Virus record (IMG/VR): IMGVR_UViG_3300009550_000031
Span: 1 to 36,555 of that record
From: a virus
DNA length: 36,555 bases
Reading direction: 5' to 3' (one strand)
Part shown: in pieces, positions 1 to 36,555 of the stretch
Position numbering within the stretch: position 1 is the first letter of the stretch
Layout of the letters: every line of letters begins with the position of its first letter
Position numbers and translations under genes: made by a program
Notes under the pieces: model-generated
Database searches by the model: none
The model's input: only the letters and a program-made list of their open reading frames with translations
What the model was told of the DNA's origin: nothing

Positions 1-3000
1 TAAGTTTTGCCCCATAGGATTAGTTCCGTAATAAGGCCGGGTATCATCAGTAGTAGTATCGTCGTCATCTCCGAATGTATAAAAGGTTACCAGATTACCT
101 GGACTTGCATAAATTTTTCTACCATTCTCTACTAGTTTCCATTTCTTAGTGTGTATATCAAATTTAATCTCTTCACCATATTTGTTAAACATTCCTTTAT
201 TAACATTAACATCAAAGATGTCTTCGACCTGATATTGTTTAGCAGAGTCAACATAATAAAATTGATACCTTTCATTTATTTCAGAACCATCTTTGTTAAA
301 GAATGCCGCATTATCATCTATGTGTGGTCTATAACTAGGATGATCAATATCTCTTTCTCCTGCTGGTACATCAGACTGTGTTGGGGAATCAGCATTTGCT
401 CCTGGGTTTGCCATATCGTCGAGTAATGCTTGTATCTCTTCTGGCGGTTTATCGTAATTTGAATGATTAGAATTACTTTGATTATCAGGATCATCCCACT
501 TTCTTTCGGTCTTCTTGATCATCTCAATTTTGCTCATCTCATATTTACTATTAAAAAACATATTTAAGTCTTGTGTAAACAGACCTTCACTGAATTTGGA
601 TATACTTCCAGTTACTTGATAAACTCCGCTCATTGTATAATTTAAATTACCGTAATCAAATAATCCTGTGTTATTATCTTCGTCTTCAAGATTATTATCT
701 AAACGTCTAGGTGCCTCCATCACAAACAATATGTCATGTGTTTTCTTTACCCAGTCAGCACCATTTACTTTTTCTCTGCTTTGTCCATAAAAACAGTCGG
801 TCCCTAACCAATATGGGTCTCCCCTTATCGACATGTCAATTTGTAAATGTGATCTAGCATTAGTTGCCTGCCTCATTAAATGACTCATTGTAGTAGGTCT
901 TATAGAATCCATTTCAATAGGTGCTTCTTTAACTGTATCTTCTACATCAACAACTTCCAGTCTAGGTTTGAGAGTTTGCTTTCTTGCTTCGTCTATTGCC
1001 GCTTCACTGTCTTGCTGGAATCTTAAGTCTGCCATTTGTTTAGCATCTTGCCCTTCTAGTCCTAATACTAATTCAGAAGCATATATGTATTTGGCACCAC
1101 TGGCACCATAATCTAGTACTAGTGTTGAAATTGGATTTTCTTCGTCACCTTGTTGAGGAGCCGTTGCCGCTTGGCCTTCTGGAGTCATGCTGTAACCTGA
1201 TAACAATGCGCCACCTATTTCTTCTACGGATAATGCTGAGGCCAAATCTTTCATTAGTAGTTGGTCTTCATATCGCCAACCTGCCGAACCTCTTACTCCA
1301 GTTCCATTTGCATTTTTTTCATTTATAAGTCGTTTTACTTCTTCGTCAGAATACCCAACATATTCTGCAAAATTTGTTAAATCACCATCACTAAGTTCAC
1401 TTAATGAATCCAATATACCAGATGCTTTCTTTGTTTGTTCCATCTGATCACCAACACCCTTTGCATTGTTAGTATTTTTATTTGCTTGGTCTTCACTTAA
1501 AGAAGATGACGTTGCTATAATACTTTGCTGTGCATAACTAGGCCTTGAAAAAGTTGGTATTTGTATAGCAAACGCCTCATCAAAATTAAAATCTATTCCT
1601 ACAACTTGATCATTTAATCCTGTAAAACTATAATAGTATTCCTTTTGTATGCCTAATTCATTCATGAGTCTTGTAATTAATTCCATATCAGGATTCACAA
1701 CGTTTTCAAATTCTTCTCTGAATACCATCATGTTAGGACTACTATTATAACTCAACACAGGTCTTACATAAAAGTATTCATCATAAACACCTTTTTCTTC
1801 ATCATATCCATCATCACTATAATCATAATAATGATTCGTGTCTAAAGTAAGCCATCTTACATATGATGAATCAACTACCTCGGCTCTATCTGTTGATCCG
1901 GGATTCTTTACTTTTATTGCTTTATTAACAAAATCTTCACTTAAAGATAATACTAGATACATGGCATCTTTAAGATGTGTACCTGTTGGTAAACGTATTT
2001 CTATAATAGGGTCTGTATATACTTCCTTTCCGTCTATTTTTGTATATTTAGAATACATAGATACATCTGCAGAAGCACCACCCACTGAGATAGTATGTTC
2101 TATAGATGCTGTGCCTTCATTTGGATTTTCCATCATTTGTAAATTTCCATCTGCATCAAGGTATTGATTGTTGTCGTCGTTTAAATTCCCGTCGCCATCA
2201 TAAGTTTGACGTGCACCTTGAGACCTTGCATAATCTAAATTACTAATTTCATCTCCTGTTTTCTGAGCATCGGTCCAGTCTATTGAACCGTCGTCATTCT
2301 GTGCAAATGTGCCTGACTTTGCAAAAGTTTCTAATTTACTAAAGTCTTTTAATATAGAATTCGAAATGGTGTTTTCTGTTTTGTGTACAGATTTTTCATT
2401 TGCACTAGGATCATCATCTCCTGTTGTTTTACTATTTTCTATAAAGTCGCTTATATCTATTGTGATTGATCTACTATGATTTATAGTTCTTTTCTGAGAA
2501 TCCTTATCTTCCGTATCAGTTTTGTCGATCTGATCGAAATTTTTGTTATATGCATATTCTAATCCGAAGCCGTCTTCTTGTATTGATGTTTCACCATATT
2601 CGTTTTTTACTTCGGTCTTCCTCAATCCACCAAATAATTCTGTTAAGTTTTTTCCTGATATAGTCATTGTACTACCTAGTACAATAGTGTCTCTACCACC
2701 TGTTTGCTGTCTATAACAAGAAAATCCATAAACGGAACCTTGTTCCGCACTTATTGCCATATCATAAGTTACACCACCTAATTCAAAGTATGATTCTGTT
2801 AATTCTACTGTAGAACATTTAATATCAGAGTTAGTCGTTGCCGATTCACCTGACGGTTTATCTATACTCACACCAAATGGAATATTTTCTAACTTACCGC
2901 CTTCGTCTCTGTCCTTGTTAGTTGGGTCTGTATATCCTCTAAAACTTAATTCTAAAAATAATCCTGGTACTGTAGATGGTTCCGGTCTATATCCACAATA

Positions 3001-3714
3001 TGCCCTTGCTTCTGCAAGTCTATCTAATAAGGTAATTGAACCTGGCTCTGTAATTGTAAACTCTATCTTTAACGGTTTCATATCACTATCCATACCATTT
3101 AAAGACATAATTTCTACATTATCTATACCTAAATCAGTTGCACCTGTTTGTGCTATAATTACAATATCTTCTGGCGCAGGTTTATTTAAATTTCTTGTTT
3201 TTGCATTTGCCTTAGTGGCATTTACTGTGTCTTCCCTTTGTTCTTTTGATTCGTCCTCATTATCAGGTTCTTCTGTTCCTGATTGGTATTCAGCATATTT
3301 GCTTTGTTTAAGCATATACAAAGTAAAAACATAATTAGGAGAATCGTATTTGTCCATAACATTTGGCATAACTTGATTTCTTAAATATCTGGAAGGACTG
3401 TAAACATGGTCATGAATTGTATCACCTGCTTTCTCATCACCCAGTTGCCCACTTTCTTCAAGTCCGGCCATCAGTCTAAAATGATTTAAATCGTCTAATT
3501 CTTCTGCAGTGAAATCTTCTGTTTTATTACCGAACATCTGGGTAAGACGACCATCTATATCATCAAACGTAAAGGGCGTTCCCATTTTTTCGTACCCTTC
3601 AGCCGCATTAAAGAATTCTTTTCCTCTTTCAGATTTTATTCGATAGCCATCGCCCTTATATCCATCATGGATATAAATTCCGTAATCTTTGTCTCCTGCT
3701 GAATTATCAGACAT
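1..3714 (-). CDS. Large baseplate-hub-like virion structural protein (3' end outside window)
   Basis: Reading leftwards from the ATG at 3714 there are 1238 codons without a stop, so the gene runs out of the window and its C-terminus is unseen. The start lies 3 bases after the stop of the gp53 gene, so the two are one operon with the upstream tube-cap gene. No signal peptide or membrane segment is seen; the protein is acidic with many Asp/Asn-rich linkers. Around residues 995-1060 there is IRGDPYWLG followed by a GVYQVTGSISKFSEGLFTQ stretch, which resembles the end of hub domains of contractile tails (gp27/gpD type: small-molecule-like barrel, then 'Y-x-V-x-x-x-x-x-x-F-x-x-G-x-F'). Marine T4-like phages carry a very large structural protein beside gp53. 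Role in the baseplate is inferred from this motif and from the neighbours; it could instead be another tail or fibre-attachment protein. Confidence 0.6.
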   Translation of the reverse strand, partial: MSDNSAGDKDYGIYIHDGYKGDGYRIKSERGKEFFNAAEGYEKMGTPFTFDDIDGRLTQMFGNKTEDFTAEELDDLNHFRLMAGLEESGQLGDEKAGDTIHDHVYSPSRYLRNQVMPNVMDKYDSPNYVFTLYMLKQSKYAEYQSGTEEPDNEDESKEQREDTVNATKANAKTRNLNKPAPEDIVIIAQTGATDLGIDNVEIMSLNGMDSDMKPLKIEFTITEPGSITLLDRLAEARAYCGYRPEPSTVPGLFLELSFRGYTDPTNKDRDEGGKLENIPFGVSIDKPSGESATTNSDIKCSTVELTESYFELGGVTYDMAISAEQGSVYGFSCYRQQTGGRDTIVLGSTMTISGKNLTELFGGLRKTEVKNEYGETSIQEDGFGLEYAYNKNFDQIDKTDTEDKDSQKRTINHSRSITIDISDFIENSKTTGDDDPSANEKSVHKTENTISNSILKDFSKLETFAKSGTFAQNDDGSIDWTDAQKTGDEISNLDYARSQGARQTYDGDGNLNDDNNQYLDADGNLQMMENPNEGTASIEHTISVGGASADVSMYSKYTKIDGKEVYTDPIIEIRLPTGTHLKDAMYLVLSLSEDFVNKAIKVKNPGSTDRAEVVDSSYVRWLTLDTNHYYDYSDDGYDEEKGVYDEYFYVRPVLSYNSSPNMMVFREEFENVVNPDMELITRLMNELGIQKEYYYSFTGLNDQVVGIDFNFDEAFAIQIPTFSRPSYAQQSIIATSSSLSEDQANKNTNNAKGVGDQMEQTKKASGILDSLSELSDGDLTNFAEYVGYSDEEVKRLINEKNANGTGVRGSAGWRYEDQLLMKDLASALSVEEIGGALLSGYSMTPEGQAATAPQQGDEENPISTLVLDYGASGAKYIYASELVLGLEGQDAKQMADLRFQQDSEAAIDEARKQTLKPRLEVVDVEDTVKEAPIEMDSIRPTTMSHLMRQATNARSHLQIDMSIRGDPYWLGTDCFYGQSREKVNGADWVKKTHDILFVMEAPRRLDNNLEDEDNNTGLFDYGNLNYTMSGVYQVTGSISKFSEGLFTQDLNMFFNSKYEMSKIEMIKKTERKWDDPDNQSNSNHSNYDKPPEEIQALLDDMANPGANADSPTQSDVPAGERDIDHPSYRPHIDDNAAFFNKDGSEINERYQFYYVDSAKQYQVEDIFDVNVNKGMFNKYGEEIKFDIHTKKWKLVENGRKIYASPGNLVTFYTFGDDDDTTTDDTRPYYGTNPMGQNL

Positions 3715-3717
3715 GAT

Positions 3718-4020
3718 TTACCTCGAATATAAATTAGCCACCATGTCCGGTGAGGGTAGTTTAATTTTTAATCCTGGTTTGAAGTCTCTTATAGGATCGT
3801 GCAATTTATCTAAATTTCTCATAGTAAATACCCACCATAGTCTAGAGGTATTATATAATTTAAAAGATAAAAGATCTGGACGTTGATTAAATTCTTCTGT
3901 AATGATAAACTCTTCATCGTAAATACTTTGAGGTACTCGAGGCAAGTTGTTTACATCTAAAAATGTACCATCAATTAAATTTGTTTTTTTAACAAACGAA
4001 TCGTTTTTATATGTAGCCAT
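3718..4020 (-). CDS. 53: Baseplate wedge protein gp53-like
   Basis: A 100-residue protein of the gp53 type, a baseplate wedge subunit. It has the features I associate with the short marine versions: an N-terminal YKNDSFVKKT segment, a central RPDLLSFKLYNTSRLWWVF stretch and a C-terminal LysM-like part with the LHDPIRDFKPGLKIKLPSP motif. T4 gp53 is about twice as long, so this is a reduced form. The ATG overlaps the stop of the tube-cap gene by one base (TAATG), and the next gene starts 3 bases after its own stop, so translation is probably coupled along the operon. Expression is expected late, from the (G)ATAAATA element near 4930. Confidence 0.75.
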   Translation of the reverse strand: MATYKNDSFVKKTNLIDGTFLDVNNLPRVPQSIYDEEFIITEEFNQRPDLLSFKLYNTSRLWWVFTMRNLDKLHDPIRDFKPGLKIKLPSPDMVANLYSR

Positions 4021-4907
4021 TAAATAAATCCACCCTTGTATAATGTTCCTTTTCTTAATCCTTCCAAGTCAAATTGTTCCCTTGTTTTTCTAGGGGAATA
4101 GTGTGGTATAAGGTTTACCATGACATTCATTCTAGTTGGAACGAATGTTGTTTCTTTTTTCTCACTTCTCCCTACATTGGTTTCAACAGGAACGTAATCA
4201 CAATCATCTGGTAACTGTATAGAGTAGTCTTGTATATGCACTGGCACTTTATTAAATCCATGATCTCCCATGTATTCAAATAACAATACAGGAGGTGGTG
4301 TACCATAAGTTCCCCTTGCTACGGATAATTCTCCAAAATATGATTTTGTAGACACTCTTAAAAAATGCATCATTGCTAGTAAGTAATGACCATCAAAAAT
4401 ATCATTAGCATAAAAGTCAGCCTGTACAGGTAATGCTGGAGGTGTACTTTTAATATATGTGTATATAGGATAATTTGTACCATGTGGTGCAATTTGATTA
4501 TATTCTGCTACACCTGACAAGTATATCTGAGGTGTGACTTGCCAAACTAAACCGCCTGTTGCATTTAAAGGTGCTAATAGTCCGTTAGGATCATCTGCGT
4601 CTATTCCATAAACTTTATTCTTACCACCGTTTTTAGGCCTTAATCTTGCTCTCCAATCAAAATTAGCAATATCTCCTTGTAGTCCTTCATCTTTTATTTG
4701 TACTCCGCCTACTATGCCCGTTGCCGCCGCTAATGCTTCTGCTTTTTTTATTCTTGCATCTATTTGTAAGCCATCAGTATAATCGTCACTCCACTTTTTA
4801 CCCATAAGGTTCCAAAATATAGATTGAACATTCGGATCTAAACCTGATATTTTATCACTTATCTTATTGTTTAAAAAACTGTTTACACTCTTTTGAAAGA
4901 ACGACAT
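4020..4907 (-). CDS. Baseplate tail-tube cap/initiator protein (gp48/gp54 type)
   Basis: A 295-residue protein, close in length to T4 gp54 (320) and gp48 (364), the proteins that cap the baseplate hub and start tail-tube polymerisation. It has an N-terminal amphipathic segment (residues 1-35), then a long beta-rich region, and ends in GLRKGTLYKGGFI, reminiscent of the hydrophobic C-terminal tail of gp48. The placement directly before gp53 agrees with the order in marine T4-like phages. The start is fixed by a good AGGAG ribosome-binding site 7 bases upstream. It is the first gene of a leftward late operon. I cannot tell gp48 from gp54 by reading alone. Confidence 0.65.
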   Translation of the reverse strand: MSFFQKSVNSFLNNKISDKISGLDPNVQSIFWNLMGKKWSDDYTDGLQIDARIKKAEALAAATGIVGGVQIKDEGLQGDIANFDWRARLRPKNGGKNKVYGIDADDPNGLLAPLNATGGLVWQVTPQIYLSGVAEYNQIAPHGTNYPIYTYIKSTPPALPVQADFYANDIFDGHYLLAMMHFLRVSTKSYFGELSVARGTYGTPPPVLLFEYMGDHGFNKVPVHIQDYSIQLPDDCDYVPVETNVGRSEKKETTFVPTRMNVMVNLIPHYSPRKTREQFDLEGLRKGTLYKGGFI

Positions 4908-4925
4908 AATAATCTCCTGTGTATA

Positions 4926-4933
4926 TATTTATC
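4926..4933 (-). promoter_or_regulatory. Late promoter for the leftward baseplate operon
   Basis: On the minus strand this reads GATAAATA, one base from the T4 late element TATAAATA. It lies about 20 bases before the tube-cap ATG, with the AGGAG ribosome-binding site between. This would be read by RNA polymerase carrying gp55. Confidence 0.6.
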
Positions 4934-4980
4934 ATATTCATTAAAACTATTGTTAATCCATAAAAGTGGCTAAATATACA

Positions 4981-5008
4981 TTGACAATACGCAATAGTTG
5001 TGTATAAT
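4981..5008 (+). promoter_or_regulatory. Sigma70-type promoter for gp55-gp47-gp46
   Basis: TTGACA (4981-4986), a 16-base spacer and TATAAT (5003-5008) are both perfect consensus hexamers. The expected start is near 5015, about 30 bases before the gp55 ATG and its GAGGAGAG ribosome-binding site. It would let unmodified host polymerase transcribe the late sigma factor and recombination nuclease genes early. It stands back to back with the leftward late promoter at 4926-4933. Confidence 0.8.
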
Positions 5009-5047
5009 ACTAACAATATAAATGAATTATAATTTTGAGGAGAGTTA

Positions 5048-5917
5048 ATGGCACAGCCTAAAAAAGTAAATTATCTTAATAATAAAGATATTCTTAAAGA
5101 AATTGACAAAAGTAAAATGTCATATTGCTATATTTCAGATGATATGTATGCAAAATATGATATTATTCTACAGGATGTCAAAAAAATAAACAGAAACAGT
5201 ATTAAATTAGCAAGAGAAAATCGTGCTTCTATAATGCAGTCAATTGGTTATCAAGCCGCAATGGCAGATCATGACCCAAAAGATTACAAAAATAAACCCA
5301 AGCAGAAAGAGTTTGCTGTGGACCCTAAAAGTATTCCACAAGAAGAGTTAGTTTTTCGTGTAATGACTATGGAACACATTCCTGATGAACCAGGAAGGAA
5401 AAGGATTCCTAAAAACGAAGCAGAAACTAAGGCTAAAGTAAACTTTCCGTCCTTTAAGCATTATGCTTATGTAAATGGTGAGGTAACAGAAGTTGCTAGA
5501 AGTCATTGGCAGGGCAGTTTAAGTAATGGTCACTTTAGTGTAGATCACGGAAAGATCACTAACAAGTTAGGAACAATGTTTTTAAAACTTGTAGAGAGGT
5601 ATTCTCATAGAGCAAACTGGAGAGGTTATACTTATGTAGATGAAATGCGTGGACAAGCATTAGTACAATTAAGTCAAATTGGTCTTCAATTCAATGAAGC
5701 AAAATCAGATAATCCATTTGCATATTATACGGCCGCAGTTAATAATAGTTTTACTAGAATTTTAAATTTAGAAAAACGTAACCAAATGATTAGAGATGAC
5801 ATATTAATAGAACAAGGTCATTTACCTAGTTATGGTAGACAAATTAAACACGAAGAAGAAATGAGGCAACTTCGTGAAGCGGCTGAAAATGATGCCCAAA
5901 GTGATATTAACAATTAA
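5048..5917 (+). CDS. 55: Late-transcription sigma factor gp55
   Basis: T4-type late sigma factor, which directs host RNA polymerase to TATAAATA-like late promoters. The N-terminus carries a YLNNKDIL segment like the YVNNKELL of T4 gp55, and residues about 190-245 match the core: RGYTYVDEMRGQAL, then FNEAKSDNPFAYYTAAVNNSF and a basic RILNLEKRNQ helix. At 289 residues it is about 100 longer than T4 gp55 (185); the extra length is a Lys/Pro-rich insert between the N-terminal segment and the core (about residues 70-180). The ATG follows GAGGAGAG with good spacing. The gene is first in an early-type operon with gp47 and gp46, behind a consensus sigma70 promoter, and the elements it should recognise occur before most other units in the window. 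Confidence 0.87.
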   Translation: MAQPKKVNYLNNKDILKEIDKSKMSYCYISDDMYAKYDIILQDVKKINRNSIKLARENRASIMQSIGYQAAMADHDPKDYKNKPKQKEFAVDPKSIPQEELVFRVMTMEHIPDEPGRKRIPKNEAETKAKVNFPSFKHYAYVNGEVTEVARSHWQGSLSNGHFSVDHGKITNKLGTMFLKLVERYSHRANWRGYTYVDEMRGQALVQLSQIGLQFNEAKSDNPFAYYTAAVNNSFTRILNLEKRNQMIRDDILIEQGHLPSYGRQIKHEEEMRQLREAAENDAQSDINN

Positions 5918-5922
5918 AACAT

Positions 5923-6939
5923 ATGGCGCAACTGTTTAAGACAGCGGCCTGTTTTACGGATATACACTACGGATTAAAACAGAATAGTCGCTTACATTTA
6001 GAAGATTGTCACAGGTATGTAGACTGGTTTATTGCAGAAGCAAAAGCCAGAAATGCTGAAACCTGTATATTCCTCGGCGACTGGAATCATCACAGAGCAA
6101 GTATTAGTGTCGCAACAATGAATGCATCTATTATAGATCTTAAAAAATTAAATGATGCATTTGAGAAAGTGTATTTTATAACAGGTAATCACGACCTTTA
6201 TTACAAAGATAAAAGAGATATGAACAGCATAGAATATGCTCGTGACTTGCCTAACTTTGTAATGTGTGACGACTTCTTAGTACAAGATGATGTTGCTATT
6301 ATACCTTGGCTTGTGGGAGACGATTATAAAACAGTTTCCAAAATGCAAGTTAAATACATGTTTGGTCACTTTGAACTTCCGTACTTTAAAATGAATGCAA
6401 TGGTAGAAATGCCAGACCATGGAGGCATTAACGATAAAATGCTAGGTGGTCCTGAGTATGTTTTTAGTGGTCACTTTCATAAACGTCAATATAAAAATAA
6501 TATACATTATATAGGCAATGCTTTCCCACATAATTACGCAGATGTCAGAGATGACGAACGTGGTGCTATGTTTCTAACATGGGGAGAAGAACCTCAATAT
6601 GTTAATTGGGAAATGTGTCCAAAGTATAGAGTGTTTACACTTAAAGAACTTTTAGACGATCATCAAAACTTACTTGACGAATACACTTATGCAAGAGTTA
6701 AACTTGATATTAGCATAAGTTATGAAGAAGCAAATTTTATTAGAGAGAAATTTGCAGAACAATATAATGTAAGAGAACTCCAACTTATTCCTGTAAAAGA
6801 AGAGGAAGAATTTGAGGGAGGCGAAATACAATTTGAAAGTGTAAATCAAATAGTATTAGCACAATTAGACACAATAGAATCAAATGTAATCGATAAAGAA
6901 AAGTTGGTTGAAATTTATAACAGTATAGACACCGAATAA
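5923..6939 (+). CDS. 47: Recombination endonuclease subunit gp47 (Mre11-like)
   Basis: Nuclease subunit of the gp46/gp47 (Rad50/Mre11, SbcCD) complex, which resects DNA ends for recombination-dependent replication and host DNA breakdown. Length 338, almost identical to T4 gp47 (339). The metallophosphatase motifs are all present in order: D13-x-H15, G52-D53, G88-N89-H90-D91, an FGHFE segment, and SGHFH with H184 and H186. It begins 5 bases after the gp55 stop and its stop overlaps the gp46 start (TAATG), so the two subunits are probably made by coupled translation. No strong ribosome-binding site precedes the ATG. Confidence 0.95.
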   Translation: MAQLFKTAACFTDIHYGLKQNSRLHLEDCHRYVDWFIAEAKARNAETCIFLGDWNHHRASISVATMNASIIDLKKLNDAFEKVYFITGNHDLYYKDKRDMNSIEYARDLPNFVMCDDFLVQDDVAIIPWLVGDDYKTVSKMQVKYMFGHFELPYFKMNAMVEMPDHGGINDKMLGGPEYVFSGHFHKRQYKNNIHYIGNAFPHNYADVRDDERGAMFLTWGEEPQYVNWEMCPKYRVFTLKELLDDHQNLLDEYTYARVKLDISISYEEANFIREKFAEQYNVRELQLIPVKEEEEFEGGEIQFESVNQIVLAQLDTIESNVIDKEKLVEIYNSIDTE

Positions 6940-8705
6940 TGCTAAAAATTAAAAACGTAAGTGCAAAAAACTTTATGAGTGTGGGTAACAACACACAGGC
7001 AGTAAATTTTGACAACTGTCAACTTACCCTTGTACTAGGGCATAACTTAGACATGGGCGGTGATGGTAGCAGAAACGGAACAGGTAAAACTACTATAATA
7101 AATGCATTAAGTTATGCATTGTATGGCGATGCTTTAACTAATATTAGAAAAGACAATTTAATAAACAAAACAAACGGTAAAGGCATGATTGTTACCGTAG
7201 AGTTCGAAATAGAAGGAAGAGAATATAGAATAGAAAGAGGAAGACGTCCTAATGTTCTCAAATTACTTGTAAATGGAGAAGATGCTTTTTCAGAAGAACA
7301 ACAAGGTGATAGCAGGGAAACACAAAAAGAAATAGAAAAAATTATAGGTTTCCCACATAATATGTTTAAGCACTTAATTGCACTTAATACATATACAGAA
7401 CCTTTCCTTAGTATGAGAGCGAACGATCAGAGAGACATGATTGAGCAGTTACTTGGTATTACTGAATTAAGTTTAAAAGCAGAAATATTAAAAGAGAGAC
7501 AAAAGTTTACAAGAGAATCTATTAAGGAAGAAGAAATAACAATTAATGCTATTAATAAAAGTAACGAAAGAATAGAAAAAAATATCCAGGAAATAGAAAG
7601 TAGAAGTAGAGCATGGGAAAAGAATAAGGAAGATAAAATTATTTCTTTAGGAGAGGAAATAGTTGCTTTGGAAACAATTGACATAGATCAAGAACTAGAC
7701 AACCATAAACTTTTGGTAGAATTAAAAGAGCAACGAACTAATCTGCAAGTTTTACAATCAGAAGAAAAACGTATCAGTACAAGTATAAAAAGAAGTTCTT
7801 CTAAATTAGAGGATTTAAAGTCTGCATTGGAAAGTGCCAAAGCAGGAATATGCCCAACTTGTGAGCAACCTACAGCACATTTAGATACACACGAAAAATA
7901 CACACAAGATCTTGTAGATGATATAAGCAAAGAGGAAGTATATTTTTCAGAATTGGAAGTTAGGAATAAAGAAATACAAGAAGGATTAGTGGATTTCCTA
8001 AATATAGAAGATGACCCAAATGTGTTTTATAGCACTCTGGAAGAAGCATTACAACATAAACATAATGTAGAAACTATGAGAACACAACTAGAAGAAAAAG
8101 CATTAGAAGAAAATCCTTACACAGATCAAATAGAATCTTTACAGGAAACAGGAATACAAGAAGTTAATTTTGACACTATGAATGAACTTACCTATTTGCA
8201 AGAACATCAAGACTTCTTACACAAACTTTTAACTAGTAAAGACAGTTTTATTCGTAAGAAAATTATAGACCAAAATATTGCATACTTAAATCACAGGCTT
8301 GCACATTATCTAGATAAATTAGGATTACCACACGATGTTAAATTTGCTAGTGATCTCGGTGTTGAGATTACTGAATATGGTAGAGATTTAGACTTTGATA
8401 ATTTAAGTAGAGGAGAACGTAATAGACTTATACTAGGATTAAGTTGGGCATTTAGAGATATGTATGAAAGTTTAAATAGGCCAATGAATCTTATGTGTGT
8501 AGATGAACTTATTGATAGTGGAATGGACAGTATGGGTGTTGAGAATGCTCTAGGAATACTTAAGAAAATGCATCGTGAACAAAGTAAAAATATTATGCTT
8601 ATATCACATAAAGAGGAACTAGTTGGTAGAGTAAACAATGTATTAACTGTAGTAAAAGAAGGAGGTTTTACTGCTTACAATACGGATACTGAATATGTTA
8701 ATTAG
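6939..8705 (+). CDS. 46: Recombination endonuclease subunit gp46 (Rad50-like ATPase)
   Basis: ATPase partner of gp47. Length 588, against 560 in T4. Visible motifs: Walker A GSRNGTGKTT at residues 43-52; long charged coiled-coil arms (about 170-300 and 320-440); a zinc hook CPTC at 305-308; the ABC signature LSRGERN at 489-495; Walker B LMCVDE with D522 and E523; and a final ISHKEEL switch region. All elements of an intact Rad50-type ATPase are present. The start overlaps the gp47 stop by one base. Transcribed with gp55 from the sigma70 promoter at 4981-5008. Confidence 0.95.
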   Translation: MLKIKNVSAKNFMSVGNNTQAVNFDNCQLTLVLGHNLDMGGDGSRNGTGKTTIINALSYALYGDALTNIRKDNLINKTNGKGMIVTVEFEIEGREYRIERGRRPNVLKLLVNGEDAFSEEQQGDSRETQKEIEKIIGFPHNMFKHLIALNTYTEPFLSMRANDQRDMIEQLLGITELSLKAEILKERQKFTRESIKEEEITINAINKSNERIEKNIQEIESRSRAWEKNKEDKIISLGEEIVALETIDIDQELDNHKLLVELKEQRTNLQVLQSEEKRISTSIKRSSSKLEDLKSALESAKAGICPTCEQPTAHLDTHEKYTQDLVDDISKEEVYFSELEVRNKEIQEGLVDFLNIEDDPNVFYSTLEEALQHKHNVETMRTQLEEKALEENPYTDQIESLQETGIQEVNFDTMNELTYLQEHQDFLHKLLTSKDSFIRKKIIDQNIAYLNHRLAHYLDKLGLPHDVKFASDLGVEITEYGRDLDFDNLSRGERNRLILGLSWAFRDMYESLNRPMNLMCVDELIDSGMDSMGVENALGILKKMHREQSKNIMLISHKEELVGRVNNVLTVVKEGGFTAYNTDTEYVN

Positions 8706-8707
8706 CA

Positions 8708-9331
8708 ATGATCACAGTTTTAACAACACCAAGAACAGGTAGTACGTGGTATTGTCAGTATTTGTCAGATCTACATGGCTTTAAAAATCTAAATGAATTA
8801 TTTGAAGACCCAAAATACAATTCTAATATAGAACAAGCCAAAGCATTATCATATTTAAAAGACAATCCAAAAACTGTTTTAAAAGTTTTCCCCAATCATC
8901 TCAAAAACAATTGGGGATTTACTGATCCTGATACTAACATCACAGTAACAACTTCTAGACGTCCTAAATTTGATAAGTTAGTTTTAGATACGTCTGATAA
9001 AATTTTTATTTTAACAAGAGATTTTTACCCACAATGTTTAAGTCATTATATTGCCACAAAGTCTAATCATTTTAGTGGGGAAGTAAGAGAACAAGAGCAT
9101 CTTATTTTTGATCAAGATTGGTGGAACCGTACTGTGGAATATTTAATTAACTGTTATGAATTAATAGGTGATTATTCAAAGCAGTATGATTGTGAAATAT
9201 TAGACTATAGTGATCTGCCTTTTGATGCAACTCCTAGCAATAAAAAATACATAAGACCCGTTACTTGGGATAAAAAGCCTTTAGATCCTGGTATTAATGT
9301 ACAGTCTTTTTTCAATAAAAAAGGGACCTAA
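8708..9331 (+). CDS. Sulfotransferase-like P-loop protein
   Basis: A 207-residue protein with the two cofactor motifs of PAPS-dependent sulfotransferases: an N-terminal 5'-phosphosulfate loop TTPRTGSTWYC (residues 6-16) directly after a short beta strand, and a later ILTRDFYPQCLSHY segment like the 3'-phosphate-binding R-D-(x)n-S-x-Y motif. Such genes occur as auxiliary genes in marine phages. The acceptor cannot be read from sequence; cell-surface or virion carbohydrate is a guess. It is shorter than typical bacterial sulfotransferases (250-300). It starts 2 bases after the gp46 stop and is the last gene of the gp55 operon, ending inside a terminator hairpin. Confidence 0.65.
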   Translation: MITVLTTPRTGSTWYCQYLSDLHGFKNLNELFEDPKYNSNIEQAKALSYLKDNPKTVLKVFPNHLKNNWGFTDPDTNITVTTSRRPKFDKLVLDTSDKIFILTRDFYPQCLSHYIATKSNHFSGEVREQEHLIFDQDWWNRTVEYLINCYELIGDYSKQYDCEILDYSDLPFDATPSNKKYIRPVTWDKKPLDPGINVQSFFNKKGT

Positions 9332-9343
9332 AGTCCCTTTTTC
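9317..9343. terminator. Bidirectional intrinsic terminator
   Basis: GGGAC (9323-9327), loop CTAAA, GTCCC (9333-9337), flanked by an A run on the left and a T run on the right that can extend the stem. It works in both directions: it ends the rightward gp55-gp47-gp46 operon and the leftward gene at 9356-9571. The sulfotransferase stop codon lies in the loop. Confidence 0.85.
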
Positions 9344-9355
9344 ACCTTTTTAATA

Positions 9356-9571
9356 TTACTTTTCAGTTACAAAAGCATTAAGTTCTCTTGCAGTTACAAT
9401 AACATCTGCCGCTGTTATTTCCATAACAGGTATAGACTTTTTATCATTTGGAAATGATTCGTTGTGACTATAGATTGCTTCTTTTTGCCTTTCGTAATTC
9501 TGCTCTAGAATTCCTTGTGCTTGGTTAAGTAGATCGGCTCTGATTTCGAACCCAGTTTTATTACTATTCAT
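9356..9571 (-). CDS. Small conserved marine-phage protein, function unknown
   Basis: A 71-residue, charged, soluble protein with no membrane segment, probably mostly alpha-helical: a first helix around residues 5-30 (FEIRADLLNQAQGILEQNY) and a last helix ending in ARELNAFVTEK. I recall proteins of this type as conserved hypotheticals in T4-like marine phages; no function is known to me. The start is placed at 9571 rather than at the upstream ATG at 9607 because an AGGAGA ribosome-binding site stands 5-10 bases before this ATG, and the upstream stretch looks like leader. A TATAAATA late element lies upstream on the same strand (9620-9627), so it is probably a late single-gene unit ending at the shared terminator. 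Confidence 0.7.
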   Translation of the reverse strand: MNSNKTGFEIRADLLNQAQGILEQNYERQKEAIYSHNESFPNDKKSIPVMEITAADVIVTARELNAFVTEK

Positions 9572-9619
9572 ATTTTTCTCCTGTGTGTATGTGTGTAATA
9601 GTAGCATTTGCTACAATCC

Positions 9620-9627
9620 TATTTATA
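9620..9627 (-). promoter_or_regulatory. Late promoter TATAAATA for the small leftward gene
   Basis: Exact T4 late consensus on the minus strand, about 49 bases before the ATG at 9571. A short hairpin (GTAGC/GCTAC, 9601-9614) sits near the start of the resulting leader. Confidence 0.55.
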
Positions 9628-9657
9628 AATTATTTTTGTAAAAAGCAATAAAAACGG

Positions 9658-9685
9658 TTGACAAGTTGTGCTTTTATGCTATACT
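9658..9685 (+). promoter_or_regulatory. Sigma70-type promoter for the SWIM-protein pair
   Basis: TTGACA (9658-9663), 16-base spacer, TATACT (9680-9685). Transcription would start near 9692, about 27 bases before the ATG at 9719. Same architecture as the gp55 promoter, so early expression by host polymerase is expected. Confidence 0.75.
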
Positions 9686-9718
9686 ATATGTATATTAAAT
9701 AAAAACAAGGGAGTTAAT

Positions 9719-9976
9719 ATGTCATTAAATGAAATAAAACAAGAAGTAATGCGAGGTAATTTTACTACTTCAGAGTTACAATCTTTAATCAGTTATACTA
9801 GAACTGTAATGGAAACACAAACTAAAGCAACATTAAGTGTTGGTGATAATGTGTTTGTTGTACAGAAAACAAAAAGAACGCCTGGTGTTATTAAGAAAGT
9901 AAACATCAAACGTTGTGTTGTTGATATGCAAGGTGGCAGTTATAATGTTCCACTTTCAATGATTGAAGTTGCTTAA
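9719..9976 (+). CDS. Small SH3/KOW-like protein, function unknown
   Basis: An 85-residue protein. Residues about 1-40 are helical; the C-terminal half (VGDNVFVVQKTKRTPGVIKK onward) looks like a small beta-barrel of the SH3/KOW kind, which would fit RNA or protein binding, but this is only a fold impression. The start is set at 9719 because AAGGGAG stands just before it; the in-frame upstream codons from 9668 overlap the promoter -10 region and cannot be translated from that promoter. The stop overlaps the next start (TAATG), so it is coupled to the SWIM protein. Confidence 0.65.
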   Translation: MSLNEIKQEVMRGNFTTSELQSLISYTRTVMETQTKATLSVGDNVFVVQKTKRTPGVIKKVNIKRCVVDMQGGSYNVPLSMIEVA

Positions 9977-10314
9977 TGATTGAAATATTACAAGAAGTTA
10001 CTGACTGGGGGAAGTACAAGGTAAACAATGGAGTTTATCATGTGAATTCCTCAGGCAGACTTGTAGGTTATCAAGTAGATCAGGATTCTGAACTGCAAGT
10101 TCTTAAAGTTCCTAGCACACAATTTAGTAAAGCAAGACGTAAATTCGTAAAAATAGGCGAAAGAGCAGAAGAACTAGAAAGTCATATAATTAAAATACAA
10201 GGTTCTAAAGGTAATGTTTATTTGCTGGACACTAAAAATAATACTTGCACATGTCCTGGTTATACTTTTAGAGGCAACTGTAAACATATTAAACAACACT
10301 TGGAAACAGTTTAG
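9976..10314 (+). CDS. Small SWIM zinc-finger protein
   Basis: A 112-residue protein whose C-terminus carries a SWIM-type zinc motif C-x-C-x8-C-x-H: C91, C93, C102, H104 within CTCPGYTFRGNCKH. SWIM fingers bind DNA or proteins and occur in transposases, helicase-associated proteins and recombination factors. The N-terminal 80 residues are short beta strands and a basic helix (FSKARRKFVKI) that I do not recognise. Encoded with the preceding SH3-like protein behind a host-type promoter and closed by its own terminator, so probably an early accessory protein acting on nucleic acid; the actual role is unknown. Confidence 0.75.
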   Translation: MIEILQEVTDWGKYKVNNGVYHVNSSGRLVGYQVDQDSELQVLKVPSTQFSKARRKFVKIGERAEELESHIIKIQGSKGNVYLLDTKNNTCTCPGYTFRGNCKHIKQHLETV

Positions 10315-10330
10315 GTCCTACGGACCTTTT
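10313..10330 (+). terminator. Intrinsic terminator after the SWIM gene
   Basis: AGGTCC (10313-10318), loop TAC, GGACCT (10322-10327) followed by TTT. The stem begins inside the stop codon of the SWIM gene. The T run is short, so efficiency may be moderate. It has no T run on the opposite strand. Confidence 0.7.
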
Positions 10331-10794
10331 CAAACTACATTCAATCGTTTCGTTTCACTCAACTCTTTCATTTGTTTGAAATTATTTTTAAGTAGACCGT
10401 TATCATGTATGTTGAAGCCATAACTCACCTATACAGGTGAGAATGATGTCATCATGTGATGCATTGCCATCTTAACCTCGGGTGCTATTAGGAACCGGTG
10501 AGCCTTATGTCCCCATACACTACCGTCACGAATCTCACGGAAATTACATAACCTAGGTAAGGTTAGTTATGTAACTTATAGGTTGCTTTTTCTCAGAGCC
10601 TATATCCTTTTAATACTGTTTAACGTGTGTTTGTATCTTTGCCGCTATACATCTCTAGTTCCCGCACCAGGGTTACTGGATTGTCAAAGAGCCCGATTTT
10701 ATTTGCCTCGGTTGGGGCGGGTGTATAGTCCTTGTGTGCCTTGACTTAACGTCTGTGAAGTGCCATGATGTGAGTTGTTATCAGCAAATAGTTA
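10331..10794. ncRNA. Gene-free region with candidate structured RNA, strand unknown
   Basis: About 460 bases between two convergent genes with no plausible reading frame. G+C is about 52% in two stretches counted by hand (10461-10540: 42 of 80; 10641-10740: 52 of 100), well above the surrounding genes. Visible stems: CTCACCT/AGGTGAG with a 4-base loop (10424-10441); TTACATAAC/GTTATGTAA (10544-10552 with 10566-10574); CTATACA with TGTATAG (10645-10651 with 10722-10728), extended by CCCGC with GCGGG (10661-10665 with 10717-10721); and CCAG/CTGG (10667-10679) inside. Raised G+C with nested stems in an AT-rich phage is typical of a structured RNA. I could not match it to a known class. A weak promoter-like TTGAAA-N19-TATCAT lies at 10376-10406 on the plus strand; on the minus strand it would be the trailer of the GIY-YIG operon. 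Confidence 0.45.
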
Positions 10795-11214
10795 TCAATC
10801 TCTTAATGATTCTTTAAGGATTTCTGAGCCGCCTACTCTCACATTAATAATACCATTATAATAATCGTCTGTGAGTAATACTTTCCTTTCAAATTGTTCT
10901 TGTGCTTCTAAGTAACTAGCAACACCTCTACTTGGGCAAAAGTGTAAAATTTCTCTTAGAAAGTTATCTTCCCCTAATAATTCTACGTCTGCTTTTAAAT
11001 GATCGTTACTGCCCCAATAAGTTTTCCAGTCGCTTTCTTTTGTGCCACGTCTTTTATTCTTTTTTCCTTTTAAGGGCGGTTTGGTTGTTTTGAATTTTGC
11101 AAGTTTCTTACCTACGTATTTTCTATTATTTGTTTTGTTTGTAATAATATATACAAAGGCCTCACAGTCCTCAGGAAGTGCAGTTATTTCTTGTTTGTTA
11201 TGTAACCAAGTCAT
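10795..11214 (-). CDS. GIY-YIG endonuclease-like protein
   Basis: A 139-residue protein with a GIY-YIG nuclease pattern: FVYIITN...RKYVGKK at residues about 20-37 (standing in for GIY...YIG), a basic K/R-rich loop, KTYWGSN, and a later helix SYLEAQEQF whose Glu is in the position of the catalytic metal-binding Glu. Phage relatives include the Seg/Mob homing endonucleases of T4. No DNA-binding NUMOD region follows, so it is a minimal domain. The ATG directly abuts the stop of the gp51-like gene (TAA then ATG), so it is the last gene of the gp26 operon. Whether it is a free-standing homing enzyme or has been taken into phage biology is not clear from sequence. Confidence 0.65.
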   Translation of the reverse strand: MTWLHNKQEITALPEDCEAFVYIITNKTNNRKYVGKKLAKFKTTKPPLKGKKNKRRGTKESDWKTYWGSNDHLKADVELLGEDNFLREILHFCPSRGVASYLEAQEQFERKVLLTDDYYNGIINVRVGGSEILKESLRD

Positions 11215-11412
11215 TTATAAATCTTCTGTTACTGACTTTCCTGCTTTTTGCTTCATATAGTTTTCTAATGTTTTTGCAAGTAACTCTCTTTGAGGTCCAG
11301 ACATATACCATATCTCGTTCCATTGAATAGCACCTTGACTGTAAATTACTAGTTCTGTTAAACTTTTTTCTAGGGCGTCTGTTTCTTTTTTCAGCCTCCC
11401 AAGATATGCCAC
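11215..11412 (-). CDS. Baseplate hub assembly protein, gp51-like; possibly made as gp26 fusion
   Basis: A 65-residue, mostly alpha-helical protein (LKKETDALEKSLTELVIYS..., then a second helix RELLAKTLENYMKQKAGK). The gene position after gp26, and the resemblance to the short proteins called gp51 in marine T4-like phages, suggest a baseplate-hub assembly factor. As an independent gene it would have to use GTG at 11412 with only a weak GAAGAG before it. The same frame is open upstream for 12 further codons (H-R-F-L-A-Q-S-E-P-E-E-I) to the T TTT TTC heptamer near the gp26 end, so it may be translated mainly by -1 frameshifting as the C-terminal part of a 366-residue gp26-gp51 protein. The stop abuts the next start. 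Confidence 0.55.
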   Translation of the reverse strand: MAYLGRLKKETDALEKSLTELVIYSQGAIQWNEIWYMSGPQRELLAKTLENYMKQKAGKSVTEDL

Positions 11413-11435
11413 AATCTCTTCAGGCTCTGATTGAG

Positions 11436-12314
11436 CTAGGAAGCGGTGAAAAAATTTACTGGATTGAAGTTGACCTCACTTTCAAATACATATGGTTCTT
11501 CCGGTGAATTCACACATTCTTCATTGTCACATGAACTTTCCATGTTTCTAGTAATACCAATCTTTCCTATTTCTTCTATAAAGGTTGATATTTGATCTCC
11601 AATCTTTCTATCGCAATTTTCTAGGAACTCACGAATTTGAGAAATATCAGTAACTACAGTATTTTCTTCTTCACCTGCTATAGTAATACTACTAACACTA
11701 TCTACTAGCAATTCAAAGTTTAATTGTGCAAGTTCTAAAAAGTTTTCACTAAATGCTTGAACTCTTTCTAATTCGTCTGGTATGTCTGTAATAGATTGTA
11801 AACTTCTAGTACTTCTAAAATTTGCAATACCGGCCCTTACAGCAGATCTATAACTAAATGGTTGTAGTTTAATTAATAAACCACTTTCTGTAGTAAATTC
11901 GTAAGAGTCTTTTAATACAGACATTGTTGTTAAAACACCTTCAACACTTAAAATTTGCGTAACTTCTTTTTCACATTTATCACATTGTGCTGTAACTTCT
12001 ATATCATCTCCAAATGTGGCTCCTTGAATAGCAATAAGAATAGCATCTACATCATTGCTATAAAGTCTTGATGCATCTTTTACAGACGGTACGCAACTTT
12101 CTATTACTTGTATAACGGCGTCGCCATTAAGTAATGCGTCTGGGTTCTTCATTATAAGTTCATCTTTTGCAGTCATAGAAAAAACTGCATGTTCGTCTTT
12201 TGTGACATCTATAATGCTGTCATCATAGTAAGTACCGCCACTTGGTAATCCTGTATATAATCTTGGCGTTCTAAAATGTCCTGCTAGAGGATTTTTATTG
12301 TTTTGTTTTGCCAT
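11436..12314 (-). CDS. 26: Baseplate hub subunit/assembly protein gp26-like
   Basis: A 292-residue protein of the T4 baseplate gp26 type: N-terminal KNPLAGHFRTPRLYTGLPSGG motif region (about residues 7-27), a 'K-D-E-L-x-x-K-N-P-D-A-L' segment at about 50-62, and a long helical C-terminal half. T4 gp26 is shorter (208). Two cysteine pairs, CDKC in the middle and CDNEEC near the end, could bind zinc together. The start is supported by AGGAG upstream. First gene of a leftward late operon with the gp51-like and GIY-YIG genes. The heptamer at 11448-11454 precedes its TAG stop by three codons. Confidence 0.68.
   Translation of the reverse strand: MAKQNNKNPLAGHFRTPRLYTGLPSGGTYYDDSIIDVTKDEHAVFSMTAKDELIMKNPDALLNGDAVIQVIESCVPSVKDASRLYSNDVDAILIAIQGATFGDDIEVTAQCDKCEKEVTQILSVEGVLTTMSVLKDSYEFTTESGLLIKLQPFSYRSAVRAGIANFRSTRSLQSITDIPDELERVQAFSENFLELAQLNFELLVDSVSSITIAGEEENTVVTDISQIREFLENCDRKIGDQISTFIEEIGKIGITRNMESSCDNEECVNSPEEPYVFESEVNFNPVNFFTAS
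11448..11454 (-). promoter_or_regulatory. Candidate -1 ribosomal frameshift site T TTT TTC
   Basis: On the minus strand the last codons of gp26 read AAT TTT TTC ACC GCT TCC TAG. T TTT TTC fits the X XXY YYZ slippery rule in the gp26 frame (codons F288-F289). A -1 slip enters a frame that continues without a stop through 12 codons into the gp51-like protein, giving a 366-residue product. I did not identify a stimulatory stem or pseudoknot downstream. Confidence 0.6.
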
Positions 12315-12339
12315 AGTTAAAACTCCTGTTAATTACTCT

Positions 12340-12347
12340 GATAAATA
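12340..12347 (+). promoter_or_regulatory. Late promoter for the tape-measure-like gene
   Basis: GATAAATA followed by TAGTAG, 69 bases before the ATG at 12416. It faces the minus-strand late element at 12373-12380, so the two leaders overlap. Confidence 0.55.
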
Positions 12348-12372
12348 TAGTAGAGTAGTTATGTTCTACAAG

Positions 12373-12380
12373 TATTTATC
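12373..12380 (-). promoter_or_regulatory. Late promoter for the gp26 operon
   Basis: GATAAATA on the minus strand, 59 bases before the gp26 ATG at 12314. Transcription from it runs through the rightward promoter at 12340-12347. Confidence 0.55.
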
Positions 12381-12415
12381 AAAGTTAAATACGCATATAA
12401 TAAAAGTTGGTTTAA

Positions 12416-14938
12416 ATGGCAGATACAACAGGAAATGAATTTGAGGCAGATATACAGGATCTGTCAGGCGGTGGTTCTCAGTATAAAGCAAAACTACCAG
12501 CATACGTTCTAGATAAAACACTTAGAGATGTTATGGAAGGCCTTGTAAAGGCAGTATCCGCCACGGGAAACGAAAATTCAAAAGGCTTACAAGAACTTGC
12601 GGAGAAATATAAGGAAGCATTAGAAGGCCAAACAGCCGAAACAACTGAAACAATTGAAGATGCGGAAGAAACAACTAGGCAAGTAATACAAACAGAAGAA
12701 GAAAAAACTAGGCAAAAGTTAGAGAAAGTTAGACAACAAGAAAAATCAGATAGAAAGAAAGAAATAGAAAAAACTGCCGCGGCAATACAAAGAGGTGCTG
12801 AAAAAGGTGGTAGAATAGGATCTGATTTACTTGTTTCAGCAGTTAAAGGATTAGCAGTTGTACTTGGTACAGCAGGTGGTGTATTAATAGGAAGTTTTGC
12901 TAACTTAGGAAATGGTTTAAGAACACTTACAGATCAAGGTCAGGCATTTGGAGATCAACTAGGCGTAGGTACTGCAAGTACTTTAGATAATATTATTGCA
13001 ATGAACCTAATGGGAATTACAACAGAACAATCTATAAGTATTTTAGCAGAATATTCTAGAGCAATGAGTACTATGGGTCAGCAAACTTTAATGAGATTAA
13101 ATCATTCATTCTTAGAAATGACTGACAATGGTTTAGCATTGGGTGTAGCACTTGATGAAGCGACAGAAATGTTTATGCAAGATCAACAATTTAGAGCCCG
13201 TACACTTAATAAAGACAGAATAGATACTAGTATTACTGCCCAACTGACAATGAAGAGCATACAAAATTTAAGGGGATTCTCCGCTATATTAGGACAAAGT
13301 ACAGATGCATTAAGACAAAGTTCAGAAGGTGTTATGGATGGTAATAAAGCATTCCAGGCATTTACAAATAGTTTAGATGCCAATTCTGCAACAAATATGA
13401 ATGCAGTTGCTAAAAACTTAGTTGAAGGATTAATAGCAGTATTCCCACAGTCCGGGGAAGACTTAGGTAATGCATTACTAAGTGTTGCTGGTACAGGTGT
13501 AGGTGCTATAAGTGATTTTGCAAATATGCTTATTCCTTTAGGGGGTAGCATTAGTACAGAATTCCAAGGTTTAGCAAGAAGATTAAGAGATGGTAGCATA
13601 GGAATAGATGAAGTACCTCAAGCAATTCAAGGCATTGTTAATGCGGCAAGTCTGAACCAAGATCAATTAGAGCAACTATCTGTTATAGCAGGATTAGAAG
13701 GACATCCTATGCAACAGGTTGCTGAAACTATTATAACCATGCAACAAGAAGCAAGTGTGGCCAGAGATAGATTGCAAAAACTTGCTGATGGTACAGGTAT
13801 GCAATTTGATGAAGTGCAAAGAACAACAGTAGGCTTTGAAAACATTATGAAAAGTGTTAAGGGAGGTTACAATGCTTTAATAAATTCTATACCTATAGAA
13901 ACAACAAAGGTATTAGGAAAGAATTTTGATGGATTAATTAGTGCATTTACAGGCAGAGGCGGTATAAGTGTTTTGAATACAGAACTACAAAGAGCAGGTA
14001 GAGAAATAGGTAAAGCAATTGGAGATACGCTCAATGACCTTGCTCCAGATGGCGATTACGGTAAAGTTATTAGAAACATAATAGACAAGATGATACAAGT
14101 CACCAAATACCTCACAGAGAAAGTAGGTAATGTTATAAAAGCATTGAATAATGAAGGCCAATTAGATATAGCCGGCGCAATTAGAACATTTATTGCTGAA
14201 ACGATAGGCTTTTTATTTACAGCCATAGGAGAAGCATTTCAATATATACCCTGGGGAACTGTCTTAAAACTTGGTGCCGTATATGTCTTGTTTACTACAC
14301 TTACTAGTGCGATAGGTGTCGCTTTTGCTATAGCGGCAATGAAAGCCGGAACGGCATTTCAAATGGCGGCCATGAGAGTTTCAGCAATGGGCGGCATGGG
14401 CGGTATGATGGGAAGAGTAGGAAAAGGTGTTGCCAGAGTTGCCGCACCAGTGGCGGCATTAGGTGGAGGCTTAATGTTAGCCAGTGATGTCGCACAGGGA
14501 GACTCAAGCGGAATGAAAGGCGGAGCCATAGGTGCTGGGTTAGGTCTGTTACTAGGAGCCGCATTGGCACCATTTACAGGTGGACTAAGTTTAGCGGCTG
14601 GTTTGGCTTATGCAGGAGGAGGCTATGCGGTTGGGTCAATGATGACCGGTGATGGTGGTAAAAAGAATAAAAACAGAACTCCACAACCAGCAACAGTTAC
14701 ATCTCCAAATTTAGCAGGTCCAACCACTTCTAGTTTAAGTACAAATTATTTAGATCAGATGACGAATCCTTCTAATAATCCTTCAAATTCAACAGTTATG
14801 TCTGCTAGAGAAATTAATAAATTAGATCGAACATCAGATGAAACTAAAGCATTAACATTATTACTTGCAGAAAATAAACGTTTGAACAAGCAAATTGCAC
14901 AAATGGTAGATGCTGGTCTTAAGGTAAAACAAGCCTAG
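12416..14938 (+). CDS. Probable tail tape-measure protein
   Basis: An 840-residue protein with the look of a tape-measure or tail-lumen protein: an N-terminal charged coiled coil (about 70-135, EETTRQVIQTEEEKTRQK...), hydrophobic segments at about 140-165, 615-640 and 690-745 (the last Gly/Ala-rich), long helical low-complexity middle regions rich in Gln, Ala and Gly, and a C-terminal coiled coil. Length exceeds T4 gp29 (590), and tape-measure length follows tail length. It lies opposite the gp26/gp51 hub genes, which fits the hub-centred role of gp29. I see no lytic domain. No strong ribosome-binding site precedes the ATG. Another large tail structural protein cannot be excluded. Confidence 0.55.
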   Translation: MADTTGNEFEADIQDLSGGGSQYKAKLPAYVLDKTLRDVMEGLVKAVSATGNENSKGLQELAEKYKEALEGQTAETTETIEDAEETTRQVIQTEEEKTRQKLEKVRQQEKSDRKKEIEKTAAAIQRGAEKGGRIGSDLLVSAVKGLAVVLGTAGGVLIGSFANLGNGLRTLTDQGQAFGDQLGVGTASTLDNIIAMNLMGITTEQSISILAEYSRAMSTMGQQTLMRLNHSFLEMTDNGLALGVALDEATEMFMQDQQFRARTLNKDRIDTSITAQLTMKSIQNLRGFSAILGQSTDALRQSSEGVMDGNKAFQAFTNSLDANSATNMNAVAKNLVEGLIAVFPQSGEDLGNALLSVAGTGVGAISDFANMLIPLGGSISTEFQGLARRLRDGSIGIDEVPQAIQGIVNAASLNQDQLEQLSVIAGLEGHPMQQVAETIITMQQEASVARDRLQKLADGTGMQFDEVQRTTVGFENIMKSVKGGYNALINSIPIETTKVLGKNFDGLISAFTGRGGISVLNTELQRAGREIGKAIGDTLNDLAPDGDYGKVIRNIIDKMIQVTKYLTEKVGNVIKALNNEGQLDIAGAIRTFIAETIGFLFTAIGEAFQYIPWGTVLKLGAVYVLFTTLTSAIGVAFAIAAMKAGTAFQMAAMRVSAMGGMGGMMGRVGKGVARVAAPVAALGGGLMLASDVAQGDSSGMKGGAIGAGLGLLLGAALAPFTGGLSLAAGLAYAGGGYAVGSMMTGDGGKKNKNRTPQPATVTSPNLAGPTTSSLSTNYLDQMTNPSNNPSNSTVMSAREINKLDRTSDETKALTLLLAENKRLNKQIAQMVDAGLKVKQA

Positions 14939-14970
14939 AGCCATTATTCTTTCAATATACAAATAATCAA

Positions 14971-14999
14971 TTGACAATTCATGATAAATAGTGTAATAT
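14971..14999 (+). promoter_or_regulatory. Overlapping sigma70-like and late promoters before gp20
   Basis: TTGACA (14971-14976), 17-base spacer and TAATAT (14994-14999) form a sigma70-like promoter. GATAAATA (14983-14990), a late element, lies inside the spacer. Either could start transcription just before the portal gene at 15020. Confidence 0.6.
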
Positions 15000-15019
15000 A
15001 CTATTAAGGAAATTAATAA

Positions 15020-16741
15020 ATGAGTTGGAAAAAATATTTTACGTCTGTTGATAATAGTGGGTTACCACTTAATGTTCAAGGCACTACCGAAAGGGGTGTA
15101 GGTGCCGCTACCAGCAGATATGCTAGTTGGCTACCTGAAGTATATGCAGGAAGTCCCAACAGACTTATGAGGTATATCCAGTACGATCAAATGGATAACG
15201 ATTTAGAAATAAATGCGGCCTTAGATACTATTGCAGAATTCGGCACACAAGAAGACGATTACGGTGGACTTCCATTTGAATTAAACTATGTAACTGACCC
15301 AACTGATACAGAACAAAAAATACTTAATAAAACACTAACTCAATGGTGCAGACTCAATGAACTGCATAAAAGAGCATTTAGAATATTCCGTAGCACAATT
15401 AAATACGGAGATCAATTCTTTATAAGAGACCCTGAAACATATAAGTTATACTGGACAGATCCAGCAAATATAGAAAAGGTCGTTGTTAATGAAACAGACG
15501 GCAAAAAGATAGAAACATATTTTGTTAAACAACTAGCACCTAACTTTGAAGAAATGATAGCAACAAATCCAGCGGCTTTACATAGCAGACCATATGGTGG
15601 TGGACAAGGATTAAATGCGGCAATGAGCTCAGTTAATAGTCAAGCAGGCAATTACATGACTGGAGCAATAGATGGTGTAGATCAAGGAACACCAGTAGAT
15701 GCAGAACATGTTGTACATGTTAGTTTAACAGAAGGTATGGATCATTCATGGCCTTTTGGAATTAGTATATTAGAACCAATTTTTAAAGTTTTCAAACAAA
15801 AAGAATTACTAGAAGATAGTATTATTATTTACAGAGTACATAGAGCACCAGAAAGAAGAGTGTTTATGATTGACGTAGGTAATATGCCACCTCACAAAGC
15901 AAGACAATATTTAGAACAAGTTAAGTACGAAGTACAGCAAAAACGTGTTCCTAACAAGAAGTCAGACGGCTCTAGTGTTGCAGATTCGGCCTATAACCCA
16001 ATGAGCATGTTAGAAGATTATTTCTTTGCTCAAACGGCAGATGGTAGAGGCTCTAAAGTAGATACATTACCAGGCGGAGAAAACCTAGGACAAATAGACG
16101 ATTTAAGATACTTTAATAATAAACTATTAAGAGGACTTAGAGTACCAAGTTCATACTTACCAACAGGACCAGAAGATGGAAGTAGTGTTTATAATGACGG
16201 TAAAGTTGGTATAGCATATATCCAAGAATATAGATTTGCAAGATATGTAGAAAGACTGCAAAAGCAAATACAAGAAGACATGGACAGAGAGTTTAAGATG
16301 TTCCTCAAACACAGAGGAATAGAAATAGATTCTTCAGAGTTCTTCCTTACATTTAATAAGCCAATGAACTTTAGTTCTTATAGAGATTTACAATTAGATA
16401 CAGAAAGAGCCAATTTATATAATACATTGGCCGCTAGTCCACACTTATCGAATCAATTTAAAATGAAGAAATATCTCGGTTTATCAGAAGATGAAATGAA
16501 AGATAACGAAGCATTATGGCGTAAAGAGAACGATTATAAGAAATTTGTTGACGATACTAAGAATATGGATCTAAGAAATATAGGTGTAAGACCAGAGCCT
16601 GATGCCGCTGTTAATTTAAATACAGAAATAGATCCAATGGCTGTTCCTGGTATAGAAGACACACCAGAAGGTGACTTAGGCATAAATACTGATGTAGCAG
16701 GAACAGGCGGTGAAGTACCACCTGGGACTACGGAGATATAA
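15020..16741 (+). CDS. 20: Portal vertex protein gp20
   Basis: Head portal, the dodecameric ring at the unique vertex through which DNA enters and leaves. Length 573, a little above T4 gp20 (524). The N-terminal region with RYIQYDQMDNDLEINAALDT, the central AEHVVHVSLTEGMDHSWPFGIS stretch followed by a crown/stem region rich in helices (KELLEDSIIIYRVHRAPERRVF), and the RGLRVPSSYLPTGPEDG motif are strongly characteristic. The C-terminal 60 residues are acidic and Pro/Gly-rich, probably flexible. It opens the head operon; the next gene starts at the base of its stop (TAATG). Confidence 0.95.
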   Translation: MSWKKYFTSVDNSGLPLNVQGTTERGVGAATSRYASWLPEVYAGSPNRLMRYIQYDQMDNDLEINAALDTIAEFGTQEDDYGGLPFELNYVTDPTDTEQKILNKTLTQWCRLNELHKRAFRIFRSTIKYGDQFFIRDPETYKLYWTDPANIEKVVVNETDGKKIETYFVKQLAPNFEEMIATNPAALHSRPYGGGQGLNAAMSSVNSQAGNYMTGAIDGVDQGTPVDAEHVVHVSLTEGMDHSWPFGISILEPIFKVFKQKELLEDSIIIYRVHRAPERRVFMIDVGNMPPHKARQYLEQVKYEVQQKRVPNKKSDGSSVADSAYNPMSMLEDYFFAQTADGRGSKVDTLPGGENLGQIDDLRYFNNKLLRGLRVPSSYLPTGPEDGSSVYNDGKVGIAYIQEYRFARYVERLQKQIQEDMDREFKMFLKHRGIEIDSSEFFLTFNKPMNFSSYRDLQLDTERANLYNTLAASPHLSNQFKMKKYLGLSEDEMKDNEALWRKENDYKKFVDDTKNMDLRNIGVRPEPDAAVNLNTEIDPMAVPGIEDTPEGDLGINTDVAGTGGEVPPGTTEI

Positions 16742-16938
16742 TGAGACTAGTAGAATTTTACAATCCTGAATTTGATCAATTCGTTAAACGTAACGAAGAG
16801 GACACTAGAACACCTAAATTAACTTTAGAGGCTTTAGGTAAATTAAGGAAAGCAAAAGAAATAAAACGTGCAGAAGATGTAGAACATGAGAAATTTCAAA
16901 AAATCATGTATGCTACGCCTACACAAGGTACAATTTAA
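16741..16938 (+). CDS. Small prohead-core-region protein (gp67 position)
   Basis: A 65-residue basic protein: FYNPEFDQFVKRNEEDTRTPKLTL then a charged helix (LGKLRKAKEIKRAEDVEHEKF). It lies between gp20 and the acidic core gene, where T4 has the small prohead core protein gp67, and I recall similar short proteins at this place in marine T4-like phages. Assignment to gp67 is by position and size only. Its ATG overlaps the portal stop. Confidence 0.5.
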   Translation: MRLVEFYNPEFDQFVKRNEEDTRTPKLTLEALGKLRKAKEIKRAEDVEHEKFQKIMYATPTQGTI

Positions 16939-16964
16939 ACTAGTTTAATTAAATTTAATATAAC

Positions 16965-16972
16965 TATAAATA
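16965..16972 (+). promoter_or_regulatory. Late promoter TATAAATA before the acidic core gene
   Basis: Exact T4 late consensus in the sequence CTATAAATAGTATAG. It starts a leader of about 135 bases before the ATG at 17120. Confidence 0.6.
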
Positions 16973-16979
16973 GTATAGC

Positions 16980-17110
16980 AAATCACAATAATCTGGTCAG
17001 AATGATCAGAATCACACCGTTTTTAACATAAAAACACAACATACCACTAAGTACTAAACAAGCAGGTTCATGGATTGAATAACCTATGACCTGTAAAACA
17101 ATCTTAAATG
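16980..17110 (+). promoter_or_regulatory. Structured 5' leader of the core-protein operon
   Basis: Two stems can form between the late promoter and the ATG: TCTGGTCA/TGATCAGA with a GAA loop (16992-17010, one G-U pair), and CAGG-T-TCAT/ATGA-CCTG with a one-base bulge (17063-17093). AGGTT/AACCT (17064-17068 with 17081-17085) can form instead of the second. No reading frame is evident on the plus strand here. Confidence 0.4.
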
Positions 17111-17119
17111 GAGACCACA

Positions 17120-17917
17120 ATGTCAGAATCAAGAAGTAAATTAGAAGAAATTCTTGAACTTCTCCTAGCAGAAGAAAACGAAAAAGCGGAAGAAATGCTT
17201 CATGAGTATGTTGTTGCAAAAGCAAGAGCAGAATATGAAAAAGTTCTAGACGAAGACGTTTCAGAAGAAGCAACGGAAGAAGTTGAAGAATCTCAAGAAT
17301 CAGAAGAAGAAGCAGTTGAAGAGGCTGAAGAATCTGAAGAAGAAGCGGTTGAGGAAACTGCAGAAGTAGAAGAAGAAGCAGTTGAAGAAGAAATCGATCA
17401 AACATCAACTTTAGAAGACGAAATCGAACAAGACGAAACAGGACAATTCGAAGAAGAAGAGTCTGAAGAGTCTGAAGAAGAAGCCGATAAGGACGAAGAC
17501 TTAGAAGATAAAGTTGACGATCTTGAGGACGAACTTGAAGAACTTAAAGCAGAATTCGAAAAACTCTTATCAGACGAAGAAGGTGATATGGAAGACGGCG
17601 AAGAAGCAGAAATGGACGCAGACATGGATATGGGCGACGAACTTGATCTAGAATCAGTTGAATATGATCTAGACGAAGAAATTGCTGAAGAAAGTGACGA
17701 AGTTGTTGAAGAAGCAACTAAACTTTCTGATAATGTAGCGGCACCAAAAGGCGGAAACGAAGATTCCAAAGAAGGTATGAAAATGCCTGCGCCAACTAAA
17801 GTCGGTGATGAAGTTAAAGCACCAGTCTTAAAAGACGGTAGCGAAGGCAATCACGGAGAGAGTGCAAAAGATCATACACCTACAGACAATATAAACGTTG
17901 ATCAAAAATCAGTATAA
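17120..17917 (+). CDS. Hyperacidic prohead core protein (gp68 position)
   Basis: A 265-residue protein with a helical N-terminus (SESRSKLEEILELLLAEENE..., about 1-45), then an extreme Glu/Asp-rich stretch (about 50-210) with very few Lys, and a Gly/Pro-rich tail (KGGNEDSKEGMKMPAP...). The start at 17120 is preferred over the ATG at 17108 because GGAG lies 8 bases before it. It sits between the portal and gp21 genes, the place of prohead core protein gp68, and its N-terminal LLAEEN helix is like core proteins that gp21 would cleave. A role as an internal scaffold or DNA mimic is inferred. The strongly biased antisense frames over this gene are shadows of the GAA/GAC codon runs. Confidence 0.6.
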   Translation: MSESRSKLEEILELLLAEENEKAEEMLHEYVVAKARAEYEKVLDEDVSEEATEEVEESQESEEEAVEEAEESEEEAVEETAEVEEEAVEEEIDQTSTLEDEIEQDETGQFEEEESEESEEEADKDEDLEDKVDDLEDELEELKAEFEKLLSDEEGDMEDGEEAEMDADMDMGDELDLESVEYDLDEEIAEESDEVVEEATKLSDNVAAPKGGNEDSKEGMKMPAPTKVGDEVKAPVLKDGSEGNHGESAKDHTPTDNINVDQKSV

Positions 17918-17947
17918 TTACTGATTTACTAAAAGTAGGAGTAAGCA

Positions 17948-18571
17948 ATGGCTAATAAACTATACGAATATTTAAGTCCCGAACAGTCTGGAGTCCAGGT
18001 AATGGAATCCAAAGACGGTAAGGACTTATTTATGGCTGGTTTATTCATTCAAGGTGATGTAAAAAACCAAAATGGTAGAGTATATCCCAAGGATGAGATA
18101 CAAAAGGCTGTTGATAGTGTAAAGGCTCGTTTGTCAAAAGGCGAGACTGTGATGGGAGAGTTAGATCACCCTGAAGAATTACAGATAAATTTAGACCGTG
18201 TTAGTCATATAATTACTGACATGTATTGTGAAGATGCAAACGGTCTTGGCAAACTTAAAATTATAGATACACCGATGGGAAATATTGCAAGAGCATTATT
18301 AACTGCAGGAGCAAATCTTGGTGTAAGCAGTAGAGGTAGCGGAAATGTCGGCGGAAGTGGACAGGTCAGCGACTTTGATATTGTAACAGTGGACATTGTG
18401 GCACAACCAAGTGCACCTGATGCCTATCCAAAAACTATATATGAAAGTTTATTTAATATGCGAGGCGGTAGTCAAATATTTGATACTGCCAAAGCATTAA
18501 CAGTAGATAAAAGTGCAGAGAAACACTTGATGAAAGCAATCACTGGTTTCATCAACGAATTAAAAATATAA
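17948..18571 (+). CDS. 21: Prohead core protease gp21
   Basis: Serine-type maturation protease that trims scaffold, core and capsid proteins before DNA packaging. Length 207, as in T4 (212). The expected catalytic elements are seen: His in GELDHPEE (H74), Ser in LGVSSRGSG (S127/S128) and Asp in the following TVDIVAQPS (D149), along with the conserved NQNGRVYP motif at 40-47. Preceded by TAGGAG and followed closely by gp22, so part of the head operon. Confidence 0.95.
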   Translation: MANKLYEYLSPEQSGVQVMESKDGKDLFMAGLFIQGDVKNQNGRVYPKDEIQKAVDSVKARLSKGETVMGELDHPEELQINLDRVSHIITDMYCEDANGLGKLKIIDTPMGNIARALLTAGANLGVSSRGSGNVGGSGQVSDFDIVTVDIVAQPSAPDAYPKTIYESLFNMRGGSQIFDTAKALTVDKSAEKHLMKAITGFINELKI

Positions 18572-18584
18572 GTAGGAGACTACT

Positions 18585-19697
18585 ATGACAGTGAATTTTA
18601 CAGAACTACTTGAGAACGCAGAACTAACAGAAGATGTGAAGTCTGCTCTTCAAGAAGCATGGGAAGGTAAAATTTCAGAGGCCAGAGAAGAACTTACTGC
18701 AGAACTTAGAGAAGAGTTTGCACAGCGATACGATCATGACAAAAGTCAAATCGTAGAAGCAGTTGACAACTTTATTACTGAAAAAGTAGAAGCAGAAATT
18801 TCTGAAATGGTTGAAGAAAGATCAGCCCTAGCAAGTGATCGAGTAAAGTATCACAAAGCAATTAGTGAGCACTCTAAAGTACTTGACAAATTTGTAACTG
18901 AAATGGTTGCAAAAGAAGTTAAAGAACTTAGAGCAGATAGAGACAGAACTACAGAGCATGTTGCAAAATTAGATAATTTTGTAGCAGAGCAATTAGCAAC
19001 TGAACTTTCTGAGTTCCACGAAGATAAAAAATCTTTAGTAGAACAAAAAGTCAAAATGGTACGTGAAGGCAAAAAACAACTTGCTGAAGCGAAAAAAGAC
19101 TTTATTAAGAAGGCCGCAGACAAAGTTGAAAACGTTGTCAATGGCGTAATTGTTAATGAAGTTAAATCATTCCGTGATGACATTACTAAAGCACGTGAAA
19201 ATGACTTCGGTCGCAGAATTTTTGAAGCATTTGCAAATGAATTTGGTATGAGCCACTTGAATGAAGCAAAAGAAATCAAGAAAATACAAAAAGAAATTGC
19301 TGAAATGGAAACTAAACTTAATGAATCTGAGCAAGTAATTGCTGAGAAAGAAGATGCAGTTAAATTAACTGAATCTAAGTTAAGAATAGCAGAAGACAAA
19401 ATGAATCGTAAAGATACATTAAACAGTCTAATGGCACCATTAGGTAAAGAGAAGAAAGAAATTATGTCAGACTTACTTGAAAGTGTTAAAACTGAGAAAC
19501 TGGAAGAGTCCTTTAACAAGTACTTGCCTTCAGTTTTAGATGGAGAAACACCAAGAGTAAAGAAAACATTGTCAGAATCCGTTACTAGTGAACACACTGG
19601 TAATAAGGCGACTGTTATTACAGAAGCCGATGACAAGAGTGCGGATGATATAGTAGAAATAGATATGATCCGTAAACTAGCCGGACTTTCAAAATAA
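18585..19697 (+). CDS. 22: Prohead scaffolding protein gp22
   Basis: Major core scaffold on which gp23 assembles, later degraded by gp21. The 370 residues are almost wholly charged alpha-helix and coiled coil, rich in Glu, Lys and Ala, with no membrane segment. It is longer than T4 gp22 (269). The C-terminus DIVEIDMIRKLAGLSK looks like the short conserved tail that contacts the capsid protein. Several L/I-x-E sites occur (for example ISE-A near residue 31), as expected for a gp21 substrate. The ATG follows TAGGAGACT. Confidence 0.88.
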   Translation: MTVNFTELLENAELTEDVKSALQEAWEGKISEAREELTAELREEFAQRYDHDKSQIVEAVDNFITEKVEAEISEMVEERSALASDRVKYHKAISEHSKVLDKFVTEMVAKEVKELRADRDRTTEHVAKLDNFVAEQLATELSEFHEDKKSLVEQKVKMVREGKKQLAEAKKDFIKKAADKVENVVNGVIVNEVKSFRDDITKARENDFGRRIFEAFANEFGMSHLNEAKEIKKIQKEIAEMETKLNESEQVIAEKEDAVKLTESKLRIAEDKMNRKDTLNSLMAPLGKEKKEIMSDLLESVKTEKLEESFNKYLPSVLDGETPRVKKTLSESVTSEHTGNKATVITEADDKSADDIVEIDMIRKLAGLSK

Positions 19698-19712
19698 ATT
19701 AGGAGTTAAAAA

Positions 19713-20852
19713 ATGGCGAACTTATTTGAAAGCAACTGGTCAGCAACTAAAGATGCTTTGCTTGAAGGACTTTCTGGAAACAGAAAATCTTCTTTAGATG
19801 TCGTCCTCGAAAACACAAAGAGACATTTGTCAGAGGCCGCAACAGCAGGTGCCACAGGTGCTGGTTCAGTAGCAACATTAAACAAGGTTATGTTACCTTT
19901 GATTAGAAGGGTTATGCCTTCCGTAATCGCAAACGAACTAGTTGGTGTACAACCAATGACTGGCCCAGTAGGGCAAATCCATACACTAAGAGTCAGATAT
20001 TCTGAAACTGGTGGTGGAGCAACAGCAGGTGATGAGGCATTAAGTCCTTTCAAACTTGCTTCTACATATGCTGGATCTCCAGACGCTACAGCGGCGGCTG
20101 AGGGTAACCCAGGTAGAAAAATGAGCATTCAAATCTTAAAAGAAACTGTTGAAGCGAAAACCAGAAGGTTATCAGCAAGATGGACTTTTGAGGCGGCTCA
20201 AGATGCAGAATCTATGCACGGCGTTGACGTTGAAGCAGAAATTATGCAAGCCTTAGCACAAGAGATCGTAGTTGAAATCGACCAAGAAATTATCGGTTCA
20301 CTAAGAACTCTAGCAGGGTCTGGAACAGCTCTAGACTTTAGTTCAGTAACTGGCACACAAACTTACGTTGGTGACAGACATGCTGTAATGGCTATTGAGA
20401 TCAACAGAGCGGCTAACAGAATCGCGGCTAGAACAAGACGTGGTGCTGGTAACTATATCGTTGTATCTCCAGAAGCATTGACAATCTTACAAAGTGCGTC
20501 AACTTCAACATTCGCAAGAACAACAGAAGGTTCATTTGAAGCACCTACAAACACTAAGTTTGTTGGAACTTTAAACGGAACAATCAAAGTATTCGTAGAT
20601 AACTATGCGGCTGACGGTACTAAAGTACTAGTTGGTTACAAAGGATCAAGCGAAACTGATGCTCCAGCATTCTATTGTCCTTATATCCCACTAATGAGCA
20701 CAGGCCCAGTAATGGACCCAAGCACATTTGAACCAGTAGTGTCATTTATGACAAGATATGGTTATAAAGAACTTACTAACACAGCAAGTTCATTGGGTAA
20801 CGCGGCAGACTACGTTGATGCAATAACATTGTCCAACGTTGCATTCCAGTAA
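19713..20852 (+). CDS. 23: Major capsid protein gp23
   Basis: HK97-fold capsid protein. The match to the T4 group is clear along the length: VMLPLIRRVMPSVIANELVGVQPM (about 50-75), the KTRRLSARWTFEAAQDAESMHG region, a central R-x-x-G-A-G-N-Y-I-V-V-S-P segment, and a C-terminal FMTRYGYKELTNT. Length 379 is shorter than T4 gp23 (521), chiefly from loss of the insertion domain and a shorter N-terminal delta region. A gp21-type cleavage site is visible at L39-S40-E41|A42. Preceded by TAGGAG and followed by a strong terminator. Confidence 0.96.
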   Translation: MANLFESNWSATKDALLEGLSGNRKSSLDVVLENTKRHLSEAATAGATGAGSVATLNKVMLPLIRRVMPSVIANELVGVQPMTGPVGQIHTLRVRYSETGGGATAGDEALSPFKLASTYAGSPDATAAAEGNPGRKMSIQILKETVEAKTRRLSARWTFEAAQDAESMHGVDVEAEIMQALAQEIVVEIDQEIIGSLRTLAGSGTALDFSSVTGTQTYVGDRHAVMAIEINRAANRIAARTRRGAGNYIVVSPEALTILQSASTSTFARTTEGSFEAPTNTKFVGTLNGTIKVFVDNYAADGTKVLVGYKGSSETDAPAFYCPYIPLMSTGPVMDPSTFEPVVSFMTRYGYKELTNTASSLGNAADYVDAITLSNVAFQ

Positions 20853-20892
20853 GCCTTAAAAGACTTATTAGAACAGTTTCAATAGAAACATT

Positions 20893-20921
20893 AAAAAGGA
20901 CTCTCAGGAGTCCTTTTTTTT
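20893..20921 (+). terminator. Intrinsic terminator after gp23
   Basis: AAAAAGGACTC, loop TCAG, GAGTCC then a run of eight T. A strong factor-independent terminator that closes the head operon. Confidence 0.9.
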
Positions 20922-20956
20922 GACTTGAAAATCTTTTGGCATTATATTGATAAATA
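20920..20956 (+). promoter_or_regulatory. Sigma70-like plus late promoter before fibre 1
   Basis: TTGACT (20920-20925), 17-base spacer, TATATT (20943-20948), directly followed by the late element GATAAATA (20949-20956). The ATG is 36 bases further. The -35 hexamer begins in the T run of the preceding terminator. Confidence 0.55.
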
Positions 20957-20991
20957 GTCTTATAGAAAGTAAATACCATAGGACTAATTAA

Positions 20992-23900
20992 ATGGCAACA
21001 AGAAAGACTTATATCAACAGTGACGAAGAACTAGTCATTAAAGGCGCCCTGACGATTGAGGGTAATGTTACCCAGGTTGAAACTACACAAACAATTAATA
21101 GATTAGAAACTGATCAGTTTATTATTAATTCTGATGGTGATGCAGTTACGGCCAAATTATCTTTAACAGGTACAGGTACAGACGTTGCAGATATTAGTTA
21201 CAATACATCAAGTAATGTTGTAACATTTAATAAAGATATTTCAGCAACAAACTTTCAAGGTGATTTAGTTGGTTCAAGTTCAAATACAACACAATTTACA
21301 AGTGCTGTTACAGTAGCATTATCAGGAGATGTTGTAGGTAGTGCAACATTTATAGGAGCAGGAAATACTGCTACAATTTCAACAGCAATTCAACCTAACT
21401 CAGTAGCATTAGGAACAGATACTACAGGAAGTTATCTTGCAACATTAACAGGTGGTACAGGATTAACAGTAACAGGGTCTGGTTCAGAAGGTGCAACACC
21501 AACAGTAAACATGGATACTACAGGTGTTACAGCCGCAAGTTATGGTAGTGCATCAGGTGTAGCAACATTTACAGTAAACGGATTAGGACAATTAACAACA
21601 GCCGCAACAACACCTATACAAATAGCAACTTCTCAAATTACAAATTTACAAACAGATGTTGAAGCATATTTTAGTGTTACAGATACAGGTGGTGACGGAA
21701 GTTTAGCATATAACAATACAACAGGTGTATTTACATATACAGGACCAAGTGCTAGTGAAGTTAGAGCTCATTTAAGTGCAGGCACAGGTATAAATTATTC
21801 TGGTGGAGCAATTAGTACAAATGATAGTGCTATTGTTCATGATAATTTAAGTGGCTTTGTAGCAAACGAACATGTAGATCACAGTAGTGTAGTTCTTTCA
21901 GGTGGTGATGGTATTACAAATACAATTGGAGATATTTCTTCAAGTAGATCAATCTCTGTAGACAATACTGTAGTTAGAACTACAGGATCACAAACAATAT
22001 CTGGTGCTAAAACATTTAGTGGTAATCAAACATTCACAGGAGATGTAGATTTTAGTGGTGCAGGAGATGTTGCAGGATTTACAGTAGATGGTGACTTAGT
22101 CGTTACAGGTGATATTACAGTTACAACACTGAATGCAACAACAGAAACAAATTCAGTAATTACAACAGCAAGTTTAACACTTAGAGATGGTGCAAGTTCA
22201 AATGCAGATGCACAAATATTTGTAGAAGGTAATTACGGTGGTAACTATCCAAACTTAAAATGGAACAGTTCAGGCAACAGATGGCAGTTTAGTAATAATG
22301 GAACAGCATACAATGATATGCTATTATTATCAGATATTACTGGCGGTGCAGGTTTAACATTTAGTACAGGTGATATAGCAGTTGGTGCCGGATATGGTAT
22401 TACAGTAAATGCGAACAATATAGAACTTACTAATGCAAGTGTTAGAGCATTGTTTAGTGTTTCAGATGCAGGAGGGGATGGTTCATTATCATACAATAAC
22501 GGTACAGGTGTTATTACTTACACAGGTCCAAGTGCTACTGAAGTCAGAGCTCATTTAAGTGTAGGCACAAATACAGGCGACGGCGATTTCACATACAATG
22601 ATTCAACAGGTCAAATGCATTATGTAGGACCAACATCAACTGTTTATAGAAGCGCCATGCAAGGACAAGATGGTATCGACTATAATACAACTAGTGGAAA
22701 TATAGCAGTCGATTCCACAGTAATAAGAACAACAGGTAATCAAAGTTTAGCAGGTGATAAAACATTTACAGGAAAACTAATTGTTCCTACAGCCGCAACT
22801 ACAACAGCAAACGCAATTTATTCAACAGGTAACGAAGCATACATTTATATAAACGGAGTTCAAAAACAAATTACTCCAACAGCAAGTGTTGGATCAGTTG
22901 AAGATGTTGGCTCAGCAGGCCTTAACATGTATGCAGGTAGCAGAGTTGCAAGTAACGTTACATATCACGGTGTTAAAAGTATTGACGGTGGTGCATATAC
23001 TAATGTTTCAGAATCAGGTAACGTTGTAACAGTTGAAGGCGATATAAGTGCAATTAGAGGTGCATTTAGTGCCAGTGGAAGTATTAATTACGATAGTAAT
23101 ACAGGAGCATTTAGTTTTACAGATGCAGATAGAAGTGATGCTACAATAAGAGGATTGTTCTCGGCAGGTGGTTCTTTAGCATACGATAATAGTACTGGTG
23201 CATTCTCATTTACAGAAAGATCAGATGCAGGAGTTAGAAGTTTATTAAGTGGTACAGGATTAATTAGTTATAACAGTGGCACAGGTGTAATATCAACAAC
23301 AGCAAACAATTATGCTTTAAATTTAAATACAGATACAAATAGTTCCGTTGGAGTACCTTCAGGTAATATTGTAACTATAGCAGGTGGTACAGGAATTACC
23401 ACAAGTCATAGTGGAACAACTGTAACTATTGCGGCAGACAATGTTGGTGATATGACATCAGTTTCAGCAGGTGCTGGTTTAACTGGCGGCGGTTCATCAG
23501 GTGATGTTACGTTGGCTGTTGGTGCAGGAACAGGTATTACAGTAAATACAAACGATATCGCTGTAAACATGGGTGCTTTTGATACAGATTCACTATCAGA
23601 AGGTTCAAATAACTTATATTATACAAACGCAAGAGCAGATGCCAGAGTAGACGCAGGATTTACTGCTAAGTCAACTAGTGATTTATCAGAAGGTACAAAC
23701 CTTTATCATACAACAGCAAGAGCAAGAGCGGCAATTAGTGCCACTGGACCTTTAAGTTATAATAGTTCAACTGGTGTTTTAAGTTTAACAGAAGTAGGTG
23801 ATATTTCCCAAGTTAATATTACAGCAGGAGTAGGACTATCAGGAAGTGTTAATACAACTACTGGTGCCCATACTCAAACTATAGATTTAGTAGAAGCATC

Positions 23901-24828
23901 AAGTTCAGCATATGGTGGTATAAAGGTTGGATATACAGAAAATAGTAAAAATTATCCTGTAGAATTAGATAGTGGAAAAGCATTTGTAAATGTACCTTGG
24001 GTAGACACAAATACTAACACTACATATACTGCTGGAACTGGATTAAGTTTATCAGGAACAACATTTAGTGCTTCAGGTTTAACAATATCCCACTTTAATC
24101 CAGGATCTATACAACTTTCTTCAGAATCATTTAGTAATGACGATACATCGTTAATGACATCAGCGGCTATTGAAGATAAAATTACAAGTTACGGTTATAG
24201 TACAGAAAATACTAGAGACATTCAAATACAAACAGGTCCTAGTTCATATCACCAAATGAGTGAAAGCACAGTATTGAAATTTCAAAATAGTGATGATGTT
24301 TCTTACACTATTGATACTCCTAATACTGGAGATCTGAAAATTATTCTTAATACAGCAACAGCCAATACAGCAAATACAATAGTCAAAAGAGATGGTTCAG
24401 GCAATTTTGCGGCAGGTACTATTACAGCAACGGCAACTAATGCCCAATATGCTGACTTGGCGGAAAATTATGTTGCAGATGCTGACTACGAACCAGGTAC
24501 AGTTTTAATTATAGGCGGTGAACACGAAGTAACCGAATCAAATGAAGCAGGAAGTTTTAAAATAATTGGAGTGGTAAGTACAGATCCAGCACACTTAATG
24601 AATTCAAACTGTGAAGGCGAACATATAGTAGCAGTAGCATTACGTGGTAGAGTACCTTGTAAAGTAACAGGCAATGTAAATAAAGGAGATATCATTGTTT
24701 CAGGTCCAATGAACGGGCATGGAATGGTTGCTCCGGAGATAAATAATGTAAATGGTTTACAAATTATTGGTAGAGCATTAGAAAGCAAATTAGATGCTGG
24801 AACAGGAATTGTGGAGATTATAGTATGA
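20992..24828 (+). CDS. Long tail fibre 1 with C-terminal chaperone-like domain
   Basis: A 1278-residue Gly/Ser/Thr/Asn-rich, beta-repeat protein. The N-terminus TYINSDEELVIKGALTIEGNVTQVETT is an attachment-type segment seen in marine phage fibres. The shaft has repeated modules: two copies of a GGDGSL-YNN-TGV-TYTGPSA-EVRAHLS unit (near 21660 and 22450), repeats of the form DNSTGAFSFT, and two LSEG-NLY-T-ARA units (near 23600 and 23690). The last 130 residues (YADLAENY onward, with STDPAHLMN and RGRVPCKVTG) form a domain shared with fibre 2, of the kind that acts as an intramolecular chaperone on trimeric fibres. The stop overlaps the next ATG (ATGA). Receptor binding is inferred. Confidence 0.82.
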   Translation: MATRKTYINSDEELVIKGALTIEGNVTQVETTQTINRLETDQFIINSDGDAVTAKLSLTGTGTDVADISYNTSSNVVTFNKDISATNFQGDLVGSSSNTTQFTSAVTVALSGDVVGSATFIGAGNTATISTAIQPNSVALGTDTTGSYLATLTGGTGLTVTGSGSEGATPTVNMDTTGVTAASYGSASGVATFTVNGLGQLTTAATTPIQIATSQITNLQTDVEAYFSVTDTGGDGSLAYNNTTGVFTYTGPSASEVRAHLSAGTGINYSGGAISTNDSAIVHDNLSGFVANEHVDHSSVVLSGGDGITNTIGDISSSRSISVDNTVVRTTGSQTISGAKTFSGNQTFTGDVDFSGAGDVAGFTVDGDLVVTGDITVTTLNATTETNSVITTASLTLRDGASSNADAQIFVEGNYGGNYPNLKWNSSGNRWQFSNNGTAYNDMLLLSDITGGAGLTFSTGDIAVGAGYGITVNANNIELTNASVRALFSVSDAGGDGSLSYNNGTGVITYTGPSATEVRAHLSVGTNTGDGDFTYNDSTGQMHYVGPTSTVYRSAMQGQDGIDYNTTSGNIAVDSTVIRTTGNQSLAGDKTFTGKLIVPTAATTTANAIYSTGNEAYIYINGVQKQITPTASVGSVEDVGSAGLNMYAGSRVASNVTYHGVKSIDGGAYTNVSESGNVVTVEGDISAIRGAFSASGSINYDSNTGAFSFTDADRSDATIRGLFSAGGSLAYDNSTGAFSFTERSDAGVRSLLSGTGLISYNSGTGVISTTANNYALNLNTDTNSSVGVPSGNIVTIAGGTGITTSHSGTTVTIAADNVGDMTSVSAGAGLTGGGSSGDVTLAVGAGTGITVNTNDIAVNMGAFDTDSLSEGSNNLYYTNARADARVDAGFTAKSTSDLSEGTNLYHTTARARAAISATGPLSYNSSTGVLSLTEVGDISQVNITAGVGLSGSVNTTTGAHTQTIDLVEASSSAYGGIKVGYTENSKNYPVELDSGKAFVNVPWVDTNTNTTYTAGTGLSLSGTTFSASGLTISHFNPGSIQLSSESFSNDDTSLMTSAAIEDKITSYGYSTENTRDIQIQTGPSSYHQMSESTVLKFQNSDDVSYTIDTPNTGDLKIILNTATANTANTIVKRDGSGNFAAGTITATATNAQYADLAENYVADADYEPGTVLIIGGEHEVTESNEAGSFKIIGVVSTDPAHLMNSNCEGEHIVAVALRGRVPCKVTGNVNKGDIIVSGPMNGHGMVAPEINNVNGLQIIGRALESKLDAGTGIVEIIV

Positions 24829-25781
24829 ACGATATGAGAAAATTAATTAACCTTATGGAAGGAGTTATTTCAGAGGCTCCTATTAGTGATATAGATGTAG
24901 ACAGACAGGGAACAATTGATAAAAACTTTTTAGGTGTCCCTAGAGAAAATCCTGGACAAGGCAAACATAGATTTGCTAAAGCATCACAAACTTCTAGTTA
25001 TACAACAATAACAGGAAGGCAACCTAATTTGATTCCTAATATGGAAGATAATATGGATCGTTTTATGCAACAAAATCCAAATATAAGAGCAGATTTGCAA
25101 GACTGGTTTAAAAATGCAGTTGCTAATACGCCTCCTACAATATTATCACACCCTGACTTTGATGCTATTAAAGAATTTGATCCTTCAAGTCAAGAATTTG
25201 TATATAACGACGGACCATCTATAAAAGGTACATTACCAGGTGATGCTCCTATTGGCACAGCAAGTCCTCAAAGTAAAGAACTTACTGGTGCATTAAATGA
25301 ATATATTAAAAAATTAAATGGCGAATGGAGTGCTCTTGCACAAAAATACGGTTTAAGTGACTTAGATCTAGGAGCAATTTATTATTATTCAGGACTAGGA
25401 AGCATGGGTAGTGCTGTTCAGAAACCAGACGGGTTTGGTGGACAAAGACCTATTATTGTTAATTGGTTAAAAAGAGCACAAAATTTAGCAGTTAAAAAAG
25501 GTGTAAGACAAAGTGAAAAACCATATGCGTCTGATTACTCATTTACTGACCAAGAAAAATCTGTTGTAAGACAATACTTGAGAAAAAATAATATGAGAAC
25601 AGGTGATATTGAAATGTTCTTTAGACTTAATATGAAAATGGCCGCAGGTCAAGGTGCTAGTGCTAAAGAATTAAGTAGTATGGCTCATATTATGAAAATG
25701 CTTAAAGCATTAGCAGATAGTGGTATTAATGCTTTTAATCGTGTTGATCAAATAACAAAGCAAAAACCACAAGATCAATAA
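24825..25781 (+). CDS. Candidate internal head protein with capsid-targeting-like N-terminus
   Basis: A 318-residue soluble protein I do not recognise. Its first residues, MNDMRKLINLMEGVISE then A, form an amphipathic helix ending in an I-S-E|A site, which is the pattern of gp21-cleaved capsid-targeting sequences of T4 internal proteins. The rest has no membrane segment; residues about 130-165 and 200-300 look helical, with a basic C-terminal third (RQYLRKNNMRTGDIEMFFRLNMKM). The ATG overlaps the fibre 1 stop, so it is translated with fibre 1; a GATAAATA at 24738-24745 in the fibre gene could be an internal late promoter. Alternatives: a fibre-associated protein or fibre assembly factor. Confidence 0.45.
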   Translation: MNDMRKLINLMEGVISEAPISDIDVDRQGTIDKNFLGVPRENPGQGKHRFAKASQTSSYTTITGRQPNLIPNMEDNMDRFMQQNPNIRADLQDWFKNAVANTPPTILSHPDFDAIKEFDPSSQEFVYNDGPSIKGTLPGDAPIGTASPQSKELTGALNEYIKKLNGEWSALAQKYGLSDLDLGAIYYYSGLGSMGSAVQKPDGFGGQRPIIVNWLKRAQNLAVKKGVRQSEKPYASDYSFTDQEKSVVRQYLRKNNMRTGDIEMFFRLNMKMAAGQGASAKELSSMAHIMKMLKALADSGINAFNRVDQITKQKPQDQ

Positions 25782-25785
25782 TTAA

Positions 25786-26862
25786 ATGAAAATTTTGAGG
25801 ACAAATACTCCTCAAGACATCACGTTACATGATGGCGAATACCCTGCCAATTTAGAACCCACAGATATTGTAGAGATATTTGAAACTCCTTTAACAGGTA
25901 CTTATAATTGGGATTATACAGTACAAGATAATCGCATTAAAAAACTATACGAATTAGGTAAAAAACTTAATTGGAATGTAGAAGTAGATGTTGATTGGAC
26001 ACCTGAGTTTCCAGATATAGATACAGAAGCATTTGACTTTGAAAACAACCAGTGGAACAATCATCCTGTGTATGCTGAATGGGACAAAGAAAAGAAACTA
26101 GAGTTTATTAGAGATCTAAATGCTTGGAGTACTAGTCAATTTTTACATGGCGAACAAGGTGCTTTATTAGTAGCAAGTCAATTGGCCTCATGTGCGCCTA
26201 CGTTTAATGCTAAACTGTATGCGGCTTCACAAACATTTGATGAAGCAAGACATGTAGAAGCCTTTAACAAATACTTACAAACTAGAATTAAACGCACCTG
26301 GCCTATAGGCACAGCACTTAAAGGACTACTAGACAAAATACTTACAGATCCACGTTGGGATTTAAAGTTTATTGGTATGCAAATTGTTATAGAAGGATTA
26401 GCACTTGCGGCCTTTAATGCGGCCAAGAATGCAACTAATGATCCTGTATATGAACAAATGCTAGATTACATAATTAGAGATGAAGCAAGACATGTGACAT
26501 TTGGTGTAAACTACTTAGAAGAATTTGTACAAACACTCACAGAAGAAGAACGTAACGACAGAGCTCAATTTGCCTTAGAGGCCTGTACTGTAAGCAGAAA
26601 CAGATTAAGAGCATATGATGTTTGGGAAAAATATGGTATGGATTTAGAATCAACAGAGGAATACCAAAAAGAATTTATATTTCAAACACAATTTCAAGAT
26701 GTATTATTCAGTCGAATAATGCCCAACCTAAAAAGAATAGGACTACTCACAGACGAACTTATACCTGAATATGAAAAACTAGGTGTAATGGGATATGCAG
26801 ATGGTGACAGCGATTATGAAACCAGTTGGGAAGAACTATCTAAACCACTTAAAACTAGTTAG
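25786..26862 (+). CDS. Ferritin-like diiron carboxylate protein
   Basis: A 358-residue protein with a complete carboxylate-bridged diiron site: E123 (HGEQGA), E153 and H156 (DEARH), E203 (VIEGLA) and E233 and H236 (DEARH again). The two halves repeat with the same 30-residue spacing, as in the ribonucleotide-reductase R2-like and ferritin-like oxidase superfamily. It lacks other features by which I would call it NrdB, so I read it as an R2-like oxidase or N-oxygenase-type enzyme; substrate unknown. The N-terminal 90 residues are Trp- and acid-rich. It starts 4 bases after the preceding stop, in the middle of the fibre genes, and so is probably expressed late. A virion role is possible but not shown. 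Confidence 0.78.
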   Translation: MKILRTNTPQDITLHDGEYPANLEPTDIVEIFETPLTGTYNWDYTVQDNRIKKLYELGKKLNWNVEVDVDWTPEFPDIDTEAFDFENNQWNNHPVYAEWDKEKKLEFIRDLNAWSTSQFLHGEQGALLVASQLASCAPTFNAKLYAASQTFDEARHVEAFNKYLQTRIKRTWPIGTALKGLLDKILTDPRWDLKFIGMQIVIEGLALAAFNAAKNATNDPVYEQMLDYIIRDEARHVTFGVNYLEEFVQTLTEEERNDRAQFALEACTVSRNRLRAYDVWEKYGMDLESTEEYQKEFIFQTQFQDVLFSRIMPNLKRIGLLTDELIPEYEKLGVMGYADGDSDYETSWEELSKPLKTS

Positions 26863-26865
26863 AAA

Positions 26866-26873
26866 GATAAATA
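26866..26873 (+). promoter_or_regulatory. Late promoter before the 402-residue fibre gene
   Basis: GATAAATA followed by GTATTGA, just after the stop of the diiron gene and 115 bases before the ATG at 26988. Confidence 0.55.
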
Positions 26874-26885
26874 GTATTGACGGAG

Positions 26886-26987
26886 AAGACTGTGTCGTCA
26901 CTCATGAACATCATGAGGACACAGACTAGGGTTCGTAAGGCATGGTGTCCTTATTACAACTCCTAGAACTGACCTGGACATAAAAGT
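26886..26987 (+). promoter_or_regulatory. Structured 5' leader of a fibre gene
   Basis: Stems visible: TGTGTC/GACACA (26891-26896 with 26918-26923) enclosing CTCATGA/TCATGAG (26901-26917), and CTAGG/CCTAG (26926-26930 with 26962-26966) enclosing GTAAGG/CCTTAT (26935-26954). Competing pairs exist: GGACAC (26917-26922) with GTGTCC (26945-26950), and TGTCC (26946-26950) with GGACA (26976-26980). The last would cover the only GGA before the ATG. Confidence 0.45.
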
Positions 26988-28196
26988 ATGGCGATTTTTG
27001 GAAATTTTAAGGGAACTACACAATCTGAATTTCAGATCGGAAAAAGTTCTACCGGTTCAAAAATATCCACCGGCACCCAACCATCAAGCGATCTCTCTAA
27101 TGGAGATATATACATTGATAGTTCTAATTCAACTTTAAAAATCTATAACGGTGAATGGGTAAGTGTAGGAAGTACTTTAGCGGACTTGAACGTTGATTCT
27201 GGTACATTATATGTAGACAGCACTAACGATACAGTCTCCGTCGGCTCAACTAGTTCTAATGAAAAACTATTTGTAAATGGTAGTTTAAGATTAGGAACAA
27301 ACCCAAGTTTAAAATTTAGTGGTGCGTATTTAGATGTACAGCACTCAAATGGCTCTGCTACACAATTAAGACTGAGAGATAACAGCAGTGGCAGTGATCC
27401 GATATTTAAAATTTATAATGCTAATAACAGTTCGGAAGTATTTAAAGTAGAAGGCAACGAAGTTCTATATTCAGATAATGTTAAAGCAAAATTCGGAACA
27501 GGCGGTGATTTAGAAATATATCACGATGGCACAAATAGTTATATAGATGATGCTGGAACAGGATCTATATTCCTAAGATCAGGTACTACTTATATACAAA
27601 ATGCCGCAGGAACAAAAACGGCAATAGCAACAAATTCAGGCGGTGCTCAAACATTTTATCACAACAATGCCGCCAAGTTAGAAACAAGTGCCACAGGTAT
27701 AACTGTAACAGGTACAGTAAATGTAAACAGTGAATATAGTTTACCTTCAGCAGACGGTTCTGCTAATCAAATTTTAGTAACTGACGGTTCTGGTACATTA
27801 AGTTTTGCTACAAACAATCCAACTCCTGCAGGTAGTAATACTCAAATACAATTTAATGATGCAGGAAGTTTAGGTGCGGCATCTAATTTAACATTTACGT
27901 CAAGTACAGATACAATGACCGTAACTAATTTAGATGTATTGGGTACATTTAGTCATGTAGAAGATTATGGTTTAGTTAGCCAAGCAACTAATGTAACAAT
28001 TGATATGGGCATCATTACTACAGATGACAGAATGCCTACAGCACATGATAGTTATACAGTCACTGAAGCAGGCAGTATTACTGGTATGAGTCCAGGCGAT
28101 ATGATATTTGTAAGTAATGAAACAGGAGGTGCCACAATGGCTTTTTATGATGGTACTAACTGGAGAAGGATACAAGATAGAGCAGTAATTAGTTAA
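26988..28196 (+). CDS. Tail fibre/appendage protein
   Basis: A 402-residue beta-repeat protein rich in Ser, Gly, Thr and Asn. Signs of a marine phage fibre: DIYIDSSNSTLKIYNGEW near the N-terminus (about residues 40-57), the KFGTGGDLEIYHDGTNSY motif (about 165-182), a GSNTQIQFNDAGSLGAASN repeat and a C-terminal AFYDGTNWRRIQDRAVIS. Unlike its neighbours it has no long C-terminal chaperone-like domain; it ends in a short knob-like segment. Followed closely by the next structural gene (22-base gap with an AGGA). Probable trimeric fibre; the receptor is unknown. Confidence 0.72.
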   Translation: MAIFGNFKGTTQSEFQIGKSSTGSKISTGTQPSSDLSNGDIYIDSSNSTLKIYNGEWVSVGSTLADLNVDSGTLYVDSTNDTVSVGSTSSNEKLFVNGSLRLGTNPSLKFSGAYLDVQHSNGSATQLRLRDNSSGSDPIFKIYNANNSSEVFKVEGNEVLYSDNVKAKFGTGGDLEIYHDGTNSYIDDAGTGSIFLRSGTTYIQNAAGTKTAIATNSGGAQTFYHNNAAKLETSATGITVTGTVNVNSEYSLPSADGSANQILVTDGSGTLSFATNNPTPAGSNTQIQFNDAGSLGAASNLTFTSSTDTMTVTNLDVLGTFSHVEDYGLVSQATNVTIDMGIITTDDRMPTAHDSYTVTEAGSITGMSPGDMIFVSNETGGATMAFYDGTNWRRIQDRAVIS

Positions 28197-28218
28197 TTAA
28201 TTTTAAACAGGAACACAC

Positions 28219-29658
28219 ATGCCAAGAGCAAAAAAGACTGCAACAGATAAAAAGGCAGTTACAAAGAAGAAAGTTACAAAAACTGAAACATCTGCAGATG
28301 CAGATATTAAAAAGTTAAAAGCATCTTTAAAAAGAGAATTAAAAAAAGAAATGCAAACTGCTTTAGAAGAAGCACTATTAACCATAGAAATAGACGTACC
28401 TGAACAAAACACAGATGCATTTGTAGATATGGATTTGTTAAGGGAAGAAATAAGAAAAGAAGTAGATTACGAAAATCGTAGAAAGAAAACAGAAGAAAAG
28501 AACAAAGCAGAAGCAACACTTACAAGAAGTGAATTATCATTAACAGGTGAAAAGACATATAGGTTTATTTCCGACTTAGATGGGTTTGCAATTAAGGAAG
28601 ATAAACATAATATCCTTAGTGCAAACAAAACAGGTGCAATAGGATTTGGATTAAGAGCGCCTAGAACAGTTGGTGTAGGAAGTGCTCACTTTAGAGCAAA
28701 CTATCCTAGTGAAGCATCAATGCCTACTACAGGTAAGAATAGTACAAGAGGACTTATTGTAGAAGGTGATGGAGATGATAATAATTCTTTTGTGTTTAGA
28801 GCAATTAGTAGAGGAAACAGACAAGGGTTGAATCTTACTAGTGAAGGTAATTTAACACTAGGCGACATGAACAATGATGAAGTTAGTAAATTAAAAATTA
28901 CAAATATAAGGAATGATAATATAGGAGTAGATGTAAACTCTAAAAGTAAATATTTTTCAGGTACTTTATTAAATTTACAAACGGAAGGGCCAGAAGGTAA
29001 GCAGTTTAAATTTTTAGAAGCAAATAGCAGAACAGAAAAAGGACAAGCAGGCATACCACTATTTAAAATAGATGGCGAAGGCACAGTTTATACAGAGACA
29101 GGAGTGTTTTCAAATAGAACAGGTTATGCAGAACTATTTGAATGGGCAGACGGTAACAAGAAAAACGAAAACAGAAATGGTTTTTGTGTTGCAACAGATG
29201 ATAACGGCATGTTAATACCAGCAACAGAAGAAGATGATGTTATAGGTGTTGTTACAGAGTCAGCGGCAATAGTTGGAAATGCAGGATGGAATAGTTGGAA
29301 GCATAAATTTTATTATGGTGAAGATAAAGAAGCGGCTAAAATTAAATATAAGGTCGTAGAATGGATAGATGATGTTGGTGTTTTACACAGTCACTATATC
29401 AAATCTTTAGATAAAGATTTTGCTTTACCAGATAATGCAATTATTTACGAAACAGATGAAGACGGAAATGATATGCATTACAAACAAATTAATGATATGT
29501 TTGATCCTATGCAGGAGTACGTGGACAGACGTAAAAGAGGATGGGCAGTTGTCAGTATGATTGGAACAACCAATTTATGGAAAGGACAAATTGTAAATCC
29601 TAGTTGGGTTAAAGTCAAAGACGTAAGTGACGACATAGAACAATGGATATTAAGATAA
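28219..29658 (+). CDS. Fibre-associated protein with Peptidase G2-type self-cleaving chaperone domain
   Basis: A 479-residue protein. Residues 1-110 are Lys/Glu-rich, with a coiled coil (DADIKKLKASLKRELKKEM...). The middle has beta repeats of a fibre shaft. From about residue 310 the sequence (GYAELFEWADGN, ENRNGFCVATDD, DDVIGVVTESAAIVGN, W-x-x-K) matches the peptidase G2 intramolecular chaperone domain, which trimerises a fibre or spike and cleaves itself off. It ends in GWAVVSMIGTTNLWKGQ...WILR. Located between two fibre genes, so likely part of the distal adsorption apparatus. The catalytic residue pair cannot be fixed by reading alone. Confidence 0.75.
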   Translation: MPRAKKTATDKKAVTKKKVTKTETSADADIKKLKASLKRELKKEMQTALEEALLTIEIDVPEQNTDAFVDMDLLREEIRKEVDYENRRKKTEEKNKAEATLTRSELSLTGEKTYRFISDLDGFAIKEDKHNILSANKTGAIGFGLRAPRTVGVGSAHFRANYPSEASMPTTGKNSTRGLIVEGDGDDNNSFVFRAISRGNRQGLNLTSEGNLTLGDMNNDEVSKLKITNIRNDNIGVDVNSKSKYFSGTLLNLQTEGPEGKQFKFLEANSRTEKGQAGIPLFKIDGEGTVYTETGVFSNRTGYAELFEWADGNKKNENRNGFCVATDDNGMLIPATEEDDVIGVVTESAAIVGNAGWNSWKHKFYYGEDKEAAKIKYKVVEWIDDVGVLHSHYIKSLDKDFALPDNAIIYETDEDGNDMHYKQINDMFDPMQEYVDRRKRGWAVVSMIGTTNLWKGQIVNPSWVKVKDVSDDIEQWILR

Positions 29659-29660
29659 AT

Positions 29661-29668
29661 GATAAATA
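29661..29668 (+). promoter_or_regulatory. Late promoter for fibre 2
   Basis: GATAAATA followed by CAATAAAG, 52 bases before the ATG at 29713, which has AGGGG as ribosome-binding site. Confidence 0.55.
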
Positions 29669-29712
29669 CAATAAAGAATATTTGCTTACAAACAAATTTT
29701 AGGGGTTAAAAA

Positions 29713-32700
29713 ATGGCAACAGCAATTCAAAGGAGACGAGGTACCACTACGCAACATAACAGTTTTACTGGTTTAGCGGGTGAGATCACGATCGATACAA
29801 CAAAAAATACGGTCGTAGTACATGACGGCTCGACAGCAGGTGGTATCCCACTAGCGAAATCTTCAGAAGTATCAGCATTAGGTGGCGCAGATATTACAGC
29901 CGTAGTAGCAGGTAATGGTTTAAGTGGTGGATCAACATCAGGCGATGCAACTATTAATTTAGATTTAAATGAACTAAGTGCGGCCGCAGTAGCCGTAGAT
30001 GCAGACAGCATACCAATTATAGATGCAAGTGATAATAGTTCAAAGAAAGAAAGTATTGCTGATTTAGTTTCAGGAATGGCAGGAACTAATTTAACTGCAA
30101 GTTCAGGCACATTAGGAATGGCAGATACTGTAATCAGAGGTAAAATCTCAGTTACTGATGCAGGTGGAGATGGTTCATTAGCATATAACAACAGTACAGG
30201 TGTTATCACATATACAGGTCCTAGTGCGGCAGAAGTAAGAGCACATATTAGTGGTGGAACTGGTGTAACAGTAAGTTCAGGTGAAATTAGTATTGGCCAG
30301 GCAGTTGCAACAACAAGTGATGTAACATTTGCAGACTTAATTGTAAGTGGAAACTTAACAGTTAGCGGAACTCAAACAACAGTTAATACAGAAACTCTTA
30401 CTGTAGATGATAATTTAATAGTACTCAACAATAACGAATCAGGAACCCCCTCAGAAGATGCTGGTATCGAAATTGAAAGAGGGACATCAACAAACGTAAA
30501 ATTACAATTTAAAGAAAGTACAGATAGATGGCAGTTTACAAATGACGGGTCAACATATTTCAGTTTACCAACAAGTACAGCCGATATAGCAGAAAATACA
30601 AATCTTTATTATACAAACGCAAGAGCAGATGCTAGAATTACAGCGGCACTTATTGATGAAGATAATATGGCTTCGGATAGTGCTACTAGACTACCATCAC
30701 AGCAATCAGTTAAAGCATATGTTGATGCCCAAGTTGCAACAAAAGACAATACAGATGAGATAACAGAGGGTTCAACTAATTTATACTTTACAAACGCAAG
30801 AGCAGATGCCAGAATTGCAAACGCAATTAAAGATGAAGACAACATGGCATCAGATAGTGCAACTCATGTTCCCTCACAACAATCTGTTAAGGCCTTTGTA
30901 GCGGCTCAGATAGCAACTAAAGATAATACAGATGAAATGACAGAAGGTTCAACTAACCTTTACTTTACAAATGCTAGAGCCAGAAGTGCAATTAGTGTAA
31001 GTGGTGACTTAGCATACAACAGTAGTACTGGTGTAATTAGTTTCACTAATGATGCTGGTGACATAGAAGGTGTTACAGCAGGATCAGGTTTAAGTGGAGG
31101 TGGTTCAAGTGGAACTGTAACAGTAGCAGTAAATCATGAAGCATTCTCAGGTAACTTAATACCAAGTTCAAACAACACATACCAATTAGGTAGTGCTTCT
31201 CATGTTTGGAAAGATGTATTTGTTGGACCAGGATCATTATATGTTAACGGACAACAAGTATTATCTGATAATTCAGGAACTATCCAAGTTAGTGCTGATA
31301 CAAACCAAAACATTAGTATTTTAACTACAGGAACTGGTGACATTGAATTAACATCAGGTGGTGATATACAACTTAAAACAGACGTTGTAATATCAGCAGA
31401 CAAAACAATCACATCAAGTGGTGGTGTTAAGTATGCTTCAAATATTAACATGAATAGTAACAACATTAATAATGTTGATAATCCGGTATCGGCTCAAGAT
31501 GCGGCTACTAAGGCATACGTTGATGCCCAAGTTGCAACAAAAGACAATACAGATGAGATAACAGAAGGTTCAAGTAACTTATATTTTACAAACGAAAGAG
31601 CTCAAGATGCAGTTGGTAGTATAATTGCTGGTAGTGGTAATGTTGGTGTTGCTTATGATGACGCGGCAGGAACTATTACAATTAGTGAAAGTTTAACAAC
31701 TACAGATATTACAGAAGGCGATAATCAATACTTTACAAATGCTAGAGCCCAATCGGCTATTACTGTTACTGATGCAGGTGGAGATGGTTCATTAGGATAT
31801 AGTGGCGGAACAATTACTTATACAGGTCCTAGTGCGGCAGAAGTAAGAGCCCACCTAAGTGCAGGTTCAGGTATGAGTTACAGTGGTGGTGCTTTTGCAG
31901 TAGATTCTACTGTAGTAAGGACTACAGGTGCTCAAACAGTAGCAGGTGCTAAAACATTTAGTAACGATGCAATTTTTAACGGTAACTTAACTGTTAATGG
32001 TACACAGACTATTGTTAATACAGAAACATTAACTGTAGATGACAATATTATTGTACTTAATAACAATGCATCAGGTACACCAAGTGAAAATGCTGGGTTC
32101 CAAGTAAATAGAGGTTCATCCTCTGACGTGCTACTTAGATGGAACGAAGGTTCTGATATTTGGGAATTTACCACAGATGGTAGTACCTACTTTACAATAG
32201 CGGCAAGTACAAGTGATTTAGCAGAAGGTACAAATTTATACTATACAAACGCAAGAGCAGATGCAAGAGCAGATGCCAGGATTGCGGCGGCAGATACAGA
32301 TAGTTTAAGTGAAGGTTCAAGTAACTTATACTACACAAATGCTAGAGCAGATGCCAGAATAGCGGCGGCTGACACAGGTGATTTAAGTGAAGGTTCAAAT
32401 CTTTACTATACAAATGCTAGAGCAGATGCCAGAGTAGCATTAGCAACAGGTTCTAACCTAAACTTAGGAAGTAAAGATACAGATGATTTAAGTGAAGGTT
32501 CAAGTAATCTTTATCATACATCAGCAAGAGCGGATGCTAGATTTGATGTTAAGATTGCGGCGGCTGACACTGATGATTTAAGTGAAGGTTCAAATAACTT
32601 ATATTTCACAAACGCAAGGGTTGATTCAAGACTTACTGGTGGAACAGGTATTACTTATTCAAGTGGTACTATTAGTGTTACAGCAGGAAGTATTGGTGCA

Positions 32701-33645
32701 ACACAATTGTCAGGTTCAGGTGTTACTGCAGGTGTATATGGTGATGCAGATTCTGTTTCCCAAATTACAGTAGATACAGATGGACGTATTACTAGTGCGG
32801 CAAACGTTGATATTGCTATATCCAGTGGTGCTGTTAGTGGCTTGGCCGCATCAGCAACAACAGATACAACAAGTGCAAGTAATATTAGTTCAGGTACTTT
32901 AAATAGTGCTAGACTTCCTGACTTAGCAGTTGCAGACTTTGGTGGAGCGGCTATACAAACTGGTTCAGAATCATTTAGTGATAGTGATTCAGTACTTATG
33001 ACAGCGGCGGCAGTTCAAGATAAAATTACAAGTTATGGTTACACAACTACAACAGGTGATATTACAGCAGTTGTGGCAGGTAATGGACTAACTGGTGGTG
33101 CTTCAAGTGGTAGTGCAACAGTGGCAGTTGGTGCAGGTACATACATTATTGCCAACGCAGACGATATTGCAGTTGACGCCACATCGGCCAATACAGCAAG
33201 TAAAGTTGTAGCAAGAGATGGATCAGGTAACTTTAGTGCAGGAACAATTACTGCAACGGCAACCAACGCCCAATATGCGGATTTGGCTGAGATATATAAA
33301 GCAGATGGTGATATAGAGCCAGGAAGTGTTGTTATGTTTGGTGGTGAACACGAAATTACAGCATGTGATGTTGAAGGACATCATGCAGTAGCAGGTGTTA
33401 TATCAACAGATCCAGCACACTTAATGAATGCAGAAGCAGAAGGTTTACCAGTAGCATTAGCAGGAAGAGTACCATGTAAAGTGGTAGGTCCAGTTGCTAA
33501 AGGTGACCTAATGGTTAGTTCAGCAGTAAGTGGTCATGCTAAAGCAGATAACGATGCACCAGCAGGAAGAATAATTGGTAAAGCAATTGAAGCCAAAGAC
33601 GGTGAAGGCGAAGGTGTTATAGAAGTTTTAGTAAACATGATGTAA
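29713..33645 (+). CDS. Long tail fibre 2 with NLYYTNARADAR repeats
   Basis: A 1310-residue paralogue of fibre 1. N-terminus AIQRRRGTTTQHNSFTGL (a conserved marine fibre start), then a shaft with ten or so units of the form EGS-NLY-TNARADARI (near 30600, 30780, 30950, 31570, 31730, 32230, 32320, 32400, 32500 and 32590), two GGDGSL-Y-TYTGPSAAEVRAH units (near 30150 and 31770) and two TETLTVDDN-IVLNNN modules (near 30390 and 32020). The C-terminal 125 residues (NAQYADLAEIYKADGD, STDPAHLMN, AGRVPCKVVG) match fibre 1. The NLYYTNARADAR unit is probably a coiled or beta-helical shaft element whose copy number sets length. Ends before a strong terminator. Confidence 0.85.
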   Translation: MATAIQRRRGTTTQHNSFTGLAGEITIDTTKNTVVVHDGSTAGGIPLAKSSEVSALGGADITAVVAGNGLSGGSTSGDATINLDLNELSAAAVAVDADSIPIIDASDNSSKKESIADLVSGMAGTNLTASSGTLGMADTVIRGKISVTDAGGDGSLAYNNSTGVITYTGPSAAEVRAHISGGTGVTVSSGEISIGQAVATTSDVTFADLIVSGNLTVSGTQTTVNTETLTVDDNLIVLNNNESGTPSEDAGIEIERGTSTNVKLQFKESTDRWQFTNDGSTYFSLPTSTADIAENTNLYYTNARADARITAALIDEDNMASDSATRLPSQQSVKAYVDAQVATKDNTDEITEGSTNLYFTNARADARIANAIKDEDNMASDSATHVPSQQSVKAFVAAQIATKDNTDEMTEGSTNLYFTNARARSAISVSGDLAYNSSTGVISFTNDAGDIEGVTAGSGLSGGGSSGTVTVAVNHEAFSGNLIPSSNNTYQLGSASHVWKDVFVGPGSLYVNGQQVLSDNSGTIQVSADTNQNISILTTGTGDIELTSGGDIQLKTDVVISADKTITSSGGVKYASNINMNSNNINNVDNPVSAQDAATKAYVDAQVATKDNTDEITEGSSNLYFTNERAQDAVGSIIAGSGNVGVAYDDAAGTITISESLTTTDITEGDNQYFTNARAQSAITVTDAGGDGSLGYSGGTITYTGPSAAEVRAHLSAGSGMSYSGGAFAVDSTVVRTTGAQTVAGAKTFSNDAIFNGNLTVNGTQTIVNTETLTVDDNIIVLNNNASGTPSENAGFQVNRGSSSDVLLRWNEGSDIWEFTTDGSTYFTIAASTSDLAEGTNLYYTNARADARADARIAAADTDSLSEGSSNLYYTNARADARIAAADTGDLSEGSNLYYTNARADARVALATGSNLNLGSKDTDDLSEGSSNLYHTSARADARFDVKIAAADTDDLSEGSNNLYFTNARVDSRLTGGTGITYSSGTISVTAGSIGATQLSGSGVTAGVYGDADSVSQITVDTDGRITSAANVDIAISSGAVSGLAASATTDTTSASNISSGTLNSARLPDLAVADFGGAAIQTGSESFSDSDSVLMTAAAVQDKITSYGYTTTTGDITAVVAGNGLTGGASSGSATVAVGAGTYIIANADDIAVDATSANTASKVVARDGSGNFSAGTITATATNAQYADLAEIYKADGDIEPGSVVMFGGEHEITACDVEGHHAVAGVISTDPAHLMNAEAEGLPVALAGRVPCKVVGPVAKGDLMVSSAVSGHAKADNDAPAGRIIGKAIEAKDGEGEGVIEVLVNMM

Positions 33646-33666
33646 ACCAAAAATAAATTAAAAAAG

Positions 33667-33694
33667 AAGGAGCATTTAGTTGCTCCTTTTTTTT
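33667..33694 (+). terminator. Intrinsic terminator after fibre 2
   Basis: AAGGAGCA (33667-33674), loop TTTAGT, TGCTCCTT (33681-33688) and a long T run. It separates the fibre unit from the membrane-protein/curli unit. Confidence 0.9.
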
Positions 33695-33720
33695 GACTGG
33701 AATTTCTCTTACAAAAAAGT

Positions 33721-33728
33721 GATAAATA
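33721..33728 (+). promoter_or_regulatory. Late promoter of the membrane-protein/curli operon
   Basis: GATAAATA followed by CGAGTG, 41 bases before the ATG at 33769. The only promoter-like element between the fibre 2 terminator and the curli-type genes, so all five genes downstream are probably one late transcript. Confidence 0.6.
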
Positions 33729-33768
33729 CGAGTGTAAGAGAGTACAGTAAACACAAACGAGAAATAAT

Positions 33769-34064
33769 ATGGAAGATATCTTTTTATTAATTGCAGAGGT
33801 AGGTGCCCCATCGCCGGTAGTCTGGTCATGGGATTTTTTATCTTTTTAGTAATCAAACAAATTATGGAAGGTATCGTTGACCAAGTTAAAACACTTACAG
33901 GATTTTGCAAAATGTTAGAAGCAAGAGCAAGTACAATGAGTAATGAAATGATGAAAATTGATCTGCTTGTAAGTAGTGCCTTAGAACTTAGACCTGATAT
34001 TGAAAGAATTGCTCGTGCAGAAAACTTTGTTGAAGATGGCAAAGTGGATGCGAGGAGAGACTAA
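33769..34064 (+). CDS. Small membrane protein A, frameshifted (holin-like topology)
   Basis: The ATG at 33769 opens MEDIFLLIAEVGAP, then the frame runs into a stop after SPVVWSWDFLSF. The frame one base back continues as IAGSLVMGFFIFLVIKQ and runs to 34064. Joined at the CCCC near 33799-33802 the product is 98 residues: a short periplasmic N-terminus, one membrane segment (about 12-32) and a charged helical tail. The joined form aligns along its whole length with the next gene, which supports the junction. Cause: a missing C in a homopolymer (real mutation or sequencing error), less likely programmed slippage. Without the shift only an internal ATG at 33828 could be used. The topology recalls small phage holin/UviB-like proteins; the function is unproven. 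Confidence 0.6.
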
Positions 34065-34357
34065 TGGATGTAGCAGGATTAATTAACGACTACGGATTTC
34101 CTGTAGTTATGGCAGTTGGCTTAGGCTATTTCATTTATTTTATTTGGAAGTTTATAGGTGAGCATATAGATCCTGCATTAGCAGATATGCATGTTGCTCT
34201 TATAAGAGTTATAGATAAAACTCGTATGCTTGATCAAGATATGATCCGTTTACAACAAAAAGTAAATGTTGTATTAGAATACAAAGCAACACAGAAGATT
34301 ATAGAAGATGCCAAGCAAAAAGAGGCATTAGAAAAAATTGAGGGGAAGAAAAAATGA
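34064..34357 (+). CDS. Small membrane protein B (holin-like topology)
   Basis: A 97-residue paralogue of the preceding protein: MDVAGLINDYGFPVVMAVGLGYFIYFIWKF, with a single membrane segment at about residues 13-32, then a charged amphipathic helix (DKTRMLDQDMIRLQQKVNVVLEYK) and a Lys/Glu-rich tail. The 'I-x-x-x-G-x-P' stretch before the membrane segment is shared with protein A. The start overlaps the stop of protein A (TAATG), and csgF starts a few bases before its own stop, so it belongs to the curli-type operon. Possible roles: a holin-like or inner-membrane helper. No enzymatic motif is seen. Confidence 0.68.
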   Translation: MDVAGLINDYGFPVVMAVGLGYFIYFIWKFIGEHIDPALADMHVALIRVIDKTRMLDQDMIRLQQKVNVVLEYKATQKIIEDAKQKEALEKIEGKKK

Positions 34358-34881
34358 ATAAAGCAAAAGTAAATAACAGAATTTCAAATGCAGTTATTGG
34401 TACACTTTTTTTACTTCTTGGTGTATTATTTGTTGCAGAATTAAGTGCAGACGAAATAAAATTTAAATTTAAGAATCCTAGTTTTAGCGGTCAGGGAACT
34501 GGTGCTCATTATTTAACTATTGAGAACCAAGAAAAGTCACGTAAGGATAAAATTAAAGCAGATATAGAAGCGGCATTAAAGGCGGCTGAAAGAGCAGATG
34601 CTAACAGTACAATTAACAAATTTATTAGAAATTTGGAGAGTAGAATCTATTCACAAATTTCTAAAGGATTAGTTGACAGTATGTTTTGTGATCCAGCAAC
34701 TGTAATAAGTTGTACAGGATCAACAAGTGGAGCATTTGATATAGAGGGTAATACAGTTACTTATGAAGTAATTACAAACGCAGATGGTTTAGAAGTAATT
34801 AAACTTACGATTGTAGACCCAGATGGAACAATAACAGTAATAGAAATACCAATAGGTATAGGACAAATAGCAGGCGGATAA
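34354..34881 (+). CDS. csgF: CsgF-like curli assembly factor
   Basis: A 175-residue exported protein. A hydrophobic signal segment (about 11-32, ending near ELSA) precedes FKFKNPSFSGQGTGAHYL (37-53), which matches the mature N-terminus of E. coli CsgF (FQFRNPNFGGNP...), the segment that plugs into the CsgG channel. A helix with LESRIYSQISKGLVD (94-108) matches the CsgF QAIQSQILGGLL helix, and a C-terminal beta part follows. It is longer than E. coli CsgF (138), with an inserted charged helix at 60-85 and a Cys pair (C112, C120) that could form a disulfide. Its ATG overlaps the upstream stop (ATGA), and csgG starts 3 bases after its stop. Confidence 0.87.
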   Translation: MNKAKVNNRISNAVIGTLFLLLGVLFVAELSADEIKFKFKNPSFSGQGTGAHYLTIENQEKSRKDKIKADIEAALKAAERADANSTINKFIRNLESRIYSQISKGLVDSMFCDPATVISCTGSTSGAFDIEGNTVTYEVITNADGLEVIKLTIVDPDGTITVIEIPIGIGQIAGG

Positions 34882-34884
34882 AAC

Positions 34885-35922
34885 TTGACTAAAAATATTA
34901 TAATAGCATTGATAGGTGTTTTATATTTGAGTGGTTGTGCCAGTATCGCTATTCCGGGCGATGAGATGTGCCAAACTGACTTTCTTGAGTGTGTTGAAGA
35001 GCCTAAGAAAGTAGAACTACCCACGTATAGAAAATTACGATATTTGCCACCGGCAGAGGTTATGCCTGTGGTTGCTATATATACATTTGGAGATGGAACA
35101 GGGCAAAGAAAAAGCCAAGACGGAGTTGCTAGTTTTAGTACAGCAGTTACGCAAGACGCAAAAAGTTTATTAGTAGACGCTCTAAAGGCGGCAGGTTCAG
35201 GTAGTGATGCCAAAGGAACTTGGTTTAGGGTAGTTGAAAGAGGACTAGGTTTAGATAACTTAGTTAGAGAAAGACAAATAGTTCGAAGTACTCGATCTGA
35301 ACAGGCTAAACTGCAAGGATTAGAGGAGTTCCAAGAACTACAGCCAATGTTATTTGCTGGTATGATATTAGAAGGAGGCGTAATAGGATACGACACTAAT
35401 GTTGAAACAGGAGGTACAGGGGCAAGATATCTAGGTATTGGGACAACAAACCAATATCGAAGAGATAGCATAGTAATATCACTTCGTGCTGTGAGCACAC
35501 TTACAGGTGAAGTTATATTAAACGTGCAGACACAAAAGACTGTATTAAGTTCAGGTCAAGCAGGAGACGTATTTAGATTTGTAGATATGGATACTCGTTT
35601 GTTAGAACTTGAAAGCGGTATGACACAGAATGAAAGTGTAACATTTGCAGTCCGATCAGCGATCGAGGCCGCGGTGTTAGAACTTATTAAACAAGGTGAT
35701 GAAAGAGGATATTGGAAGATTGTTTACCCTGAGGATTGGGACTTACAAGTTGCAGAACAAGAACAAGCATACTGGATGAGTCTTAAAGAAGCAGGCAATC
35801 TTACTGACGAGGAAGATGAGGAGCAATTCTCTAAAGATCCAGATGACTTACCTTTATGGAAACGCATTCTATTAAAGAATGATAATAAAACCAATATTGG
35901 AGAAAATAATGAAGATAATTAA
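34885..35922 (+). CDS. csgG: CsgG-like outer-membrane curli export channel
   Basis: Lipoprotein that forms the outer-membrane channel exporting curli subunits. Starts at TTG (34885) with AGGCGG before it; this gives a clean lipoprotein signal with lipobox LSGC (C18). Family landmarks: FSTAV (84-88), LVRERQIVRSTR (126-137), the ILEGGVIGYDTNVETGGTGARYLGIG stretch (161-186), LTGEVIL (206-212), VFRFVD (229-234) and the C-terminal AIEAAV-ELIKQG-ERGYW. Length 345 against 277 in E. coli, owing mainly to an acidic C-terminal extension (about 280-345). The channel-constriction segment differs: E. coli F56 is kept as F84, but N55 corresponds to S83 and no Tyr matches Y51. Overlaps the curlin-like gene by 14 bases. 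Confidence 0.95.
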   Translation: MTKNIIIALIGVLYLSGCASIAIPGDEMCQTDFLECVEEPKKVELPTYRKLRYLPPAEVMPVVAIYTFGDGTGQRKSQDGVASFSTAVTQDAKSLLVDALKAAGSGSDAKGTWFRVVERGLGLDNLVRERQIVRSTRSEQAKLQGLEEFQELQPMLFAGMILEGGVIGYDTNVETGGTGARYLGIGTTNQYRRDSIVISLRAVSTLTGEVILNVQTQKTVLSSGQAGDVFRFVDMDTRLLELESGMTQNESVTFAVRSAIEAAVLELIKQGDERGYWKIVYPEDWDLQVAEQEQAYWMSLKEAGNLTDEEDEEQFSKDPDDLPLWKRILLKNDNKTNIGENNEDN

Positions 35923-36555
35923 AAACTTAGCGGTTGGTGTCTTCGCATTAATAGGACTTATGTCTAACCCAGTAATTGCAGATGATAACGAAGTGTTAAT
36001 AGAACAAGAAGGTGATAACCTTGTATTAACAATATTACAGGCAGGTACAGGTAATACTGTTTCTGGTAATAGTTCAGCATCAGCAGACTTAACACTTACT
36101 GGTAACAATATTATATTAGACCTAATACAAGACGGTGACAACAACGATTTCTTTGGTGCACTTGTTTTGGACGGAACAGGATCTTCTGTGTTAGATTTTT
36201 ATAATCTAGGTGACGGAAACATCTTTGATTTTGACGTAGGTGATAATAGTGCCGACGGTGCTGATATGCTTTCAAGCATTCAGGGTGACGGTAACATATT
36301 TGACATAGGTATAGGTGAAAGTGCCAGTGCAGAAAACTTAAACTTTGATTTAGTAATACTAGGTGACAGAAACGATTTTGACAGTAGTTTTACAAATAGT
36401 AAAGTTTGGGCGGCACAAGGCCAAGGTGAAAGTTGTGGAACAAACTGTACAGGTTCAAGTGCAATGGTAGGTATCTTAGTTGATGCAGACAACGTTGTAT
36501 GGAACTTTGATATTACAGGTGATGACAATGACTTTGCTACTTTGCAAAGTGGTAA
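35909..36555 (+). CDS. Curlin-repeat (CsgA/CsgB-like) secreted protein, partial
   Basis: Open from the ATG at 35909 to the window edge (215 codons, 3' end missing). It overlaps the end of csgG by 14 bases. The N-terminus is a signal peptide (MKIIKNLAVGVFALIGLMSNPVIA, cleavage likely before D25). The mature part is built of repeats with the curlin-like core Q-x-G-x-x-N: EQEGDN (32-37), LQAGTGN (43-49), IQDGDNN (73-79), LGDGN (100-104), IQGDGN (124-129), LGDRN (151-155) and TGDDN (near 203), spaced about 22-28 residues apart. It is rich in Gly, Asp and Asn and poor in Lys/Arg, like curlins. A Cys pair CGTNC lies near 176-180. Position after CsgF-CsgG makes it the likely export substrate. Confidence 0.75.
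   Translation, partial: MKIIKNLAVGVFALIGLMSNPVIADDNEVLIEQEGDNLVLTILQAGTGNTVSGNSSASADLTLTGNNIILDLIQDGDNNDFFGALVLDGTGSSVLDFYNLGDGNIFDFDVGDNSADGADMLSSIQGDGNIFDIGIGESASAENLNFDLVILGDRNDFDSSFTNSKVWAAQGQGESCGTNCTGSSAMVGILVDADNVVWNFDITGDDNDFATLQSG

Follow-up and report, generated by a model that had tools for sequence, protein, structure and literature searches.

A putative programmed −1 frameshift links gp26 to a gp51-like extension in jumbo phages and other members of the T4 superfamily

Results

A gp26-like gene ends in a slippery sequence and continues into an open −1 frame

The window, by which we mean the whole stretch of DNA analyzed here, is the 36,555-base virus contig IMGVR_UViG_3300009550_000031, which has metagenomic viral-contig relatives of up to 75% protein identity. 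Among named phages it stands closest to jumbo phages of the Phosso, PA5oct, Atu_ph07, RaK2 and 121Q kinds, and it comes from a marine relative of the giant T4-type phages. The genes around the locus are those of a T4-superfamily structural region, with portal, head maturation protease, major capsid, late sigma factor and SbcCD-type (gp46/47) genes. Within this region we identified a gp26-like gene that matched Pfam family PF12322 (E 3.9e-16; 59.8 bits, above the curated cut-off of 24.5) and PHROG 150 (E 1.7e-19), and to which 36 loci in viral contigs are related. The features at this locus are the following:

11436–12314 (−): gp26-like gene, short form, 292 aa (Pfam PF12322 T4_baseplate / PHROG 150)
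11448–11454 (−): slippery heptamer T_TTT_TTC, in phase with gp26 (seen in the sequence and in 129 junctions; codon-invariant in the window clade)
11451–11457 (−): second, overlapping heptamer A_AAT_TTT, also in phase (GTA AAT invariant in 16/16 distinct lineages of the window clade)
11218–11454 (−): −1 frame extension of 79 codons, FFHRFLAQSEPEEIVAYLGR...KSVTEDL, with its TAA stop at 11215–11217 (open frame, linker selection, homology)
11410–11412 (−): GTG at codon 14, the only early start for a separate gp51-like ORF (seen in the sequence)
11394–11444 (−): predicted 3′ stem-loop, with an outer stem of GCTTCCTA and TGGGAGGC (fold prediction)

The gene ends CCA GTA AAT TTT TTC ACC GCT TCC TAG. 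A first-pass annotation of this DNA had noticed T TTT TTC in phase within the last gp26 codons, and we confirmed it at 11454–11448; together with the overlapping A_AAT_TTT, which had gone unremarked, it forms the decamer A_AAT_TTT_TTC (11448–11457), that is, two overlapping canonical −1 heptamers in tandem. The same annotation was right that no stop separates the −1 frame from the gp51-like frame, since the −1 frame, which reads FFHRFLAQSEPEEI-VAYLGR... from the heptamer, stays open until the TAA. It was also right that a GTG is the only start available to the gp51-like frame on its own, and that its ribosome-binding site is poor: no recognizable Shine-Dalgarno sequence was found before this GTG (11412–11410).

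Two neighboring genes deserve mention in their own right. A SegE-type GIY-YIG endonuclease ORF (10795–11214, −) starts directly after the gp51 stop (TAAATG); some relatives of the window have it and others lack it, and the tag “NAD synthetase” that PHROG 447 gives to this family looks wrong. Divergent from gp26 lies the gene for an 840-aa protein (12416–14938, +), a candidate tape measure that had no significant PHROG match and that adjoins the portal gene, the same place as is occupied by “structural protein” genes in PA5oct (ESI-MS/MS), RaK2 and 121Q.

The slip site is conserved across 129 junctions and invariant at the codon level

Among window ORFs of at least 100 codons, only gp26 combines an XXXYYYZ heptamer in its last 20 codons with a −1 extension longer than 60 codons, the −1 extensions at other heptamer-bearing ORF ends reaching at most 27 codons past the stop. 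The single case in the window is weak evidence by itself, however, because about 10% of recodings of gp26 with its own codon usage yield T_TTT_TTC at the FF. We gathered gp26 relatives from IMG/VR and from isolate genomes. In 144 loci, T_TTT_TTY stands in phase and the −1 frame stays open beyond it; 129 of these loci are distinct, and they come from jumbo phages, marine phages and cyanophages of the T4 superfamily. The heptamer proposed from the window proved to be TTTTTTC in 127 of the 129 distinct junctions and TTTTTTT in the other two (HTVC008M and phiM12), with the −1 frame open in 129/129. The codon before the TTT of the heptamer is one of eight (AGT, AAT, TCT, GCT, GAT, CAT, TAT or CGT), the residue varying and the final T remaining constant, and FF elsewhere in the same gp26 genes is written TTT TTC in only 3/87 cases. 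SCTP-2 also carries the heptamer; its gene was missed by the PF12322 search and found with the jumbo profile.

For a codon test we defined the window clade as 16 lineages differing by more than 3%. Its alignment contains 66 columns with an invariant degenerate residue, and the codon is invariant as well in only six of these: GTA AAT TTT TTC plus GCT TCC, at the very end of gp26, corresponding to the slip site and the stem arm next to it. The slip-site GTA is invariant even though valine elsewhere in the clade is encoded by GTT (140), GTA (122), GTG (46) and GTC (24). Since codon invariance is confined to these six columns, the constraint acts on the RNA, and it takes in the two tandem heptamers as well as the 5′ arm of the stem predicted there. 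We regard the conservation in 129 junctions, together with the exclusive codon invariance at the site, as decisive for a real signal at the level of sequence.

A predicted RNA stem lies downstream of the slip site

In the window, the predicted stem begins at a spacing of 3 nt from T_TTT_TTC and of 6 nt from A_AAT_TTT, and has a minimum free energy of −16.1 kcal/mol; its z value is only −0.4, compared with −1.9 to −3.0 in relatives. The 5′ arm codons GCT TCC are invariant in the window clade, where GCTTCC pairs with a downstream arm of GGGAGGC- or GGAAGC-type, the position of which varies among members. When the 64 bases 3′ of the heptamer were compared with shuffles, taking the best of two offsets for each group, the mean z was −2.16 for 63 cyanophage-type and −1.63 for 33 jumbo-type sequences, and fold z at most other offsets was near zero, the exceptions being values of about −0.75 to −1.4 at −300, +100 and +220.

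RNAalifold found no shared structure in the full set of 59 cyano-type sequences, because subclades use different stems, and covariation was therefore analyzed in a subset of 39 cyanophage sequences picked for a common 3′ arm, a choice that favors that stem. In this subset an 11-bp stem begins 5 bases past the heptamer, is 93.5% paired vs. 26–47% when slid, and displays 17 double-change cells vs. 5.3 in shuffles. RaK2-, GAP32- and XaC1-type phages have little structure past the heptamer. The predicted stem is well supported in cyanophages and moderately supported in the window clade.

The linker codons before the GTG are under purifying selection

The codons that link gp26 to the gp51-like frame had been described as reading like real protein, and a lack of purifying selection on them had been named as grounds for rejecting the frameshift. 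Such selection is present: for the codons that run from the gp26 stop up to the GTG, pN/pS in the −1 frame is 0.26, compared with 1.59 (frame 0) and 2.12 (frame +1) in the other two. This argues that the linker codons upstream of the GTG are translated, which a GTG start would not achieve. The GTG itself is not conserved, being present in 5/16 lineages of the window clade. The 75-codon extension of PA5oct contains no ATG, GTG or TTG anywhere, and in other lineages the first start codon lies at codon 50 (L011, L022 and, as a TTG, L029) or at codon 32 (RaK2).

An ATG is found within 8 codons in 83/86 cyano-type junctions, just past the stop, yet the heptamer and stem are kept. In 11/81 sequences a Leu codon stands in place of the first cyanophage ATG; these sequences retain the heptamer and the frame, and most of them have another ATG three codons on. 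At cyanophage-type loci (L091–L170), the ATG a few codons past the gp26 stop sits inside the predicted stem. From such an ATG within the stem, a detached gp51 could be made in cyanophages as a third product.

The extension is linked through cyanophages to the C-terminal part of T4 gp51

T4 gp26 and T4 gp51 both belong to PF12322, and T4 gp51 exceeds gp26 by a C-terminal part, which falls within the region matched by PHROG 634 (“baseplate hub assembly catalyst”); a PHROG search of the window gave no PHROG 634 match. The predicted cyanophage frameshift product aligned with T4-type gp51 over 239 columns, through the junction (E 6e-17), and the cyanophage extension aligned with the T4 gp51 C-terminus (E 8e-10). 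The jumbo extension matched the cyanophage extension (E 1.2e-5) and reached only 14% probability when compared directly with T4; the gp51 label given in the first pass is nonetheless reasonable, since the cyanophage extensions link it to the T4 gp51 C-terminus.

We also built structure models of gp26 and of a natural fusion, T4-type gp51. In the latter (pLDDT 87), the C-terminal three helices, residues 209–250, correspond to the extension. When these two models were compared with the PDB by Foldseek, nothing matched significantly. The HK97 tail chaperone 2ob9_B was aligned at Z 5.0 and 3.9 Å over 97/104 residues, which is within noise; it ranked 41 among VIA-align rows that were middling and mostly unrelated. 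In a BFVD search with the gp51 model, the significant matches were annotated baseplate hub proteins or unnamed or uncharacterized ones.

Phages lacking the heptamer carry two gp26-family genes

Records searched whole showed one gp26-family gene in phages with the heptamer, and two in the T4 relatives and in L035 and L036, which lack it. The family has coding potential for short and long forms with a common N-terminal part in the frameshift phages, and separate paralogues for these forms in T4 relatives and L035. In the T4 relatives, gp26 ends TTC TTT or is without FF, and a fused gp51 is present. L035 (1888–3810) and L036, which are identical over the compared stretch and are the sole jumbo-type exceptions, have tandem long and short gp26-family genes, 42% identical, with no frameshift; the junction of the long gene reads GAA TAT TTT CGG GTT AGA in one frame, and the short gene has neither FF nor extension. 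The first-pass annotation had counted heptamer-less homologues with separate, well-started genes as evidence against a frameshift; what T4 relatives and L035/L036 have is a short gene with a complete in-frame short-plus-extension paralogue rather than a small gene standing on its own.

We built a tree from the domain that the long and short forms have in common. In it, the L035 long and short genes fell inside the jumbo clade, between lineages with the frameshift and well away from T4 gp26 and gp51. The well-supported branches of this tree force three label changes; its root, and hence the direction of change in the T4 half, is not fixed. On condition that the frameshift came first, the tree implies at least two independent replacements of it. 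It seems likely to us that the frameshift is a widespread, possibly ancestral state in the T4 superfamily, jumbo phages included, and that on at least two independent occasions a short and a fused long gene took its place. If so, these lineages are natural experiments on the need for two forms in a set ratio.

Aeh1 has been reported to lack gp51 (PMC3037559). In its genome (NC_005260.1, L217), gp26 (119001–119777, −) ends GAT TTT TTC GAC TGA, and gp51 is present as an unannotated 60-codon −1 extension. At 18 loci from Vi01 and its relatives, gp26 ends GAR ATT TTC ATT TAA, which is not a canonical heptamer; the −1 frame past this end is open, with few changes that seem mostly synonymous, and Vi01 has one gp26-family gene. 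This gp26 end, seen in Kuttervirus-type Ackermannviridae (L058, L181–L198), is a possible non-canonical shift site.

Discussion

The gp26–gp51 locus is, with high probability, a single tail-assembly-chaperone gene that is read in two ways, either by stopping at gp26 or by a −1 slip on A_AAT_TTT_TTC. From the site, the frame, the selection, the structural signal and the paralogue state, we infer that slipping occurs in cells, with an efficiency that would leave most ribosomes to terminate at the gp26 stop and yield the short form of 292 aa. The fraction that slipped would produce a long form of about 366 aa, adding a 77-residue, probably helical gp51 domain, and the stem-loop a few bases downstream would probably stimulate the slip. 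The tape-measure protein is the probable binding partner of the short form, and the extension of the long form probably recruits tail-tube or hub subunits, as in lambda G/GT. In T4 and its relatives, and in one jumbo-phage lineage, the slip site is absent and the two forms are encoded by separate paralogues (gp26 and gp51 in T4).

One could also suppose that gp51 is a separate small protein, made by re-initiation or from a start of its own (the GTG in the window, the ATG in cyanophages), and that the heptamer is incidental. This accords with its annotation as a gene in P-SSM2, KVP40, 121Q and others, and with the nearby ATG in most cyano-type junctions. We nevertheless consider it very unlikely, given that the PA5oct extension has no NTG and that in most of the window clade the first NTG comes late, the purifying selection on the linker before the GTG, the cyanophage sequences that lost the first ATG and retained the heptamer and frame (most with the ATG three codons on), and the fact that T4 gp51 and the L035 long form are fusions. 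Still less probable is a frame change brought about by RNA-polymerase slippage rather than ribosome slippage. The signal is indeed a T run, and is TTTTTTT in HTVC008M and phiM12, but six Ts are short for transcriptional slippage, the run keeps a fixed phase with respect to gp26, the T before the TTT belongs to a codon of changing identity, and the RNA stem stands at ribosomal spacing and covaries in cyanophages.

Because a single-base change would join both ORFs, the junction might in principle reflect an error in sequencing or assembly, or a fusion gene that has decayed, and no frameshift would then take place. The same junction occurs in 129 distinct sequences, among them the isolates P-SSM2, S-PM2, KVP40, RaK2 and PA5oct, and separately in Aeh1. 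We assign this reading a negligible probability and regard it as already refuted, because independent genomes carry the same junction. The programmed −1 frameshift fusing gp26 to a gp51-like protein, as the first-pass annotation had suggested, appears instead to be supported by conservation at the 129 junctions, codon invariance and linker selection. Its further suggestion, that the locus is an equivalent of the tail-chaperone slip device for a T4-type baseplate hub, stood with a refinement: the pair would be best seen as a tail-assembly-chaperone pair, and T4 itself has two genes and no frameshift.

A review of T4 describes gp26 and gp51 as hub assembly chaperones, with gp51 absent from the particle and gp26 disputed (PMC3004832). 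This literature, papers citing Vladimirov et al. 2022 and the analogy with lambda suggest that the pair probably acts as chaperone for the tape measure. Using PHROGs, the tape-measure gene of the window phage could not be assigned; long genes follow the gp26 locus in P-SSM2, Milchi, CC2 and others, none of them assignable as tape measure.

As cited by others, Vladimirov et al. 2022 treated tail-chaperone genes in T4-like phages, some of which have one short and one long fused gene (PMC10885494), and described poly-T −1 slippery signals in T4-like short-form genes (PMC12846349). Judging from these citations, that work very probably covers gp26/gp51, and the core idea for T4-like phages is thus very probably already published. 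In the openly accessible literature we found no report of the frameshift in jumbo phages. The jumbo and window lineages, the 3′ stem, the absent starts, the two-gene lineage of L035/L036 and the hidden gp51 of Aeh1 come from the present analysis, and may overlap with Vladimirov et al. 2022.

A tail-chaperone frameshift with a GTTTTT motif is known from Vandenendeviridae and Andersonviridae (PMC12846349). The likeness to the gp26 locus lies in a poly-T −1 site that is conserved close to where the short-form gene ends, an open −1 frame and annotation that misses the long form; these are, however, other phage families with another motif, and the likeness is one of features.

In lambda (G/GT), P2 and other phages with long tails, two overlapping ORFs give rise to a short and a −1-extended form of a tail protein, as is proposed for the gp26 locus. 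The slip site of lambda is G_GGA_AAG, whereas here it is a poly-T site with a predicted downstream stem, and no sequence relation between the gp26 locus and lambda G/GT was found. Neither the short nor the extended form of lambda is in the virion, and a 2016 review described T4 as the exception to the conservation of the frameshift in long-tailed phages (PMC5009743). T4 gp26 and gp51 are of the same family as the genes described here, and T4 gp51 is collinear with the cyanophage frameshift product; T4 differs in that its two genes lie on opposite strands and in that its gp26 ends GAG TTC TTT GAG, with the FF kept and the slip site gone. A shared frameshift would explain why cyanophage gp51 resembles a truncated fifth of T4 gp51, as well as the apparent lack of gp51 in Aeh1, and in many annotated genomes, where gp51 is listed as a separate gene or missed, the real product is probably the fusion. 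With the frameshift and the two-gene state exchanged repeatedly, the ratio of short to long form becomes a testable question, and an essential but obscure pair in T4 hub assembly would become a chaperone pair of the lambda type.

Follow-up and report, generated by a model that had tools for sequence, protein, structure and literature searches.

The stretch of DNA analysed here, which we call the window, is a 36,555-bp IMG/VR virus record that carries a curlin-like repeat gene, cur1, at its right edge, with 215 codons inside. The gene is the last one inside the window of a curli-type secretion (csg) module that follows a tail-fibre-like gene. The relevant features are:

5048-5917, + strand: late-transcription sigma factor of the gp55 type (phrog_12791, E=1.3e-95)
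19713-20852, + strand: major capsid protein, the basis for assigning the phage to the PA5oct/GAP32/Rak2-type jumbo group
29713-33645, + strand: tail-fibre-like gene with an Mtd_N domain (PF18454, E=3.6e-14), directly upstream of the module
33669-33694, + strand: terminator-like hairpin (GGAGCA/TGCTCC followed by 8 T), visible in the sequence itself, after the tail-fibre gene
33721-33728, + strand: GATAAATA, a late-promoter motif of the T4 type, just after the hairpin and before the csg module
33769-34064, + strand: tm1, a small membrane/coiled-coil gene recognised from relatives, where it encodes 98 aa; no Pfam match for the relative's protein
34064-34357, + strand: tm2, a 97-aa small membrane/coiled-coil protein (phrog_18771; no Pfam match)
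34354-34881, + strand: csgF (PF10614, E=8.3e-12)
34885-35922, + strand: csgG, the outer-membrane curli secretion channel, with a lipoprotein signal (PF03783, E=1.4e-46)
35909-36555, + strand: cur1, a curlin-like repeat protein, assigned from PF07012, turn motifs, relatives and the solenoid model of the L036 relative

The hairpin at 33669-33694, which has counterparts upstream of the module in several relatives, is the upstream edge of the csg unit. Within the unit, the tm1 frame is broken in the window near 33805-33812 and intact in relatives; a real mutation and a sequencing error are indistinguishable as the cause. Homologues of tm2 are found in HTVC008M and Melnitz, and the gene is conserved in phage csg modules. 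The csgG profile matched the solved CsgG with E=1.3e-68.

As the initial annotation had described, the cur1 frame is open from the ATG at 35909 through the last position of the window and overlaps csgG, whose stop lies at 35922, by 14 nt. The open edge is simply the end of the contig. The ATG at 35909 is the conserved start, and an in-frame ATG upstream of it, at 35879, is not common to all cur1 relatives. A signal peptide, seen by eye in the sequence as before, precedes the mature protein (...ADDNEVLIEQEGDNLVLTILQAGTGN). Measured against composition-matched shuffles, the mature protein holds five GDxN motifs, for a shuffle mean of 0.38 (p about 2e-4). It also holds six GxxN-x-[hydrophobic] motifs, for a shuffle mean of 0.79, a count reached in 0 of 5000 shuffles. 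The latter lie at residues 46, 76, 101, 126, 152 and 204. The turn motifs are thus far above chance, but the figure of at least seven holds only if QEGDN at residue 33 is counted. Successive turns are 25-30 residues apart, with one double gap. Plain self-alignment autocorrelation of cur1 (best offsets 52, 11 and 25) fell below the 95% shuffle limit, and the evidence for repeats is therefore the turn motif, not long repeats.

The Pfam Curlin_rpt family (PF07012) gave one match on the cur1 protein, at 20.3 bits for a cut-off of 20.7, and in the genome search cur1 scored 24.1 bits, above the cut-off. This single canonical repeat follows the signal peptide and alone scores with PF07012; the later turns read GDxN. 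A search of the curlin profile against PDB sequences returned no meaningful match. The description of a curlin-like protein adjoining csgG is supported.

A scan of viral contigs gave cur1 relatives at 16 loci, 14 of them near and most of those complete, and the full length is known from these. The near relatives have cores of about 263-274 aa counted from the conserved start, and in the complete ones the C-terminus is VSIKQTD or a close variant; the relative chosen for modelling (L036) is 267 aa long and 92% identical to cur1. At L047 and L048, the cur1 protein is about 36% identical over only part of its length. Invariant alignment columns are mainly the glycines and asparagines of the turns. 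The CGTNC pair, noted at the outset, is real and all-or-none, every aligned sequence having both cysteines or neither. A second C-x3-C near the C-terminus is present in all complete near relatives, and the two pairs would fit two disulfides. The aspartate richness relative to CsgA is also borne out, with 15% Asp and a net charge of -39 over 243 aa in a full-length relative, against 6% and -6 over 131 aa in E. coli CsgA. Of the residues that form the Gln/Asn ladder of curlin strands, asparagine is kept, and glutamine stands at 3.3% against 8.4% in E. coli CsgA. Cur1 is under purifying selection (dN/dS 0.15-0.26), and CsgG is more conserved than cur1.

A beta-solenoid had been expected from AlphaFold-type modelling, and AlphaFold2, given a 13-sequence alignment for the L036 relative, returned one with two strands per turn (pLDDT 71, pTM 0.71). 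Paired strands run over residues 28 to 265, with low confidence at 165-193. We infer from this 92% identical relative that cur1 itself would form a stacked beta-solenoid. The model of cur2, the second curlin found in relatives, is also of solenoid type, with lower confidence (pLDDT 67.5). In VIA-align, parallel beta-helices matched over long stretches (Z up to 19.3 over 219 residues, rmsd 4.0), and this speaks for the general beta-helix fold only. Among the matches listed, the PDB fold search found general beta-helix proteins only, at Foldseek E > 1e-3, and no curli entry. The best viral neighbour is a phage protein named 'Curlin associated' (E=6.6e-5).

The window itself holds csgF-csgG-curlin, and the remaining module genes are known from near relatives. 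In these, two small membrane/coiled-coil proteins come first, followed by csgF, csgG and cur1. Next are a FecR-domain protein, which apparently has a signal peptide, and cur2; small genes that vary in make-up then lead to a cyclase of the CHASE2 adenylate/guanylate type. Cur2 of relatives scores 37.6 bits with PF07012, over the cut-off. Between loci whose cur1 proteins are 87-92% identical (L035, L037, L033 and L034), cur2 is only 44-45% identical, and such divergence beside near-identical neighbours suggests exchange or diversification. In some modules a flavoprotein with NAD- and FAD-binding domains lies between cur2 and the cyclase (L040:10380-11120 and L043:10812-11531). Several relatives (L015, L019, L022, L023, L007 and L013) have a possible 5' leader hairpin, CACACT ... 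AGTGTG, downstream of the promoter motif and ahead of the first start codon. The gene or genes preceding csgF in pelagiphage modules have been labelled histidine kinase (PMC9599517). In the lineage of the window, the genes ahead of csgF encode fewer than 100 aa and have no Pfam match, so that label may not fit the genes at this position here.

The carrier was placed from its structural proteins. Its capsid shares 68.5% identity with that of PA5oct-like Pseudomonas jumbo phages and 61-63% with GAP32, Phosso, 2.275.O and fENko-Kae01, against mostly 27-40% for the sampled T4-like phages and cyanophages outside the group; the portal agrees, at 44-53% identity to the listed group members. A relative on a 250,519-bp contig, with two tRNAs in the 238 kb read, is syntenic with the window from the baseplate genes to the curlin. 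Given these identities and this synteny, the window, a 36.5-kb fragment, very probably derives from a marine jumbo phage. The csg module is not universal in the capsid clade, as an 89-kb contig, itself a fragment, has a 91% identical capsid and no csgG.

In the phage collection, CsgG was found only in HTVC008M, in Melnitz phages and in one 1.5-kb record, and in no isolated jumbo phage of this kind. The short record, labelled 'Salmonella phage S.Kent 1-2-1' (OR851715.1), encodes a CsgG 41% identical to that of the window. In the open literature we found no report of curli or csgG in jumbo phages, which is weak evidence; curli go unmentioned in a paper on marine jumbo phages (PMC9123017). One T4-like marine contig of 180 kb, assigned to Bacteroidetes, does carry csgA, csgG and csgF (PMC7198788). 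A csg module in a jumbo lineage of the PA5oct/GAP32/Rak2 kind looks new. A bacterial origin was considered and set aside, as the genome contig scan gave 13 loci only, most on marine MAG contigs with the phage-like module order. The MAGs in which these modules sit (L058, L059 and L060-L070) bear the names Sphingobacteriales, Planctomycetaceae, Synechococcus, Pelagibacter and others. The contigs may be phage sequence that was mis-binned and so cannot root a tree.

The module itself is of a known kind, found before in phages that infect SAR11 and its relatives, and what looks new is the jumbo phage that carries it. A csgF-csgG-curlin-FecR-curlin2-cyclase module was published for podo- and myo-pelagiphages in 2022 (PMC9599517). 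The pelagiphage system of HTVC008M (gp014-gp019, PMC9599517) shares the gene order csgF, csgG, curlin, FecR-type gene, second curlin and adenylate cyclase, as well as small genes before csgF and GATAAATA upstream. It differs from the window lineage in its carrier, here a PA5oct/GAP32-type jumbo phage, in sequence (CsgG 44% and the curlin about 30% identical) and in the extra small genes, in some loci with the flavoprotein, that separate cur2 from the cyclase here. The Melnitz methylophage (MZ577097, L050, PMC9004378) likewise has csgF, csgG, two curlin repeat proteins, FecR and a cyclase, with the core order retained and a CsgG about 43% identical to that of the window. Its GenBank record annotates both curlin repeat proteins, whereas its paper describes csgA and csgB as lacking. 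The CsgG-adjacent curlins of both phages (annotated CsgB in HTVC008M) are, like cur1, Asp-rich, Gln-poor and Cys-containing, and they share its gene position and C-terminal IxQxD end. We have therefore dropped the idea that cur1 is a new curlin subtype. E. coli curli (csgBAC, csgDEFG) are alike in CsgG and CsgF homology and in curlin-type G-x-x-N turns; by comparison, no csgC, csgD or csgE was seen here, and the phage curlins are longer, Asp-rich, Gln-poor and contain cysteine. Phages of the PA5oct/GAP32/Rak2 kind resemble the window in capsid (61-68%) and portal (44-53%) for the listed members and in the ATAAATA motif reported for CBB and GAP32, but no CsgG homologue was found in their isolates in the phage collection.

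Late timing is suggested by the sequence ahead of the module. No 7-mer is more frequent upstream of genes in the window than ATAAATA. Of its 13 copies, 10 lie in intergenic sequence 10-150 nt ahead of a gene, a class that makes up 1.8% of strand-positions. Structural genes have the motif in front of them, the portal and tail-fibre genes among them, and so does the csg module. Across the lineage, the motif stands no more than 100 nt ahead of the first module gene at all 21 loci, and at 18 of 18 after removal of similar upstream regions, while shuffles gave a mean of 1.5 of 21. The longer GATAAATA lies about 95 nt upstream of the module in HTVC008M and 70 nt in Melnitz. In CBB and GAP32, ATAAATA is the predicted late-promoter motif (PMC5259590). 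Its conservation ahead of this lineage's csg modules looks new and suggests that the module is expressed late. Both the motif and the jumbo carrier lay beyond the view of the initial annotation.

Our preferred explanation, which we hold with a little better than even confidence, is that cur1, next to csgG, encodes the structural curlin of a type VIII secretion (curli) module with which a marine jumbo myophage makes late fibres. The module would be switched on late by the gp55-type sigma factor, and the host Sec system would carry CsgG, CsgF and the two curlins to the periplasm. CsgG with CsgF would form an outer-membrane pore, through which unfolded cur1 and cur2 would exit to fold as acidic beta-solenoids and stack into fibres on the infected cell. 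The late-promoter motif suggests that infected cells make these fibres shortly before bursting. Because fibre display would then coincide with virion assembly, the most likely benefit is that fibres hold sibling cells near the bursting cell, where progeny find hosts; sibling capture of this kind has been proposed (PMC7029224). The sequences show the gene content and order, the purifying selection and the promoter motif, whereas the solenoid fold, export, fibres and tethering are what we infer. In favour of the explanation are the CsgF, CsgG and curlin matches, the conserved gene order, the selection on cur1, the solenoid-type models, the late motif and the gp55-type sigma gene. Against it stand the single canonical Curlin_rpt, the replacement of much of the glutamine by aspartate, and a net charge near -39, which might impede stacking. 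A CsgE gate was not seen, the 89-kb contig lacks csgG, and cultures of Melnitz showed its authors no clumping (PMC9004378).

Alternatively, only the CsgG-CsgF pore might matter, with the curlins secondary, a role proposed for lysis timing (PMC9004378) or for the uptake of large molecules (PMC7029224). The stronger conservation of CsgG than of cur1 would fit. We nevertheless consider it unlikely, since two curlins are retained, cur1 is under purifying selection, and the Melnitz record annotates two curlins of its own; the late promoter is a poor fit for uptake, but does fit lysis timing. Curli fibres might instead cover the infected cell and keep other phages from superinfecting it, as has been proposed (PMC9599517). 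Display on the surface, with a second curlin that varies, would suit this, but exclusion should act early and the module has a late-promoter motif, and we give the proposal little more than one chance in eight. It is very improbable that the curlins end on the virion, for example as a hair-like tail decoration: the module directly follows the tail-fibre gene and has the structural-gene promoter type in common, and tail whiskers of unknown protein are described on the Rak2-like phage CBB (PMC5259590), but both curlins have signal peptides and the module also encodes an outer-membrane export pore, which indicate a destination outside the cell, whereas virions assemble in the cytoplasm. Late timing makes surface fibres at lysis more likely than early uptake or superinfection exclusion, and late display of curli-type fibres on infected cells is the most likely role.

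A more speculative proposal, to which we attach a low probability, is that the stacked GDxN turns form an aspartate ladder whose folding needs the calcium and magnesium of seawater, giving a distinct class of cation-triggered, disulfide-capped solenoid fibres that assemble only outside, at lysis. If true, phage curlins would stay unfolded inside the cell and become a host-tethering net outside it at lysis.

Phage curli modules have been reported as widespread in the ocean, without a tested function. Their occurrence in another phage lineage, the jumbo phages, where selection maintains cur1, is an argument that not only the pore but also the fibre protein has a use. The late-promoter motif, which also stands before the HTVC008M and Melnitz modules, offers a timing that separates fibres at lysis from the ideas of early uptake or exclusion.
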